Both the position numbers and the translations under genes were made by a program. The notes beneath the pieces are model-generated. The model saw only the letters and a list, made by a program, of their open reading frames with translations. It was not told where the DNA came from and searched no databases. From Candidatus Delongbacteria bacterium (GTDB lineage Bacteria > UBA4055): 62,397 nucleotides of DNA. The DNA lies in NCBI GenBank assembly GCA_016937995.1, contig JAFGVM010000098.1, positions 1-62,397 on the forward strand, read 5' to 3'. Each line of letters opens with the position of its first letter. Position 1 is the first letter of the stretch. This document shows positions 1-62,397 of the stretch, piece by piece.

Positions 1-89
1 GAAAAATTGGATAGTCATGTGAAAAATGGTTATATTTTATGTCGGTTGCGGTACTGCTGGTGGATACCATGTCTATTTAGAGCCCAAGA

Positions 90-119
90 AAAAAGGGATA
101 AATCAAGTTATCCCTTTTT
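90..119 (-). terminator. Rho-independent terminator of nrdJ
   Basis: A perfect stem pairs GGGATAA (95-101) with TTATCCC (108-114) around a 6-nt loop. It is flanked by A-runs and T-runs, so it could work in both directions. It lies about 55 nt beyond the nrdJ stop. Upstream bases 1-80 hold no convincing gene end: two of three forward frames are stopped within the first 25 bases. Confidence 0.8.
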
Positions 120-174
120 ATTTATTTATCCTAAGTTGCCGAGCTAAATGAATTTTAACGAAGAAGTTCAAAGT

Positions 175-2457
175 TTAAGAACATTTAGAATAACCGCATC
201 CGTGACAAGTCATACATCCTTCCTGCATGACCATAGATCCATTACATTTTGGACAGACAGCCCCACCTTTCACAGCCGATTTCTTAGGTTCTTCACTCTT
301 AGGAGTTTCAGCTTTCACTGTATAATACCTCTTGAGAACTTTACCGATTCCGTCCGGCATAGAAAGTATCTTTTCTCCGTTATGCCAAACAGGTGCAGGT
401 CCACTTATGCCAATAAGTTGCTTTTCGATCACATTTATATCAACCCCTGATCTTAATGCCAATGACACCATCCGGCTTATCGCTTCACTCATTGCGGCAG
501 CATTACCACCTGCTTTCCCGATCGATGCAAAAACTTCGAAAGGTCTGCCTTCATTAGTGTTTACAGTCACATACATAGCACCTTCACCAGTGTTAACCTT
601 GTAGGTTTTACCTTCCATGATGTCAGGTCTTCCCATAGGCTTATGACTGGCTTCTTCAGCTTCAGCTTTTCTGTCCTCATTTGTTTTCTTACCGGTATTC
701 AATACCTGGAACGGACGGCATCCGTCTCTGTAAACTGTTATTCCCTTACATGCTGAATCATATGCCTGAAGATAAGCCTCTTTTATATCTTCCTCTGTAG
801 CTGTATTATCAAAATTAACTGTTTTGCTTATCGAACTGTCAACATATTCCTGGAATCCGGATTGCATTGCAACATGGTAGTAAGGTGATATTTCCTGAGA
901 AGTAACAAATATTTTTTTAAGATCTTCAGGTATTTCATCAATATTTTCCAGTCTGCCAACTTCCGATATTTTCTCCATTAGCTCATCAGAGTAGATCCCT
1001 CTTTCGACCAATGCTTCTTTCAGTATCGGATTTACATATAGTAATTTATTGTCATCCATGACCTGCTTGACATATACTAACGCGAAATTAGGTTCGATAC
1101 CGCCTGAAGCTTCTGCAAGCATACCTATCGTTCCTGTCGGAGCAACAGTTGTAACATTTGAATTTCTCATAGGATGATCATATATTGATTTATCAATATT
1201 CGGGAATGATCCTCTTTCCTCAGCAAGTTTTTTTGATGCTTCCTGTGCATTTGTATGAATGAAAGCCATCAGCTTTTTTCCTAAAGTAACACCCTGATCA
1301 CTGTTATAAGGAATCTCCATTTTATACAACAGGTCCGCAAAACCCATCACTCCAAGACCGATATTTCTGTTCGCTTTTGCAATTTCATGGATCTTTTCAA
1401 TAGGATATTTTCCCACTTCTATAACATTGTCAAGGAAAAGTACCGAATCAGATATAACATCCTTCAATCTATCCCAGTCAATGGATCTCTTCTCTTTAAT
1501 GAAGAAATTACTTACATTTATTGATCCCAGATTACAGCTTCCGTATGGTAATAGCGGTTGCTCACCACAAGGATTTGTTGCAGCGATTTTTCCAACACCG
1601 GGTATAGTGTTCTTTGCATTTACTTTATCAACAAATACAATACCCGGTTCACCTGTTGACCATGCATGATGTACAATTGCATCCATTACTTCCTTTGCAC
1701 ATTTTGTACCCATTGGTTTTTCTTTGTGATACAGTGTATAATCTGTCCCTTCTTTGTATGCTTTCATGAATTCATCTGTGATAGCAACGGAAATATTGAA
1801 ATTTGTAAGTTTGGAAGTGTCTTCCTTGCAACTTATAAAACTCATTATCTCAGGATGGTCAACTCGAAGTATACCCATGTTTGCACCTCTTCTTACACCA
1901 CCCTGCTTAATAGTCTCTGTTGCAGCATTGAATACTGTCATGAAACTGATCGGGCCACTTGCAGTTCCGGCTGTGGTCTGAACATTTGATCCTGTTGGTC
2001 TAAGATTACTGAAGTCAAAGCCCGTTCCACCACCTGATTTATGGATCAAGGCCGCATCTCTAACTGTCGTAAAAATATCGTTCATAGAATCTTCCACAGG
2101 TAACACGAAACATGCACTTAAATTTGGTAATTCCCTTCCGGCATTCATTAAAGTGGGTGAGTTAGGAAAAAAATCTTTTCTCGCCATCAGCTTGTAGAAT
2201 TTTTCTTCTGTCTTCAATAATTCTGCTGTTGTCATTTTTGGTGATGCTATCTTACTTCCGGCTGCGATCGCTTTTGCAACTCTTATGAATAGATCTCTAG
2301 GTTCTTCTATCGGTTCTCTTGTGTCAAGATCCTTTATCAGGTATCTTTTTTTCAAAATAACAAGTGAATTTTCCGAGAATTCAATATCTGGAAATCTCTT
2401 GTAGTCATCATTTTTCACAGCTGATCTCACTGTCTTATTAGTGCTTTTCTTGGGCAT
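175..2457 (-). CDS. nrdJ: Vitamin B12-dependent (class II) ribonucleotide reductase
   Basis: Reduces ribonucleotides to deoxyribonucleotides with an adenosylcobalamin-generated thiyl radical, so it needs neither oxygen nor an activase. The 760-residue protein shows the first active-site cysteine in LSACFVL (C116), the loop motif GGGTGFDFSNLR (about 142-153), and the radical-site motif NPCGEQPL (295-302) with C297 and E299. The C-terminus ends in a CxxC...CxxC zinc-ribbon-like tail (from about 735), usual for NrdJ, where cysteines re-reduce the active site. No N-terminal ATP-cone is evident. The start is preceded by GGGAG. Two NrdR-type boxes and a promoter lie upstream; no B12-box-like sequence was seen in the leader. 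It fits an anaerobic or facultative life style. Confidence 0.97.
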   Translation of the reverse strand: MPKKSTNKTVRSAVKNDDYKRFPDIEFSENSLVILKKRYLIKDLDTREPIEEPRDLFIRVAKAIAAGSKIASPKMTTAELLKTEEKFYKLMARKDFFPNSPTLMNAGRELPNLSACFVLPVEDSMNDIFTTVRDAALIHKSGGGTGFDFSNLRPTGSNVQTTAGTASGPISFMTVFNAATETIKQGGVRRGANMGILRVDHPEIMSFISCKEDTSKLTNFNISVAITDEFMKAYKEGTDYTLYHKEKPMGTKCAKEVMDAIVHHAWSTGEPGIVFVDKVNAKNTIPGVGKIAATNPCGEQPLLPYGSCNLGSINVSNFFIKEKRSIDWDRLKDVISDSVLFLDNVIEVGKYPIEKIHEIAKANRNIGLGVMGFADLLYKMEIPYNSDQGVTLGKKLMAFIHTNAQEASKKLAEERGSFPNIDKSIYDHPMRNSNVTTVAPTGTIGMLAEASGGIEPNFALVYVKQVMDDNKLLYVNPILKEALVERGIYSDELMEKISEVGRLENIDEIPEDLKKIFVTSQEISPYYHVAMQSGFQEYVDSSISKTVNFDNTATEEDIKEAYLQAYDSACKGITVYRDGCRPFQVLNTGKKTNEDRKAEAEEASHKPMGRPDIMEGKTYKVNTGEGAMYVTVNTNEGRPFEVFASIGKAGGNAAAMSEAISRMVSLALRSGVDINVIEKQLIGISGPAPVWHNGEKILSMPDGIGKVLKRYYTVKAETPKSEEPKKSAVKGGAVCPKCNGSMVMQEGCMTCHGCGYSKCS

Positions 2458-2629
2458 TATCGTCTCTCCCGGGTCTAAATTTTATATCAATTTTTTAAAT
2501 ACTTCATTTTTCATACCAAGATGGATTTTTTTGCAAAATAAATTCTTGATATGGGGTTTTAATATCCAGGTCGTTGTGTAAAACAGAGAAGATCATCACT
2601 GTTTTATTATGTTTCGTGGATTGAATTGC

Positions 2630-2659
2630 AATATACGGAACTTTTAAAATGTTTGTCAA
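2630..2659 (-). promoter_or_regulatory. Predicted nrdJ promoter
   Basis: On the minus strand TTGACA (2659-2654) is separated by 18 nt from TATATT (2635-2630). Transcription would begin near 2623, leaving a leader of about 165 nt with no recognised riboswitch. The 2458-2814 gap holds this promoter, the NrdR boxes and the promoter of the next gene. Confidence 0.6.
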
Positions 2660-2676
2660 GACTTTTTCAAAAAAAA

Positions 2677-2692
2677 ACACTATATGTTGTGG
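2677..2692. promoter_or_regulatory. NrdR box 1
   Basis: ACACTATATGTTGTGG matches the 16-bp NrdR palindrome (ACACwATATATwGTGT) at nearly all positions. It lies 18 bp upstream of the predicted -35 of nrdJ and 32 bp (about three helical turns) from a second box, the typical tandem arrangement for this ATP/dATP-sensing repressor. Confidence 0.75.
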
Positions 2693-2708
2693 TATGATCA
2701 TAAAATCG

Positions 2709-2724
2709 ACACTACATAGTGTGG
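2709..2724. promoter_or_regulatory. NrdR box 2
   Basis: ACACTACATAGTGTGG is a second, slightly weaker NrdR-like palindrome in phase with box 1. The pair supports NrdR repression of the nrdJ promoter. The nrdR gene itself is not in the window. Confidence 0.65.
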
Positions 2725-2826
2725 TTTTGTGCCTAATACAACTATTGCCTATTTTCTATTTTTTTGATAAGAATGACTGTTGATTTTTCAGCTATTTCAT
2801 TATAATTTAATGATATGGGACCCGAC

Positions 2827-3243
2827 ATGAACATATCTGTGACGAAAACTTCTGCTGAAACAAGATTTTTTGTAAAATTCAAAAGTCCTTTCGGTTTTTT
2901 ATTGATTTTTGCCGCAACTTTTATATTCCTTTCATTCTTTGTACAGGTATCAGCTTATACTTATGATCAGTATTATCCCTATGAAGGAAAAGTAATTGAT
3001 ATCCAAAAAAAATGGTTCGATTCATTTATTTTTGATTCCTCAGACTATGAGCATCTTGTTATTGAAACTGAAGATGGTAGTATCATTGACCGGTATATAG
3101 ATACACATTATAAGGTAATGATCAGAGTTGAACCCGGTGATCATGTGGTGAAGAAGAAAGGGTTTAGAAGCAAAGTGAAAGTAATCGGCAAGAAAACCGT
3201 TAACGAAATGCTCGAAGAAGCTGAAAAACTATTGAAAAAATAA
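2827..3243 (+). CDS. Hypothetical single-pass membrane protein
   Basis: Not a family I recognise. The protein of about 138 residues has one strong hydrophobic segment near the N-terminus (around residues 20-45, rich in F, L, I and V). A soluble beta-rich, charged domain follows, ending in a lysine/glutamate-rich helix. An upstream in-frame ATG exists at 2815, but GGGA at 2817-2820 sits at ideal Shine-Dalgarno distance from the ATG at 2827, so I prefer the latter. A TATAAT box at 2801-2806 just upstream supports independent transcription. Confidence 0.6.
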   Translation: MNISVTKTSAETRFFVKFKSPFGFLLIFAATFIFLSFFVQVSAYTYDQYYPYEGKVIDIQKKWFDSFIFDSSDYEHLVIETEDGSIIDRYIDTHYKVMIRVEPGDHVVKKKGFRSKVKVIGKKTVNEMLEEAEKLLKK

Positions 3244-3244
3244 G

Positions 3245-3265
3245 ATTCTGAATCTAGTTCAGAAT
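3245..3265. repeat. Intergenic palindrome (ATTCTGAA/TTCAGAAT)
   Basis: A perfect 8-bp inverted repeat with a 5-nt loop, followed by GAC. Read on the minus strand it begins GTCATTCTGAAC, like the TGTCAT-edged intergenic palindromes at 7996-8022 and 54224-54293. It may also act as a hairpin at the 3' end of the upstream gene; there is no T-run. Confidence 0.5.
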
Positions 3266-3271
3266 GACGTA

Positions 3272-3300
3272 TATAAAAAGGGACGAAAAGTAATCGTCCC
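3272..3300 (-). terminator. Rho-independent terminator
   Basis: GGGACGA (3280-3286) pairs with TCGTCCC (3294-3300). On the minus strand the stem is followed by TTTTTATA. It lies just beyond the stop of the 3328-3813 gene and ends the minus-strand pair 4332-3328. Confidence 0.8.
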
Positions 3301-3327
3301 TCCTACATTTTATCTTAAAAAGAAATC

Positions 3328-3813
3328 CTATTTCACTTCAACTTTCTTCCCTTCCTCATGATTGTCACAATCAGCTTTAGCCTTCACACCTTTCTTAACA
3401 TACTCAGCATTCTTTTTTGCAACTTCATCAAAACCTTTTAATTTCAAATAAGGCCTGTACTCCTCCTTTTCAGGATTGATCGGAAAAGTAACACCTTTGT
3501 CAAGACCTTCATTCCATACCCTGATATTATCCTCATACTTCTTTATTTTGTCATTAATGAATGCCATTGAAGTATAAATATGCTCAACATGTCCTGCATA
3601 GTTCGGGTTTTCTTTAGCTTCTACCAACAGTTTCATAGCGTCTTCATATTTTTCCTGTTTTGCAAAAGCATTTACCTGCATTATAATACTTTTGTAACAT
3701 ACATGGCCCTCTGGTTTGAACTGTCCCTGATTTGTTTCCTTGCCACCTTCACCAACCGCAAACATTAAGGTAGTGAACATTATTACTGCTAAGAATGCCA
3801 ATGTTTTTTTCAT
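3328..3813 (-). CDS. Exported hypothetical protein, paralogue of its neighbour
   Basis: A 161-residue protein with a classic signal peptide (MKKTLAFLAVIMFTTLMFAV, cleavage about residue 20-22), so periplasmic or exported. The remainder is alpha-helical and TPR-like: a 'KYEDAMKLLVEAKENP' helix pair followed by 'KKYEDNIRVWNEGLDKG'. It shares the order of motifs (Cys near residue 39, AxxLLVxAK, xYxxxxxVWxxGxxKGxxF, PYLxLxGFD) with the upstream lipoprotein gene. The two look like a tandem duplication separated by only 12 nt and probably form one operon. Function unknown. Confidence 0.75.
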   Translation of the reverse strand: MKKTLAFLAVIMFTTLMFAVGEGGKETNQGQFKPEGHVCYKSIIMQVNAFAKQEKYEDAMKLLVEAKENPNYAGHVEHIYTSMAFINDKIKKYEDNIRVWNEGLDKGVTFPINPEKEEYRPYLKLKGFDEVAKKNAEYVKKGVKAKADCDNHEEGKKVEVK

Positions 3814-3825
3814 CTTATACTCCTG

Positions 3826-4332
3826 TTATTTCAATTTATCTTCTTCTATTGATTTCTGCATCTCGAGATCTTTTTCATAGATATCATCAAAACCTTCAAG
3901 TAATAAATACGGCTCAAAATGTTTTTTAGTCTTATCCATTTTAAAGACTATCCCTTTACTATGCCCGTCTCTCCACACATCCAGATTTTTTTCATACTGC
4001 TTTGTCCGGTCATATAAATATACCATTGACTCGTATATCTTTTCTTTGTCCCACTGATATCCCGGAACATCTTTTGCTGCGACTAGAACGTCAATAGCTT
4101 CCTGATATTTTCCCTCCATGGAAAAAGAAGCTACTTTACTTGCTACCGGATCAATACATAATTCACCTTCTTTATGATCATGCCGATCTATGTGATCAAG
4201 ACTGTCTGAAACTTTTTCGGGTGTTGTATCTTTTTTTACTATTTCCGTGTTTTTTTTATCTTCAGTTTTTGAACAGCTTGCAAGAAATAATAAGATTACA
4301 ATTGATGTAAATAATTTCAATCGGAAAAACAT
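3826..4332 (-). CDS. Lipoprotein with TPR-like helices, paralogue of its neighbour
   Basis: A 168-residue protein whose N-terminus has a hydrophobic stretch ending in a lipobox (LASC, Cys at residue 20), so it should be lipidated and membrane-anchored. A charged linker rich in K, D, E and H follows (about 21-55). Then comes the same helical repeat as in the downstream gene: 'AIDVLVAAKDVPGY', 'YEKNLDVWRDGHSKGIVF' and 'PYLLLEGFDD'. First gene of a two-gene minus-strand operon. Function unknown. Confidence 0.75.
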   Translation of the reverse strand: MFFRLKLFTSIVILLFLASCSKTEDKKNTEIVKKDTTPEKVSDSLDHIDRHDHKEGELCIDPVASKVASFSMEGKYQEAIDVLVAAKDVPGYQWDKEKIYESMVYLYDRTKQYEKNLDVWRDGHSKGIVFKMDKTKKHFEPYLLLEGFDDIYEKDLEMQKSIEEDKLK

Positions 4333-4436
4333 ATAGCATCCTTAAGTTATTATTGATTACTGATCAGGTAAGATACTCAAAAAATATCAGAAATTAAATG
4401 ATTTAAAATAGTTTTTTACATCTTTTAAAAATCCAC

Positions 4437-4466
4437 TTGCATATATAAAATAAATAGTTATCTTTG
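4437..4466 (+). promoter_or_regulatory. Predicted guaA promoter, Bacteroidetes-like
   Basis: TTG (4437-4439), 19 nt, then TATCTTTG (4459-4466). This matches the TTG/TAnnTTTG arrangement known from Bacteroidetes primary-sigma promoters. It lies about 35 nt upstream of the guaA start. Similar arrangements precede ffh, pgk and the selenoprotein cluster. Confidence 0.5.
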
Positions 4467-4500
4467 GACTATTCAAAAACATAGGCAATGGAGGCTGGGT

Positions 4501-6069
4501 ATGAATCACGATAAAATTTTAATTTTAGATTTTGGTAGTCAATATAATCAATTGATCGCAAGAAGAATAAGGGAGAATAGTGTTTATTGCGAACTTAAAC
4601 CTTATTACACTTCTATCGAGGAGATAAAGGAATTTGATCCGAAAGGTATTATCTTTTCCGGTGGCCCCAATTCAGTTTATGCCCTAAATTCTCCCGATGT
4701 TCCAGATGAGATTTTTCAACTCGGCGTACCTATCCTTGGTATTTGCTACGGAATGCAGCTTATTACAAAAAAACTCGGCGGAAAGGTAGAGAGAAGTGAT
4801 GAACAGGAATTCGGTTTCGCTGAAGTCAATATTGATATTGATGATAGCATTTTTAATAAAGTTGTAAATAATATTTCTGATCCATGGAAAGTCTGGATGA
4901 GTCATGGAGATAAAGTCGTAACATTGGCAGAAGGTTTTGACGTTCTCGCTCATAGTGACAATACTCCTTTCGCTGTTATAAAGAACACCGAAAGAAACAT
5001 ATATGGTGTACAATTCCATCCAGAAGTTGAACATACCGAGAACGGATCAATATTCTTAGATGATTTCGTAAAGAACATATGCGGATGTTCCGGAGACTGG
5101 ACACCTGCATCTTTTATTGAGGAAAGTATTGAAAAAATTAGATCTGAAGTCGGTAACAAAAAGATCATACTGGGTTTCTCAGGAGGTGTTGACTCTGCAG
5201 TTGCAGCTCTACTTTTGAAAAAAGCTGTGGGTAATAATCTTATAAATATTTTCGTTGATAACGGACTTCTCAGACTCGATGAAAGAAATAAGGTCGTTGA
5301 TAAATTTAAAGAAAAAATTGGACTTAATCTAATTGTTGTTGATGCAGCTGAAAGATTCTTATCAGAGCTGAAAGGTGTTGAGGATCCTGAAAGAAAGAGA
5401 AAGATAATTGGAAAAGTATTCATTGATGTGTTTCATGATGAAATAGATACTATCCTGGAGAAAGAAGGCCATGCAGTGGAATTTCTGGCTCAGGGAACTA
5501 TCTATCCGGATGTGATTGAATCAGTAAGCGCAAAAGGCGGACCTTCCGATACTATAAAATCACATCACAATGTTGGCGGATTACCTGAAGATATGAAATT
5601 AAAAGTTGTTGAACCTCTTAGAGATCTCTTCAAGGATGAGGTAAGACGATTAGGAAAAGCTCTTGGACTTCATGAACATATGATCGACAGACATCCTTTC
5701 CCCGGACCTGGCCTTGGAGTAAGGATACTTGGAGAAGTAACTAAAGAAAAGTGTGATATCTTAAGAAAAGCAGATGATATATTTATAAATGAAATAGAAA
5801 AAGCAGGGATATATAACGAGATCGGACAGGCATTTGCAGTGTTTTTACCGGTGAAAACAGTTGGAGTTATGGGTGATGTAAGAACTTATGACAATGTTAT
5901 AGCCTTAAGGGCAGTCAGAACAATAGATTTTATGACTGCAGACTGGTATCCTTTCGAGCATAATTTCCTTGCTAAAGTATCCACAAGAATAATTAATGAA
6001 GTTCGTGGAGTGAACAGAGTTGTTTATGATATCAGCTCTAAACCTCCGGGAACGATTGAATGGGAGTAA
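4501..6069 (+). CDS. guaA: GMP synthase (glutamine-hydrolysing)
   Basis: Converts XMP to GMP with ATP and glutamine in purine biosynthesis. The 522-residue protein has an N-terminal class I glutamine amidotransferase domain with the nucleophile in GICYGMQ (C82) and the His/Glu pair in QFHPEVEHT. Next is the ATP-pyrophosphatase P-loop [12 protein letters not shown] (about 224-235), and then the C-terminal dimerisation domain with [11 protein letters not shown] and the terminal KPPGTIEWE. Length and motif order are fully typical. A GGAGG-like site (ATGGAGGCTGGGT) precedes the ATG. Confidence 0.98.
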
Positions 6070-6071
6070 TT

Positions 6072-6701
6072 TTGAAAACTATTATTGTATCTTCACTTTT
6101 GTTTTTGGCAAGTATTGCTTTATCACAGGTGAACATAACCGGTAACGACCTGAGAATCTATCAGTTTGATAAAGGGAATATGACTGATAATGATGTTATT
6201 ATCTTTACTCCGAATGACCATGTGATAGTAGGCGATGGCAAGCTGAAATTATTTTCCAAATTTAGAAATAATATTGTTCGTGCCAGACTTAGACACAAAG
6301 TCCGGAACGGTTCTGAAATTGTGGTTAAAGTTGACAATATCCCTTTTAATGCTGATGGCAGAATTAAACTCATAACCTCAGAGAATAATTATTGTGAGCT
6401 GATGTTCTATGATAACGAGGGAATAAAAAGTCTTGTCATTTCTGAAAAGATCCTCTCAAATGATGAAAGTTACATTTACAGAAAAGTTACTCCCTTATCA
6501 ACACCAATTCATATCAAAATAAGTGTGCAAAAGGACAAAACTTTATTTTCACTTGGATATGCAGGACGTTCATTTGATAAATTCTTTGAAACAGACCTTG
6601 TTTTAGACAATTTCATGATCCAGTTGGAATCTTCAACAAAAATTGATAATCCATATACCAGTGTTGATATCGACTGGGTCATAGTCTCAACAGAAAAATA
6701 G
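6072..6701 (+). CDS. Exported hypothetical protein
   Basis: A protein of about 209 residues with a signal peptide (MKTIIVSSLLFLASIALSQ) and a beta-rich body, so probably periplasmic or outer-membrane associated. I choose the TTG at 6072 because GGGAG inside the end of guaA lies 6 nt before it and the signal peptide then begins cleanly. The upstream ATG at 6060 would overlap guaA. It follows guaA by 2 nt, so the two are probably co-transcribed. The pattern of alternating beta strands may indicate a lectin- or jelly-roll-like fold, but I recognise no family. Confidence 0.65.
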   Translation: MKTIIVSSLLFLASIALSQVNITGNDLRIYQFDKGNMTDNDVIIFTPNDHVIVGDGKLKLFSKFRNNIVRARLRHKVRNGSEIVVKVDNIPFNADGRIKLITSENNYCELMFYDNEGIKSLVISEKILSNDESYIYRKVTPLSTPIHIKISVQKDKTLFSLGYAGRSFDKFFETDLVLDNFMIQLESSTKIDNPYTSVDIDWVIVSTEK

Positions 6702-6819
6702 AATATTCATGAACATTTAAGAATAACTTCTATTAAAAATTGAAATTCCTTTTATTTTTTACTTTTTTTAAGTATATTCGTAACTTGAAGGCAAGTTTAA
6801 GTAAAGTTAATGTGAGATT

Positions 6820-7191
6820 ATGAGTGATAAAAAATATATTCTGGTAGTTGATGATGAAATGATCATGAGAGATCTATTGTCAGATTTTTTGGATATGTTC
6901 GATTATGATGTCGTTACTGCTCAGGATGGTGCTGTGGCTTGGGAAATTATTAAAGATAGTGAGAATGACAGAAAATTCGATCTCGTTATTACTGATATCA
7001 ACATGCCTAAAATGGGTGGTATCGAGTTATCAAAACATATTAAGTCAAAATTCCCTGATATGCCTATTGTCTTCATGACGGGTTATGGTATTGAAAAGGT
7101 AAAGCAGGATGTTGAAAAAGCTGAAGGATTCCTTGCAAAACCTTTTGATCTTGATGTATTCAATGAACTCCTTGAAAAGATACTCAGTTAA
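6820..7191 (+). CDS. Single-domain response regulator (CheY-like)
   Basis: A 123-residue stand-alone receiver domain. The acidic pocket is DDE (11-13), the phospho-acceptor is D59 in VITDINMP, T87 lies in VFMTGYG and the conserved K107 in FLAKPFD. There is no output domain, so it must act through protein contacts or as a phosphate relay. No histidine kinase is adjacent; the only other receiver domain in the window is fused to PilB at 46.7-48.9 kb. A TATATTCG element at 6773-6780 probably belongs to its promoter. Confidence 0.9.
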   Translation: MSDKKYILVVDDEMIMRDLLSDFLDMFDYDVVTAQDGAVAWEIIKDSENDRKFDLVITDINMPKMGGIELSKHIKSKFPDMPIVFMTGYGIEKVKQDVEKAEGFLAKPFDLDVFNELLEKILS

Positions 7192-7216
7192 TTTTATACA
7201 AAGACCGAACTGATAA

Positions 7217-7954
7217 ATGCTTATAATTTTAAAGATAAAAGTAATATCTTTCACGATCCTACACTTTTTTTTACTTCCATACGTATTTTTTCTAAAACTA
7301 TTCAAAAACTATAAATACATCAATTCTTACGCCCATAAGATCGCAAAGAACTGGGGTATCAAGGTTATTCGCTGGAGTAAGACCAATGTTAAAATAATCG
7401 GTACTGAAAATCTACCGGATCATCCTGTTGTCATCATTTCAAATCATCAGGCACACTTCGATATACCTTTGCTTTTTGCATATACCGGACTTTCACCATC
7501 TTTTATAGCAAAGAAAGAACTGGGAAGGATACCTTTATTCGCAACATGGATGAAGATATTGGGATGTATTTTTATTGATCGTTCAAGTGCGAGAAAAGCA
7601 CTGATCTCATTTCAGGAAGGTGCTGAAAAAATAAAGAACGGACAGAATATAATAATTTTTCCCGAAGGTACCAGAAGAAGAGAGATACTACCTTTCAAAA
7701 AAGGAAGTTTCAAGCTGCCACTGATGGCCGGAGTTCCTTTATTACCAGTAACAATAATCGGTTCTGAGAATATCGTTGAGAATGTCAAAAAGGGACTAAC
7801 CACTGACGTTATGATCATTCTAAGCAAAGAAGTAAATATTCATGAGATGAATAAAGATCAGTTGAAAGAGATACACAACGATATCCGTGATATGATAGTA
7901 TCTAATTTTGAAAAGTATTCAAAAAAGAATCTGTCTGAGGTTCTGAAAGTATAG
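7217..7954 (+). CDS. plsC: 1-acyl-sn-glycerol-3-phosphate acyltransferase family protein
   Basis: Likely transfers the second acyl chain to lysophosphatidic acid in phospholipid synthesis at the inner membrane. The 245-residue protein has an N-terminal hydrophobic anchor (about residues 8-27). The catalytic HX4D motif is in SNHQAHFDIP (H77, D82), and the substrate-binding FPEGTRR is at 149-155. It begins 25 nt after the response regulator and has a weak ribosome site, so co-transcription is likely. Family membership is certain; acyl and lyso-lipid specificity cannot be read from sequence. Confidence 0.88.
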   Translation: MLIILKIKVISFTILHFFLLPYVFFLKLFKNYKYINSYAHKIAKNWGIKVIRWSKTNVKIIGTENLPDHPVVIISNHQAHFDIPLLFAYTGLSPSFIAKKELGRIPLFATWMKILGCIFIDRSSARKALISFQEGAEKIKNGQNIIIFPEGTRRREILPFKKGSFKLPLMAGVPLLPVTIIGSENIVENVKKGLTTDVMIILSKEVNIHEMNKDQLKEIHNDIRDMIVSNFEKYSKKNLSEVLKV

Positions 7955-7995
7955 ACTTTTTCAATATCCAAAGGATCTGAAATCACTTCTAATTT

Positions 7996-8022
7996 GTCAT
8001 ACTCGGACTTAATCCGAGTATC
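7996..8022. repeat. Intergenic palindromic repeat, copy A
   Basis: GTCAT followed by a perfect 9-bp stem (ATACTCGGA 7999-8007 with TCCGAGTAT 8013-8021) and a 5-nt loop. A close relative stands at 54224-54250 (TTTGTCATATTCGGA...TCCGGATAT). It lies between the converging plsC and zinc-ribbon genes and may also terminate transcription. Confidence 0.6.
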
Positions 8023-8030
8023 CATAAAAC

Positions 8031-8378
8031 TTATATCGCTTCAAATATCGAACCATAACTCACAATCGTACCGCAATAAAGACATTTTTCAAACTTAGGG
8101 TTCATTGTCTTACCGCATCTGCTGCATTTTTTAATATTTAATTTAAGTTTACCGTCAGCATTACCATCGATCAAATCTATCTCTTTATACCTTTCTATCA
8201 GCTCATCCTCGCTGACTCCGAGTTTTTCCTTCAAGAATGTCCACATTGCCATGTTGACAAGTTTTAACTTTTCAAACCTGTCGATCAGATTTTGAAGATC
8301 ATTCTGAGAAACTCCAGTTTTTCCAAGAGGTGTGTTATCATTGTTGCTTCCACCTGGTGGCATATATCCGAATACCAT
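8031..8378 (-). CDS. Small zinc-ribbon protein
   Basis: A 115-residue soluble protein. A glycine- and asparagine-rich N-terminus leads to a helical region (about 25-75) with 'DLQNLIDRFEKLKLVNMAMW'. A C-terminal zinc ribbon follows with CSRCG and CLYCG pairs (about 84-103). The arrangement suggests a zinc-stabilised adaptor, possibly binding nucleic acid or protein. No established family is recognised. It is the last gene of the minus-strand block starting with the M3 peptidase, though a 140-nt gap to the exchanger gene leaves room for its own promoter. Confidence 0.7.
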   Translation of the reverse strand: MVFGYMPPGGSNNDNTPLGKTGVSQNDLQNLIDRFEKLKLVNMAMWTFLKEKLGVSEDELIERYKEIDLIDGNADGKLKLNIKKCSRCGKTMNPKFEKCLYCGTIVSYGSIFEAI

Positions 8379-8521
8379 GATGATTCCTTATATTTTAATT
8401 GCATTCACTTTATAATTTAAAATCTCTTTTTAATTATGCAAATAAAAAAGGCTCAAAATTCTGTGTAAAATAATGACAAAATATTCCAGTTTAAACCATA
8501 TTTTTTGTATCTGGAAGAAAC

Positions 8522-9508
8522 CTATTTAATAATAAAACTGAACACTGCATAAACAACATACATAGCCAGTAAAAGTATCCCCGAAAAACGTGACAGAGAG
8601 AATTTTCTAAAACTGAAAATAAATAAAATAGCGGTAATGAACAACATGACCGGTCCCCATATCACAATAGAAGAATCATCAACAGGGAAAGGTTTTATCA
8701 TTGAATTAATTCCTATAACAAAAAGAAGGTTAAATGCATTCGAACCTATGATATTCCCAACTCCTATGTTGTGATTCCCTTTTCTGACTGCCTGAAGAGT
8801 AGCTACAAGTTCAGGTAAAGATGTTCCAACAGCAACTATTGTTAGACCTATTGCCAATTCACTTACACCCATCAGTTTAGCTAATCCGGATGCTCCTCTG
8901 ATAGTCCATTCAGAACCTAAATACAAACCAGTGATCCCGAAAAATATCAGAAGAATATTTTTCTTTCTGTTCAAAATATCAGGAATTTCATCATCAAGCA
9001 GATTTTTCTTTTTTCTTTTGGCATCTATCCAAATATATGCTAAATATCCCACGAAGAGGATCGTAAGAAAAATACCGTCTGATCTTGTAATTTCACCATC
9101 TAACATCAAGACGTAAAAAATTACTGTAATAATAAAAATGATAGGAAGGTCTTTAAATAGAGTCTCTTTTTTAACCGTGATAACTGTTATTGTTGCAGCT
9201 ATACCTAAAACCAAAGCTATATTTGCAATATTACTTCCTACGACATTTCCCAGTCCGATCCCGGGACTATCATTAATATTTGCTATGAAGCTTACAAAAA
9301 ACTCAGGTAAGGAAGTTCCGAATGCAACAACAGTCAGCCCGATCACAAATGGATCGATATTATAGGAAATTGATACCGCTTCCGCTCCGTTTATCAGCAG
9401 ATCTCCACCCTTGATCAGGATGAATAGACCAAGCACAAGCAATACTGTCAAAATAATTGGATTACCTGAATTTACGACCGAACCAGCTGCATTGATTATT
9501 GAGTCCAT
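8522..9508 (-). CDS. Calcium/sodium antiporter (CaCA family, YrbG-like)
   Basis: Exchanges Ca2+ for Na+ or H+ across the inner membrane. The 328-residue protein is mostly hydrophobic, with about ten membrane segments. It carries the two inverted alpha repeats: GTSLPEFFVSF with GNVVGSNIANI in the first half and GTSLPELVATLQ with GNIIGSNAFNL in the second. The acidic residues within the GTSLPE motifs bind the cations. A charged cytoplasmic loop (about 165-180, KRKKKN) separates the halves. It starts 8 nt after the dGTPase-like gene, so it is probably in the same operon. Confidence 0.92.
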   Translation of the reverse strand: MDSIINAAGSVVNSGNPIILTVLLVLGLFILIKGGDLLINGAEAVSISYNIDPFVIGLTVVAFGTSLPEFFVSFIANINDSPGIGLGNVVGSNIANIALVLGIAATITVITVKKETLFKDLPIIFIITVIFYVLMLDGEITRSDGIFLTILFVGYLAYIWIDAKRKKKNLLDDEIPDILNRKKNILLIFFGITGLYLGSEWTIRGASGLAKLMGVSELAIGLTIVAVGTSLPELVATLQAVRKGNHNIGVGNIIGSNAFNLLFVIGINSMIKPFPVDDSSIVIWGPVMLFITAILFIFSFRKFSLSRFSGILLLAMYVVYAVFSFIIK

Positions 9509-9516
9509 TTTATTTC

Positions 9517-10668
9517 CTATAGAATTAGTTTTACCATCGGTATAGTGATCTTTTCAAGTTGATATTTAAAATATCTGTCTGTCATACTTGCAATAAAATC
9601 TCTTACTTTCTCAGCATCGGAAGTACTTTCTTTATACTCAATATTCTTACTGTTCAGAAAATGTTTAAATACATCTGAATCTTTATTCTCTGTCGCAATA
9701 TCCTCAAGATAAGTTTCGAATAATACCTCAAATCCTTTTTCGATCTTCCTTCTTTCCCTTTTCAATTTTTCATTTCTGTATATTTTATCATAATTGAATG
9801 CTTTAAGTTCTTTCAGTGCATTTCCGATCTCAGATGAAAATTCAATTACCGGTTTCCCATAGCTGTTCATGGTGATATCTTTGACAAGTGTACCAATTAT
9901 TTTACCGTTATTATTACCAAGTATATCTGATATTTCCTTAGGTATTTCGTTCCTTTTTATCAGATTCAAATGTATCGCATCCTCAATATCTGTACCAATA
10001 TAAGCTATTGTATCGGATAATCTGATCACACAGCCTTCCATTGTCATTGGTGAGGTTTTTACATATTTGTTGTCTTTCATGGACTGAACATATTTTTCGA
10101 TATCTTCTTCTGTTTTATCTGTATGAGGTTCAAGCCTGTTTTGATGTATCTCACCATCGTGAGATACGATAGCATCTCTGGTTTGAAGGGTCAGATTCAT
10201 TCCTTTTCCCTTGTAGGAAAACTTGTCAACGATGTATAAACTATGAATGTTATGATGGAATTTCCCTATTCCATGCTTCTCACATTCATTGCTGAGAAAG
10301 ACCTCACCATCATGCCCGAAAGGTGTGTGCCCAAGATCATGACCCAGAGCAGCAGCCTCGATCAGATCAAGGTTCAGAGATAAAGCTCTTCCTATCGTCC
10401 TGGCTATTTGAGATACATATTGTGTATGAACGATCCTGTTGGTTATCTGCTCATCAGTAAGTGAAGAAAAATAATATACCTGTGTTTTTCCTGCACTTCT
10501 TCTGTAGGCACCACTGTAAATGATCCTGTCCCTGTCGATCGAAAATGGAAGTCTGATTTCATCTTTACTTGATATTTTTCTTACTGCATCCGCGTTTTTA
10601 GTAGCAAAAGGAGACAAATTGTCATCTATCGTTCTGATTATATTTTCTTTGATCTCTTTATATTCCAT
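9517..10668 (-). CDS. dgt: Deoxyguanosinetriphosphate triphosphohydrolase-like HD protein
   Basis: HD-domain metal-dependent phosphohydrolase, expected to split dNTPs into deoxynucleoside and triphosphate and so tune dNTP pools. In this 383-residue protein the metal ligands are visible as H in 'RIVHTQYVSQIARTIGRAL', HD in AALGHDLGHTPFGHDGE, and a distal D in RLSDTIAYIGTDIEDA. The SAGKTQVY and RNRIVHT-like segments are typical of the Dgt family type without the long E. coli insertions. It is separated by 3 nt from the pilin-like gene upstream and 8 nt from the exchanger downstream. Confidence 0.88.
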   Translation of the reverse strand: MEYKEIKENIIRTIDDNLSPFATKNADAVRKISSKDEIRLPFSIDRDRIIYSGAYRRSAGKTQVYYFSSLTDEQITNRIVHTQYVSQIARTIGRALSLNLDLIEAAALGHDLGHTPFGHDGEVFLSNECEKHGIGKFHHNIHSLYIVDKFSYKGKGMNLTLQTRDAIVSHDGEIHQNRLEPHTDKTEEDIEKYVQSMKDNKYVKTSPMTMEGCVIRLSDTIAYIGTDIEDAIHLNLIKRNEIPKEISDILGNNNGKIIGTLVKDITMNSYGKPVIEFSSEIGNALKELKAFNYDKIYRNEKLKRERRKIEKGFEVLFETYLEDIATENKDSDVFKHFLNSKNIEYKESTSDAEKVRDFIASMTDRYFKYQLEKITIPMVKLIL

Positions 10669-10671
10669 AAT

Positions 10672-11094
10672 TTACTTGTATTCAACTTTAAGTTTTTTTG
10701 TTTTAAAGTGATACGATACTTCTATTCCGTACTTATTTTTACCGATCTTTTCCCTTGCAATTATGTTTGGATATCCTTCAAGTTCAAAAATTCTCATTAT
10801 GAATTCATCCGATAAATTTCTGGGTGCCAGTCCAAGTGCTTCAAGTTCCTCGTTAGTTGTTAAATTTCCAGGATCATTTGGATCTTCTCCGGGAAGATCC
10901 GTAACCCAGTATCCATTTATATCATAATGAGCCTGAACAAGCTGGGCATTGACCATCACTGCATTTTCTAAAACTGATATCACTGACCGTTTTATAAAAT
11001 AGCGATAACTTAAAATACCGACAGAAGCCAGTACTGCTAAAATAACACTGGCAACTATCAGTTCAACTAAATTAAACCCTTTTATTTTTCTCAC
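10672..11094 (-). CDS. Type IV pilin-like / pseudopilin protein
   Basis: A 140-residue protein with a short basic leader and the prepilin peptidase site KGFNLVELIV: cleavage after G6, with E at mature position 5. A roughly 20-residue hydrophobic helix follows and then a small soluble C-terminal domain. It would be processed by PilD and assembled into a pilus or pseudopilus. The motor genes pilB, pilC and pilT are 35 kb away in this window. Its position between an M3 peptidase (4 nt away) and a dGTPase-like gene (3 nt away) is unusual. Confidence 0.82.
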   Translation of the reverse strand: MRKIKGFNLVELIVASVILAVLASVGILSYRYFIKRSVISVLENAVMVNAQLVQAHYDINGYWVTDLPGEDPNDPGNLTTNEELEALGLAPRNLSDEFIMRIFELEGYPNIIAREKIGKNKYGIEVSYHFKTKKLKVEYK

Positions 11095-11098
11095 TTTT

Positions 11099-13141
11099 CT
11101 AGCTGATACCTAATCTTTTAAGAAGTGATTTATCACTGACAGGTCTTCCTCTGAATCTTTCGAATAATACGTTCATGTCTTCACTGTCCCCCTTTTCGAG
11201 AATATTTTCCATGAATTTCTTTCCGCTCTCTCTATCAAGGATCGTATCCTGCTCTTCGAATAATGAAAATGCGTCGGCATCCAGTATGTTTGCCCACATA
11301 TAGCTGTAATAACCTGCTGCATATCCGCCAGCGAAGATATGGCTGAAACCTGCTTCAAAATAAGAGTCTTCTATGAACGGAGTGTTATTATATTTTATCG
11401 ACATTTCTTTTGATATTTCATGTGCTGAAGGCATTTCATCTTTCATGCTAGCAGTGTGGTGCAATGTCATATCGAACATACCGAATGTGATCTGTCTTCT
11501 AGCATTTGTAGCTCTCATAAAATCATTGGCTTTTAAAAGTCTGTCCATCAATTCGTTAGGCATTGTTTCACCGGTTCTATAGTGCTTAGCGATTAATTTC
11601 AAACCTTCTTTATTGGTTACAAAATTTTCATGGAATGAAGATGGTAGCTCTACAACATCCCATTTAACATGAGTTCCTGAAGTTGCAGATAATTGAGTTT
11701 TTGAAAGTGCACCGTGAAGCGCATGTCCGAACTCATGGAATAAAGTAGTAACTTCATCGTATCTTAGAAGTCCTGGTTTATCACCGACAGGAGGAGTAAA
11801 GTTACAGTGAACACCAACTTGAGGTATAGTTTTTTTACCGTTGTAATTTTTACCTGAGACCATACCGCTCATCCAGGCACCTGGTCTTTTCAATCCGGTC
11901 CTAGGATAAAGATCTATATAAACATAAGCTCTCAGCTCGTTGTTCTCATCTATCAATTTATAGGTTGTTACATCTTTATGCCATACGGGGATATCGTTCA
12001 CTTTTTCAAAACTTATACCGTAAAGTTTATTTGCAATGTTGTAGAAAGCTTCAAGAGTATCATCTGCCGCAAAATACTCACTAACTTCATTTTCATTGAA
12101 AGAATATTTTTTCTCTTTCAGTTTATTTGACCAGTAACTAAGCTCCCAGGGCATCAATGTATCGAATTTTTCGCCTAAAGTTTCCTCTTTAAGTGCTTTT
12201 ATCTCATTAAACTCTTCAAGTGCTACTTCTTCGGTCTTAATGGCTATGTTATCTAGAAAGTTCATCACGATTTCAGGTGATTCTGCCATTTTTCTCTCAA
12301 GTGAAAGAACGGCATAAGTATCAAAACCAAGTACTTGTGCTTTTTCTTTCCTTAACTGAAGTATTTCTGTGATCAAAGGTCTGTTATCAAGATCTCCCTC
12401 AATAGCTCTTGAGTAATAAGCACGCCATAATTTTTCTTTCAATTCCAGGCTGTCCGCAAACTTCATGAACGGCAAGAATGATGGCATATCAAGATTAAAT
12501 ACCCATGTGTTCTCGTCACCTTCATCTATCTTTAGCGCTTTCGCTTTTTCTTTTGCTCCGGTAATTGCATCTTCAGGTAATCCTGCCAGGTCTTTTTCGT
12601 CTTTGATCACAAGATTAAAAGTTGAATTTACGACATTGTTAGAGAACTGAAGAGAAAGTTTATTCAATTTTAAATTAATTTCTTTAAGTTTAGCCTTGTA
12701 TGCATCATTCAGTTCAGCACCTGAAAGAATAAAACCTTTCATAGTATTATCAAGATGTCTTTTCTTCTCACCGGTTAAAGCTTTAGCCTCATCTGTCAAA
12801 GCATAATCCTTGAACATTTTATAATTTTCAGGGTCCATTGACATTTCATTACTGTACTCTGTAAGCATCTGCATTGCTTTCTGGAATTCTGCATTTATCT
12901 CTGGTGATGTCATAGTGCTGTATAACTGAGACATAGGAGAAATCACCTTGCTCATTTTCTCATCAGTTTCCATAGCAGGTATCATTGTATTATCAAAAGT
13001 CCTTTCACCTTGAAGTGCTATAAGTTCTTTCGTCTCCTGTCTCGCAATTTTTATGATCTCTTCTGTTGCAGGAACGAAATGTTCCGCTTTAATTTGATCA
13101 TAGTGAGCAAATTGTTCGTTGCTTAGTAATGGGTTACCCAT
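11099..13141 (-). CDS. M3-family zinc oligopeptidase (oligopeptidase A/Dcp type)
   Basis: A 680-residue cytoplasmic metallopeptidase that degrades short peptides, for example those left by Lon and other proteases. The zinc motif HEFGH is in TLFHEFGHALHG, with the downstream glutamate ligand in ELPSSFHENF. The other M3 signatures are also present, including the C-terminal 'YYSYMWANILDADAF'. There is no signal peptide. A strong GGAGG site precedes the ATG. It is the first gene of a tight minus-strand operon. I cannot decide between oligopeptidase A (prlC) and peptidyl-dipeptidase (dcp) from sequence alone. Confidence 0.92.
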   Translation of the reverse strand: MGNPLLSNEQFAHYDQIKAEHFVPATEEIIKIARQETKELIALQGERTFDNTMIPAMETDEKMSKVISPMSQLYSTMTSPEINAEFQKAMQMLTEYSNEMSMDPENYKMFKDYALTDEAKALTGEKKRHLDNTMKGFILSGAELNDAYKAKLKEINLKLNKLSLQFSNNVVNSTFNLVIKDEKDLAGLPEDAITGAKEKAKALKIDEGDENTWVFNLDMPSFLPFMKFADSLELKEKLWRAYYSRAIEGDLDNRPLITEILQLRKEKAQVLGFDTYAVLSLERKMAESPEIVMNFLDNIAIKTEEVALEEFNEIKALKEETLGEKFDTLMPWELSYWSNKLKEKKYSFNENEVSEYFAADDTLEAFYNIANKLYGISFEKVNDIPVWHKDVTTYKLIDENNELRAYVYIDLYPRTGLKRPGAWMSGMVSGKNYNGKKTIPQVGVHCNFTPPVGDKPGLLRYDEVTTLFHEFGHALHGALSKTQLSATSGTHVKWDVVELPSSFHENFVTNKEGLKLIAKHYRTGETMPNELMDRLLKANDFMRATNARRQITFGMFDMTLHHTASMKDEMPSAHEISKEMSIKYNNTPFIEDSYFEAGFSHIFAGGYAAGYYSYMWANILDADAFSLFEEQDTILDRESGKKFMENILEKGDSEDMNVLFERFRGRPVSDKSLLKRLGIS

Positions 13142-13280
13142 TATATACCTCCGTTTATATCAATTAACATAACATTAGTTATTAGGGTTTATAATATAAA
13201 TGGGTTTACGAATAAAAGCAATGCTATAAATCTTACTGAGTATGGCAACCCTTTTTAGCAAAACAAAATCATTTTTTAAG

Positions 13281-13311
13281 TTGCTTATTCACTCAAATTG
13301 CGTTATATTCG
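13281..13311 (+). promoter_or_regulatory. Predicted ffh promoter
   Basis: TTG (13281-13283), 20 nt, then TATATTCG (13304-13311), about 53 nt upstream of the ffh start. It is the same core as at pgk and the selenoprotein cluster. The 13142-13363 gap is the divergent control region of the M3 peptidase and ffh. Confidence 0.5.
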
Positions 13312-13363
13312 CAACTCTTGTATAATATATGTATAAGAGCAGGCACAATAAAACGGAAAAATC

Positions 13364-14713
13364 ATGTTCGATGAACTGAGCGGTAAGCTCGAGAACATAT
13401 TTAAAAAGCTGAAAGGACAGCACCGACTCTCGGAAGATAACATAAAAGAATCTTTGAGAGAGGTACGTATTGCATTACTTGAAGCAGATGTTAATTATGT
13501 TGTGGTAAAAGACTTCATCCGCAGGGTCAAAGACAAAGTTGTCGGTGAAAAGGTCTATGACAAGATAACTCCGGGACAGCAGATCATTAAATTTATTCAT
13601 GATGAACTTGTTACAGTTCTAGGTGGTGAAGTATCAGAAGTTAAATTCACCGGAAATCCAACTATCATAATGCTTGTAGGTCTTCAGGGATCAGGTAAAA
13701 CGACCCATTGTGCTAAAATCGCGACTTTTCTGAGAAAAAGATATAAAAAATCACCTTTGATGGTAGCTGCCGATGTATATAGACCCGCTGCAATCGATCA
13801 GTTAAAAACTCTTGGAAAACAACTTGGTATACCTGTTTACAGTGAAGATTCTAAGAACGTAAGTATTATCGCTCAGAATGCTTTGAACTTTGCAAAAGAG
13901 AATAAAAACAACGTTATACTTCTTGATACAGCCGGAAGATTGCACATAGATGAGCAGATGATGCAGGAGTTAATTGATCTTAAGAACACGGTAAATCCAA
14001 CTGAGATTCTTTTCGTTGCTGACAGTATGATCGGACAGGACGCAGTGACAACTGCAAAAGAATTTAATGATCAGTTGAACTTTGACGGAGTTATCCTAAC
14101 AAAGATGGATGGAGACTCCAGAGGCGGTGCAGCTTTATCTATCAGAGAAATAACCGGCAAACCTATAAAATTTGTAGGTGTCGGTGAAAAACTTGATGAA
14201 CTTGAAATGTTCCATCCTGACAGGCTTGCTCAGAGGATCCTTGGAATGGGTGATGTTCTCACTCTGGTTGAAAGGGCTCAGGAGAACATGGATGAGAAAG
14301 AAGCTGAGAGACTTGCAAAGAAACTTCAAAAAGAAGATTTCACTTTCGAGGATTTTTTATCTCAGATCAAGCAGATCAAGAGAATGGGTTCAATAAAATC
14401 CATGCTTAAAATGATGCCGGGAATAGGCAGTAAATTAGATCAAATTGACATAGATGAAAAAGCTTTCACAAAGATCGAGGCTATCATATACTCGATGACA
14501 AAGAAAGAACGGAACAGACCTTCTTTGCTTAACGGGTCAAGAAAACTAAGAATAGCTAAAGGCTGTGGTAGAAGTGTTCAGGAGATCAATCAGCTCATGA
14601 CCCAGTTTCAGCAGATGAACGGGATGATGAGACATATAAGAAAAATAGGATTTGATAAATTGGCGAAAGGAATGTTCGGTAAAGGAATGCCGCAAAACAG
14701 ACCTTTCAAATAG
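13364..14713 (+). CDS. ffh: Signal recognition particle protein Ffh
   Basis: SRP GTPase that binds signal sequences on the ribosome and hands them to FtsY at the membrane. The 449-residue protein has an N domain (1-95) and a G domain with P-loop GLQGSGKTT (106-114). The G domain continues with DTAGRLHID, the TKMDGDSRGG motif and the closing loop. The methionine-rich M domain (from about 300) carries 'GSIKSMLKMMPG' and the RNA-binding segment 'GSRKLRIAKGCGRS'. Length and order are standard. It leads the ffh-rpsP-rimM-trmD-rplS cluster. The SRP RNA gene was not seen in the window. Confidence 0.98.
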   Translation: MFDELSGKLENIFKKLKGQHRLSEDNIKESLREVRIALLEADVNYVVVKDFIRRVKDKVVGEKVYDKITPGQQIIKFIHDELVTVLGGEVSEVKFTGNPTIIMLVGLQGSGKTTHCAKIATFLRKRYKKSPLMVAADVYRPAAIDQLKTLGKQLGIPVYSEDSKNVSIIAQNALNFAKENKNNVILLDTAGRLHIDEQMMQELIDLKNTVNPTEILFVADSMIGQDAVTTAKEFNDQLNFDGVILTKMDGDSRGGAALSIREITGKPIKFVGVGEKLDELEMFHPDRLAQRILGMGDVLTLVERAQENMDEKEAERLAKKLQKEDFTFEDFLSQIKQIKRMGSIKSMLKMMPGIGSKLDQIDIDEKAFTKIEAIIYSMTKKERNRPSLLNGSRKLRIAKGCGRSVQEINQLMTQFQQMNGMMRHIRKIGFDKLAKGMFGKGMPQNRPFK

Positions 14714-14718
14714 AGAAG

Positions 14719-14736
14719 GGGATAGAGGTCTATCCC
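14719..14736 (+). other. Hairpin in the ffh-rpsP intergenic region
   Basis: A perfect GGGATAG/CTATCCC stem with a 4-nt loop, 5 nt after the ffh stop. A second, imperfect hairpin can be drawn at about 14755-14782 just before rpsP. There is no T-run, so this may be an attenuator, processing site or S16 leader rather than a terminator. Confidence 0.35.
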
Positions 14737-14813
14737 GAATAAACTTGTAATGAGTATTTCGGACTGGTTCCCGAGATATTTAAATTACAAAAATTAACTA
14801 ACCGGAGGTAAAA

Positions 14814-15473
14814 TTGGTTAAACTGAGACTCACAAGACTTGGTAGAAAGAAAAGACCTTTCTACAGAATAGTCGCAATCGATTCCAGAAAGAGAAGAGAT
14901 GGTGCTTTTTTAGAAAGACTTGGATATTATGATCCGATCGCAACTGGAGAGGCAAAAAGACTGGTTATTGATACCGAAAATATCATGAAATGGCTTTTGA
15001 TCGGAGCTCAACCGTCTGAAACTGTAAAGAACATTCTGAGCAAAGAAGGTATAATGCTTAAGTATGACATGGTCAAAAGACACAAAACAGAAAAAGTTGA
15101 AAAAACTGGGTTGAACGGTAAAAAAACTGTGAAGTATGTTGCTGTAAAAGACGAGAACGGCAACCCTATCAGAAAATTCACTGATGCTGAGGTTGAAGAA
15201 GCTTATAACAACTGGTTGCTAGAGAAAGAAAAAAGAGAAAAAGCAGCTAAGAAAGTTACAAAATTATCTAAAAAAGCAAAAGCTAAGATAGAAGCTGAAA
15301 AAACTGCAGGCGAAGAAGCTAAAAAAGCAAAAGTCGAAGCTGATAAAGCTGCTGCTGAAGAGGCAAAAAAAGCGGAAGCGGAAGCTAAACAGTCAGCAGA
15401 AGCAAAAAAGGAAGTTGTAGAAGAAACAGTTGTGGAAGAAGAAAAAACTGAAGAAACTCCAGCTGCTGAATAA
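14814..15473 (+). CDS. rpsP: 30S ribosomal protein S16 with long C-terminal tail
   Basis: Structural protein of the small ribosomal subunit. Residues 1 to about 80 are canonical S16, with 'KLRLTRLGRKKRPFYRIV' and the GAQPSETVKNIL segment. At 219 residues it is more than twice the usual 80-90. The extra 120 residues include a charged linker and an alanine/lysine/glutamate-rich, helix-forming tail (AAKKV..., EEAKKAEAEAK...) ending in acidic residues. Extended S16 tails occur in FCB bacteria. The start is TTG, preceded by GGAGG at ideal spacing (CCGGAGGTAAAA). Its stop overlaps the rimM ATG by one base. Confidence 0.96.
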   Translation: MVKLRLTRLGRKKRPFYRIVAIDSRKRRDGAFLERLGYYDPIATGEAKRLVIDTENIMKWLLIGAQPSETVKNILSKEGIMLKYDMVKRHKTEKVEKTGLNGKKTVKYVAVKDENGNPIRKFTDAEVEEAYNNWLLEKEKREKAAKKVTKLSKKAKAKIEAEKTAGEEAKKAKVEADKAAAEEAKKAEAEAKQSAEAKKEVVEETVVEEEKTEETPAAE

Positions 15474-16000
15474 TGCTGAATCCCGATGACTATATATTTA
15501 TTGGGATCATTGGAAAGACAACTAAGATAGACGGCTCATTGACAATAGTACCATTAACAACTTTTCCCGACAGGTTCATGGGTATGGATGAATTCTTCCT
15601 GACCAAAGAGAATGATTCTCCGATGACATTAAAAGTACAAAATGTCGTTGTAGGCAGTAAGAAGATAACCGTAAAACTTGAAGGTGTGGATTCTATAGAA
15701 AAAGCTAATGAAATGATGGGATACAGGATCACTATTCATAAGGATGAAAAAGCTGATCTTCCTAAAGATTATTATTACCACGATGATCTCAAGGAGTGTA
15801 CCGTATTTTCAAGCATGGGGGAAGAACTGGGCAAACTGGTCAATATACTGGAAATGTCTTCAAATGATATTTATGTAGTTGATTATAAAGGGAAAGAACT
15901 CCTTGTGCCTGCAATATCGCAGTTCGTCAAGGAGATTGACATAGAAAAAAGAAAGATCACAGTGTCTTTAATAAATGGAATGCTGCCGGATGAAGATTGA
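15473..16000 (+). CDS. rimM: Ribosome maturation factor RimM
   Basis: Assists maturation of the 30S head and binds S19. The 175-residue protein has an N-terminal RimM barrel (IGIIGKTTKIDGSL near residues 10-23) and a C-terminal PRC-barrel with YYHDDLKECTVF and 'ELLVPAISQFVKEIDIEKRK'. It starts within the rpsP stop (TAATG), implying translational coupling. It ends with TGA inside the start of trmD, which shows that TGA is a normal stop codon in this genome. That matters for reading the selenoprotein genes. Confidence 0.96.
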   Translation: MLNPDDYIFIGIIGKTTKIDGSLTIVPLTTFPDRFMGMDEFFLTKENDSPMTLKVQNVVVGSKKITVKLEGVDSIEKANEMMGYRITIHKDEKADLPKDYYYHDDLKECTVFSSMGEELGKLVNILEMSSNDIYVVDYKGKELLVPAISQFVKEIDIEKRKITVSLINGMLPDED

Positions 16001-16670
16001 TATCATTTCAGCTCATCCCGATATGTTCGAAGGTTTTCTTGACCATTCGATCCTGAAGATCGGAAAGGAAAAAGGTCTGATCGAAATAACGGTTCACGAC
16101 CTCAGAAAATGGACAGAGGATAAGCATCATACTGTGGATGACACACCTTATGGTGGAGGTCCCGGAATGATAATGAAGATAGAACCATTTCATCAGGCCA
16201 TAACAGAGCTCAGACAAGAGGATTCATTTGTAATATTGACCACTCCTGCCGGTGAAATATACGATCAGGAAAAAGCTCATAAATTCCTGGATTACAGACA
16301 TTTGATCATAATATGTGGACATTACAAAGGTATAGATGCAAGAATAGATAACTTTATCGACATGAAGTTATCAGTGGGAGATTACATCCTTACAGGAGGT
16401 GAACTTCCTGCAGCAATTATCGTTGATTCCGTCTGCAGATTGATACCGGGTGTTATTTCCGATCTTGATTCGGCTTTGTCCGATTCATTTGAGAACGGAT
16501 TGTTAGATTGCTCCTATTACACCAGACCGTATGATTTTATGGGATTAAAAGTCCCTGAAGTACTTACTTCTGGAAACCATAAGAAGATCGATGAGTGGAG
16601 ATATAACGATTCAATTGAAATAACTGAAAAGTATAGACCGGAATTGTTGAAAAAATTAAATAAAAAATAA
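15990..16670 (+). CDS. trmD: tRNA (guanine-37-N1)-methyltransferase
   Basis: Methylates G37 of tRNAs reading CNN codons, preventing +1 frameshifts; a trefoil-knot SPOUT enzyme using AdoMet. The protein of about 226 residues begins MKIDIISAHPDMFEGFL and shows DDTPYGGGPGM, ICGHYKGIDAR and the knot motif 'SVGDYILTGGELPAAIIVD'. The start at 15990 matches the family N-terminus and overlaps the rimM stop by 11 nt. The in-frame ATG at 15975 would add five non-conserved residues. Confidence 0.97.
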   Translation: MKIDIISAHPDMFEGFLDHSILKIGKEKGLIEITVHDLRKWTEDKHHTVDDTPYGGGPGMIMKIEPFHQAITELRQEDSFVILTTPAGEIYDQEKAHKFLDYRHLIIICGHYKGIDARIDNFIDMKLSVGDYILTGGELPAAIIVDSVCRLIPGVISDLDSALSDSFENGLLDCSYYTRPYDFMGLKVPEVLTSGNHKKIDEWRYNDSIEITEKYRPELLKKLNKK

Positions 16671-16684
16671 AAAGAGGTATTATA

Positions 16685-17035
16685 ATGGATTTCATTAATA
16701 CTCTAAACCTAAACCAGATCCGTAAGGACATACCGGAATTTCACTCAGGTGATACTCTGGATGTTCATATGAAGATCGTAGAGGGTAACAAAGAAAGAGT
16801 TCAGATTTTTACCGGAACTGTTATCCAGGTTAGAGGAACAGGAGTTGGTAAGACCTTCACCATTAGAAAAATTTCTAATGGTATTGGTGTTGAAAGAATT
16901 ATCCCGCTCAACTCTCCGCAGATCGATAAGATCGTTAGAGTAAAAGAAGGTAAAGTAAGAAGATCTAGAATTTTCTACTTCCGTCAGAGAAGAGGTAAAT
17001 CTGCAAGAATTAAAGAAGTACGTAGAGGTAAATAG
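16685..17035 (+). CDS. rplS: 50S ribosomal protein L19
   Basis: Located at the 30S-50S interface. The 116-residue protein shows the family pattern IPEFHSGDTLDVHMKIVEG, FTGTVIQVRGTG, TFTIRKISNGIGVERI and the basic C-terminal RRSRIFYFRQRRGKSARI. AAAGAGGTATTATA precedes the ATG. It is the last gene of the ffh-rpsP-rimM-trmD-rplS cluster and is followed by a strong terminator. Confidence 0.98.
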   Translation: MDFINTLNLNQIRKDIPEFHSGDTLDVHMKIVEGNKERVQIFTGTVIQVRGTGVGKTFTIRKISNGIGVERIIPLNSPQIDKIVRVKEGKVRRSRIFYFRQRRGKSARIKEVRRGK

Positions 17036-17053
17036 CTTTATCTTGATCAAAGT

Positions 17054-17083
17054 AAAAAGGCGAGAATTATCTCGCCTTTTTTT
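17054..17083 (+). terminator. Bidirectional terminator between rplS and smpB
   Basis: GGCGAGA (17059-17065) pairs with TCTCGCC (17070-17076), with an A-run on one side and a T-run of seven on the other. It ends the plus-strand translation cluster and the convergent smpB gene. Confidence 0.88.
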
Positions 17084-17561
17084 ATTTATTAAAAGATTTC
17101 ATCACCCTGTCCAGTTCGATCTTATTCTCCCTGTCCTTGATAGTCTGTCTTTTCTCGTATTCCCTTTTACCCTTACATAAACCGATCTCTATCTTGATCA
17201 AATGTTTCTTCTTATAAACTTTTAATGGAATAACCGTAAGACCTGTATTCTGTAACTTAACACCTAATTTTATAAGTTCTCTTTTATGCATAAGAAGCTT
17301 TCTATTTCTTGTGATATCATGCTGATAAATACTTGCATTCTTAAATTCAGAAATATGCATTCCGATAACGTAAAGCTCGTTGTCAATAAACTTACAATAA
17401 CTTTCTTTTAACGATATACGACCCTGCTTTATGGACTTAACCTCACTCCCGGCAAGAACCATTCCTGCCTCATGAGTTTCCAGTATTTCATAATCATGAA
17501 AAGCCTTTTTGTTTCTTGCTAAAGTATTATCAGGTATTTTAGTTTTTTTATTCTTAGCCAT
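17082..17561 (-). CDS. smpB: SsrA-binding protein SmpB
   Basis: Binds tmRNA and brings it to stalled ribosomes for trans-translation. The 159-residue beta-barrel protein shows RNKKAFHDYEILETHEAG, VLAGSEVKSIKQGRISLKES and the C-terminal basic tail 'KREYEKRQTIKDRE', which folds into the mRNA channel. The tmRNA gene (ssrA) is not adjacent and was not found in the window. Confidence 0.97.
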   Translation of the reverse strand: MAKNKKTKIPDNTLARNKKAFHDYEILETHEAGMVLAGSEVKSIKQGRISLKESYCKFIDNELYVIGMHISEFKNASIYQHDITRNRKLLMHKRELIKLGVKLQNTGLTVIPLKVYKKKHLIKIEIGLCKGKREYEKRQTIKDRENKIELDRVMKSFNK

Positions 17562-17580
17562 TTTATAACTTCAGTTTTAT

Positions 17581-17605
17581 AAAAAAACGCATCATATAGA
17601 TGCGT
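17581..17605 (-). terminator. Rho-independent terminator
   Basis: ACGCATC (17587-17593) pairs with GATGCGT (17599-17605). On the minus strand it is followed by a run of T. It lies between smpB and the lipoprotein gene at 17632-18582 and ends the latter. Confidence 0.75.
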
Positions 17606-17631
17606 TTTCTAGTTCAGCATTACTATACAGA

Positions 17632-18582
17632 TTATTTTTCAATCCCTGAGAAATTTCCTATGGTCAATTCAATAATAGGATTAGTTTTACTATTATCGAA
17701 TTTAATGCTCATCGGATATTCACTTCTTTCAAAAACACCGTATTTCTTTAGAATGTATTTGTTAATGTTCTCAACATCCTCTACAGAGTAAAATATCTCT
17801 CCAAGCAATTCAAGAAGAAGCACATTAGCCTGTTCAATAGAAAATCCATCCCTGTTATGAACAGCATGAATAGCCGAAACCTGACCTTCTACCATTGTAA
17901 CATATATTGAGATATCTTTACCGGAAAACTTAAGAGTATTCTTTGCATTCTGAGTGTAAATAGCATCCTCTGTATAAATACCTTTAAAGTAAGCAATCAG
18001 TTCATTGTAATTCATCTTCATAACGATCTTAGCATCATCTCTTGCTAAAGTAAGCGCTTGGTTATATTCTTTCTCTTTCTGTATCTCAAGTAACTTTCTT
18101 TCTCTTTCATCTTCTCTCATACGTTTCTTTTCGGCGATCTCTTTACGTCTTAAGATCTCCATTTCTGTTAGCTCATAAGGTTCACTATAGTAATCTACGG
18201 AAAATAAGAACTTATTTTTTGTATAACCTTCAATATACCCCCTTTCCTTATTATAAACTCTTATTCTAGTAAGCTCAAGACCAAGTTTGCCATCAACTAT
18301 CTCAACAAATTCACGGGAATAAATATAAGTTACAGGATCGGCAAATTTACTTTGATCTTTGTAAACCGGAGCTTTTCTATTCTTTATCCAGCGAAATTTA
18401 GCATAATGAGGTTCTACTTTCTCTGAATAAAACTCTTTCCCGTTCTCATCAACCATATATTCTTCATGAGTAATGTCCTTTTCAGCCATTTCTCTTCCCT
18501 CTTTTCTGATCAATTCTCTACGGTTCGAAACACAACCGAAAAGTATCAATGCAACAAAAGTAATTAACAGAAGATTCTTCAT
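17632..18582 (-). CDS. Lipoprotein, hypothetical
   Basis: A 316-residue protein with a lipoprotein signal (hydrophobic stretch then LFGC, Cys at about 17), so anchored in the inner or outer membrane. An SH3-like stretch (about 70-125, 'KAPVYKDQSKFADPVTYI' onwards) precedes a highly charged coiled coil (about 145-175, rich in K, R and E). A C-terminal domain of about 120 residues follows. No established family recognised. A peptidoglycan or surface-contact role would fit an SH3-like lipoprotein but is only a guess. Confidence 0.7.
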   Translation of the reverse strand: MKNLLLITFVALILFGCVSNRRELIRKEGREMAEKDITHEEYMVDENGKEFYSEKVEPHYAKFRWIKNRKAPVYKDQSKFADPVTYIYSREFVEIVDGKLGLELTRIRVYNKERGYIEGYTKNKFLFSVDYYSEPYELTEMEILRRKEIAEKKRMREDERERKLLEIQKEKEYNQALTLARDDAKIVMKMNYNELIAYFKGIYTEDAIYTQNAKNTLKFSGKDISIYVTMVEGQVSAIHAVHNRDGFSIEQANVLLLELLGEIFYSVEDVENINKYILKKYGVFERSEYPMSIKFDNSKTNPIIELTIGNFSGIEK

Positions 18583-18708
18583 AATATCCCCTTAAAGTTT
18601 AAGGTATGTAGTTAGTTAAAGTTCAATCTATAATAATATAACTAAGATCGTAAAAAAATCAATGATATTATTTTTATATTAAAAACCCGATCACCCGTCT
18701 TAATCAAA

Positions 18709-19773
18709 CTATTTTTTTGTTCTTTTAGCTATTTCATCAAGCCAGTATTTAACAGCATTCTTAGTTTGAAAATCTTCCTGAGCTATCAATAACATTTTTT
18801 TTGCTTGTGAGTACTGCTTCATTTTTATCAGGGCAATACCTTTTTCCAGATGTGCTAAACTATATTTTTTATCTTTATTGTTGCTTATTGCCATGTCTGC
18901 ATAAGTCAGAGCACTTGTTGCTTTACCCTGAATGTTGTATATTTGAGCCAGTCTGATACAAATTTCATAATATTTAGTATATCCTTTTTTACCTAACTTG
19001 ACACCCTGAAGTAATATTGATGCTGCTTCTTCCAAAAGATTATCTTTTTCGACTTTATTTGTAGTTTTTCCTGATAATTCAACTATTGTAGCACCGAGAG
19101 CATTGAATATCTTGTGATCTTTAGGATCTAACTTCATTGCTTTTTTGTAGTATGTGATAGCGGTTTTAGGATCATCTTTTTTTGTAACATAGATCCCTGC
19201 AATCAAATAATAAGCCTTATCAGGTTTGTAGTAATTGGCCATTTCTTTATAATATTTGATGGCTATATCGGGTTTTGAATGTAAAACTTTTTTTCCCGCA
19301 GCATGATAAAGCTTTCCTTTTGTGTCTTTATCTTTAATTTTTTCAACTTCTTTTTCAAAATTTGAAAATTGACCCAGTTCAATATATACTAAACATATCT
19401 GATTGAAAGCATCTTCAAAATCTTTTTCCACTTCCAATGCTTTTTTAAACTGCTCCAGAGCCTCTTCGTATTTTTTCTCTTTTTTCAGATTTATACCTTT
19501 ATTATAGAAAGCTTTATGCACATTTTTTGATTCTTCATCACATTGCTTAAGATCTCCTTTCAATTTCTGTGCTTCTTCCCACTTCTTATTATATTCAGGT
19601 AAAAGTTCCTCATATCTCTTTTTCGAAGTTTCATCATTTTTCATCTCAGTCTCAATTTCTTTCCATTCTTCGATCTTTTTGTCATATGCTTTTTTAATAT
19701 CTGCACAAGGATCAGATTCTGCGTATAGGGAAAAAATTGAAAGTATAAAAAATATTACGATAAATGATCGCAT
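18709..19773 (-). CDS. Exported TPR-repeat protein
   Basis: A protein of about 354 residues with a signal peptide (MRSFIVIFFILSIFSLYAES). A lysine/glutamate-rich coiled coil (about 30-75) is followed by multiple tetratricopeptide repeats, for example 'KKYEEALEQFKKALEVEKDF', 'DPKTAITYYKKAMKLDPKDH' and 'GKATSALTYADMAISNNKDK'. TPR arrays are protein-binding scaffolds; the periplasmic location suggests an envelope assembly role. The start at 19773 is preferred over 19785 because GGAG lies 6 nt upstream of it and the signal peptide then begins cleanly. Confidence 0.8.
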   Translation of the reverse strand: MRSFIVIFFILSIFSLYAESDPCADIKKAYDKKIEEWKEIETEMKNDETSKKRYEELLPEYNKKWEEAQKLKGDLKQCDEESKNVHKAFYNKGINLKKEKKYEEALEQFKKALEVEKDFEDAFNQICLVYIELGQFSNFEKEVEKIKDKDTKGKLYHAAGKKVLHSKPDIAIKYYKEMANYYKPDKAYYLIAGIYVTKKDDPKTAITYYKKAMKLDPKDHKIFNALGATIVELSGKTTNKVEKDNLLEEAASILLQGVKLGKKGYTKYYEICIRLAQIYNIQGKATSALTYADMAISNNKDKKYSLAHLEKGIALIKMKQYSQAKKMLLIAQEDFQTKNAVKYWLDEIAKRTKK

Positions 19774-19882
19774 GTGTATCTCCATTTTTCATTCATTTTC
19801 AAATGAGTAAGAAAAAAACCGAAAAATATATTTTTTAGCAAGTAAAATATTTAATATTTTTCTTTCGCTAAATTTAGTTCTC

Positions 19883-22243
19883 CTAAGCTTTTATCTTCTT
19901 TGTTAAACATAATTCCAGAACTTCGCTTATATGCTCCACTCTGTGGATCACAAGATTTTTAATAACCTCTTCTGGTATATCTGAAATATCTTTTGAATTA
20001 TCCTTCGGGATAATAATATTTTTTATCCCTGCTTTTTCTGCAGCGATTATCTTCTCTCTTAAACCACCTATCTCCATCGCTTTTCCATGAAGAGAGATCT
20101 CACCTGTCATAGCAAAATCTTTTCTGATAGGTATTTTTGTGAATAATGATATAATTGCGGTTGTAATAGCCAGACCTGCAGAAGGCCCGTCTTTCGGAGT
20201 TGCACCGTCAGGAACGTGAATATGAAGGTCGTATTTTTCATATTTTTCCAGATCTATTCCTAATTTATCTGCATTTGCCTTCATATAACTTATAGCTATT
20301 TCTGCAGATTCTCTCATCACTTCGCCTAGCTGACCGGTTATTTTCACCCTGTCTGATCCCTTCATTAAATTTGCTTCAATGAACAGTATCGATCCTCCTG
20401 AAGGTGACCATGCCAGACCGGTACAAATACCGATCTCGTTCTTTCTGTTGGCCATTTCAGGAATAATATATTTGTTCCCCAAATATTCTTTCACTTTCTC
20501 AACACCTATTTTTATAGCTGTTTTTTCTCCCCTGGCTTTGACCATCGCCACTTTTCTGCAGATCTTTTCTATTCTTTGCTCAAGTCTTCTTACTCCTGCT
20601 TCTCTTGTATAGTTCTGTACAATGAACTCAATCGCTTTATTTGTAAACGTAATATCTTTACTGTTTAGACCATTCTGCTTGATTTGACGTTTTATTATGT
20701 AATTCTTAGCGATCGCCAGTTTCTCTTGAATTATATAACTCGGGAACTCTATCATTTCCATTCTGTCCAGTAATGGATCGGGTATATATTCCGGATAATT
20801 TGCTGTCATAATGAACATTACTCTGGAAAGATCGAACGGCACATCAAGATAATGATCGGTAAAATTATTATTCTGTTCTGGATCCAAAGCCTCCAGGAGA
20901 GCTGAAGCAGGATCTCCCTGATTACTTGCTCCCAGTTTGTCTATCTCATCAAGCATCATAACAGGATTTTTTACACCCACCTGCCTTAAATGCTTTATTA
21001 TAATTCCCGGCATAGAACCAATATAAGTTCTTCTATGGCCTCTAATTTCAGCTTCGTCCCTTACTCCTCCCAGAGACGCTCTAACAAATTTTCTACCCAT
21101 AGCTTTTGCAATTGATTTACCGATAGAGGTTTTACCTGTTCCCGGTGGTCCTGTAAGACATAATATACTACCCTTAGTATCATCTGTAAGTTGTCTAACT
21201 GCCATATACTCTAAAATTCGCTCTTTGATCTCGTTCAGCCCATAGTGATCCTGATCCAGTATTTTCTTGGCTTTTACAATATCTATCTTATTTTTCACTT
21301 CATCATTCCACGGAAGATCAATAAGCCAGTCCAGATAGGTTCGGGCAACTGTATATTCACTTGATGCTGTAGGCATTCTATTTAATCTTTTCAATTCCCT
21401 TTTTGCAGCTGCCATAGCGATTTTAGGCAATTTTTTACTTATTAACTTTTTCTGGAGTTCTTCCAGTTCCTGGGCCTCATCATCAGTCTCCCCAAGCTCT
21501 CTTTTTATAGCTCTCAACTGCTCACGTAAGTAATAATCTCTCTGATCTTTCTCCAGCTCCTCTTCCACATCCTCCTGGATCTTGGATGTAAGTTTTAGTA
21601 GTTTCAGTTCTTTATTGAGGTAAGTTGATAACAATATCAGCCTATTCTCTACATTTACCTCTTCAAGGATACTCTGCCTTTTTTGTATGTTCATATTCAA
21701 ATTGGAGGCTATGAAATCAGATATTTTCGATGGACTTTTTATAGTAGATAACGCAATTTTTAACTCATCTGGAAGATTGTGACTTAGATCTATGATCTCT
21801 ATAAATGTGTCAGTAACTGTTCTGAGAAGAGCTGTAAGTTTCAAACCTTTGGATTGCTTTTCAGGAAGTTCTCTTATTTTTGCGATAATATACGGTTCTT
21901 CCTGCAATACCTTCTTTAACTCGATCCGTGACAGTCCCTGGACCAATAATCTTGCTGACGAATCATTATCACTTCTAAACATTTTGAGTATAATAACAGC
22001 AGTTCCAATGCTGTATATTTCTTTATTTTTATATCCCCCGTCATCGTCTGGTTGATTCGCAAATATTCCAACCATTTTATTTGAGCTCAAACTATCATTT
22101 ATCAATTTTATTAAATTGTTATCATTTACTACCAAAGGCATTATCACATTAGGAAAAACTACCATATTCATCAAAGGAATAATTGGTAACTCTTCGGTAA
22201 TTGAGAACATTTTTTTATTTCTGATATTCGATGTATTTGCCAT
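19883..22243 (-). CDS. lon: ATP-dependent protease La (Lon)
   Basis: Degrades misfolded and regulatory proteins in the cytoplasm. The 786-residue protein has an N-terminal LON substrate-binding domain (about 15-215). A coiled-coil region and the AAA+ module follow, with Walker A GPPGTGKT (365-372) and Walker B MMLDEIDKLG. The C-terminal serine-lysine protease domain carries PKDGPSAGLA (catalytic Ser) and the lysine in REKIIAAEKAGI. It follows the small heat-shock gene by 15 nt, so holdase and protease are probably co-expressed. Confidence 0.98.
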   Translation of the reverse strand: MANTSNIRNKKMFSITEELPIIPLMNMVVFPNVIMPLVVNDNNLIKLINDSLSSNKMVGIFANQPDDDGGYKNKEIYSIGTAVIILKMFRSDNDSSARLLVQGLSRIELKKVLQEEPYIIAKIRELPEKQSKGLKLTALLRTVTDTFIEIIDLSHNLPDELKIALSTIKSPSKISDFIASNLNMNIQKRQSILEEVNVENRLILLSTYLNKELKLLKLTSKIQEDVEEELEKDQRDYYLREQLRAIKRELGETDDEAQELEELQKKLISKKLPKIAMAAAKRELKRLNRMPTASSEYTVARTYLDWLIDLPWNDEVKNKIDIVKAKKILDQDHYGLNEIKERILEYMAVRQLTDDTKGSILCLTGPPGTGKTSIGKSIAKAMGRKFVRASLGGVRDEAEIRGHRRTYIGSMPGIIIKHLRQVGVKNPVMMLDEIDKLGASNQGDPASALLEALDPEQNNNFTDHYLDVPFDLSRVMFIMTANYPEYIPDPLLDRMEMIEFPSYIIQEKLAIAKNYIIKRQIKQNGLNSKDITFTNKAIEFIVQNYTREAGVRRLEQRIEKICRKVAMVKARGEKTAIKIGVEKVKEYLGNKYIIPEMANRKNEIGICTGLAWSPSGGSILFIEANLMKGSDRVKITGQLGEVMRESAEIAISYMKANADKLGIDLEKYEKYDLHIHVPDGATPKDGPSAGLAITTAIISLFTKIPIRKDFAMTGEISLHGKAMEIGGLREKIIAAEKAGIKNIIIPKDNSKDISDIPEEVIKNLVIHRVEHISEVLELCLTKKIKA

Positions 22244-22258
22244 AAATTTCTCCGGATA

Positions 22259-22663
22259 CTACATTTTTTTTATTTTAATAATGAAAAATCCTTTTTCGTA
22301 GATCTTTTCCAGACAGTTATAATCTATTTTAAAAGGAAGGTTTATAATTCTTTCAAAAGGACCAAAATCTATTTCCATCTTATAGAAATGACTTTTTGGC
22401 AAAAATTTAGCCTCATTCCTATATCCACGAATAATAATAAACTCTTCATTATACTCTATTTCAACATTTTCGGGCTCAACGTATGACAACTCCATAATAA
22501 TGACAAGTTCTTTGTTATTTTCAAATACGTCTGTTCTCGGTTTCCAACCCAGACTACCGTCACATGAAAATGATTTTTGATTGCTCAAATATTGGTATTC
22601 TTCGGAATTATCCAGAATATTTGTAATATGATATTTTTCCAATTTTTTCTTGAACTTACTCAT
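22259..22663 (-). CDS. Small heat-shock protein, Hsp20/alpha-crystallin family
   Basis: ATP-independent chaperone that holds unfolding proteins. The 134-residue protein has an alpha-crystallin domain from about residue 42: 'PRTDVFENNKELVIIMELSY' strands, 'IIIRGYRNEA', and the 'FERIINLPFKID' region. The C-terminal I-x-I anchor is present in variant form (FIIKIKK). A strong AGGAGGT ribosome site precedes the start. It lies directly upstream of lon and 42 nt downstream of a Ser/Thr kinase gene. No CIRCE element is visible. Confidence 0.9.
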   Translation of the reverse strand: MSKFKKKLEKYHITNILDNSEEYQYLSNQKSFSCDGSLGWKPRTDVFENNKELVIIMELSYVEPENVEIEYNEEFIIIRGYRNEAKFLPKSHFYKMEIDFGPFERIINLPFKIDYNCLEKIYEKGFFIIKIKKM

Positions 22664-22705
22664 AAGAAATACCTCCTAATTTAAAAAGTAAAATCCTGTA
22701 AAATC

Positions 22706-25700
22706 CTAGAAGATCCAGTATTTATTTTGAAAATTTTCTCTTTTATCAAATGACATGCTTAATAGTAATTTCGCGGTTAATTTGTTTAGTTTTTCCTCAA
22801 AAAATTCCGCATTCCTGTACAATGATTTATTTTTGAAATAGAAATATGATGACAATATAGGCAGGTAACTGTCAAAAACATAACCTTTGCCGTAATTTTC
22901 TTTACCTAGTTTAACAGTTATTTTCATTGCTCTAACATAATCTTCCTGCAGCAGATGCTCTATTACTGTAATATACTCATAGCATGATGGATGATCAATA
23001 AAGTAGTATTTCAATTCTGAGATCCTCTCAGCAAGTAACTCTAGCTTTTCTTTTGAACCGTTGTTCATGATCATGTTAAAATATTTTATAAGGAACAAAG
23101 TTCTGATCCTGCGATTAGTAACATTTTTATATTCTTCAAATAATTCCTTCATTGTATCATCGGAATAAAGAGAGAACAGCATAGAAGCATGTTTTAACAG
23201 CTTGGAAATCGTTGTAGAATTTTCAATGTGCGGATTTAAACGTGCGATCTGTTTGACTATGACAAAATATCCATTCGGGTCTTTTATAATGTAATGGTAA
23301 TATGCAACAGTGCATATAAATCTTTTGATCTCATCTTTATTCGATATTTTATGTATCAGATTCAGAGCAAATATTATATTTATTTCTACATCTCTCCACC
23401 TTCCAGATGACAACAAAAAGTTTATATATTTTGTGTATAACCTGAAAAGAGCAAGGTAATCTTTAAAACGTTTTCCCAGAGTGATCGCTTTATCAAATTC
23501 ATTATCAACTTTATTGACAGATTTTCTCATATTTGACATAACTTCCAACTTATCAGTTAATACAGTAAGTAAGTTATTGCCGACTGTCTTTTTTACTGAG
23601 ATCTGCTCAAGATCTGAATAAATATTAAATGCTTTTTTTAGCTTTCCGTACTTAAACATTAAGTTGGCATAAATATATAGCAGTGTAAGTTCGTTTATTT
23701 TATTTAATGTCATCGGATGTTCGTAAAGATAAGATTCGATCAAAGAGATCGCTCTCTGATTATTTTTTGTGATCACAAGATCCAGAATAATAATAAATAA
23801 CAAATCGGCTCTTTCCTCAGGATAAACGAAGTCAGCTTCAAGATATTTGTAAACATGAACAAGTTTCAAGTATATCTCAGATCTTTGTATCTTGTTCGCA
23901 TTTTCAAAGTATCTTAACATATGTTTAAGCTTCATTTTAGTATCTTTATCAAAGCTACTGTCATATCTTTTTAATTCATGGTTAATCACATTTGTACATA
24001 CTTGAATCCTTCCACTTCTGACTAAAAATGTCAACCTTTTGTAAAGCACGGATAAATAAAGATCAAATTTCTTCAATTTGGTCAATATATGTGCAGCCTT
24101 TTTTAAATTTTCAGATTTTTTATGAAGTGAAACTTTCGATCTGCTGAAACAGACGCTATCCGCCAATATAATTGCGTATTCATAAGTACTTTGATCCAGC
24201 TTCTGCTTTTTCAGAAGTTCATTGTAATAAACAAATGCCTCCTCAAAGCTTCCAATAGAGATTAGCAATAAATACAATTCAGTTAGGATCTCAACTCGAG
24301 TTGTATTTCTAAGATTAAAGTTCTTGTATTCAAATATTAGAAGATTCTTTAGATCAGAATTAAGGTTGTTCTGACGGCAATATTCAATAGTTTCTTTTAA
24401 TTGTTTCTTTTTGTCTTTAACGGGAGCTGAGGATTTAATAAGACAATATGTATGCGTTATCAAAGAGCTTTTTTTCTTTTTAAAATAATAATCAACCAGC
24501 TTGTCGTAAAACTTTTCTCTGTCTTCTTGCGAAAAAGTTTTAATAACTTTAGAAAAGTTCTCATTTTTTATTTTAAAATAACTTTTCCCTCTTTTTACTG
24601 TTGAATCTATCAGGTTCATTCTCAATAAGTTCGCAATGATCTCATCTATATCATCGATAGAAAAAATAGCCTTAATCTTATCAAGACTGGCTCCTTTATC
24701 GTATTTACCTGCAATAAATAGAAAAATGAATTTTTCATTATTTGAAAGATTTGAGAATCTGGCTTGGTATATATCAATTATTTTGGAATGATAAGTAATC
24801 TGTTCCGGGTATGTGAATTTGTATTCATCTTTTTGTTTTATCAAATACTCATGGGATAATAGGAACTCAAGGTAACTCTTTATCAGGAAAAGATTACCGT
24901 TACTTTCCTTCATTATATAGGGTGCTATTGCATTGTCTATACTTCTTTTATCTGTTTTAAGTATAAAAGCAAGATAGTCCATTATTTCACTTTCTTTAAG
25001 GTTATTCAAGAAGTATTTTTTTGGAGGAATAAGATAGAATGTATCTTCATAGTTTTGTAATCTGCATTCAGGTGAATTTATTGTATCGATATCTATGGTG
25101 ACCATCAAAAAAACAGGTGAAGTAACTGCTAAATTTAAGAAATAAGAAAATAGTTCTTTATCAGTTTCATTGAGATTGTTTATGTCATCGATCATTAGAA
25201 TAACAGATTGTTTCGTTGAAATATTTTCAAATATTTCCTTAAGAACATTTCTTATCCTAACTACCAGATCTTGATCCTGAATAAAAAATCCTTCCTCGTC
25301 GATAAGCTTATTTGCAAGGATAAATATTTTTTTACTGTATTCGTTTTTTTCCAAGAATCCTATAAATCCGAAGATTAGCTTTCTGAAAAAAATGTTTACA
25401 ATATTTTCTTCTTTCTCAACAGTAATGAATAACGATGGTATCCTGTTCATCTGTGTCTTTACGTTAAAAGATTCAAGTAGTTGTGTCCGGCCGTTACCAT
25501 TTTCTGAAATGATAATGTTGAACATTCCAACCCTTTTTTCTTTTCTCAGACAGAAATTAAGATATTCATCCTGCAGATTTCCTATTAAATTATCTTTATC
25601 ATAAAAATCATTATTGAAAATTGCTGTTATCCTTTCCTCTTCCTCACGTATATTCATTTCCAAAGCTGTTTCAAGATATAATATCAGCTGTTGTGCTGAA

Positions 25701-26473
25701 TGTATTCTTTCTTCTTTACGTGCTGAACAAAGGTCTTTTATAAGATTTTTTACAAAATTTTCTTTTATGGCAAGAAACTGTTCTTCATTCCTGAACGACT
25801 CCTCCAGCTTCCTTGTTACTATTTCTTTAACAGTTTTGCAGTCTTCAAAAGGCAATCTGTTGGAAAAAATGTAATAAATGACCATGCCCAAAGAATAAAG
25901 ATCTGCTCGGTAATCCACTTCCTTCTTAAGCATTATTTCAGGAGCAATATAGACAAGAGTACCTCTAACTTTTCCACTGAAATCCTCAAGTAAATTTGCA
26001 AGCCCGAAATCCATTATCTTTGCATGATAGGAACCGTTGGAGTCCTGTATAAGGAACACGTTATCAGTCTTAATATCGAAATGAACTATATGCCTGTTAT
26101 GTATGTAGTTCAGTCCTCTGGCGATCTGGAGTAATATTTCAAGTTTTTCACGATAGGAAAGTGTTTGATAAGCAGTGGTCAGGTCTTTCCCCTCCACATA
26201 TTCCATAGTAAAAAAATACGTGTCTGTTTTTTTAAAAACATCAAGGTCATAAACCTTAATGATATTGGGGTGGGAAAGCTGATTGACCATCTTGAACTCA
26301 TTTTTAAACCTGTCGATGGCCTTATTGGAGAAGAACTTATCCTTGATCAGTTTTAATGCAATAACCCTGTTTTCAACAAAATCCCGGACGAGATAAACGT
26401 TACCCATACCTCCTTCTCCAAGCAGTCTTAGGATCTCGTACCTTTCGTTTATAGTTTGACCGGGTTTCATCAT
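22706..26473 (-). CDS. Large Ser/Thr protein kinase with AAA-like ATPase and helical-repeat region
   Basis: A 1255-residue protein. Residues 1 to about 270 form a Hanks-type kinase: glycine loop GEGGMGNVYL (19-28), K41 in ALKLIKD, catalytic D133, DFG at 155-157 and APE at 178-180. The catalytic loop reads HFDIKTDN instead of the usual HRDxKxxN, so it is a non-RD kinase. An AAA/STAND-like ATPase region follows, with a degenerate P-loop (ENGNGRTQ, about 324-331, arginine in place of the lysine) and a Walker B-like VILMIDD. The last 600 residues are helical repeats. The layout resembles the PknK/predicted-ATPase kinase family. No transmembrane segment is obvious. Confidence 0.88.
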   Translation of the reverse strand: MMKPGQTINERYEILRLLGEGGMGNVYLVRDFVENRVIALKLIKDKFFSNKAIDRFKNEFKMVNQLSHPNIIKVYDLDVFKKTDTYFFTMEYVEGKDLTTAYQTLSYREKLEILLQIARGLNYIHNRHIVHFDIKTDNVFLIQDSNGSYHAKIMDFGLANLLEDFSGKVRGTLVYIAPEIMLKKEVDYRADLYSLGMVIYYIFSNRLPFEDCKTVKEIVTRKLEESFRNEEQFLAIKENFVKNLIKDLCSARKEERIHSAQQLILYLETALEMNIREEEERITAIFNNDFYDKDNLIGNLQDEYLNFCLRKEKRVGMFNIIISENGNGRTQLLESFNVKTQMNRIPSLFITVEKEENIVNIFFRKLIFGFIGFLEKNEYSKKIFILANKLIDEEGFFIQDQDLVVRIRNVLKEIFENISTKQSVILMIDDINNLNETDKELFSYFLNLAVTSPVFLMVTIDIDTINSPECRLQNYEDTFYLIPPKKYFLNNLKESEIMDYLAFILKTDKRSIDNAIAPYIMKESNGNLFLIKSYLEFLLSHEYLIKQKDEYKFTYPEQITYHSKIIDIYQARFSNLSNNEKFIFLFIAGKYDKGASLDKIKAIFSIDDIDEIIANLLRMNLIDSTVKRGKSYFKIKNENFSKVIKTFSQEDREKFYDKLVDYYFKKKKSSLITHTYCLIKSSAPVKDKKKQLKETIEYCRQNNLNSDLKNLLIFEYKNFNLRNTTRVEILTELYLLLISIGSFEEAFVYYNELLKKQKLDQSTYEYAIILADSVCFSRSKVSLHKKSENLKKAAHILTKLKKFDLYLSVLYKRLTFLVRSGRIQVCTNVINHELKRYDSSFDKDTKMKLKHMLRYFENANKIQRSEIYLKLVHVYKYLEADFVYPEERADLLFIIILDLVITKNNQRAISLIESYLYEHPMTLNKINELTLLYIYANLMFKYGKLKKAFNIYSDLEQISVKKTVGNNLLTVLTDKLEVMSNMRKSVNKVDNEFDKAITLGKRFKDYLALFRLYTKYINFLLSSGRWRDVEINIIFALNLIHKISNKDEIKRFICTVAYYHYIIKDPNGYFVIVKQIARLNPHIENSTTISKLLKHASMLFSLYSDDTMKELFEEYKNVTNRRIRTLFLIKYFNMIMNNGSKEKLELLAERISELKYYFIDHPSCYEYITVIEHLLQEDYVRAMKITVKLGKENYGKGYVFDSYLPILSSYFYFKNKSLYRNAEFFEEKLNKLTAKLLLSMSFDKRENFQNKYWIF

Positions 26474-26500
26474 AAAATTTTCACTTATAAATTCTAATTT

Positions 26501-27754
26501 CTAAATTGAAAGAGGATACATTTCTATTATTTCTTTTTTTGTTTTACCCAAAATACCGTATCTATTTCCAACTTTTATAAATGCTTCAAGGGCACGTTCC
26601 AGCTGCTCAGTGCTTAATCCTGCAGATATCTGGGTCCTGATCCTTGCCTTGCCTTTCGGAACAACCGGATAGTAAAAACCAATTGCATACACACCTTCTG
26701 CATAAAGATCCCTTGAGAAATCCTGGGCTAATTGTGCATTGAAAAGCATTATTGGAACTATTGGACTGTTACTTTTCGTAAGAATAAACCCTGCTTCTTC
26801 AAGACCATTTTTCCAGAATCTTGTATTTTTATGAAGTTTATCCCTTCTTTCAGAACTCTTTGAAAGTATTTCGAATACTTTTAAAACTCCGACAACAACT
26901 GCCGGTGACATTGAATTTGAAAAAATATACGGACGTGAACGCTGTCTCAGCATATCAACAAGCTCCTGTCTGCCTGCAATACAACCACCCGATGCCCCTC
27001 CAAGCGCTTTACCGAATGTCGTTGTTATCAAGTCAACTTTTCCTATCATTCGATGCTCTTCATGAGTTCCTCTACCCAGTTTTCCCATAAAACCTGTTGC
27101 GTGAGAATCATCTATCATTACTAATGCTTGATACATATCAGCTAGTTCGCATATTTTATCAACCTGAGCAACAACTCCGTCCATTGAAAATACACCATCA
27201 GATACTATCAACTTGATCTTAGCGTCTTTTGCTTCCTCAAGTTTATCCTGGAGATCATCCATATTATTGTTCGCATAGCGGTATCTTCTTGCCTTACACA
27301 AACGAACTCCATCAATAATTGAAGCATGGTTCAAAGCATCTGAGATGATCGCACAATCTTCATCTAAAAGTGCCTCAAACACACCCACATTTGCATCAAA
27401 CGCAGAAGAATATAATATTGTATCATCCATTCCCAGAAATTCTGAGACTTTATTTTCAAGTTCCTTATGAATATCCTGTGTTCCGCATATAAATCTTACA
27501 GAGGACATTCCATATCCTCTTTGATCTAAACCATCTTTTGAAGCCTGGATCACATCAGGGTGACTTGAAAGACCCAGATAATTGTTCGAACAGATATTTA
27601 TGATCTTAGAGCTTTTAGTTCCTATAGGATATTCTACTTCAATTTCCGCACCCTGGGTAGAATTTATTGATTTTTCCTCTTTATATAGTCCACTTTTTTT
27701 TATCTCTTCCAGCTGTGAACTGTAAAAGTTCTTAATTTCATTGTTGTATGACAT
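26501..27754 (-). CDS. kbl: Glycine C-acetyltransferase (2-amino-3-ketobutyrate CoA ligase)
   Basis: PLP enzyme of the alpha-oxoamine synthase family; Kbl interconverts 2-amino-3-oxobutyrate + CoA with glycine + acetyl-CoA in threonine breakdown. The 417-residue protein is Kbl-like in almost every block, including CSNNYLGLSSHPDV, SVRFICGTQDIH, ISDALNHASIIDGVRLCKA, the RYRYANNNM segment, and DDSHATGF. The PLP lysine is K249 in TTTFGKALGGASGG. It is the downstream member of a tandem pair, 67 nt from its paralogue. Threonine dehydrogenase (tdh), the usual partner, is not in the window. Confidence 0.9.
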   Translation of the reverse strand: MSYNNEIKNFYSSQLEEIKKSGLYKEEKSINSTQGAEIEVEYPIGTKSSKIINICSNNYLGLSSHPDVIQASKDGLDQRGYGMSSVRFICGTQDIHKELENKVSEFLGMDDTILYSSAFDANVGVFEALLDEDCAIISDALNHASIIDGVRLCKARRYRYANNNMDDLQDKLEEAKDAKIKLIVSDGVFSMDGVVAQVDKICELADMYQALVMIDDSHATGFMGKLGRGTHEEHRMIGKVDLITTTFGKALGGASGGCIAGRQELVDMLRQRSRPYIFSNSMSPAVVVGVLKVFEILSKSSERRDKLHKNTRFWKNGLEEAGFILTKSNSPIVPIMLFNAQLAQDFSRDLYAEGVYAIGFYYPVVPKGKARIRTQISAGLSTEQLERALEAFIKVGNRYGILGKTKKEIIEMYPLSI

Positions 27755-27780
27755 TTTTTGTCCTTAAAAAAATAAGTGTA

Positions 27781-27803
27781 GAGACGCAGTTGTACTGCGT
27801 CTC
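27781..27803. repeat. Perfect palindrome between the two Kbl paralogues
   Basis: GAGACGCAGT and ACTGCGTCTC form a perfect 10-bp stem with a TGT loop. There is no T-run, so it looks like an intergenic repeat or an RNA stabiliser/processing hairpin rather than a simple terminator. The core resembles the palindrome at 57528-57553 (ACGCAG/CTGCGT). Confidence 0.55.
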
Positions 27804-27821
27804 AAATATTGTTTGCATAGA

Positions 27822-29069
27822 TTACAAACCGTACATTTCTATAATTTCTTGCTTTGTTTTGCCTAAGATACCATATTTTTCACCAACTTTCTTGAAAGCT
27901 GCTAAAGCTTTTTCAAGATGATGAATTTCATGTCCTGCAGAGATCTGTGTTCTAATTCTTGCAGCACCATTTGGTACGACCGGGAAGAAGAATCCTATAG
28001 CATAAATACCTTCATCATATAGATCTCTAGAGAAATCCTGAGATAATTTTGCATTAAATAACATTACAGGTACAATCGGTGTATCACCAGGCTGTAAAAC
28101 AAATCCGGCGTCTAAAAGACCCTGTCTCCAGAATTCCGTGTTCTTCTCAAGTTTGTCTCTTCTTTCTGTACTCTTTGAAAGAATATCCAATACTCTGTTA
28201 ACTCCTGCAACAACAACAGGTGCAATTGTATTTGAGAATAAGTATGGTCTTGCTTTTTGACGGCACATCTCCACGATCTCTTTTCTTCCTGAAACACAAC
28301 CTCCAGAAGCTCCACCAAGAGCTTTACCAAATGTTGTTGTGATTATATCTATCTTTCCGAAAACTCCACACTTCTCATGAGTTCCCCTACCGGTCTTACC
28401 TATGAAACCCGATGAATGAGATTCATCCACAAATAACATTGCATCATATTTTTCACAAAGTGCAACCATTTCGTCAAGTTTTGCAGTATCACCATCCATT
28501 GAGAAAACACCGTCAGTGATAACAACTTTCAATCTTTTGTCCGCATGAAGCTGTAATTTTGTTTCAAGATGTTTCATATTTGAATGCTTAAATGTATCGT
28601 GTAAAGCTCCACAAAGTCTCATTCCGTCAATTATAGAAGCATGAACAAGTCTGTCAGATATCATCACATCCTCATCTGTCAATATAGCTTCAAAAACACC
28701 AGCATTTGCATCCATACATGAAGGGAAAAGAATAGTGTCTTCTGTTCCAAGGAATTCAGTTACCTTATTTTCTAATTCTCTGTGAATATCCTGAGTACCA
28801 CAGATAAATCTAACTGAAGACATTCCATAACCTCTTGCATCCAGTCCTTCATGAGCAGCTTTTACAACATCAGGATGACTTGATAGCCCAAGATAGTTGT
28901 TTGCACACATATTTATAACTTTTTTAAGAGATGCACCTGTTGGAAATTCTACTTCAATATCCGCTGCCTGGGATGAATGGATGAATCTTTCCTGCTTAAA
29001 TATTCCCTTATCTTTTAAAGCTTGTAAAGTTCCGTTATACGTACCTCTGACTTTATCACTGTAAGCCAT
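27822..29069 (-). CDS. Alpha-oxoamine synthase, divergent Kbl paralogue
   Basis: A 415-residue PLP enzyme collinear with the adjacent Kbl gene (CANNYLGLSSHPDV, SVRFICGTQDIH, DESHSSGF, K249 in TTTFGKALGGASGG). It differs in the substrate-side block: ISDRLVHASIIDGMRL and FKHSNM replace ISDALNHASIIDGVRL and RYANNNM. The DRLxHAS and HxN pattern is more like BioF or serine palmitoyltransferase relatives. An acyl carrier protein gene lies 51 nt upstream, which suggests an acyl-ACP or long-chain acyl donor. That would give a 3-oxo-amine lipid precursor rather than threonine catabolism. Specificity is inference. Confidence 0.85.
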   Translation of the reverse strand: MAYSDKVRGTYNGTLQALKDKGIFKQERFIHSSQAADIEVEFPTGASLKKVINMCANNYLGLSSHPDVVKAAHEGLDARGYGMSSVRFICGTQDIHRELENKVTEFLGTEDTILFPSCMDANAGVFEAILTDEDVMISDRLVHASIIDGMRLCGALHDTFKHSNMKHLETKLQLHADKRLKVVITDGVFSMDGDTAKLDEMVALCEKYDAMLFVDESHSSGFIGKTGRGTHEKCGVFGKIDIITTTFGKALGGASGGCVSGRKEIVEMCRQKARPYLFSNTIAPVVVAGVNRVLDILSKSTERRDKLEKNTEFWRQGLLDAGFVLQPGDTPIVPVMLFNAKLSQDFSRDLYDEGIYAIGFFFPVVPNGAARIRTQISAGHEIHHLEKALAAFKKVGEKYGILGKTKQEIIEMYGL

Positions 29070-29120
29070 GATTTCCTCCTTTTATGAAATTGTGCTGAAA
29101 TTTAATTAATTTTGCACATT

Positions 29121-29366
29121 TTACTTTAAAAATTCATTAACTAAAGCAACGATGTTATTTACAGTGTCAAAAGCTTCAGGTGTAGCCTTGTCATCAGGTA
29201 AAGTGATGTTATATTTGTTCTCTAAAAATCTCTTCAGTGAAACCATTGAGAATGAATCTACGATCCCACCGGAAATAAGCGGTGAATCATAAGTTAGCAC
29301 TTCATCTTCGTCTTCTAGGTATTCTTCAATTACGTACTCAAGAACGATGTCCTTCATGTCTTCCAT
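29121..29366 (-). CDS. Acyl carrier protein
   Basis: An 81-residue acidic helical protein with the phosphopantetheine site GGIVDSFSMVSL (S38). The common LDSLD/E is replaced by VDSFS, as in specialised ACPs and peptidyl carrier proteins outside the main fatty acid pathway. AAGGAG precedes the ATG at good distance. It leads a probable operon with the two alpha-oxoamine synthases, so it likely delivers the acyl group for one of them. It is not the housekeeping AcpP by context, because no fab genes are nearby. Confidence 0.88.
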   Translation of the reverse strand: MEDMKDIVLEYVIEEYLEDEDEVLTYDSPLISGGIVDSFSMVSLKRFLENKYNITLPDDKATPEAFDTVNNIVALVNEFLK

Positions 29367-29412
29367 TTTGTTTCTCCTTATTTATTGTTATGGATTTGCT
29401 TACTACAATTTA

Positions 29413-32400
29413 CTATTTTATTAGAAGCATTCGTTTTGTATCCAAAATATTCCCATTTATTTGCATAGAATAATAATAAACACCATTCGACAATTTTGAA
29501 CCTTCAAATAATATACGGTGATATCCTGCATTCTGTTTATCATTAACTAGTTTATCTACAATATTTCCATTCGAATTGTATATTTTAATACATACATTTG
29601 CGTCATTTGGAAGAGCATATTTAATTTCAGTGATCGGATTAAATGGATTAGGATAATTTTGATATAATATGAATTTAGTAGGTAACACAGATTCTGTAAT
29701 ATCGGTTTGCTCTCCATCTTGATTATCTTCACCCAGTTTAGCAAGTAAATCATTGATAATTGAAGAATTTGCGGATTTAATTTTAGTTTCTGCATCTTTC
29801 ATCATATTAGATATTGCAATATCAATCTCACAAAGTATTTTTTCTTCTTCAGTTTGTGCATCCGCAAGCATTTCTTTAGAAATATTAATCGCATCGTCGT
29901 ATTTTTTACTTCTGATATTAGTTGAGACTTTCATTTCTTTAAAAAATACTTTATTGGTTACTTCATCAGATTCTATACTTGAATCGTATACCTTTAACAG
30001 TGGCTCAAGATCTTCTTCAGCTTTTTCGTAAACATATGGTAATCTTGCAGAAGCGACATAAGAAGCTGTTGTTGAATCATACTTAGATATAATCTTTTCA
30101 TATAATTTTATTGCAGGTTTTAAATTACCATCAATTTCTAGTCGAATTGCATTATCAAGCATTATTGAACCTGGATCTGGTTCTACTCCAGGGCTATATA
30201 TAACTGGAATAATTGTATCAATTTTATAAGGTTCAGGAGAAGCGTTATTATAAGATATTAAATATCCATCGCTTGTATTAGGAGTTCCCATATCCCAAAG
30301 GTCAAAGAAATGAGTGAAATTATCATCTATACCAGTTTCTTTCATTCCCCAATAATTATAATCAGCATCGATAACAACTTTGACTGGCATTGCTACTTTT
30401 GATTCTGCAAAATAGCTTGCACCTCTGATACATGGTATTTCTGGAACAGTTCCTTCGACTCCTGAATAAATATTATTATAACCGAATCCCATTGAAATAC
30501 CAGCAGAATACTTCAAATAGATCTGAGCACTTTTCGAATATTCAGTTCCTATCCCATTATCGAATATTTCATTGTTTAGTTCTGCTTTACTGGTAAGATA
30601 ATTTTTAAGTTCAGGAAAAGTATTATACCCCTCAATGTATAAACCATAATTTATATTGTCTTTTATTATATTCTTTGATAAAACTGGAGCACTACAAGAT
30701 ATAAGTTTGACTCCATTTTGAAACTCTTTAATGGTGTTATCAAACAGATCAATTTGTGACTGAACTAAAGTTATTCCACATCCAGTTCCTTTTCCTATTA
30801 AGTAATTATCAATTAAAGCTTCAGAATTACAATTCACAAATAAAATACCGTTCTCACAATCAATAAATGAAGAATAATTTATACTTACATTTGCATCAGT
30901 AGCATCTAAAGCACAAGCGGCATTTGTTATAGTCGTATGTGATAAAATAACTGTACTTCCGATTTCCGCTGTTATTCCCTGCCAGTTGTCATCTCCGGTT
31001 ATCGAAACATTTGTTAGGTCTAAAACTGCTCCATTTTTTACCGTAATTTTTGAATTAGATCTGGCTTCAACTTTCATATTAGGTAAAAATATGATATCAT
31101 CATCCGGTTCTATTATTAGCTCTGTTTCAGGTTGTAAGACTAACTTTAATTTATCATAAAACTGCCCCGAAGTTAAATCCAAATAATTTTCTATGTATTC
31201 AGATGCATCTATCTCATACATTAATTCTAATTGATCTGTAGGTGGATTTGGTTTGGCTCTAACTAACTTGAATAATGATATACTTGTTGTATTTTCTATT
31301 GAAGGTGATTCATTATAAGTATTGTTATGTAAAATTGCCAGCTCATCAAAATTATTATCATCTTTTATAAAATCGTCAGCAACAATTTTTCGTATATCTC
31401 TTGAATCTAAAGCTGGAATTGTTATAGCATATGTATCGAAGAAAAATTCCTTTTCAAAAAAGTCATAATAACAATTAAACACTTTGTTTTCATAAATTTC
31501 ATGAGTTGGTGATATACCCTGAAAAACCAGAATTAAAATATCATTGTTTTCATGGAAAGATGTAATATCCCTGAACGAGTAGTCTTCATTTGAAACAATA
31601 GTTTCACAATCATCAATTATTTTTTTTACTGTGCCTTTGTCAATACTTCGTGTAATTATTTTATATCCATCGCATAATACAATATCTTTGATATTGTCAT
31701 TGTTAAAATCTCCTATAGCAATTGAAACTTCATCAATCAGTGCTTCAGAAGTAAGATCATAATTATATAGTTGAGTTCCGTCACTAACATCAATTACTAA
31801 AAAATTATTTTTCCCTGCTACTATAATCTCTTTAAGTCCATCATTATTTACATTAAGAGACTCAATATCACTGTAATCATTGTCCCATCCTAAAGATATT
31901 TGTTTCGAATAATTTGATTCTCCAAGTTTGTAAAAATATAATGAAGTGAAAAATCCGTCACTATACAGCACAACTTGCTCATCAATTCCATCATTATCGT
32001 AGTCGCAGGATGTTGTTGCAATAAAATCATAAGAAGAGGTAAAGTCTGTAGTTACATTCGTTTTTATTGTGTGTTGATCTGGATCTTCAGGATCATAATG
32101 AAGTAATTTTTTAGTATTATCAAAAACAGCAAGACGAGGTTTAAGGTGATCTGTTACATAATCAGGACAAGGTGCTTGATTAACATTTATAGTGTTGTAT
32201 GGTGGATCATTAAAAGTTACTGGATTTTGAACAAACGATGATAATAGAGAAGTTAAACTTATAACTGCAGTTCTCTCAGCAAAATCAAGATAATACTCAT
32301 TAACACTAAAATTTGTTTCACCTGGAGGTACAATGATACTAGAATTTTGGCTCGTAATTTGAACCCATGATGGTAAAGTACTCATATCTATGGAGTAATC

Positions 32401-34626
32401 AACATCAAGGATATTGGCTAAGTCTGTTTTGCGTACTTGGATAACATCAGATTGCTCAAGACTTGTAAAATTAAATTCACTATTTTCAATGTAAAGACCA
32501 GAAGGTGCTCTATCTTGATTGATTATAATTTCACTATTTTCGATTGCCCATTTGGACTTAATTATCACAGAACAATTTCTTTGTGCATCAGTGTTGTTTT
32601 TATCAATGCTAATAGTAAAATTATCATTAGTAATACCTTCATTCTTACTTAAATGAATCCATGTGCAGTCACTTTCAATTTGGTAGTCAAATGGTTTATC
32701 TGAATGATCACCAATGTTACTTACATCAATTACAATATTTTTAGCAGAGGCATTTGTAATAATTTCCGTTTCAGAAAGTTGGATTAAAACATTATCATAA
32801 AATCCTACTGTTGTATATCCAAATTTCATTTCTCCAACAGCTGTTGTTAATCCAAGTAATTTAGGTTCAAGAGTCCATATTTTATAATTTCGAGATTCTA
32901 ATATGGCTGTATTATCATCCTCGTCTATTGAAATAACATAGCAGTCTCCATACGAAGGTTCTGATATAGAAACAGAACCTGTTCCACTATTATTCCCCCA
33001 TATTTCAACACGTGAAAAACCTTCTGGCAAATTTACTTTTTTTCTCCATTTTGCCCAAGTATGCAAGTGAATACCTGGTGAATTGTTATTATAGCTAACC
33101 GTATTAAAAGGTACATTTATTATACACTCAGTAGGATTATCCTCGCTATCTTCAATCCAATAACCATTCCCATCAGATATTCCTTCAACATGGTGTTCAA
33201 TATTACCATATAATACATATTCAATAGCTGATTTAGCATCCAGCCTCCCATACCCTTCACGATCTGTATAATTTTGTCCGTTCATTTCGGATGTTTTAAA
33301 GGCTGTTCTAGTTATAATCTCATGTAAATCTTCAGAGTAGAGATTATAGTTAAGTGATAGTAATAAAGCTGCGACTCCAGCAACATGTGGTGCTGCGGCA
33401 GAAGTTCCTTCAAAAGGCTGAGGCACAGAACCTAAAGCGGTTGTAAAAATTTCACCAGCTGTACCTGGTGCCAATATATCCATGCCATTACCATAATTAG
33501 AACTACCTTCTTCAAAGGAAGCCAAACAATCATATCTATCTGATGCTCCAACAGACATAATATAGCTACTAAAATCAGAAGGTACATGCCAATCAGAAGT
33601 ACCATCATTCCCCTTGGCAGCTGAAATGAAAACACCTCTTCTAATAGCTAACATAGTTGCATCCTGTAAGGCATAAAAACCTTCATCTGCCCAAATAATA
33701 TTATTCCATGATTGCGTGCCAAAACTCATATTTATAATATCACAAGAAAAATTGCTTGATGCTATTTCAATTGCATTTGCTGCAGAACAATAGTCAATCT
33801 GATCAACCTCATCAAGCATATTTGCCTTTAGCCCAACTAAACTACAATCACCAGCAATACCTGCCACATCAAATTTATTATTTGTATAGGCAGCTACGAT
33901 CCCCGCGACTCTAGTGCCGTGTCCATGAGTATCCATACAATCACTATTAATAACACCGTATGAATTAATCCCTGAGACAACTTTAGCTGTTTCTGTGTAC
34001 AAATCTCCATCTCCTAAATCTCTATTATTGTAATCAATACCTGTATCTAAAATACCTATTCGAATATTTGGATTGCCATTCCTAATGTTGGAATTACCAT
34101 AGTAATCATTATCTAACCATAGATTTGTCAATCCTATTAATCTGAATGAATCTTGATTATTATAATATTCGTCGTTTGGATAATAATGTAAATCTAAAAT
34201 GTAGTTTGGTTCTGCGTACTCAATATAAATTATATTATTGAGTTCTTTACACAAGTTAATGATATTATCCTCTGAATCGAGAGTAAATACAACGGTGTTG
34301 TATAAATTTGTATTATCAATAATTTTACCTGATTTTGTTACTACATTTTTTGTGCTAGGTTTTAAAGCAGTAAAAACTTTGCTAACAGTTGTAGTTTTGT
34401 TTAAGAATAAATTTAATGAATCACCTTTTGTGACATATTCCTGATTAATAACATCAATGGAATTCATAGATACTTTATCACTTTCTAGGAATTCATAATT
34501 CAAAATATCATCTTTAAATTTTACGATTACCTGATTATTTACATAATTTAACCCTTTCTGACAATAGAGATTTGTTGCGTATATTATCAGAAAAATTAAA
34601 AATGTTATTATTCTATTCAACTTCAT
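29413..34626 (-). CDS. Giant T9SS-exported subtilisin-like protease, multidomain
   Basis: A protein of about 1737 residues. A signal peptide (MKLNRIITFLIFLIIYA...) and propeptide precede an S8 subtilase domain with D194 (GILDTGID), H236 (HGHGTRVAG) and S409 (GTSAAAPHVAG). Next comes a BACON-like beta-sandwich, an FG-GAP/VCBS-like segment (FNNDNIKDIVLCDG), a right-handed beta-helix-like region (WQGITAEIGSTVILSHTTI) and a helical stretch. The last 80 residues are a T9SS type A sorting domain (YQNYPNPFNP ... ending KRMLLIK). It is probably a surface or secreted protease. ATG 34626 is chosen because the upstream gene's TAA ends 2 nt before it; ATG 34635 would overlap. Confidence 0.93.
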   Translation of the reverse strand: MKLNRIITFLIFLIIYATNLYCQKGLNYVNNQVIVKFKDDILNYEFLESDKVSMNSIDVINQEYVTKGDSLNLFLNKTTTVSKVFTALKPSTKNVVTKSGKIIDNTNLYNTVVFTLDSEDNIINLCKELNNIIYIEYAEPNYILDLHYYPNDEYYNNQDSFRLIGLTNLWLDNDYYGNSNIRNGNPNIRIGILDTGIDYNNRDLGDGDLYTETAKVVSGINSYGVINSDCMDTHGHGTRVAGIVAAYTNNKFDVAGIAGDCSLVGLKANMLDEVDQIDYCSAANAIEIASSNFSCDIINMSFGTQSWNNIIWADEGFYALQDATMLAIRRGVFISAAKGNDGTSDWHVPSDFSSYIMSVGASDRYDCLASFEEGSSNYGNGMDILAPGTAGEIFTTALGSVPQPFEGTSAAAPHVAGVAALLLSLNYNLYSEDLHEIITRTAFKTSEMNGQNYTDREGYGRLDAKSAIEYVLYGNIEHHVEGISDGNGYWIEDSEDNPTECIINVPFNTVSYNNNSPGIHLHTWAKWRKKVNLPEGFSRVEIWGNNSGTGSVSISEPSYGDCYVISIDEDDNTAILESRNYKIWTLEPKLLGLTTAVGEMKFGYTTVGFYDNVLIQLSETEIITNASAKNIVIDVSNIGDHSDKPFDYQIESDCTWIHLSKNEGITNDNFTISIDKNNTDAQRNCSVIIKSKWAIENSEIIINQDRAPSGLYIENSEFNFTSLEQSDVIQVRKTDLANILDVDYSIDMSTLPSWVQITSQNSSIIVPPGETNFSVNEYYLDFAERTAVISLTSLLSSFVQNPVTFNDPPYNTINVNQAPCPDYVTDHLKPRLAVFDNTKKLLHYDPEDPDQHTIKTNVTTDFTSSYDFIATTSCDYDNDGIDEQVVLYSDGFFTSLYFYKLGESNYSKQISLGWDNDYSDIESLNVNNDGLKEIIVAGKNNFLVIDVSDGTQLYNYDLTSEALIDEVSIAIGDFNNDNIKDIVLCDGYKIITRSIDKGTVKKIIDDCETIVSNEDYSFRDITSFHENNDILILVFQGISPTHEIYENKVFNCYYDFFEKEFFFDTYAITIPALDSRDIRKIVADDFIKDDNNFDELAILHNNTYNESPSIENTTSISLFKLVRAKPNPPTDQLELMYEIDASEYIENYLDLTSGQFYDKLKLVLQPETELIIEPDDDIIFLPNMKVEARSNSKITVKNGAVLDLTNVSITGDDNWQGITAEIGSTVILSHTTITNAACALDATDANVSINYSSFIDCENGILFVNCNSEALIDNYLIGKGTGCGITLVQSQIDLFDNTIKEFQNGVKLISCSAPVLSKNIIKDNINYGLYIEGYNTFPELKNYLTSKAELNNEIFDNGIGTEYSKSAQIYLKYSAGISMGFGYNNIYSGVEGTVPEIPCIRGASYFAESKVAMPVKVVIDADYNYWGMKETGIDDNFTHFFDLWDMGTPNTSDGYLISYNNASPEPYKIDTIIPVIYSPGVEPDPGSIMLDNAIRLEIDGNLKPAIKLYEKIISKYDSTTASYVASARLPYVYEKAEEDLEPLLKVYDSSIESDEVTNKVFFKEMKVSTNIRSKKYDDAINISKEMLADAQTEEEKILCEIDIAISNMMKDAETKIKSANSSIINDLLAKLGEDNQDGEQTDITESVLPTKFILYQNYPNPFNPITEIKYALPNDANVCIKIYNSNGNIVDKLVNDKQNAGYHRILFEGSKLSNGVYYYSMQINGNILDTKRMLLIK

Positions 34627-34628
34627 AA

Positions 34629-35318
34629 TTACCATAAACCAACCCCCAATCCAAATTTAAGAAAAAATCCGTCCGGATTAACAAAATCATCATTACCTTC
34701 AAGAGGTTTTAAATGAGAACCATCCACTGAATCAAAAGCATATAATTCTATAAATTTATTGTCTTTTAAATAAAATGAATACAATTTATATCCAACTTGA
34801 AAATCCAAGAAAATCGTATCTCTAAAAAAATAATTTAATCCATAAATTAAATCAATCCCGATTGCCATCATCCAATCTCCATTGTTTAATTCAAGGTAAA
34901 AAGGTGGTTCAACGCGAGAGATAAAGATATAATCATAACCCCATTTGCCATTGGGACCTGTATATCTGAGAACTTTAGAATCTAAGTTAACATTCCAATA
35001 ATATTGAAATGATTTCAAAATTTTAATATCATTCACTTTTTTTATACCAAAACTGAATTCCAATGGAAACCAATCAGGAACAAGATAATAATTTAATTTA
35101 CCTACGATTCTCCAAGGTGTTTTTTTTGAATATTCAATATCTAATCCAAACGAAGGTGAGTAATCATAAGCATCCAAGATATCATTGTTATACGTGTTAA
35201 ATGAATTGATGCAAAAATTAGGTAAAATGAAAAGTTTTATAGATTTATTTAAGTCAATTTCCGCTCTTATTAATTGACAAAATAAAAGAATAACAGTAAT
35301 ACATAGTAATTTTTTCAT
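34629..35318 (-). CDS. Outer-membrane beta-barrel-like exported protein
   Basis: A 229-residue protein with a signal peptide (MKKLLCITVILLFCQLIRAE). The body is made of amphipathic strands rich in Y, F and W (for example YYLVPDWFPLEFSFGIKK, FLDFQVGYKLYSFYL). The C-terminus is FLKFGLGVGLW, ending in an aromatic residue as outer-membrane barrels do. It directly precedes the giant subtilase with the stop and start 2 nt apart, so the two are translationally coupled and probably work together. No named family recognised. Confidence 0.7.
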   Translation of the reverse strand: MKKLLCITVILLFCQLIRAEIDLNKSIKLFILPNFCINSFNTYNNDILDAYDYSPSFGLDIEYSKKTPWRIVGKLNYYLVPDWFPLEFSFGIKKVNDIKILKSFQYYWNVNLDSKVLRYTGPNGKWGYDYIFISRVEPPFYLELNNGDWMMAIGIDLIYGLNYFFRDTIFLDFQVGYKLYSFYLKDNKFIELYAFDSVDGSHLKPLEGNDDFVNPDGFFLKFGLGVGLW

Positions 35319-35462
35319 ATTTTTCCCAAATTTAATTACTTTTATTGTTTACTCACCAAACCTTGAAATGAATTGGTTAGAAACAGGGTCTCGACACTAC
35401 AATTTGATCGTTTTTGTTAGAGTTGAATGGAAATCGCATCCTACTGTAAACTATCAACTGTT

Positions 35463-37166
35463 TTATTCATCATCAAGAGTGGATGTATCCCCGATCTCTT
35501 CTCCCCATTCTTTAGCTCTAAGCATTCTTCTCATGATCTTTCCGCTACGGGTCTTAGGTAGTTTTTCCATATATTCGATCTCTTGAGGCATTGCTAAAGG
35601 AGATAATTTTTTTCTGATAAAATTCATGATCTTCAATTCAAGATCATCATCTGCTACAAATCCCGGATTCAAAGTAACGAAAGCCTTTACTACTTCCATA
35701 TTCACCTCATCAGGCTTTGCGACAACAGCTGATTCTGCTACTGCTTCATGCTCAAGAAGAGCTGACTCAACTTCGAAAGGACTTACTAAGTGACCACCTG
35801 TATTGATCACATCGTCATCTCTACCTACGAACCAGAAATATCCATCTTTATCAATAGTTGATTTATCTCCAGGAAGATACCAACCGTTCACGAATTTCTT
35901 TTTATAAGTCTCTTCATTACCCCAGTATGTTCTCATCATTGATGGCCATCCCGGTTTAAAACCGATAAGTCCCGGTTTATTTGGTTCTGTTATAGGTTCG
36001 AATGTTTTTTCATCGAGAACTGCTGCTATGATACCAGGGAAAGGTTTTCCCATTGATCCCGGCTTTATTTTCATCCCCGGATAATTTGTAAGCATCATTG
36101 ATCCGGTTTCAGTTTGCCAGTATGTATCATAGAACGGCATACCATAAACTTTCTCTGACCAGATCACTGCTTCAGCGTTCAGTGGCTCACCAACACTTGC
36201 TATATGTCTAAGAGAAGAAAGGTCATGCTGCTTTATCAGGTCATCACCGGCTTTCATCAGTGATCTGATCGCTGTAGGTGCTGAATACCACATAGAGACC
36301 TTATTTTTTTCTATGAATTTATACCATGATTCCGCTGAAAAACCGGTATCAAGAACACATTGTGTTATTCCCTGGCTCCATGGGCCAATAATCCCGTAAG
36401 AAGTACCTGTTACCCATCCGGGATCAGCTGTACACCAGTAGATGTCATCATCCTGAAGGTCCAATACCCATTTTGCTGTTAAATACTGAGATATTATCGA
36501 GTAATGAACATGCTTTACTCCCTTAGGTTGTCCAGTTGTACCTGAAGTATAATGCAAAAGTGAAGGGGATTCTGCTTTTGTAGGGAATATCTCGAATTCA
36601 TCTATCTTTTCAGCTTCTTCAAGATTAAAGACAGTTTCTCTTTCTTTCAATGGTTTTTTCCCGTCATGATCAACTATGATAATGTGCTCAAGGTATGGCA
36701 TCTGCTCAAGTATTCTTCTCACTTTGCTTACATGCTTTCTCTGAGTGATGATAGCTTTAGTTTGTGCATTTTCTAATCTAACATGTAATGATTCATCGCC
36801 AAAAGCTGAAAATAAAGGTTGTGCTATAGCACCGATCTTGAGCACACCCAGAAAGCTCAAATAAAGCTCAGGTATTTTGTCCATGAATAGACATACTCTG
36901 TCCTCATTCTTTATACCTAAACCCCTGAGGTGATGACCTATTGTGTTACTTGCCAATCTTACATCGTTGAAAGTATATTTTTTTTCTACTCCTCCGAGTC
37001 CTTCCCAGATAAGCGCCATTTTTTCACCTTTACCTTTGATGCAATTTCTGTCAGAGCAGTACCAGCCTATATTAATTACATCGCCATCCTTGTACTCCAA
37101 TTCCTCTTCAGCTAACTTCCAGCTGAAATCTTTGATCCTTTCTTCGTATGAACCTATGTTTGACAT
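35463..37166 (-). CDS. acs: Acetyl-CoA synthetase, AMP-forming (short AcsA type)
   Basis: Activates acetate to acetyl-CoA via acetyl-AMP, using two ATP equivalents. The 567-residue protein has the AMP-binding loop YTSGTTGQPKGV, the WCTADPGWVTG segment, YWQTETGS, the W-YLPGDKSTIDKDGYFWFVGRDDDVI hinge region (in parts) and the catalytic lysine in KTRSGKIMRR. Its length matches the shorter Bacillus-type AcsA rather than the 650-residue enzyme. It is divergent from a sodium/solute symporter operon with a CRP-like site between, which suggests coordinated acetate scavenging. Confidence 0.93.
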   Translation of the reverse strand: MSNIGSYEERIKDFSWKLAEEELEYKDGDVINIGWYCSDRNCIKGKGEKMALIWEGLGGVEKKYTFNDVRLASNTIGHHLRGLGIKNEDRVCLFMDKIPELYLSFLGVLKIGAIAQPLFSAFGDESLHVRLENAQTKAIITQRKHVSKVRRILEQMPYLEHIIIVDHDGKKPLKERETVFNLEEAEKIDEFEIFPTKAESPSLLHYTSGTTGQPKGVKHVHYSIISQYLTAKWVLDLQDDDIYWCTADPGWVTGTSYGIIGPWSQGITQCVLDTGFSAESWYKFIEKNKVSMWYSAPTAIRSLMKAGDDLIKQHDLSSLRHIASVGEPLNAEAVIWSEKVYGMPFYDTYWQTETGSMMLTNYPGMKIKPGSMGKPFPGIIAAVLDEKTFEPITEPNKPGLIGFKPGWPSMMRTYWGNEETYKKKFVNGWYLPGDKSTIDKDGYFWFVGRDDDVINTGGHLVSPFEVESALLEHEAVAESAVVAKPDEVNMEVVKAFVTLNPGFVADDDLELKIMNFIRKKLSPLAMPQEIEYMEKLPKTRSGKIMRRMLRAKEWGEEIGDTSTLDDE

Positions 37167-37277
37167 TCTGTTTACTCCTTATCGATTTTTATATTGCAAT
37201 TTCTAAAATTTTAATTCTGACTTCAGCAAACTGTCTTGAACCATAGTAACTTGAGCATAATCATTCAAGATAAATAA

Positions 37278-37305
37278 TTTATAGTATTAATAAAGTATAA
37301 TCAAA
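37278..37305 (-). promoter_or_regulatory. Predicted acs promoter
   Basis: On the minus strand TTTGAT (37305-37300), 16 nt, then TATAAA (37283-37278), about 110 nt before the acs start. The 37167-37509 gap holds this, the CRP-type site and the symporter promoter; no gene is seen in it. Confidence 0.4.
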
Positions 37306-37433
37306 CAATTTTTATATTAATTTATGCATAAAATTTATTTGTTTTCCTAATATTGACACTCAGTTCTAAAAAAAAATATTAAGTATTTGCTTTTTATTTG
37401 ATTGTAAGAATATATTTACACCTGTGGGAGATT

Positions 37434-37449
37434 TGTGAATTGTATCACA
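37434..37449. promoter_or_regulatory. CRP/FNR-family binding site, perfect consensus
   Basis: TGTGA-ATTGTA-TCACA is the exact 5-6-5 CRP consensus. It sits 61 bp before the symporter-operon start and about 35 bp upstream of a TATAAATTCG element (37476-37485), a plausible activating position. The divergent acs gene is on the other side. Confidence 0.65.
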
Positions 37450-37509
37450 CAACTTCAGACTGTAAAATAAATAAATATAAATTCGTAAACCTAAACCGTA
37501 GGGGGAAAA

Positions 37510-38289
37510 GTGGAAGAGCAAAAGGACTATAGGATAAGTTTCTTTAGACCCACCACACCATTTTCAAGGACCAATAGAAACCTTGTGATCATTCTGGTTC
37601 TGATATGGGCAATTTGTGTGTTCGGTTTTCAGATCCTTTTAAGGGTCATGGAGAAACCAACACCTGAAAAAGCACTCATTACTTTCGAGAAAGTATGGGG
37701 AAATGTTAAAGATGGTAGTGCAGTTGAATCAGAAAAAATAGAATTTGCAAACTCAGTTCTAATGGTATTGGGAAAATCGACACTGGCTGCAAAACCAGAA
37801 AAAAGAGCAGTCTTGGATAATGCTTTAAGCTGGGTTGTTTATGACCTGATGTCCGGAGATTCTTTAAGAAGTACATTTATTACTGAAATTGAAAACTTCG
37901 AAAAACAAAAAGCTAATGAAAATCTTGACTTGAAAGATGTGAATTATCTAAATGCCAAAACAAGCATAATTAACAGAGTTGCTCCGCTATTGGGAATTGA
38001 AACTTACAGCTTAAAAGCTAAACTTCTTCCTCATGAGCTTAAGTCTGATGGTCTTGTTGAATTCAAAGCGGAAAATAAAGAAAAAATACATTCAGTTATG
38101 AGTTTATATCTTACCCATAATCAATCTGTTCTTACTGATACAGTATTTCTTGGATTTCCGTTTCATTATTTCTATACCGCTGTTTTCCTGCTTATTCTAT
38201 TCGTTGTTCTATGCTGGGTTTATAGCTTTAAGATAGATAGATTACACACAAAATCAGGACACTTTAATAAACCTTCGGAATCTAATTAA
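37510..38289 (+). CDS. Membrane protein, possible enlarged DUF4212-like symporter subunit
   Basis: A 259-residue protein with two membrane segments: one near the N-terminus (about 24-45, LVIILVLIWAICVFGFQI) and one near the C-terminus (about 215-245, FYTAVFLLILFVVLCWVYSF). A polar insert of about 160 residues lies between them. SSS acetate symporters are often preceded by a small DUF4212 subunit with exactly two such segments and an FGFP-like motif before the second; here FLGFPFHYF is present. I read this as that subunit with a large insertion. The start is GTG preceded by GGGGG. It ends 17 nt before the symporter gene. Confidence 0.65.
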   Translation: MEEQKDYRISFFRPTTPFSRTNRNLVIILVLIWAICVFGFQILLRVMEKPTPEKALITFEKVWGNVKDGSAVESEKIEFANSVLMVLGKSTLAAKPEKRAVLDNALSWVVYDLMSGDSLRSTFITEIENFEKQKANENLDLKDVNYLNAKTSIINRVAPLLGIETYSLKAKLLPHELKSDGLVEFKAENKEKIHSVMSLYLTHNQSVLTDTVFLGFPFHYFYTAVFLLILFVVLCWVYSFKIDRLHTKSGHFNKPSESN

Positions 38290-38306
38290 AAATTTGAGGA
38301 AATATA

Positions 38307-39971
38307 ATGAAAAAAATAATTTTAATCGGTCTTTTCCTTTATACTTTTCTTCTGAATGCTGCTAACGGAGTACAATTGGAAGGTGGTTTTAAAGTTGGAC
38401 CGGCGATAATTCTAATATCTATACTGGTATTGTTTGTACTGGTAGGAGTATTTAATCAGGCAAAAGACACATCTGACTATTATGCTGCGGGAAGAAGTAT
38501 TTCTCGAGTTGGCTCAGGTATGGCTATTGCATCAAACTGGATGAGTGCGGCTTCATTTCTTGGAATGGCTGCTCTTATGTACGGATCGGGTTATCACGGC
38601 CTGGCTTATGTTGTGGGTTGGACAGGTGGATATGTACTTCTACTTATCCTTATGGCAGGCCAGATCAGAAAATATGGAAAATACACCGCACCTGATTTTA
38701 TTGGTGATAGATACTATTCTACCGGATTGAGAGCTGTATCAGCAATAGTTGCGATTTTAATATCCATTTCTTATTGCGTTGGTCAATTCGGAGGTATCGG
38801 TCTGATGTTCAAATGGGTTTTGGGGTTGGATTATTATTGGTCTGTCATCATCGGAGGTACTGTAGTTTTGGCTTATACTATGATATCTGGAATGCTCGGA
38901 GTTACTAAAAATATGCAGATCCAGTATGTGATTATTATTGTATCATTCTTAATCCCGCTGTTCATGATGACTTTTAAATTTGACTACTTCTGGCTGTTAC
39001 CTCAAATCGGATACGGTGCTGCAGTCAGTGATATCGTAAACGGAATACCTGCTCCAGAGATCAGTAACCTGCTCAATGCGTTCGGACATGACTTTGCGAT
39101 TCTGCCGAGTCCTGAATATGCTATGCCTTGGGATGCTTCAACCGGTCAGACATTCTTTCAATGGATGGCTATTGTTTTCTCCCTAATGCTTGGAACAGCA
39201 GGATTACCACATGTAATTCAGAGATTCTATGTAGTACCTAGGGCTAGAGATGCCAGATGGTCTGTTGTTTGGGGTTTATTCTTCATTTCAATTTTATATT
39301 GGAGTGCTCCGGTATTCTCAGCATTAGGAAAAATACTTTCGGCAAATCCTGAGATCGGTCAGCTTGCACCGGATGCAATTGTAATTTATACTGCTCAGAT
39401 CGCAAATCTTAATCCTCTTATTGTAGGATTTTTGGCTGCAGGAGCAATTTCTGCTGCTTTTTCTACAGTTTCAGGACTTCTTGTTGCGGGAGCCTCTGCT
39501 TTCTCACATGACCTATATTTTAAAGTTCTTAACCCAGATTCTACTCCTAAGAAGCAGATGTTCATGGCAAGAATGGCGACAATTCTTATGACAATTATCG
39601 TTATGGCAATTGCAATGTTGAAACTTGCATTGATAGCTCAGCTGGTGGCTTTGGCATTCTCATTGGCCGCTGTAACTATCTTCCCATTATTCCTTTTGGG
39701 GATCTGGTGGAGTGGATCGAACAAGAAAGGAGCAATTGCTGGTTTGACTGTCGGATTAACCGTAGCAGGTATATCATTAGTTTATTTCCTTTCCGCAAAA
39801 TACGGATGGGCTTTACCTGGTCAGGAATTCTTTACATTCTGGTTGGGTGCATGGTATTTCGCATGGATCGGTGCTCCTTTGGCTATACTTACAAATATCG
39901 TTGTTTCTCTTTTCACTGAAGAAACTCCTTACGAGATAAGAAAGTTCTTAGTGGAGAAAGTTCATACATAA
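38307..39971 (+). CDS. Sodium:solute symporter, acetate/monocarboxylate permease-like
   Basis: SSS-family carrier coupling Na+ to uptake of a small solute; the neighbour acs suggests acetate. The 554-residue protein has an N-terminal hydrophobic segment and about 13 membrane helices. Landmark motifs are DYYAAGRSISRVGSGMAIA, NWMSAASFLGMA, YTMISGMLGVTKNMQIQY, GTAGLPHVIQRFYVVP and the sodium-site region GAISAAFSTVSGLLVAGASA. All are characteristic of the ActP/VC_2705 branch. A GAGGAA site precedes the start. It forms an operon with the preceding two-helix protein and is followed by a strong terminator. Confidence 0.92.
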   Translation: MKKIILIGLFLYTFLLNAANGVQLEGGFKVGPAIILISILVLFVLVGVFNQAKDTSDYYAAGRSISRVGSGMAIASNWMSAASFLGMAALMYGSGYHGLAYVVGWTGGYVLLLILMAGQIRKYGKYTAPDFIGDRYYSTGLRAVSAIVAILISISYCVGQFGGIGLMFKWVLGLDYYWSVIIGGTVVLAYTMISGMLGVTKNMQIQYVIIIVSFLIPLFMMTFKFDYFWLLPQIGYGAAVSDIVNGIPAPEISNLLNAFGHDFAILPSPEYAMPWDASTGQTFFQWMAIVFSLMLGTAGLPHVIQRFYVVPRARDARWSVVWGLFFISILYWSAPVFSALGKILSANPEIGQLAPDAIVIYTAQIANLNPLIVGFLAAGAISAAFSTVSGLLVAGASAFSHDLYFKVLNPDSTPKKQMFMARMATILMTIIVMAIAMLKLALIAQLVALAFSLAAVTIFPLFLLGIWWSGSNKKGAIAGLTVGLTVAGISLVYFLSAKYGWALPGQEFFTFWLGAWYFAWIGAPLAILTNIVVSLFTEETPYEIRKFLVEKVHT

Positions 39972-40003
39972 GTTTACTTCAGAGAAATAATTGATTATAT
40001 TTA

Positions 40004-40031
40004 AGCTCGGATCTGGATCCGAGCTTTTTTT
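40004..40031 (+). terminator. Rho-independent terminator of the symporter operon
   Basis: AGCTCGGATC (40004-40013) pairs perfectly with GATCCGAGCT (40016-40025), followed by seven T. Confidence 0.9.
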
Positions 40032-40052
40032 ATAAAAAAAATGTTCATGGAA

Positions 40053-40072
40053 CAAGGGTTTTCAACCCCTTG
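40053..40072. repeat. Intergenic inverted repeat
   Basis: CAAGGG pairs with CCCTTG, extended by TT/AA with one bulge. It lies between the symporter terminator and the next gene; no T-run. Possibly another member of the palindromic intergenic elements in this window. Confidence 0.35.
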
Positions 40073-40102
40073 CAACATCGAATCATAATATAAAGGAGAA
40101 CT

Positions 40103-40849
40103 ATGATAAACCTGACACCAGGTACTAAAAAACTTACCGTTATAATGCTGATCATTACAGTGATCGGTGTATTGATTGCTTACAATTACTACAGCTATAT
40201 TAACGAAATTGAAGATCCAAGGATATTACATATAAAAAAAATACATTTGAGATACAATCAGGCTGTTACTGAAAATACGATTGGTGAAGCTATCGCATTG
40301 CTGGATTTTATGGATACTGAATACAGTAAGATCCGGCATTATCACAATTCATTTGAGCGTGGAGTACTCTGCACAGATAAAGCAGCTATTTATTTAACAA
40401 TGGCATTGTATCACACAACTGATGAAGATGAAAAATTAAAATTCCTGGACCTTTCCAAGGCATTTCTTGACAGTTGTATTCATTTTTATGATAATTGGCA
40501 AAACGAATATTCTGATCTTAATGAAGATATGATCAATGAAAAGGTTACTCAAGACTTTTCAGACATTGAATCTGATTACAAAGCTGATATTATCGCTAAG
40601 AGAATTATCGATATAAAATTTGCTCTGGAGGAAATAGATAGAAGATATTCTGTGACATACACAAACCTTGGTATCGTTATGCGCCATAAACTCAAGCAGG
40701 ATTCTGCTATTTTCTTTTATAAAAAAGCTCTCGATCTCTGGAAAGATAATCATGTTGCCAAAAGTAACCTGAATGTACTTATGGGTGGAGAGCCTATCAA
40801 AAGAGGGATGCTGGAAAAGATGTTCCCGCCTGAGAGAGATAAAGAGTAA
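40103..40849 (+). CDS. Membrane-anchored hypothetical protein with TPR-like helices
   Basis: A 248-residue protein with an N-terminal membrane anchor (about 10-28, TVIMLIITVIGVLIAYNYY). The mostly helical body ends in a single clear tetratricopeptide repeat ('TYTNLGIVMRHKLKQDSAIF' through the Asp-Leu-Trp-Lys segment). AAAGGAGAACT precedes the ATG. It stands alone between two terminators. No family is recognised; a scaffold role on the periplasmic side is plausible for this architecture. Confidence 0.7.
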   Translation: MINLTPGTKKLTVIMLIITVIGVLIAYNYYSYINEIEDPRILHIKKIHLRYNQAVTENTIGEAIALLDFMDTEYSKIRHYHNSFERGVLCTDKAAIYLTMALYHTTDEDEKLKFLDLSKAFLDSCIHFYDNWQNEYSDLNEDMINEKVTQDFSDIESDYKADIIAKRIIDIKFALEEIDRRYSVTYTNLGIVMRHKLKQDSAIFFYKKALDLWKDNHVAKSNLNVLMGGEPIKRGMLEKMFPPERDKE

Positions 40850-40896
40850 AAAAAAGGCAATTCATTCGGATTGACCTTAAAAATGAACTCGAAAAA

Positions 40897-40927
40897 GGGA
40901 TATAGATCATTATACCCCATCGCTTTT
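40897..40927 (+). terminator. Terminator between convergent genes
   Basis: GGG-A-TATA (40897-40904) pairs with TATA-C-CCC (40911-40918) with one mismatch, followed by ATCGCTTTTTTT. It serves the plus-strand gene ending at 40849. Confidence 0.6.
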
Positions 40928-40928
40928 T

Positions 40929-42980
40929 TTACTTCTCTATTCTTATCCTTGCATCTACTGCAATAACACTATTAGCTGTTCCAAGTAGAGGATTCAGGTC
41001 TAACTCCCTTATCTCAGGAGCTACTTCAACCAATTTTGAAAGTCTTGTGATTATCTCAGCAAAAATATCTTCATTAACGCCTTCTTTACCTCTGACACCT
41101 TTAACGATCTTATAACTTTTTAACGATCTTATCATTGATAAAGCTTCCTCTTTATATATCGGGGCCAAAGATTGAGCTGTATCTTTAAAAACCTCAATAT
41201 AAATACCACCTAATCCACAAAGGATCATGTGACCGAAGTTATCTTCGTAATTAACACCTGCAAAGAATTCGCTTCCGGATAGCATAGGCTGGATCAGAAT
41301 TCCTTCAAAACCTTCTATCTGCTCCATTCTATAATATTCATCCCTGATCTCCTGTTCTGATGTAATATTTAAAGCGATACCGCCTACATCTGACTTATGG
41401 ACCGGACCAACTATCTTCATTACAATAGGATAATCAAATTCTTCAGCTTTTTCTATTATACCGTTGATATCTTTAGAAACAAATTCCGGAACTCTTGGAA
41501 TACCAGCAGCATCTAAGATATTAACAACATTATTTGGTTGAAGATATCCGTTCTCAGACGAATCTATAATACTTCTAATAGCAGTAGTATCAACATTTAC
41601 AGTATCCTCATCTGGAAAGTCAGCATTAGAGTTATGAACAGAAGTTAAAGCATTTCCCAGATTAACTTCATCAGAAAAATAAACTCTTCCAAGAGATTTG
41701 AAGTGCTCGATCTCTTTTTCTGTTGTCACAATGGAAGGTAATAACGGGAATATCGGCTTTTTCGAGGTCTTCATTTTCTCATTAAGAAGATCATAAACAT
41801 CGTAGATCTCAAATAATCCCGGAGAACCGAAGATAACGACCATTCCATCAATGTTATCAAATTTATTATCAACATAATCAATTATTATTCCAAGCTGCTC
41901 AGCATTTCCTGTTGCTAAAAAATCTATTGGATTGCTTACTGATGATCCCGGATATAATTTTTCCAGTAATTCTTCAGCATATTTTCCTTCAAGATGAGGA
42001 ACTGACATTCCACCCTTGGAAAGACTGTCGGTAAGCATAACACCCGGACCACCAGCATGAGTTATTACCGCAATATTTTTACCTTTTAATTCTTTTTGAG
42101 ATAAAATTGAAGCAACATAAATAAGTTCTTCTCTACCATAGCATCTTACAATACCTGCTTTTTTAAAAAGAGCTTCAACTGCTTTGTCCGGTGTTGCCAG
42201 AGCTCCTGTATGTGAAGAAGCTGCCCGACTACCTGCATCAGAACTTCCCGCTTTTATTGCAGCTATTTTACATCCCTTTCTGATAAGAGACCTTGCGTGT
42301 TTCAACAACAGGCTAGGTTTATTAATATTTTCCATATAAAGAAGTTTAACTTTTGAACTTTTATCCTGATCGAATGTCTCATCCCAATATTTTAAAACTT
42401 CCTCAACACCTATCTGAGCACTGTTGCCAACTGAAAAAAGACTTGCAAACGAAAGCCCCATAGGCATACCTTTTTCGATAATAAATGCTGCAGTTGCCCC
42501 TGAACCACTGACAAAATCACAACCTTTGGGATCAAGTTTTGGTATCGGTCCTGCAAAAATACCGTTATAACTTGGATTCAGAACACCGATACAGTTAGGT
42601 CCTATCAGTGAGGCCTTGTTTTTATTTACTATTTCAACGATCTCTCTTTCCAACATTTTTCCTTTTTCACCCATTTCTCCAAAACCTGCAGAGAGTATAA
42701 TGAATGCTTTTGTATTCTTTTTTTCAGCCAAAATAGTTACATATTCCTTAACATATTTTACTGCCACAGCGATTATCGCAAGCTCAACTTCAGGGAGTTC
42801 TTCAATGGAATGACAATTAATTCCCTGAACGACGTTCTCTTTTGCGTTTATTGCATAAATATTACCTGAAAAATTGCCTGAAAGAATATTTTTAAGAACT
42901 TTACCGCCGATCTTTGACGGATTTTCAGAAGCACCTACGACCACTATAGATCTAGGATTTATCAATTCATTATTAATCAT
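40929..42980 (-). CDS. Acyl-CoA/acetyl-CoA synthetase, ADP-forming (fused alpha-beta)
   Basis: Converts an acyl-CoA, ADP and phosphate to the free acid, ATP and CoA, an energy-conserving step in anaerobes; it is reversible. The 683-residue protein starts with a CoA-binding Rossmann domain (SIVVVGASENPSKIGGKVL). Two ligase domains follow, with GPNCIGVLNP and the phospho-histidine in SSHTGALATPDKAVE (near residue 255). The C-terminal ATP-grasp beta part has VMKIVGPVHKSDVGGIALN. It follows ridA and tryptophanase (30 and 15 nt gaps), which places it at the end of an amino-acid fermentation pathway. Confidence 0.92.
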   Translation of the reverse strand: MINNELINPRSIVVVGASENPSKIGGKVLKNILSGNFSGNIYAINAKENVVQGINCHSIEELPEVELAIIAVAVKYVKEYVTILAEKKNTKAFIILSAGFGEMGEKGKMLEREIVEIVNKNKASLIGPNCIGVLNPSYNGIFAGPIPKLDPKGCDFVSGSGATAAFIIEKGMPMGLSFASLFSVGNSAQIGVEEVLKYWDETFDQDKSSKVKLLYMENINKPSLLLKHARSLIRKGCKIAAIKAGSSDAGSRAASSHTGALATPDKAVEALFKKAGIVRCYGREELIYVASILSQKELKGKNIAVITHAGGPGVMLTDSLSKGGMSVPHLEGKYAEELLEKLYPGSSVSNPIDFLATGNAEQLGIIIDYVDNKFDNIDGMVVIFGSPGLFEIYDVYDLLNEKMKTSKKPIFPLLPSIVTTEKEIEHFKSLGRVYFSDEVNLGNALTSVHNSNADFPDEDTVNVDTTAIRSIIDSSENGYLQPNNVVNILDAAGIPRVPEFVSKDINGIIEKAEEFDYPIVMKIVGPVHKSDVGGIALNITSEQEIRDEYYRMEQIEGFEGILIQPMLSGSEFFAGVNYEDNFGHMILCGLGGIYIEVFKDTAQSLAPIYKEEALSMIRSLKSYKIVKGVRGKEGVNEDIFAEIITRLSKLVEVAPEIRELDLNPLLGTANSVIAVDARIRIEK

Positions 42981-43010
42981 ATCTGACTCTGGTTTACCAT
43001 TATTTAAATT

Positions 43011-43388
43011 TTATTTTATCGCTATCGTTTCTATCTCTATCAGTACTGACAAAGGCAATTCTTTTACGGCGAAAGCTGCTCTTGCAGGGAAAGGAGCAGA
43101 ATAATACTTTGAGTAAACATCGTTCATTGCTTTGAAATTTGCCATATCTGAAAGTAAACATGTTGTTTTTACAACATCACTAAAACTATATCCTGCCTCT
43201 TTAAGTATAGATTCAATATTCTTAAATACCATTTCGGTTTGTTCTGTTATAGTACCTTCAACTATTTTACCGGTTGCGGGATCTACAGGTAATTGACCTG
43301 AAATATATAATATCCCGTTTTTCTCTATTGCCTGACTGTAAGGTCCTATGGCTTTCGGTGCATTTTCTGTGTTTATCATCTTTTTCAT
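43011..43388 (-). CDS. ridA: RidA family enamine/imine deaminase
   Basis: Hydrolyses reactive 2-aminoacrylate and related imines to 2-oxoacids plus ammonia. The 125-residue protein shows the whole family signature: 'APKAIGPYSQAIEKNGILYI', SGQLPVDP, the 'NIESILKEAGYSFSDVVKTT' helix, and the arginine-containing PFPARAAFAVKELP with the terminal VLIEIETIAI strand. It lies 15 nt downstream of tryptophanase, whose beta-elimination releases exactly this aminoacrylate intermediate, so the pairing is mechanistically sensible. Confidence 0.95.
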   Translation of the reverse strand: MKKMINTENAPKAIGPYSQAIEKNGILYISGQLPVDPATGKIVEGTITEQTEMVFKNIESILKEAGYSFSDVVKTTCLLSDMANFKAMNDVYSKYYSAPFPARAAFAVKELPLSVLIEIETIAIK

Positions 43389-43403
43389 AGATCTTCCTTA
43401 TCG

Positions 43404-44780
43404 TTATATTTTATCCAACTTTACAGTAAAGTGTCTCATTATCGGAGCTTCCGATAAAATTTTAAGACCGTTCTTATATTCATTTCTTCTGTCAAACACA
43501 TTCTTCATTGAAGCAGCTATATAATCCATGTGATTATTTGTGTAGACCCTCCTTGGGATAGCAAGTCTGAGAAGTTCTAATTTAGGATATCTGTCTTCTC
43601 TTGTAACTGGATCTCTATCCGCCAACAAAGTACCTATTTCAACACCTCTTACTCCACCTTCAACATAAAGCTCAACACCTAATAACTGAGCAGGATATTC
43701 ACTCTGAGGAATGTGAGGGAAGAATTTTTTTGCATCAACAAAAATGGCATGTCCACCGAAAGGTTCCATAACAGGAATACCGTAGTCTTTCATTTTCTGA
43801 CCAAGATATGCAACCTGTTTTATCCTTGACTCCAAATAATCAAATTCAGTTCCTTCATCAAGACCCTGAGCCAGTGCTCCCATATCTCTTCCACTCATAC
43901 CACCGTAAGTAATAAATCCTTCATAGATAATGTTAAAAGTTGAAGCCTGTTTAAATAAGTCTTCATCTCTAAGACCGATGAAACCACCCATATTTACAAT
44001 AGCATCTTTCTTGCTGCTCATGGTCATTCCATCTGCGTATGAGAAAGTCTCTTTCACTATATCTTTGATAGTTTTATCCTGATATCCCTCTTCTCTTATC
44101 TTGATAAAATATGCATTTTCTGCAAATCTGGCACTGTCAATTATCAGTCTTGTTCCATATTTCTTACAAAGTTCTGAAACTCCCTTTAAATTCTTCATTG
44201 ATACCGGTTGTCCTCCGGATGTATTATTCGTAAGTGTCATAATGACCATAGGTATCTTTTCTATCGGGTTTTCAGATAGAACTTTTTCCAGTTTTTCAAG
44301 ATCCACATTTCCTTTGAAAGGATGGATCAGAGTTGAATCAAAAGCTTCTTCAATTGTACAATCAACAGCTATAGCTTTTCTGAATTCAATATGACCTTTC
44401 GTTGTATCAAAATGTGAGTTTCCAGGAACTATATCCCCTTCTTTAACCAATACTGAAAATAGCACATTTTCAGCTGCTCTTCCCTGGTGAGTGGGAAGAA
44501 AATATTCAAAACCCAATATATCTTTAATAGCTTTTTTTAATTTGTAATAAGACCTTGCTCCGGCATAACTCTCATCACCGATCATTATTTCAGCCCACTG
44601 TTTATCACTCATCGCTCCGGTCCCTGAATCTGTTAACAGGTCGATGTAGACATAATCACTCTTTAGATTGAAAAGGTTGTAACTGGCTTCTTTGATCAGA
44701 CTATACCTTTCTTCTTTTGTGGTCCTTTTCAGCATTTCAATACTTTTGATCTTAAAAGGTTCTGCGTATGGTAAATCCAT
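43404..44780 (-). CDS. tnaA: Tryptophanase / tyrosine phenol-lyase family beta-eliminating lyase
   Basis: PLP enzyme splitting an aromatic amino acid into indole (or phenol), pyruvate and ammonia. The protein of about 458 residues shows YIDLLTDSGTGAMSDKQWA, THQGRAAENV, SGGQPVSMKNLK, DSARFAENAYFIK and the PLP lysine in MSSKKDAIVNMGG, with LRLAIPRRVYTNNHMD near the end. DSARFAENAYF and the C-terminal MRHFTVKLDKI resemble tryptophanase more than tyrosine phenol-lyase (DATRCVENAYF), so I favour tnaA. The start at 44780 has GGAG at good spacing and matches the family N-terminus (DLPYAEPFKIKSIE); a longer reading to 44882 adds non-conserved residues. Confidence 0.88.
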   Translation of the reverse strand: MDLPYAEPFKIKSIEMLKRTTKEERYSLIKEASYNLFNLKSDYVYIDLLTDSGTGAMSDKQWAEIMIGDESYAGARSYYKLKKAIKDILGFEYFLPTHQGRAAENVLFSVLVKEGDIVPGNSHFDTTKGHIEFRKAIAVDCTIEEAFDSTLIHPFKGNVDLEKLEKVLSENPIEKIPMVIMTLTNNTSGGQPVSMKNLKGVSELCKKYGTRLIIDSARFAENAYFIKIREEGYQDKTIKDIVKETFSYADGMTMSSKKDAIVNMGGFIGLRDEDLFKQASTFNIIYEGFITYGGMSGRDMGALAQGLDEGTEFDYLESRIKQVAYLGQKMKDYGIPVMEPFGGHAIFVDAKKFFPHIPQSEYPAQLLGVELYVEGGVRGVEIGTLLADRDPVTREDRYPKLELLRLAIPRRVYTNNHMDYIAASMKNVFDRRNEYKNGLKILSEAPIMRHFTVKLDKI

Positions 44781-44976
44781 TTTATTTCTCCATAAATTTA
44801 ATGTATCTGTTATTGATATTTTCAGTGTAATAAAGAAATAATTAAAATGCGGGAACTGGAATACAAACGAAAATATCCTCACATTGAAGTATTATTTCGT
44901 GAAGCTGATATTTACATGTCATATTTTCCATTGCGAATAATATAAAATAAAAGAGTCGAAATCAAAATTAAAATTA

Positions 44977-45459
44977 TTAAAAAGAATATGTTAGTATTAC
45001 ACCGGCATAAGTGGGTGAGATGGTTAATTTATCACCTTTTGTAATAATATCCCTTTTAAAATCAGAAAAGTAGGAATCGACATAAGCATCACCTGCAGAA
45101 AGAAGAATCGTTCCAATTGATAACCAGATAAAATTGTTCCGTTCTTTTTTGTACCTGTCAACAAGAAATTCTAAATTATTTAATTTTTGCAGATCAGGAT
45201 ATAGTTCCATACCTAATTTATCTATATCATCCTGTACATCATTAAGTCTCTGATTTTGGATAATAGCACCATAAATAAATACTGATTCAGCAGCAATATA
45301 AACACATGCTTTCAAATACTTCTGGTTATATATCTGACCTCCGCCAGGTATCGCCAGTGATAGAAAAAGGGGAACCTTGTGGTTTGATTCCCCTTTTAAA
45401 CTTAAACTACATAATAATGATATCAATAAAAAAAATGTATTTATATATCCGTTACTCAT
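44977..45459 (-). CDS. DUF5683 family membrane protein
   Basis: A 160-residue protein with a signal-like N-terminus. The hallmark IPGGGQIYNQKYLKACVYIA (about 35-55) is characteristic of DUF5683 proteins, which are frequent in Bacteroidetes and related phyla. A coiled middle section and a second membrane-embedded stretch (about 112-128) follow, and the C-terminus is beta-like, ending in F. Function unknown. It lies 9 nt downstream of pilC and may share the pilus operon's transcript. Confidence 0.78.
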   Translation of the reverse strand: MSNGYINTFFLLISLLCSLSLKGESNHKVPLFLSLAIPGGGQIYNQKYLKACVYIAAESVFIYGAIIQNQRLNDVQDDIDKLGMELYPDLQKLNNLEFLVDRYKKERNNFIWLSIGTILLSAGDAYVDSYFSDFKRDIITKGDKLTISPTYAGVILTYSF

Positions 45460-45468
45460 TTGTTTTTT

Positions 45469-46704
45469 CTAACCTTCAAGTGCCTCACCCATAGTGAAGA
45501 TAGGAAGATAGATCGCAACAACGATACCTCCAATGACCACACCCATGATAACGATAAGCAACGGTTCCATTAGAGATGAGAATCCTTTGATTTTCAATGC
45601 AACCTCAGCATCATAATACTCTGCGATCTTTTGCATTAATTCATCGATCTTACCTGTCTCTTCACCTGTCTCAATAAGTTGAATTAAAACATCGTCGAAT
45701 CTGTTTGCTTTCTTAAATGCAACTGACAATTCAATACCGTTACTAACATCAGTTCCAGCCTGCTTTAAAGCATTCTCATAAACGTAATTATTTGCAACAC
45801 GAGATGCGATCTCCATTGATTCAAGCATTGAAGTACCTGAGCTTAATAATAAAGCCAAAGTACTAGTTACCCTGGAAACAATGATCTGTCGGACAAGTTC
45901 TCCGAAAACAGGAGCGGTAATGATAAATTTATCCCATCCGTTCTGTACACCTTTCAATTTAAACAGCATCTTAATGCCATAAAACACTCCGGCCATACTT
46001 CCTATTACAAGGAAGAAATGGGCTTGCAATAAATCAGATGCATTCACAAGCATCTGAGTAGGAGCAGGCAGCTCACCACCCAAACTGCTAAATAGACCCT
46101 GGAATACAGGAATGATTTTCCAGACAATAATGAATACTGCAACAGCAGTAAATGACAGTACCATTTTAGGATACATCATAGCTGATTTTATGGATTGACG
46201 CATATTTGCTGTTTTTTCCATATATATCGCTAATGATCCCATTGCTTTCTCCAAATTACCTGAAGCCTCACCGGCTCTGACAATGTTCACATACATCTGA
46301 TCAAACTGTTTTGGGTGTTTACCAAGTGCCGATGAAAAATCAGAACCCGCGTTAATATCTTCATAAAGTTGATTCAAAATGGTCTTTAAAAGTATATTCT
46401 TCTGAGAATCAGCGATATTCTTAATACTTTTAGTGATCGTTACACCGGCGTTTATGAACGTAACCATCTGCCTAGTAAAGAAAACAAGATCTTCCAGTTT
46501 GATCTTTGTAGTCATTAGAGCTAATTTATCATTTAATGCCTGGAATCCTCCACCTGACTTATCCATCTTGATCTCAGTAATACTTACCGGTATCATATTC
46601 TGTTGCTGGAGTTTATTTACAACTTCGGTTTGACCTCCTGCCATGATCTCACCGGAAACGGTTTTCCCCGCAACATCTTTAGCTACATACCTGAACTTTG
46701 GCAT
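45469..46704 (-). CDS. pilC: Type IV pilus assembly / type II secretion inner-membrane platform protein
   Basis: Inner-membrane platform that couples the cytoplasmic motor ATPases to pilin polymerisation. The 411-residue protein has two T2SSF domains, each ending in membrane helices. Domain 1 (about 75-195) includes FFTRQMVTFINAGVTITKSI; domain 2 (about 275-400) includes TLALLLSSGTSMLESMEIA and ETGEETGKIDELMQKIAEYY, followed by the last transmembrane segment. The N-terminus reads KFRYVAKDVAGKTVSGEI, as in PilC. It follows the pilB fusion gene by 34 nt. Confidence 0.94.
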   Translation of the reverse strand: MPKFRYVAKDVAGKTVSGEIMAGGQTEVVNKLQQQNMIPVSITEIKMDKSGGGFQALNDKLALMTTKIKLEDLVFFTRQMVTFINAGVTITKSIKNIADSQKNILLKTILNQLYEDINAGSDFSSALGKHPKQFDQMYVNIVRAGEASGNLEKAMGSLAIYMEKTANMRQSIKSAMMYPKMVLSFTAVAVFIIVWKIIPVFQGLFSSLGGELPAPTQMLVNASDLLQAHFFLVIGSMAGVFYGIKMLFKLKGVQNGWDKFIITAPVFGELVRQIIVSRVTSTLALLLSSGTSMLESMEIASRVANNYVYENALKQAGTDVSNGIELSVAFKKANRFDDVLIQLIETGEETGKIDELMQKIAEYYDAEVALKIKGFSSLMEPLLIVIMGVVIGGIVVAIYLPIFTMGEALEG

Positions 46705-46738
46705 AATATCTTCCTCAAGTTTATTAGATTCTCAAAAA

Positions 46739-48892
46739 TTAATTACTGTATGATAGTGCTTCCTCAAGATCCATTTTGCCATCTTTGAAATGTCTTATAG
46801 CATCTTCTCTCAGTGTCCAGTAAGTTCCCTCTTCTTTAGCAACATCACCGATCTCCAAAGCTGTTGCTCCTGCCATAACTGCTGATCTTATCTTTTTTGT
46901 CATCTCCATCATCTCAACGATCGCAACACGTCCTGCACGGCCTGTTCCCTTACAGTTAGCACAACCCTCTCCCTTATAAAATTTACCGTTTTGAATCTCA
47001 TCTTCTGTTAATCCAAGACCAATAAGTTGTTTTTTGTCATAATCATGCTCAACTTTGCACATTTTGCAAATTGTTCTACCAAGTCTTTGAGCTAATATCA
47101 GGTTAACAACCGTACCGACTAAATACTCTTTCAGTCCCATTTCCACAAAACGTGTAATAGTTGATGGAGCATCATTGGTATGCAACGTACTGAAAACAAG
47201 GTGACCGGTCAGCGCAGCCTCGCAACCAATATGGGCAGTTTCGTAGTCTCTCATCTCTCCAATAAGCACAACATCAGGGTCTTGACGAAGGATTTGACGA
47301 AGTGCTGTAGCAAATGTAAAATCCTGTTGTCTGTCTATCTGACATTGAATTATACCTTCGTTAACAAGCTCGACCGGATCTTCTACAGCCACAATGTTAA
47401 GTCTGACATTCTTTATATAATTCAAAGCGGACTGGAGTGTATTTGTTTTACCCGATCCTGTTGGTCCGGTCACAAGAACCATTCCATCCTTGTTTTTAAT
47501 TCCCCTGATGAATGCATCAATATATATCTGATTTCCACTAAAAATGCCTTCAATAGGAAATAGTGCTTCCGACTTCAAAAGACGTAATACAATTTTTTCA
47601 CCATGAATAGTAGGTAGTGTACCGACACGGAAGTCAATAGCCCTTCCTCTTAATTTCAACCTGATCTTACCATCCTGAGGACGTTTTTTAACATCAAGCT
47701 TCATAGTACCAGTCAAAACTTTGATCCTTGCTGATAACGGAGCTTTCAGTTTTGCAGGTAATTTCTCGTAACCAGTCGGAATATAAAGATCACCATCCTT
47801 TCTGAACCTGATCTGTAAAAACTTGTCGTGAGGTTCAACGTGAATATCTGAAGTTCCGTCAAGGTCTGCCTTAGCAAGAATACTGTTAACTAGCTTAATG
47901 ATAGGTGCTGAATCTGGATCACCCTCTTCATCTTCTGATACCGCAGCCAATTCCTCAACACTGATATCATCTTCATCACCGAAAACATCATTAAGAGCAG
48001 AAGATGCTGATTTTGTTGATTCTAGCTTCTTATACAGATCCTCAATTGCCGCTTCTATTTTGTCTTTTGTCGAATATATAGGAATGATAGACATCTGAGC
48101 TATCATTTTAAGATTGTCAGTAACTGCAAGATCATCAGGATTTAACATTGCTACAGTTAATCCGAACTCATCTTTGGAAAGTGGGATTAGAACATGTTTT
48201 CTTGCGAAATCTTCAGGTACTTTCAATAAGATATCATCAGGTATGGCATTAAACATTTTATCATCGGCAATACCATATCCCTTTTGTTCAGAAAGTGCCA
48301 ATACCAGATCATCTTCGGTCATTAGCTCCATATCAACCAGAGTTACTCCAAGCATTTTTCCCGTCTCTTTCTGTTGCTGAAGTGCTTCTAAAAGATCTTC
48401 CTCACTTATATAGCCGTTATCTATTAGAAACTGTCCGAAATAGTTCCTACTGCTACCGAATTCTTTCCTGACCATGTCAGAAGTTTGACCTTCAGGCTGA
48501 ACTGTACCTTTTTTTGATAAATGATTTTTTATCTTGTCTATCAACTCTTCGTTTTCAACCGGTTTTGAAAGAAAATCATTTATATGGCTTTCCGAAAAAG
48601 CTTTTATCGCTACATCCATATTTCCAAAGCCTGTTAGTATCATTGACATTACTTCAGGCTGCAATTCTTTGATTTTTTTTATCGTCTCAATACCATCCAT
48701 TTCAGGCATGTTAAGGTCTGAAATTATAAGATCAAAATCCTGTGTTTTGGCCATTTCAAGCGCAATAACACCATTTTCTGCCTGAAAAGTGTTTGTGAAA
48801 CCTTCTGATATCAGAAGATCATAATATGTTTCCCTCAGATCATCGTCATCATCAATAATTATAATATTTGAATTTAAAATTTCATCAGCCAT
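46739..48892 (-). CDS. pilB: PilB/GspE assembly ATPase with N-terminal receiver domain
   Basis: Hexameric ATPase powering pilus extension. The 717-residue protein starts with a complete REC domain (about 8-125; DDDDD at 14-18, acceptor D59 in IISDLNMPEMDG, T in MILTGFG, K in FLSKPVE). An MshEN/GspE-N domain follows (about 150-290, GQFLIDNGYISEEDLLEALQ). The ATPase core has Walker A GPTGSGKT (about 475-482), Walker B-type DPDVVLIGEMRD, the His box STLHTNDAPSTI, and a CxxC...CxxC zinc module (CKMC, CANC). A REC domain fused directly to the extension ATPase is unusual and implies phosphorelay control. Order: pilT, pilB, pilC. Confidence 0.94.
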   Translation of the reverse strand: MADEILNSNIIIIDDDDDLRETYYDLLISEGFTNTFQAENGVIALEMAKTQDFDLIISDLNMPEMDGIETIKKIKELQPEVMSMILTGFGNMDVAIKAFSESHINDFLSKPVENEELIDKIKNHLSKKGTVQPEGQTSDMVRKEFGSSRNYFGQFLIDNGYISEEDLLEALQQQKETGKMLGVTLVDMELMTEDDLVLALSEQKGYGIADDKMFNAIPDDILLKVPEDFARKHVLIPLSKDEFGLTVAMLNPDDLAVTDNLKMIAQMSIIPIYSTKDKIEAAIEDLYKKLESTKSASSALNDVFGDEDDISVEELAAVSEDEEGDPDSAPIIKLVNSILAKADLDGTSDIHVEPHDKFLQIRFRKDGDLYIPTGYEKLPAKLKAPLSARIKVLTGTMKLDVKKRPQDGKIRLKLRGRAIDFRVGTLPTIHGEKIVLRLLKSEALFPIEGIFSGNQIYIDAFIRGIKNKDGMVLVTGPTGSGKTNTLQSALNYIKNVRLNIVAVEDPVELVNEGIIQCQIDRQQDFTFATALRQILRQDPDVVLIGEMRDYETAHIGCEAALTGHLVFSTLHTNDAPSTITRFVEMGLKEYLVGTVVNLILAQRLGRTICKMCKVEHDYDKKQLIGLGLTEDEIQNGKFYKGEGCANCKGTGRAGRVAIVEMMEMTKKIRSAVMAGATALEIGDVAKEEGTYWTLREDAIRHFKDGKMDLEEALSYSN

Positions 48893-48914
48893 AATTCTCT
48901 TCCAAATTTAATTA

Positions 48915-49985
48915 TCATCTTATACCTTCTCTGTCCATTAAGTCAAGCAAGATACCTATCTCTGTGTTACAGTTGTGAATTGCGGTTTCTTTCTCTATCA
49001 AACCATCCTTTACCAGAGAAACCAAATGTTGATTGAATGTCATCATACCATATTTCTGACTGACCTGTATCATACTGTCAAGCTGATGGACTTTATTCTC
49101 TCTTATCAAGGATTGAATTGCAGGTGTTCCGATCATTATCTCACAACCAAGTACACGACCACCACCAATCTTAGGTAACAACTTTTGAGTAACAACACCC
49201 TGCAACATCATACCCAGCTGTGTTCTTACCTGCTCCTGAGCATTTTCAGGGAATGAATCAATGATCCTTCCAATTGTTTGAGCACAGGAATTTGTATGCA
49301 GAGTTGTCATAACAAGGTGTCCTGTCTCAGCAGCTCTTAAAGCCAGCTCAATTGTTTCCCTGTCTCTCATCTCTCCGACAAGAATAACATCAGGATCCTG
49401 TCTCAGTGCCGCCTTCAGAGCAAAATTAAAGCCCTTGAAGTCTGTTCCCAGCTCTCTCTGGTTAATGATCGCTCTTTTAGACTTGTGCAGAAACTCTATC
49501 GGATCCTCAATTGTCAAAATATGCAATGGGTATTCACTGTTTATCTTATCTACCATAGTAGCTAAAGTCGTTGATTTACCTGATCCTGTAGGTCCTGTTA
49601 CCAAGATAATTCCATTAGGTTTATCACATAACGTAGAAACTATAGGCGGGATACCGGCTTCATCAAAAGACCTGATATCGTTCGGGATCGCTCTAAAAGC
49701 AATTGAAATAGCCTCTCTCTGACTGTAAACGTTAACCCTGAATCTTCCCAAATTCCTTATACCTGTAGAAAGGTCGACCTGTAAATTTTTTTCAAATTCG
49801 TTCTTTTGATATTCATTCAAAACACTATAAGCAATTTCTTTTGTTTCATTAGGCATTAAAACAGGATGGTTCAGCCTTACCAGATCACCGTCTATCCTAA
49901 TTACAGGGGGACTCCCGGCACAAATGTGCAGATCAGAAGCTCCTTCCTGTACACAAATTTCTAATAATTCAACAACATCAGCCAT
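48915..49985 (-). CDS. pilT: Type IV pilus retraction ATPase
   Basis: Hexameric ATPase for pilus disassembly and twitching. The 356-residue protein begins VVELLEICVQEGASDLHICAG and includes Walker A GPTGSGKST (about 130-138), the Asp box ILTIEDPIEFLH, Walker B DPDVILVGEMRD and the His box MTTLHTNSCAQTI. The C-terminal segment has AIRNLG-type GIRNLGRFRVN (about 75-85). There is no zinc module, as expected for PilT. It stops with TGA directly followed by TAA. It is the first gene of the pilT-pilB-pilC block. Confidence 0.96.
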   Translation of the reverse strand: MADVVELLEICVQEGASDLHICAGSPPVIRIDGDLVRLNHPVLMPNETKEIAYSVLNEYQKNEFEKNLQVDLSTGIRNLGRFRVNVYSQREAISIAFRAIPNDIRSFDEAGIPPIVSTLCDKPNGIILVTGPTGSGKSTTLATMVDKINSEYPLHILTIEDPIEFLHKSKRAIINQRELGTDFKGFNFALKAALRQDPDVILVGEMRDRETIELALRAAETGHLVMTTLHTNSCAQTIGRIIDSFPENAQEQVRTQLGMMLQGVVTQKLLPKIGGGRVLGCEIMIGTPAIQSLIRENKVHQLDSMIQVSQKYGMMTFNQHLVSLVKDGLIEKETAIHNCNTEIGILLDLMDREGIR

Positions 49986-50053
49986 GAAATCTCCATATAG
50001 TTAGTTTGCTTGTTACCCAATAAATCAGTTGAAAAATATTAAACTGATAATTT

Positions 50054-50082
50054 AGCAGATAAAAAAATACATTTTATCCGCT
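50054..50082 (-). terminator. Probable terminator of the channel/CNBD operon
   Basis: AGC-A-GATAAAA pairs with TTTTATC-C-GCT with one mismatch, in the gap between the CNBD gene's 3' end and pilT. No long T-run follows, so confidence is modest. Confidence 0.4.
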
Positions 50083-50158
50083 ACAAAGTCAAGAGTTAAA
50101 AAACATCACAATGCTTAACGATTTTAACGAGAATGATCAAATCAATGAGCCTTGATAT

Positions 50159-50656
50159 CTAAAGTTTAAGAGACATCGTAAAAGCGGTAATGAGCTTTGC
50201 CAGTTCAACATTGGATCGGTCAAGTAATTCAGAAAGTTTTAATCCTATATTCTTAAGAACTGTTATCCCTATTTCTGGATTTTGAGAAATTATATTTTCA
50301 AAGTCACTTTTGGATAATATTGCAACCTTAGTATCTTTTTTGGCTATTATTGAGGCACTTCTTTTAAAATTGGTATCGAACATTGACATTTCTCCAAAAT
50401 AATAAAGAGCATCCTCTTTTATGTTGATGATCTTCTTATCATCTGGATTCATTTTTATTTGTTCGAACAACGGAACTAAACTCTTATCAATAGTTATTTC
50501 ACCCTCCAGAAGCAGGAACATAGAATCTCCAATGGAATGCTCCTCAATTATCATATCACCTGCTTCATAGTCACTTGTTCTGAAATATTTTTTTATACTG
50601 CTTATCTGGTCTGTTGTCAGACCGTTGAATAATGAATTTTCGTTAAAATTAATCAC
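50159..50656 (-). CDS. Stand-alone cyclic nucleotide-binding domain protein
   Basis: A 165-residue protein consisting only of a CNBD/cupin fold. Strands include FRTSDYEAGDMIIEEHSIGD and MFLLLEGEITIDK, and the phosphate-binding cassette is YFGEMSMFDTNFKRSASIIA, where GE and R are the cyclic-nucleotide contact residues. A C-terminal helix follows. There is no DNA-binding helix-turn-helix, so it is not a CRP regulator. It begins 26 nt downstream of a two-helix K+ channel gene, and the simplest reading is a separate ligand-sensing subunit or regulator of that channel. Confidence 0.85.
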   Translation of the reverse strand: MINFNENSLFNGLTTDQISSIKKYFRTSDYEAGDMIIEEHSIGDSMFLLLEGEITIDKSLVPLFEQIKMNPDDKKIINIKEDALYYFGEMSMFDTNFKRSASIIAKKDTKVAILSKSDFENIISQNPEIGITVLKNIGLKLSELLDRSNVELAKLITAFTMSLKL

Positions 50657-50682
50657 CTGACTCTCCCTATATTGACCAACAT

Positions 50683-51813
50683 TTAATTGTTCTGTTCTAT
50701 GAGAACGGCATGTTCAAATTCTTTAACGATATAATCATCCGACGGATTAATAGATATTTTTTTCTTTTCAAGATCGTTTATCATCCTGCCGGCTTCCTCA
50801 AATTTTCTTTTTATGAAAGCATCTATTGAACTGGTATCAGACGCATTTATATTTTTCATTTTCAAAATATCCTGATACTGAATAAGGGCTATTACGATGG
50901 CATTCTTTTTTTCTTTGTAGTAAGCTGACAGCTCCTTAAATGTTTTTCCAATAAATTCTTTCGGTATCTCTGTTGATCTCAACACATTATCTTTTTCATA
51001 GCTTAATAATTCCCAGATAACACTGTTTAAACCTGGTGATATTATATTTGTTGTTAAAAAATAAGGTACGGATTGAGATGAAATAAAATAATCATCGACT
51101 TTAGCTCTTTCGATATATGGAATTGTCTCTGTTCTGTTAAGTTGAGTATAGACTTTTATCTTTTCCGAGATAGATTTTATCGTCATAGTTGCAAATACTG
51201 TTTTTTCATCTGCGCCCTGGGATGAAGTTAATGAATTATCCGGTACTATTATAACTCCTTGTGACGACTCAACATTTGCTCTTTCCAGAACATTTATATC
51301 TGCAAAATCACCTTTGATGAACTGAATATTTGTATCAGGATATTTTTCCAGCACGGAATTTAACTGCTGCGAATCCAGATCATTGATAAGTACGATCTCT
51401 CCTGTTGTTGTTTCAGATAATATTTTAATTATCCCTTCAACACTCCAGTTCCATCCACAGATTATCGTGTGTTTTTTGAATTTTATCCGGCCCATACCTT
51501 GCCCGTCCTTGATTTTTTTTGCTATTAAAATTGATGAAATTATCGCAGTAAAAATTGAAAGAAAGATCATACCGAAAAATATCAATCCCATAACGATTAT
51601 CTTACCCATATTGCTATGTGGAGTTATATCTCCGTATCCAACTGTGCTTATAGTAACTACTGAAAAATAGAAAGCTTCAAAGAATGAATTTATATTCTTT
51701 TCGAATATTATCAGAAGTATTCCTGATAGGATCAGTACCAGAACTGTAAGAGTAGCGATCATCATCAGGTCACTTTTTCTAAATTCTCGCAATATTCTTT
51801 TTATCCGTTTCAA
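50683..51813 (-). CDS. Two-transmembrane potassium channel with RCK (TrkA-N) domain
   Basis: A 376-residue MthK-like channel. It has one membrane helix (about 18-38), a pore helix and the selectivity filter TVGYGD (about 57-62), a second helix (about 75-98), then a cytoplasmic RCK_N domain. The nucleotide loop there reads CGWNWSVEG rather than the usual GxGxxG, with the acidic end VLINDLD. A C-terminal extension of about 80 residues is helical and charged. The altered glycine motif suggests that a different or no dinucleotide is bound. It forms a two-gene operon with the CNBD protein. Confidence 0.92.
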   Translation of the reverse strand: MKRIKRILREFRKSDLMMIATLTVLVLILSGILLIIFEKNINSFFEAFYFSVVTISTVGYGDITPHSNMGKIIVMGLIFFGMIFLSIFTAIISSILIAKKIKDGQGMGRIKFKKHTIICGWNWSVEGIIKILSETTTGEIVLINDLDSQQLNSVLEKYPDTNIQFIKGDFADINVLERANVESSQGVIIVPDNSLTSSQGADEKTVFATMTIKSISEKIKVYTQLNRTETIPYIERAKVDDYFISSQSVPYFLTTNIISPGLNSVIWELLSYEKDNVLRSTEIPKEFIGKTFKELSAYYKEKKNAIVIALIQYQDILKMKNINASDTSSIDAFIKRKFEEAGRMINDLEKKKISINPSDDYIVKEFEHAVLIEQNN

Positions 51814-51918
51814 ATTCCACCTTGAGAAATATTTTATTACACAAGAATTAGTCTATACGTAGAATTTATTCGTATTTGTCTGCTTTTGCAAGAATTTTAA
51901 AAAAATATTATTAAGGAA

Positions 51919-51945
51919 ATAAAAAAGGGGAGTCAAACTCCCCTT
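51919..51945 (-). terminator. Rho-independent terminator
   Basis: AAGGGGAGT (51925-51933) pairs with ACTCCCCTT (51937-51945). On the minus strand it is followed by a T-run. It ends the GTPase-like gene at 51966-53303. Confidence 0.88.
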
Positions 51946-51965
51946 AGATCTTCAGTAAGAAGAAA

Positions 51966-53303
51966 TTAATTTACGAACTTTGCTATAAATTCATCAATAA
52001 CACCTGTCAGGTTAGGCTTTCCGATCTCATCAAGATCATAACCTATTCTTACTGTAGGTTTGTTGATATTGATTATTCTGTTAAGGTCCATTGGAGTTCC
52101 GATAATAACAGTATCGCATTCAGTGTTGTTGATAGTAGTTTCAAGATCTTTAACCTGCTCATCACCATATCCCATTGCTGGAAGTAATGTACCGATGTTA
52201 GGATATATCTTGAAAGTTTCAGTTAGTTTGCCAACGGTATAAGGTCTAGGGTCAACTATCTCAGCTGCACCAAATTTCATTGCTGCCACAGTTCCGGCAC
52301 CTAATTTCATCTCACCGTGAGTAAGTGTCGGACCATCCTCAACAACAAGAACTTTTTTACCTTTTATCAAAGATGGGTCTTCAACAGTTACAGGAGAAGC
52401 TGCATCAACAACGATCGCTTTAGGATTTACTTTAGCGATGTTCTTTCTTACTGTTTGAATATCTTCAGGATTTGCTGTATCCATTTTATTGATAATAACT
52501 ACGTCAGCCATTCTTAGAGATACTTCTCCAGGATAATAGCTAAGCTCAGCACCTGCTCTGTGAGGGTCTGCTACAGTTATACTTAGATCTGCATCAAAGA
52601 ATTCAAAGTCATTGTTTCCACCATCCCAAAGGATAACGTCGCAACCGCTTGGATCTTGTTCAGCTGCTCTTAGAATTGCTTCATAATCAACACCGGCATA
52701 TATTACGTTACCGCGAACTACGTGTGGTTCGTACTCTTCCATTTCCTCGATAGTACATTTGTGTAATGCAAGATCCTCAACTTTTGCAAATCTCTGAACT
52801 TTCTGAGCTACAAGATCACCGTAAGGCATAGGGTGTCTTGCTGCAACAACTTTAAGTCCTTTAGCCATAAGAAGTTCAATAACTTTTCTTGAAGTCTGCG
52901 ATTTACCACAACCTGTTCTTGTTGCACAAACTGAAATTACCGGCTTAGTGCTCTTAAGAGCTGTTTTCTTAGGACCGATAAGTTTAAAGTCAGCACCTGC
53001 AGTATTAACTTTTGCACTTACGTTCATTACATGTTGGTATGTTACATCACTGTATGAAAAGACACACTCGTCAACATCCAGGTCTTTGATCAGTTGTTCC
53101 AATTGCTCTTCAGCATAAATCGGAATTCCTTCCGGATAAAGTTCACCTGCTAATTCTGCAGGATATTTTCTACCGTCAATATCAGGTATTTGAGCTGCTG
53201 TGAAAGCTACTACATTAAAATCTGCATTGTCTCTGTAGCAAGTGTTAAAGTTATGAAAATCTCTTCCAGCTGCACCAATGATAAGAATATTCTTCTTAGC
53301 CAT
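51966..53303 (-). CDS. Predicted GTPase, cyclic 2,3-diphosphoglycerate synthetase-like (COG2403)
   Basis: A 445-residue protein. The N-terminal Rossmann-like domain begins NILIIGAAGRDFHNFNTCYR. A P-loop NTPase domain follows with CATRTGCGKSQTSRKVIE (about 127-144), an ILWDGGNNDFEF segment, and a guanine-recognition-like VIINKMD. The combination matches the COG2403 family, related to archaeal cyclic 2,3-diphosphoglycerate synthetase but widespread in bacteria with unknown substrate. GGAG precedes the start. It stands alone between terminators and intergenic space. Confidence 0.82.
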   Translation of the reverse strand: MAKKNILIIGAAGRDFHNFNTCYRDNADFNVVAFTAAQIPDIDGRKYPAELAGELYPEGIPIYAEEQLEQLIKDLDVDECVFSYSDVTYQHVMNVSAKVNTAGADFKLIGPKKTALKSTKPVISVCATRTGCGKSQTSRKVIELLMAKGLKVVAARHPMPYGDLVAQKVQRFAKVEDLALHKCTIEEMEEYEPHVVRGNVIYAGVDYEAILRAAEQDPSGCDVILWDGGNNDFEFFDADLSITVADPHRAGAELSYYPGEVSLRMADVVIINKMDTANPEDIQTVRKNIAKVNPKAIVVDAASPVTVEDPSLIKGKKVLVVEDGPTLTHGEMKLGAGTVAAMKFGAAEIVDPRPYTVGKLTETFKIYPNIGTLLPAMGYGDEQVKDLETTINNTECDTVIIGTPMDLNRIININKPTVRIGYDLDEIGKPNLTGVIDEFIAKFVN

Positions 53304-53506
53304 TTTGACTCCTTTTTTTTTATTTCAAGTTTTTGTTAGCTTTACTACGTCAACTTATGACGAATTGCTAATATAAGGGTTTAAACTTTAAAATCAAGAA
53401 ATTTTATTATGTCTAATTTGCCGAATTTATTCATAATGACAAATTTTTTATTCTTTTCTGCTTTCTTTTATATTATATTATGTAAAACAAAAACCGGTGA
53501 TCTGTT

Positions 53507-54202
53507 ATGAAAAAAGTAACTGTCATTATCACAGCAGCTGGATCTGGCAAAAGAATGAATTCACATACTAAGAAACAGTATCTGGAAATTCAGGGAAAAC
53601 CAGTTTTAGCACATTCTGTTAAGATTTTTAACAATATTGATACCGTAAATGATATTGTTATTGTTTGTCCGGCTGAAGATATTGATTTCGTCGGATCAGA
53701 GATCGTTGAAAAGTATGGTCTTGGGAAAGTGATCGACATTGTTCCTGGTGGAAAACAAAGACATAATTCTGTGTTCAATGCTTTGAAAAAGGTAAAATGC
53801 AGATATGATGATATTGTCTTAATCCATGATGGCGTACGACCTTTCGCTTCGGAATCTTCCGTCATCAACTCCATTGAGGCAGCAATTGAATTTGGGGCAG
53901 CTGTTGTAGGTGTTAAACCAAAGAACACTACTAAAACTCTACGATCAGGAAATATATATCAGACATTGAACAGAGACGAACTATTTTCAGTTCAGACACC
54001 TCAGACTTTTCAGTATGATATTATAATGAACTGCTATGAAAAGGCATTTGAGGATAACTTTTTTTCAACAGATGATTCCGCGTTAGTGGAAAAATATGCT
54101 GATCATATCCAGATAATTCCAGTTGAAGGTGATTATTTTAACATAAAGATCACTACAGAAGAAGATCTTGTTTTCGCAAATGCGATCCTTGGGAATAAAT
54201 AA
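53507..54202 (+). CDS. ispD: 2-C-methyl-D-erythritol 4-phosphate cytidylyltransferase
   Basis: Third enzyme of the MEP isoprenoid pathway: CTP + MEP gives CDP-methylerythritol. The 231-residue protein shows the nucleotide loop ITAAGSGKRMNSHTKKQYLE (about 8-27), HDGVRPFASES, the VGVKPKNTTK region and the LFSVQTPQTFQ segment. These residues identify IspD within the nucleotidyltransferase family. It is monocistronic here; ispF, often adjacent, is absent. Confidence 0.95.
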   Translation: MKKVTVIITAAGSGKRMNSHTKKQYLEIQGKPVLAHSVKIFNNIDTVNDIVIVCPAEDIDFVGSEIVEKYGLGKVIDIVPGGKQRHNSVFNALKKVKCRYDDIVLIHDGVRPFASESSVINSIEAAIEFGAAVVGVKPKNTTKTLRSGNIYQTLNRDELFSVQTPQTFQYDIIMNCYEKAFEDNFFSTDDSALVEKYADHIQIIPVEGDYFNIKITTEEDLVFANAILGNK

Positions 54203-54223
54203 GTGTTTATGTAGTGAAGAATT

Positions 54224-54293
54224 TGTCATATTCGGATTTCATCCGGATATCTTTAAATGTGTGGATTCCCGTGTCGGAGCACGAGAATGACAT
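54224..54293. repeat. Composite intergenic palindromic element (copy B)
   Basis: Starts TTGTCAT and ends ATGACATT, so the ends are inverted repeats. Inside are two hairpins: ATATTCGGA (54228-54236) with TCCGGATAT (54242-54250), one G-T pair; and TTCCCGTG with CACGAGAA (about 54266-54287). The first hairpin is nearly identical to the element at 7996-8022. It resembles REP-like dispersed elements. It lies after ispD and may serve as its terminator. Confidence 0.6.
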
Positions 54294-54358
54294 TGTCTTT
54301 TGATTTTTACTTGGTAATTGGAAATTCCTTGTTGGATATTGGATATTCAATCTTTTTT

Positions 54359-54775
54359 TTACATATTTTCCAAAAAAGCAATATCTTCATAAAGTTCATC
54401 ATCGTAAGAAAGATCCTGTTCTTCGTCAAGAAGATCATACGAATCCTCAAAGCCCTCGTTGTACAAACCATCGTATGCTAAAAGTAATTCATCATCATTA
54501 AAAATATCGTTCTTTACAGCTCTATCAAGTGTCTGCTTGTATACAATATCGTTATCAGTAACCGAAGGTTTCACAGATAATACATTTGATGAAATTATAA
54601 TAGCTAATACAACTGAAGCAGCTACAGAATATATTTTTAATCTTGTTTTGAAGAAATTAACTTTTTTCACTTTTAATTTAGATAATATCTGCTGATCAAG
54701 TCCTTCAGGAACTTTAACATATTCTTTTTTTAGCATTGAAAATATTTTTTCTTCTGATAGATCTTTGTGTTTCAT
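54359..54775 (-). CDS. Putative anti-sigma factor
   Basis: A 138-residue protein with one transmembrane segment (about 48-66, YSVAASVVLAIIISSNVL). A short basic cytoplasmic N-terminal part (about 1-45) precedes it, and the exported tail is strongly acidic (DDELLLAYDGLYNEGFEDSYD). Size, topology and position 2 nt after an ECF sigma gene make an anti-sigma role likely, but there is no recognisable zinc-binding ASD motif. The sigma factor would be held at the membrane until an unknown signal frees it. Confidence 0.62.
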   Translation of the reverse strand: MKHKDLSEEKIFSMLKKEYVKVPEGLDQQILSKLKVKKVNFFKTRLKIYSVAASVVLAIIISSNVLSVKPSVTDNDIVYKQTLDRAVKNDIFNDDELLLAYDGLYNEGFEDSYDLLDEEQDLSYDDELYEDIAFLENM

Positions 54776-54777
54776 TT

Positions 54778-55359
54778 TTATACCTTCATAATCCTTTTTA
54801 TTTTATCAATACCGTATCTATACCTGCTAAGTATACTATTGATTGAGACATCTGTCATCTCTGAAATTTCTTTGAAAGAAAAGCCTTCAGATCTGAGTAA
54901 AACTACTTCTCTCTGATTCTCAGGTAATTCAGCTATTGCCTCATTTATCGATTCTTTGCTCTCAAGTTCGATATTCTCTTCTTCTGGGTTCAGATCATCA
55001 GACCTCAGAGATTCTATCTGATCATTCTTACCATCATCATCAAAAGAAGCAGATTTGAAATAAAGGTTCTCATTGTCTTTTTTTATCTTTCTGAAATGAT
55101 CATAACTTGCATTTGTAGCAACAAAGAACAGGTAATTTGAAAATTTACCTTCCTCCTTATAATTCGGGAGGCTATTGGCAATCTTCAACCATGTATTCTG
55201 ATATATGTCCTTTGCGTTCTCCATTACTCCGACCTTTCTTATTATATAATTGAAAAGCTTATCATTGTAGCGACTCATTAATTCTCCGAAGAATTTTTCC
55301 TTTCCTGTCGAATTAAATTGTGAAATCAACTCCCCGTCTTTAAGCTTCTCTAATCTCAT
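54778..55359 (-). CDS. ECF-type RNA polymerase sigma factor
   Basis: A 193-residue sigma-70 family protein with only regions 2 and 4. Region 2 spans about 25-95 (YNDKLFNYIIRKVG, 'AKDIYQNTWLKIANSLPNYK', FLFFVATNASYDHFRK-like). An acidic linker of about 30 residues follows, and then region 4 (about 135-190; ELPENQREVVLLRSEGFSF, EISEMTDVSINSILSRYRYG). The acidic linker is rather long for the group. It is immediately followed by a membrane protein that is probably its anti-sigma factor. Target promoters cannot be named. Confidence 0.9.
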   Translation of the reverse strand: MRLEKLKDGELISQFNSTGKEKFFGELMSRYNDKLFNYIIRKVGVMENAKDIYQNTWLKIANSLPNYKEEGKFSNYLFFVATNASYDHFRKIKKDNENLYFKSASFDDDGKNDQIESLRSDDLNPEEENIELESKESINEAIAELPENQREVVLLRSEGFSFKEISEMTDVSINSILSRYRYGIDKIKRIMKV

Positions 55360-55482
55360 TTGCTCATGTTTCCATAGTCTTTACATTTAAGTAAACGCAG
55401 GTTTTCCTGTTTTATTTTAATCTACATAATTTATTAACTATTGACAATAATTCATTCTCTCTTTTTTCGTAAAAATAAAATT

Positions 55483-55512
55483 TTGCATATAGCGTCCTTA
55501 TCATTATATTTA
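55483..55512 (+). promoter_or_regulatory. Predicted pgk-tpiA promoter
   Basis: TTG (55483-55485), 19 nt, then TATATTTA (55505-55512), about 33 nt upstream of the start. Same spacing as the guaA promoter. Confidence 0.5.
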
Positions 55513-55545
55513 AAATCCGTAAAATTAAATTACTAGGAGATATAA

Positions 55546-57519
55546 ATGGGAAAGTTAACTATTGATTCACTTGATCTGAAAGGAAAGAAAGTTCTTGTAA
55601 GATGTGATTTCAATGTTCCATTGAACGATGATACGACGATCCGTGATGATAAAAGAATTTTTGATGCAATTCCGACTTTGAAGAAAGTCCTTTCTGAAGG
55701 CGGGAAACTTATTCTGATGTCACATTTCGGAAGACCAAAAGGTAAAGTTGTTCCTGAAATGAGTCTAAAACCAGTCGCTGAAAGATTAAAAGACCTTCTC
55801 GGAAAGAATGTTATCCTGGCACCTGATTGTATCGGTAAAGAAGTTGAAAATATCGTTTCCGCAATGAGTGACGGAGATGTAGTTTTACTTGAAAATTTAA
55901 GATTTCATCCTGAGGAAACAGACGGAAATGACAATTTTGCGAGAAAACTGGCAACTTTAGGTGATATTTACATTAATGATGCATTTGGGGTTTGCCATAG
56001 AGCTCATGCATCTGTTTCGATCATAGCGAAATATTTAAAGAATATTGCTTCCGGATATCTTTTAGGCAAAGAAATAGAATATATCGGTGGTGCAATGAGA
56101 GATCCTCAAAAGCCACTGGCTGCAATATTGGCCGGTATTAAAATAGATGGAAAGATCGATGTAATAAATAAATTTATTGAGATCGCAGATAAGATATTCA
56201 TCGCAGGTGGAATTGCGAATACAATGCTTAAAGCTCAGGGTTTTGAAATTGGAAATTCGATCTTTGAAGAAGATAAGATCGATACCGCTAAAGAAATTTT
56301 ATTAAAGGCTGAGAAAAACAATACAAAAATATTCCTTCCTGTTGATATGCTTTGCGGTAAAGAATTTAAAAATGATACCGAAACAATGTATGTTGATACA
56401 GAGAAACAACAACCTGGATGGATAGCAATGGGTGTCGGACCTAAGACAGTGGAACAGTACAAAACAGAACTTGCTGATTGTAAGACACTTCTCTGGAACG
56501 GTCCTATGTCAGTATTTGAATTTGAAAATTTCGCAAAAGAGACATTTGAAATTGCTAAGATCGTTGCTGACTATACTCAGAATAACGGTCTAATTTCTAT
56601 CATTGGTGGTGGAGATACTGCTGCAGCTGTTAAACAGGCGGGATTTGCAGAAAAATTCAGTCATGTATCAACCGGTGGTGGCGCAGCTCTTGAATATATG
56701 GAAGGTAAACATTTGCCGGGAATTGAATCTATAACTGAAAAAGGATTTGAGATGAAAAGAAAATTTCTTATCGCAGGAAACTGGAAAATGAACAAAAACG
56801 TTCATGAATCAATTGAATTTGCTCAGGAACTTACAAAATCAATAGTAAATGATGACAATGTCGATATTATGATCGCACCTACATATACATCATTATATCC
56901 TGTGTACGAAACTATAAAAAAATCTCATATTGAACTTGGTTCACAGGATATTTTCTGGGAAAAATCAGGTGCTTTCACCGGAAAGATCTCTGCTGACATG
57001 CTTAAATCTGCTGGTGTTAAATATACCATCATTGGACACAGTGAAAGAAGACAATATTTTGGAGAGACTGATGCAACTGTGAATAAAAGAACTAAGGTTG
57101 CTTTAGAAGCCGGATTTGTTCCCGTTGTTTGTGTTGGAGAAATTTTAGAAGAAAGAGAAAAAGGAGTTGAAAAGGAAGTCGTAAAAAGACAGGTAGTTGA
57201 AGCTTTGAAGGATATTCAACTTAATGATTTCCTGCATTTTGTAATAGCTTATGAGCCGGTTTGGGCTATCGGAACAGGAAAAACAGCAAGTCCTGAACAA
57301 GCTCAGGAAATGCACGCATATATTCGCTCTATCATTAAAAATATATACAACGAAGAGCTTGCTCAAGCTACCAGAATACTATACGGTGGATCACTGAATC
57401 CTAAAAATGCTCAGGAATTGCTGTCTCAGATTGATATCGACGGTGGTCTTATCGGTGGAGCAGCTCTAAAAGTTGACGATTTCTCAACGATCGCAAAGAT
57501 CGCTCAAGGTATAAAATAA
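55546..57519 (+). CDS. pgk-tpiA: Phosphoglycerate kinase / triosephosphate isomerase fusion
   Basis: Two glycolytic enzymes in one 657-residue frame. Residues 1-402 are phosphoglycerate kinase (RCDFNVP at 19-25, HFGRP, HRAHAS, nucleotide loop GGGDTAAAV, and STGGGAALEYMEG at the end). From about 403 triosephosphate isomerase starts (FLIAGNWKMN, IGHSERR with catalytic His context, and YEPVWAIGTGK with the catalytic Glu). Pgk-TIM fusions are known, for example in Thermotoga. The linker is very short. An ATG at 56752 has AAGGA 6 nt upstream, so free TpiA (255 residues) could also be made. GGAG precedes the main start. Confidence 0.96.
   Translation: MGKLTIDSLDLKGKKVLVRCDFNVPLNDDTTIRDDKRIFDAIPTLKKVLSEGGKLILMSHFGRPKGKVVPEMSLKPVAERLKDLLGKNVILAPDCIGKEVENIVSAMSDGDVVLLENLRFHPEETDGNDNFARKLATLGDIYINDAFGVCHRAHASVSIIAKYLKNIASGYLLGKEIEYIGGAMRDPQKPLAAILAGIKIDGKIDVINKFIEIADKIFIAGGIANTMLKAQGFEIGNSIFEEDKIDTAKEILLKAEKNNTKIFLPVDMLCGKEFKNDTETMYVDTEKQQPGWIAMGVGPKTVEQYKTELADCKTLLWNGPMSVFEFENFAKETFEIAKIVADYTQNNGLISIIGGGDTAAAVKQAGFAEKFSHVSTGGGAALEYMEGKHLPGIESITEKGFEMKRKFLIAGNWKMNKNVHESIEFAQELTKSIVNDDNVDIMIAPTYTSLYPVYETIKKSHIELGSQDIFWEKSGAFTGKISADMLKSAGVKYTIIGHSERRQYFGETDATVNKRTKVALEAGFVPVVCVGEILEEREKGVEKEVVKRQVVEALKDIQLNDFLHFVIAYEPVWAIGTGKTASPEQAQEMHAYIRSIIKNIYNEELAQATRILYGGSLNPKNAQELLSQIDIDGGLIGGAALKVDDFSTIAKIAQGIK
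56741..56754 (+). promoter_or_regulatory. Internal ribosome-binding site and start codon for tpiA
   Basis: AAGGA at 56741-56745 and ATG at 56752-56754, spaced 6 nt, exactly at the domain junction. Translation here would yield a 255-residue TpiA of normal length in addition to the fusion. Confidence 0.45.
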
Positions 57520-57527
57520 TTTTTTTA

Positions 57528-57553
57528 CAGGGAACGCAGATCTGCGTTCCCTG
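57528..57553. repeat. Perfect 26-bp palindrome downstream of pgk-tpiA
   Basis: CAGGGAACGCAGA followed directly by TCTGCGTTCCCTG. As RNA it would form a long hairpin that ends the pgk-tpiA transcript; no strong T-run follows, but a T-run precedes it. The ACGCAG core resembles the palindrome at 27781-27803. Confidence 0.6.
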
Positions 57554-57586
57554 CAATTTATTAACCCAAAATAATAACATTTATCA

Positions 57587-57615
57587 TTGACAATATATCG
57601 TTTTTTCTATATTCT
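57587..57615 (+). promoter_or_regulatory. Predicted promoter of the selenoprotein cluster
   Basis: TTGACA (57587-57592) and TATATTCT (57608-57615). Counted from TTG the spacing is 18 nt, like the other promoters in the window. It lies about 48 nt before the first selenoprotein start; the next two genes follow at 12-nt gaps. Confidence 0.5.
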
Positions 57616-57662
57616 TGAAGTGTAGTAAAAATTCTATGTAAATTAAAATGGATTTGTGCTTG

Positions 57663-59135
57663 ATGAAAAAGATATTTTTAATTTTAATTTCAATTTATTT
57701 CTCTCTAACGGGAGCTTATAACGTGGGTGACACAGTAGATCCTGCTGATAATATCAGCTGGACTGATAATAGCGGATACTCTTCAAACATTTTTAAAGAA
57801 GTTTTTTTTGGTAAACCTGTTATGATATTTTTCGGTCAGGATGGTTGAAATACCTGTTATCAGGCGGCGCCTTACTTACAATACTGGTGGATCGAGGAAT
57901 TCGGTCCAGACGCAATGAGTACTTATGCTGGAAAATCCTACTGGCTGGCTACATATAACTGGGAAAATCAGAATTATCCGGTAGATACACGGGTTTATAT
58001 ACAGTCTGGTGGATTTTCAAACGGATATGTTCCTCTGTTCGTTATTGTTGGATATAAAAACAAAGTTTACTGGGACCATAATTCAGACGGATTCAGAGGT
58101 GCTTTGAGGCAAGCTATTGACGAAATAGTTGCAGAAGGTGTATGGGTCAAAAACCCTGTGGCCGATAAAGTTCTTCTCTACGGCGAATCACAGGATATAG
58201 ATGTTTCAACAGTATTCGCAGATATTGACAATAACCCGATAAGTGTTTCTATCGTAAGTAACGAGAACCGTGATATCGTCTCGGCCGAATTGAATGGTAA
58301 TGTTATTACTATAACCGCAAACGGCAATAATTCCGGCAGTTCGATGATTGTGATCAGAGGAGCTGCAGGTGAATTTGATGAGACAGATCAATTTGAAGTA
58401 AATGTTTTTGATCCGGATGCATATTACATTGAGGACTTTGAAACGGGAGATTTCTCAAGGATCCCGTGGAAGTTCAGCGGAAATGCAGAATGGGTTATCG
58501 ACTCTGCTTCTCCATTTGAAGGATCCTTTTGTTCCGGATCTGAAGATATTTCCGATAATCAGAGAGCGGATATGACAGTAAATATAGATTATGTGGTTTC
58601 AGGAAATGTATCCTTCCAATATAAGATTTCATCAGAGGGAAATTATGATTTCTTAAAGTTTTATATAGACGGTGTGGAGAAAGGTAAATGGAGTGGAATT
58701 ACGTCTTGGAAAGAAGTTTCATTCCCGGTCACAACAGGAACTCATAACTTCAGCTGGTCATATCAAAAGGATTCATCTGCAAGCTATGGAAATGATCGAG
58801 CCTGGGTAGATAGAATTGTGTTCGAGGGGGGTGTTTACACATCAATTGAACCTGAGTTATCCGGATTAATAGATAATTTCAAATTATACCAGAACTACCC
58901 AAATCCATTTAATCCTGTTACAGACATTTCATTTTCTCTTAACACACAAAATCATGTTAAACTTACAATTTTTAATCAAAAAGGTCAGCTGGTTGATAAT
59001 TTGATCAACAAAGTTCTCAACAGAGGTCTTCATCAGGTCAAATTTGATGCTTCAGATCTTAACAGTGGGATTTATTATTATACTCTAACAATTAAAGACC
59101 GTACAGAAACAAAAAAAATGATACTAATTAAGTAA
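57663..59135 (+). CDS. T9SS-exported selenoprotein 1 (thioredoxin-like, UNTC)
   Basis: Read through one in-frame TGA (57846-57848) as selenocysteine, this is a 490-residue protein. It has a signal peptide (1 to about 18) and a redoxin/thioredoxin-like domain (about 19-155) with VGD, GKPVMIFF, the redox motif U62-N-T-C65 and the cis-proline P124 in YVPLFVIVG. An Ig-like strand-rich domain (about 163-250) and a MAM/jelly-roll-like domain (about 254-397) follow. A T9SS sorting domain runs from YQNYPNPFNP (409) to the end. The preferred ATG is 57663; 57648 is in frame. Sec placement is supported by two paralogues with TGA at the same site. Expected to act as an extracellular thiol/peroxide oxidoreductase; substrate unknown. 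Confidence 0.88.
57862..57872 (+). promoter_or_regulatory. Putative bacterial SECIS hairpin 1
   Basis: AGGC-GGC-GCCT: a 4-bp stem with a GGC loop that begins 17 nt after the TGA. The loop G and the distance fit bacterial SECIS rules. The stem is within coding sequence (GCG GCG codons for Ala-Ala). Confidence 0.7.
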
Positions 59136-59147
59136 TAGGGATAAATT

Positions 59148-60647
59148 ATGAAAAAATTTACATTTATCATGACTCTTCTGATGCTAATGAACTTATTCGC
59201 AGTTTACAATGTCGGTGATACAGTAGCTTCAAGCGATAATATCAGCTGGACCGATAATTATGGTTACTCTTCAGATATTTTTAAGGAAGTTTTCAAGGGT
59301 AAACCTGTAATGATCTTTTTCGGTCAGGACTGGTGACCTGGTTGTAATACGGCGGCGCCGTTATTGCAACAATGGTATGACGAGGAATTTGGACCAACGG
59401 GAACAGTTAGTGGTGGTGTTTATGCCGGAAAATCATACTGGTTGTGTACCGAGAATTGGGGGAGTATCTATCAGAATCCTTCACAAAATTATCCAATAGA
59501 CCTTGACGTTTACTATAATTCAGGGGGATTTTCCAACGGTTACGTTCCTTTGTTCATTGTAGTGGGATTTCAAAACAAAGTTTACTGGGATAATAACTCA
59601 TCTAATTTTAGAGCATCATTAAGACAGGCAATCGATGAGATGCAGGCCGAAGGTGTTTATGTTGATAAACCTGTATCCGACGAAAAACTGATCTTTGATG
59701 AATCACAGGACTTTGATCTTTCTCGTGTTTTCGTTGATATTGAAGGAAATCCTGTTACCGTAACTCTCGAGAATAACAGTGATCCGGGAATAGTGACAGC
59801 AGTTCTGAACGGAGATATCCTGACAATTACAGCCAACAATACTACATCAGGAACTTCAACAATCACCATTAAGGGAACTGCCGGTGAATTCTTTGATACA
59901 GATGAATTCACTATTTCAGTATTTGATCCTGCTTTGTATAATATTGAGAATTTTGAAACGGGCGACTTCAATAAATTCCCATGGAAATTCAGTGGGACAA
60001 AGAACTGGATAATAACCACATCTTCACCATATGAAGGTTCAAATTGTATTCGTTCGGCTGATATAAACGGTAATCAATCAGCTGAGACTTACTTAAACAT
60101 GGATTATCCTTCAGATGGTTTTATTTATTTTTGGTACAAAGTATCATCAGAGGGAAATTACGATTTTTTCAAATTCTACATTGACGGTATTGAAAAAACA
60201 CGTGTCAGCGGATCATCGACGTGGATCTATGCAACTTACCCTGTTTCTGCAGGATCTCACACATTCAAATGGAGATATGACAAAGATATTTCAGGTGACA
60301 GTGGAAGTGACTGTGCCTGGGTCGATCTTATTACTTTTGAGGGAGGAATGCCAACTTCAATTAACAATACAGAAGCCAGAATTCAGAAGTTAGAGCTTTA
60401 TCAGAATTACCCAAATCCTTTTAATCCGGCAACAGATATTTCTTTTTCTTTGAATAAGTCCGGACCTGTAAAACTTTCTGTATATAATCACACCGGTCAA
60501 TTGGTAAGTGATTTAGTTGACGGAACTTTATCAGAAGGTATGCATAAAATAAATTTTAATGCTTTGGACTTGAATAGTGGAATTTATTTTTATACATTAG
60601 AGACTAGTGAAAATTCTATATCTAGAAAGATGATGTTAATTAAATAA
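59148..60647 (+). CDS. T9SS-exported selenoprotein 2 (thioredoxin-like, WUPGC)
   Basis: A 499-residue protein when TGA at 59334-59336 is read as selenocysteine. The signal peptide (MKKFTFIMTLLMLMNLFA) is followed by the same domain order as the first gene. The redox motif is W62-U63-P-G-C66, a Sec version of the thioredoxin WCGPC/TlpA WCxxC site, and the cis-proline is P134 in GYVPLFIVVG. The Ig-like region, the MAM-like domain (from FETGDFNKFPWKFSG) and the terminal T9SS domain (YQNYPNPFNPATD ... RKMMLIK) are collinear with gene 1. GGGATAAATT precedes the ATG, 12 nt after the previous stop, so these are an operon of recent duplicates. Confidence 0.9.
59349..59361 (+). promoter_or_regulatory. 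Putative bacterial SECIS hairpin 2
   Basis: ACGGC-GGC-GCCGT: a 5-bp stem with the same GGC loop at the same distance from TGA. The A-T pair of hairpin 1 at the fourth stem position is replaced by C-G, a compensatory change. Confidence 0.72.
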
Positions 60648-60659
60648 AAGGAAAGGTGT

Positions 60660-62318
60660 ATGAAGAAATTTTTATTTTTTTTCACGTTCTTGTTAACCCT
60701 GAACTTGTTCGCTGCATATAATGTCGGTGATACAGTTCTTCCTGAGGACAATCTGTCCTGGACGATTGAAGGTCCTGCTGGACATTTAGAGATAGGACAG
60801 TCTTCAAATATTTTTAATGAAATAGCAGGTAACAAGAAAGTTGCAATGATATTCTGGGGAGGAGCTGGTTGAATCAGCTGTCATGAGGCGGCGTCTCTTT
60901 TACAACCTTTATGGGAAGATATTTATCAACCAGGAGCTACTGGTTCAGCTGGTGCATATGCTGATAAATCCTACTGGATCGCTTCATATGACTGGAGTAC
61001 GGATACGAACCCTCTTCCTATGACATACCCTTATGATACAGCTTTATACGGCGTAGCTCTAACTTCTGGATTTGCCACAGGATCTGTTCCAACTTTCGCT
61101 GTAATTGGTTTTGAAAATAAAGTTTATTTTGATTCCACGCAAATATTGCCGGAAACTGTTGATGATATGGTAACTCGTCTTACTACAGCATTGAATCTTG
61201 CCATCGATGAATTCCCTCGTGATGGTGTCTACATCAACTCAAGAATTGATACTAGATATTACACTGCCGGAGATACTGAAGATATTGATGTAAGCAATCT
61301 TTTTGGAGAATTTAACGATTTAGATATAACATTAACACTGGAAGGTAACAGTGACCCTTCACTGGTTTCAGCTGTTTTGAACGGTACTACTTTATCGCTT
61401 GAAGCATTAGGTTCTGGATCAACTCCGGCTGTTATAACACTTAAAGGTGAATCGTCATATAATTTTAAAACCTTTGATCTGAATGCATATTCTAACGATC
61501 CAACAGCATTTTTAGGTATGAACCAAGGATTTGAAGAAACTTTATTTCCACCACCATATTGGGAAATTAAGTATAACACTGCAGCCGACGGTGGATTGAA
61601 CGGAGCCAGTCTTATAGACCCTGATCCATTGGAGGAAGCCTGGTTTGATAATACTCCGTCAGACGACTATCTAGGCTCAGACTATATCCATTCCGGAAAT
61701 AATTCTGCAGCAATAAAATATTGGGCACCGGAATTTAACTGGTTGATCTCACCTGAGATGCAATTAGACTACGATGATTATTTCTTGAAATTTTTCATTT
61801 GGTATGACAATAGCTATGAGACAATATTCCATGTTCTTGTTGATGATGGAACAAAAGGCTGGATTAGTATTTTAGATTACGATGGAAGTTCACCTAACAA
61901 TCATTTTGATTCTGAGGTTGAATTGAGCCTGAGTGCATATCATAACCAGACTATCAGAATTGCATTTGTTCACGAATATAATGATGGTATGGATGTTGCA
62001 CTCGATGATATTACTATTACATCACCTACCGGAATTGAAACACAAGCTACACCTAATACAATCTCATTAGTTCAGAACTATCCTAATCCATTTAATCCTA
62101 ATACACTAATAAGCTTTTCTTTAGTTAAAAATAGCAACGTTAAGCTTAATGTGTATAATCAGAATGGTCAGTTGGTAAGTACATTAATAAATAAAGAAAT
62201 GGGATCAGGACATCATTCCGTTAATTTTAATGCATTCGGTTTAAGTGCAGGAATTTATTATTATACATTAACTACTGACAAAAATTCTATCAGTAAAAAG
62301 ATGATACTTCTAAAATAG
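60660..62318 (+). CDS. T9SS-exported selenoprotein 3 (thioredoxin-like, UISC)
   Basis: A 552-residue protein with TGA at 60870-60872 as selenocysteine. It has a signal peptide (MKKFLFFFTFLLTLNLFA), then a thioredoxin-like domain with VGD, a hydrophobic strand (MIFWGG), the redox motif U71-I-S-C74 and a classical cis-Pro loop VPTFAVIG (P144). It is more divergent: the central part has a different Ig-like domain and a choice-of-anchor/MAM-like domain (FEETLFPPPYWEI ... MDVALDDITI). The C-terminus is again a T9SS sorting domain (VQNYPNPFNPNTL ... SKKMILLK). GGAAAGG precedes the start, 12 nt after gene 2. Stop at 62318. Confidence 0.88.
60885..60897 (+). promoter_or_regulatory. Putative bacterial SECIS hairpin 3
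   Basis: GAGGC-GGC-GTCTC: a 5-bp stem including one G-T pair, with the GGC loop at the same distance. The outer pair is G-C where hairpin 2 has A-T, again preserving pairing. Confidence 0.72.
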
Positions 62319-62340
62319 TATCAAATGATACCAAGACTTA

Positions 62341-62369
62341 TTCTACAGGGGGTTATTCTCCCTGTGGAA
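62341..62369 (+). terminator. Hairpin downstream of the selenoprotein cluster
   Basis: TTCTACAGGG (62341-62350) pairs with CCCTGTGGAA (62360-62369), with one G-T pair. No T-run follows, so it may end or stabilise the operon transcript. Confidence 0.5.
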
Positions 62370-62397
62370 TTAAGTCAATATACTGTTTAACAACTCC

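Follow-up and report, generated by a model that had tools for sequence, protein, structure and literature searches.

The window, by which we mean the whole stretch of 62,397 nucleotides that was analysed from an uncultured Delongbacteria genome, ends with three adjacent genes that are each crossed by an in-frame TGA. This raises the question of whether these codons break the genes or are read as selenocysteine (Sec) and, in the latter case, what the proteins might do and where they might do it. The genes and their TGA codons are:

57663..59135, + strand: gene 1, putative Sec thioredoxin-domain protein, 490 aa, U62-N-T-C
57846..57848, + strand: in-frame TGA of gene 1, inferred to be read as Sec
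59148..60647, + strand: gene 2, putative Sec thioredoxin-domain protein, 499 aa, U63-P-G-C
59334..59336, + strand: in-frame TGA of gene 2, inferred to be read as Sec
60660..62318, + strand: gene 3, putative Sec thioredoxin-domain protein with a choice-of-anchor J domain, 552 aa, U71-I-S-C
60870..60872, + strand: in-frame TGA of gene 3, inferred to be read as Sec

A preliminary description of the locus had assigned to each gene one TGA that supplies the U of a UxxC motif, and we found exactly this, within an N-terminal thioredoxin-fold domain and in frames that are otherwise open; the downstream prolines also lie where it had put them (residues 124, 134 and 144 of genes 1, 2 and 3). An ATG at 57648, 15 bp upstream of 57663, is a possible alternative start of gene 1. 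A criterion of at least 45 open codons preceding an in-frame TGA and at least 100 following it is satisfied at just five sites in the entire window. Among these five sites, more than 400 open codons follow the TGA in genes 1–3 only, and the other two sites (44080 and 51323) are antisense to long genes. A reading frame for phosphoglycerate kinase / triosephosphate isomerase lies upstream of the tandem. Since the window stops at the end of contig C50, the tandem cluster may extend further.

Are the TGAs genuine? The genome is a draft of 99 contigs and the genes are located at the end of one of them, so that sequencing or assembly errors, or the marks of pseudogenes, might be suspected, in which case the genes would be broken or would truly encode Cys at these sites. 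However, the TGA is found in all three tandem genes and solely at the functional residue. Other species, and genomes that were assembled separately, carry the same codon at this position, and the three-gene order is also present in a sister genome, which rules out sequencing error. In a phylum-wide profile search, 27 of 29 places have exactly one TGA, located at UxxC; of the two exceptions, one has TGT (Cys) and one is a fragment that lies beyond the motif. Furthermore, Ka is well below Ks on either side of the TGA. The codons after the TGA are thus also under purifying selection, in line with the earlier claim that the reading frame is conserved beyond it. We therefore reject both error and pseudogenization, which we consider hardly credible.

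A second alternative is that this lineage decodes TGA as a standard amino acid such as Trp or Gly. In line with this, TGA is a rare stop: it ends just 2 of the 41 long ORFs in the window. Yet it terminates long genes as well as the family members L032 and L041, whose Sec site is itself a TGA. In the window, it ends the ORFs at 15473-16000 (+) and 48915-49985 (-), presumably the rimM and pilT genes in which the preliminary description had seen TGA act as a normal stop. The remaining long ORFs of the window contain no internal TGA. The tRNA-Trp that we found has the anticodon CCA, no tRNA other than tRNA-Sec was seen with UCA, and the sole homologue with a standard codon has Cys. Reassignment was likewise rejected and seems hardly credible.

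The machinery for Sec decoding is in place. It had been suggested that the genome be searched for selA, selB, selC and selD and that homologues be inspected for a Cys codon at the TGA site. All four genes were found, with selC being a tRNA-Sec (UCA), and selD carries a TGA at its own Sec position. As selA is present in all 13 phylum genomes, its presence or absence is uninformative with respect to the family. Few homologues with a Cys codon were found in the phylum; L047 has TGT in WCVPC and the same architecture. The Sec reading is supported by the machinery, the Cys homologue, the recurrence in other genomes and the lack of reassignment. From this sequence evidence, we conclude that the in-frame TGA is almost certainly read as selenocysteine, with the insertion itself being inferred.

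In bacteria, Sec insertion is associated with a SECIS hairpin, for which a published rule demands a loop of 3-9 nt, a G among the first two loop bases and a spacing of 16-37 nt. A SECIS-like hairpin follows each of the three TGAs (loop in square brackets):

57861..57873, + strand: gene 1, SECIS-like hairpin, core AGGC[GGC]GCCT, loop 17 nt after the TGA
59349..59361, + strand: gene 2, SECIS-like hairpin, ACGGC[GGC]GCCGT
60885..60897, + strand: gene 3, SECIS-like hairpin, GAGGC[GGC]GTCTC

The rule is met by 42 of 45 genes compared to 23% of control positions. The hairpin covaries across the family, mostly has a GGC loop that starts 17 nt after the TGA, and is stronger than in synonymous recodings; the selD hairpin of the same genome has a spacing identical to that of the tandem genes. 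When the RNA is folded in isolation, the hairpin of gene 2 belongs to the minimum-energy fold (z -2.43), whereas a competing hairpin is the minimum-energy fold for genes 1 and 3, which counts against a SECIS role. A covariance model of the hairpin gave strong matches at family members only, with matches above E 0.1 left aside. At the gathering threshold, no Rfam family matched in the window, so the hairpin there reaches no described family. The pattern of a mostly GGC loop at 17 nt could be used to find further members in uncultured lineages.

What kind of enzyme would be encoded? The full-length model leaves the domain arrangement uncertain (pTM 0.42), and its Foldseek matches are mostly beta-sandwich, Ig, CBM and MAM folds, plus PorU. 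Since beta-sandwich-type matches dominated, the thioredoxin domain was modelled and searched separately. In the resulting model (pLDDT 87.0), which has a thioredoxin fold, UxxC sits where a helix begins and Pro134 precedes a strand. The nearest solved folds include ResA, AhpE and Etrx2 (TM about 0.5-0.6), and a sequence profile also finds ResA. These are Cys enzymes with 13-18% identity, whereas the Delongbacteria domain carries insertions and is linked to surface domains. Compared to thioredoxin-type models, the domain mostly stays below the curated cut-offs: AhpC-TSA comes closest for gene 2, with 24.3 of 26 bits, and genes 1 and 3 score lower or not at all with models of this type.

Sec-containing domains of this broad kind are already known. 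Table 1 of PMC13188914 lists Prx-like, TlpA-like and redoxin UxxC selenoproteins (PF00578, cd02966, PF08534), which share the thioredoxin fold and have Sec as the first residue of UxxC; several of them are exported oxidoreductases, judging by family resemblance. In contrast to the proteins described here, neither a T9SS sorting domain nor a multi-domain surface architecture is named in these entries. NF041054 (WAxxUGC_long, a ResA-like selenoprotein) also has Sec in a ResA-like domain and scores 23-47 bits with relatives outside the phylum; however, its motif differs, these scores are all far below its cut-off of 300 bits, and it has no match among the window proteins at E 0.1. The thioredoxin domain is of this broad TlpA/ResA/Prx-like UxxC type.

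Both ends of the proteins bear on their export. At the N-terminus, all three have a Lys start followed by a hydrophobic, signal-peptide-like stretch, as judged by eye and from a helix in the model. At the C-terminus, the T9SS tail proposed for all three in the preliminary description was recovered:

58896..59132, + strand: gene 1, T9SS type A sorting domain, residues 412-490
60408..60644, + strand: gene 2, T9SS type A sorting domain, residues 421-499
62079..62315, + strand: gene 3, T9SS type A sorting domain, residues 474-552

TIGR04183 scores 41.7, 43.5 and 46.7 bits for genes 1–3 (cut-off 23), and PF18962 is also above its cut-off. The core parts SprA, PorU and PorV are above cut-off in the genome, in a search limited to non-motor, non-ring parts. 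The proteins resemble T9SS type A cargo in their sorting domain and in the translocon and sortase that the genome encodes, as well as in what may be a signal peptide, and differ from it by the inferred Sec. Alternatively, the selenoproteins might stay in the periplasm or the outer-membrane lumen, with the C-terminal beta-sandwich not used, or not solely used, as a T9SS signal. Export is only predicted, the T9SS evidence excludes the motor parts, some relatives join the Sec domain to other tails, and the fold also resembles the periplasmic ResA. Nevertheless, we regard retention as improbable, as the tails reach roughly double the curated cut-off in a genome that has SprA, PorU and PorV, and the tail is retained in 19 of 25 family members, in Sec and Cys forms alike. 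Judged from the sequence, we are quite confident that these are selenoproteins encoded in an operon-like tandem, that they would be exported to the cell surface via T9SS and that they are likely oxidoreductases; Sec insertion, surface location, substrate and electron donor are inferred.

At the surface, the most likely role is that of a thiol:disulfide or peroxide oxidoreductase acting on extracellular or surface substrates, where the reaction is inferred and the electron supply remains unexplained. A dedicated role, such as the repair of oxidised methionine residues via a surface MsrA, or metal/metalloid binding at UxxC instead of general redox chemistry, is conceivable since Etrx2, among the nearest folds, is a surface-exposed thioredoxin lipoprotein, the N-terminal part of the C71 paralogue weakly matches an MsrA/B fusion model, and several listed Sec families handle metals (PMC13188914). 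We nonetheless consider it unlikely, because no neighbouring gene points to such a role.

In the mechanism that we propose for these oxidoreductases, SelB, guided by the hairpin 17 nt downstream, would deliver Sec-tRNA to the in-frame UGA, so that the thioredoxin-fold domain would contain the redox pair UxxC. The putative signal peptide would then carry the protein over the inner membrane and, by means of its type A sorting domain, the protein would reach the surface via type IX secretion; there, the middle beta-sandwich domains may serve as spacers or binding parts. The UGA site, the hairpin, the Sec machinery, the T9SS parts, the tail and the predicted fold can be read from the genome; the other elements of this scheme are inferred.

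Six such Sec thioredoxin genes are found in the genome, three of them in tandem, and relatives with T9SS tails also occur outside the phylum; a search of viral_contigs found no relative. In the literature searched, we found no description of a selenoprotein as T9SS cargo. One paper containing both 'selenocysteine' and 'T9SS' was rejected as a precedent, as the terms stand apart and refer to different isolates. The earlier statement that T9SS-exported Sec enzymes are undescribed thus holds for the literature searched. Its companion, that known selenoproteins are mostly cytoplasmic or periplasmic, needs refinement: predicted outer-membrane selenoproteins (a GSU2204/MtrB-like barrel and a TonB-dependent receptor) and a selenobacteriocin have already been listed (PMC13188914). 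The novelty lies in the architecture as T9SS cargo, in the expansion in tandem and in the lineage, and not in the thioredoxin part. We think it probable that these genes represent a class of selenoenzymes displayed at the surface that has not been described before.

Sec decoding and type IX secretion are both well-studied systems; here they come together in a single protein family. Gene finders that use the standard code split the genes of this family in two, so that the active site is lost. If our interpretation is true, it raises the questions of which substrates are reduced or oxidised, what supplies the electrons, and why almost all copies keep Sec rather than Cys. It would also mean that these bacteria spend selenium on enzymes displayed outside the cell, and thus place selenium-dependent redox catalysis there.

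The window comprises the whole of contig C50 from a 2.75-Mb draft genome (99 contigs, 97% complete), and those relatives that carry a name belong to Candidatus Delongbacteria. A preliminary description had proposed that it encodes three tandem secreted selenoproteins, in which TGA stands for selenocysteine (Sec, U) and which carry sorting domains of the type IX secretion system (T9SS). The three open reading frames, the TGA positions, the UxxC motifs (a redox pair with Sec first) and the Pro residues were correct in all details checked:

57663-59135, forward strand: gene 1, single in-frame TGA at 57846 (U62-N-T-C), Pro124
59148-60647, forward strand: gene 2, single in-frame TGA at 59334 (U63-P-G-C), Pro134
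60660-62318, forward strand: gene 3, single in-frame TGA at 60870 (U71-I-S-C), Pro144

Direct reading of the window places gaps of 12 nt between the genes, and the gene 1 protein aligns over its full length with the other two at 58% and 39% identity. A scan of the whole window found only five in-frame TGAs that are preceded by 45 or more open codons and followed by 100 or more. Three of these are the TGAs of genes 1-3, which alone are followed by more than 400 codons, and the remaining two are antisense to long genes. Directly upstream of the tandem lies a fused glycolytic gene (55546-57519, forward strand), where one frame of 657 aa can be read as phosphoglycerate kinase and then, in frame, triosephosphate isomerase. 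Downstream, 79 bp separate the end of gene 3 from the contig end (62318-62397), with an inverted repeat near 62345-62370; further paralogues may lie past the contig end.

To survey the phylum, here a set of 13 related genomes (own genome and 12 others of its family), we used a profile of the three window thioredoxin domains, which matched 29 places in nine genomes. Exactly one TGA falls within the match in 27 of the 29 places, and on reading it sits at UxxC. One of the two places without TGA is a fragment that begins beyond the motif. The other, locus L047, has TGT at the site (WCVPC) and a PNPFNP T9SS tail, and judged by its sequence it is a natural Cys form. The largest phylum genome (G002, 4.8 Mb) contains two more family matches without TGA (C94:9802-10257 and C219:5943-6371), which are perhaps further Cys forms. 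If the TGA were a true stop, the sequence behind it would be expected to decay. This is argued against by Ka values far below Ks on both sides of the TGA; for the pair L022-L023, Ks is 0.55 and Ka 0.03 before the TGA, and 0.57 and 0.04 after it. For pairs that are further apart, Ks approaches or reaches saturation.

Reassignment of TGA to another amino acid is very unlikely, since TGA still terminates two long reading frames in the window, a second TGA directly follows the conserved tail at two family loci that also use TGA as the Sec codon (L032 and L041), and the tRNA-Trp found has the anticodon CCA. Sec decoding itself is supported by the machinery: as the preliminary description would require, selA (470 bits), selB (638 aa, 334 bits against a cut-off of 242), tRNA-Sec (selC; anticodon UCA, 58 bits against a gathering threshold of 47) and selD (354 bits) are all found in the own genome. 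One in-frame TGA lies in selD at the known Sec site (AAGUAGK). Thus, the Sec-decoding trait is complete in this organism, which in selD also uses TGA as Sec independently of the tandem genes.

An ungapped alignment of 27 phylum genes, anchored at the TGA, contains a conserved 5-bp hairpin whose loop of three bases, GGC in most genes, lies 17 nt past the TGA, and RNAalifold recovers exactly the same helix unprompted. Of the helix cells, 88% are paired and 26 have changes on both sides. None of 500 shuffles matches the observed paired cells, both-side changes and covariation score; two cruder counts are equalled by 36 and 58 of the 500 shuffles. Shifting the helix partner by 1-3 columns abolishes the covariation signal. 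Compared to recodings that draw synonymous codons anew for an unchanged protein, the region downstream of the TGA folds better (mean z -1.7; 27/27 negative at 42 nt); at eleven other offsets within these genes, mean z ranges from -0.7 to 0.1. The published bSECIS rule demands a loop of 3-9 nt, a stem of 4-16 bp, G in the first two loop positions, a spacing of 16-37 nt and an energy of at most -7.5 (PMC13188914). In a simplified form of our own, it is satisfied in 42 of 45 genes compared to 23% of control positions, and a loop at exactly 17 nt occurs in 31 of the 45 compared to 1.6% of controls; these genes are related and hence not independent trials. In the own genome, selD has a hairpin at this 17-nt spacing as well (AAGTCC[GGA]GGACTT). 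As isolated RNA, only gene 2 of the three folds into the conserved hairpin (z -2.43); the minimum-energy fold of genes 1 and 3 is a competing hairpin.

Each of the three window proteins scores above the cut-off for a T9SS type A sorting domain. Among 25 aligned family members, 19 have this domain at E 0.001, and several of those without it are fragments. The own genome also encodes an SprA-like translocon (263, 239 and 160 bits across one frame of 2126 aa), PorU (557 bits, cut-off 420) and PorV (279.5 bits, cut-off 90). Surface export of the three proteins is well founded but not shown; it is inferred from the tails and from SprA, PorU and PorV, with the motor parts outside the search. In the sister genome GLR157, two Sec genes at locus L024 (1529-3079 and 3273-4811, forward strand) have no recognisable T9SS tail and their ends look like a fibronectin-type domain, perhaps reflecting other anchoring or a frame change.

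The AlphaFold model of full-length gene 2 has a mean pLDDT of 82.6 and a pTM of 0.42, and that of the thioredoxin domain alone a mean pLDDT of 87.0. In the model, helix 64-81 begins at UxxC, and Pro134 immediately precedes strand 136-140. The closest solved folds to the domain model are ResA, BcpB, AhpE and the pneumococcal surface lipoprotein Etrx2 (TM about 0.5-0.6), and the sequence-profile ranking is headed by a thioredoxin and ResA. The middle of the protein is a beta-sandwich, where gene 3 has a choice-of-anchor J domain. From fold models, structural neighbours, sequence profile and domain layout we infer a putative extracellular thiol:disulfide or peroxide oxidoreductase, for which no substrate or electron donor was identified.

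A wider profile found six such genes in the own genome, all with T9SS tails over the cut-off: the tandem, one on contig C46 (L019) and two more:

C71, 140-1684: L086
C3, 6741-8285, forward strand: L085, variant pair CxxU (CYSU) with Sec second

Contig C3 also carries selA (3642-5051, reverse strand) and a thioredoxin-reductase-like gene (1385-2305, reverse strand). On one contig of the sister genome GLR157, three such genes follow each other in the order seen in the window (371-1837, 1852-3342, 3359 onward). In the tree, genes 1, 2 and 3 group with copies from sister genomes, which indicates that the tandem is older than the species split, and the genes of the phylum lie together on one side of a branch with support 100/99. 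Outside the phylum, in genomes whose stated kinship is the same domain only, G013, G336, G063, G205 and G339 combine Sec thioredoxin domains with T9SS tails that reach or exceed the cut-off; in G089, G070 and G231 the Sec domain has other tails or its gene is truncated where the retrieved locus ends. Tandem Sec thioredoxin genes of their own (NFGATWUPxCNTEFP), some T9SS-tailed, occur in one outside family, represented by G336, G063 and G205 (L066, L067, L072, L089-L091, L094), with a hairpin that is longer than that of the phylum and has a different loop (AGTTTC or GTT). In G089, G231 and G070 (L068, L070, L080, L092), the same kind of Sec domain is joined to different long C-terminal parts, two of which end in an apparent dockerin-type repeat.

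A 2026 inventory lists 119 prokaryotic selenoprotein families and subfamilies, including UxxC proteins of the Prx-like, TlpA-like and redoxin kinds, some outer-membrane proteins and a selenobacteriocin; T9SS cargo is absent from it (PMC13188914). Full-text searches, which left subscription literature mostly uncovered, returned no relevant paper linking selenoproteins or selenocysteine to type IX secretion, T9SS or its sorting domain, and none linking Delongbacteria to selenocysteine. We conclude that T9SS-tagged Sec thioredoxins are a well-supported, real finding. The Sec domain of the window proteins is of the same, already known kind as in TlpA/ResA/Prx-like UxxC selenoproteins; the novelty lies not in the kind of Sec domain, but in its surface-cargo architecture and the tandem expansion of that architecture.
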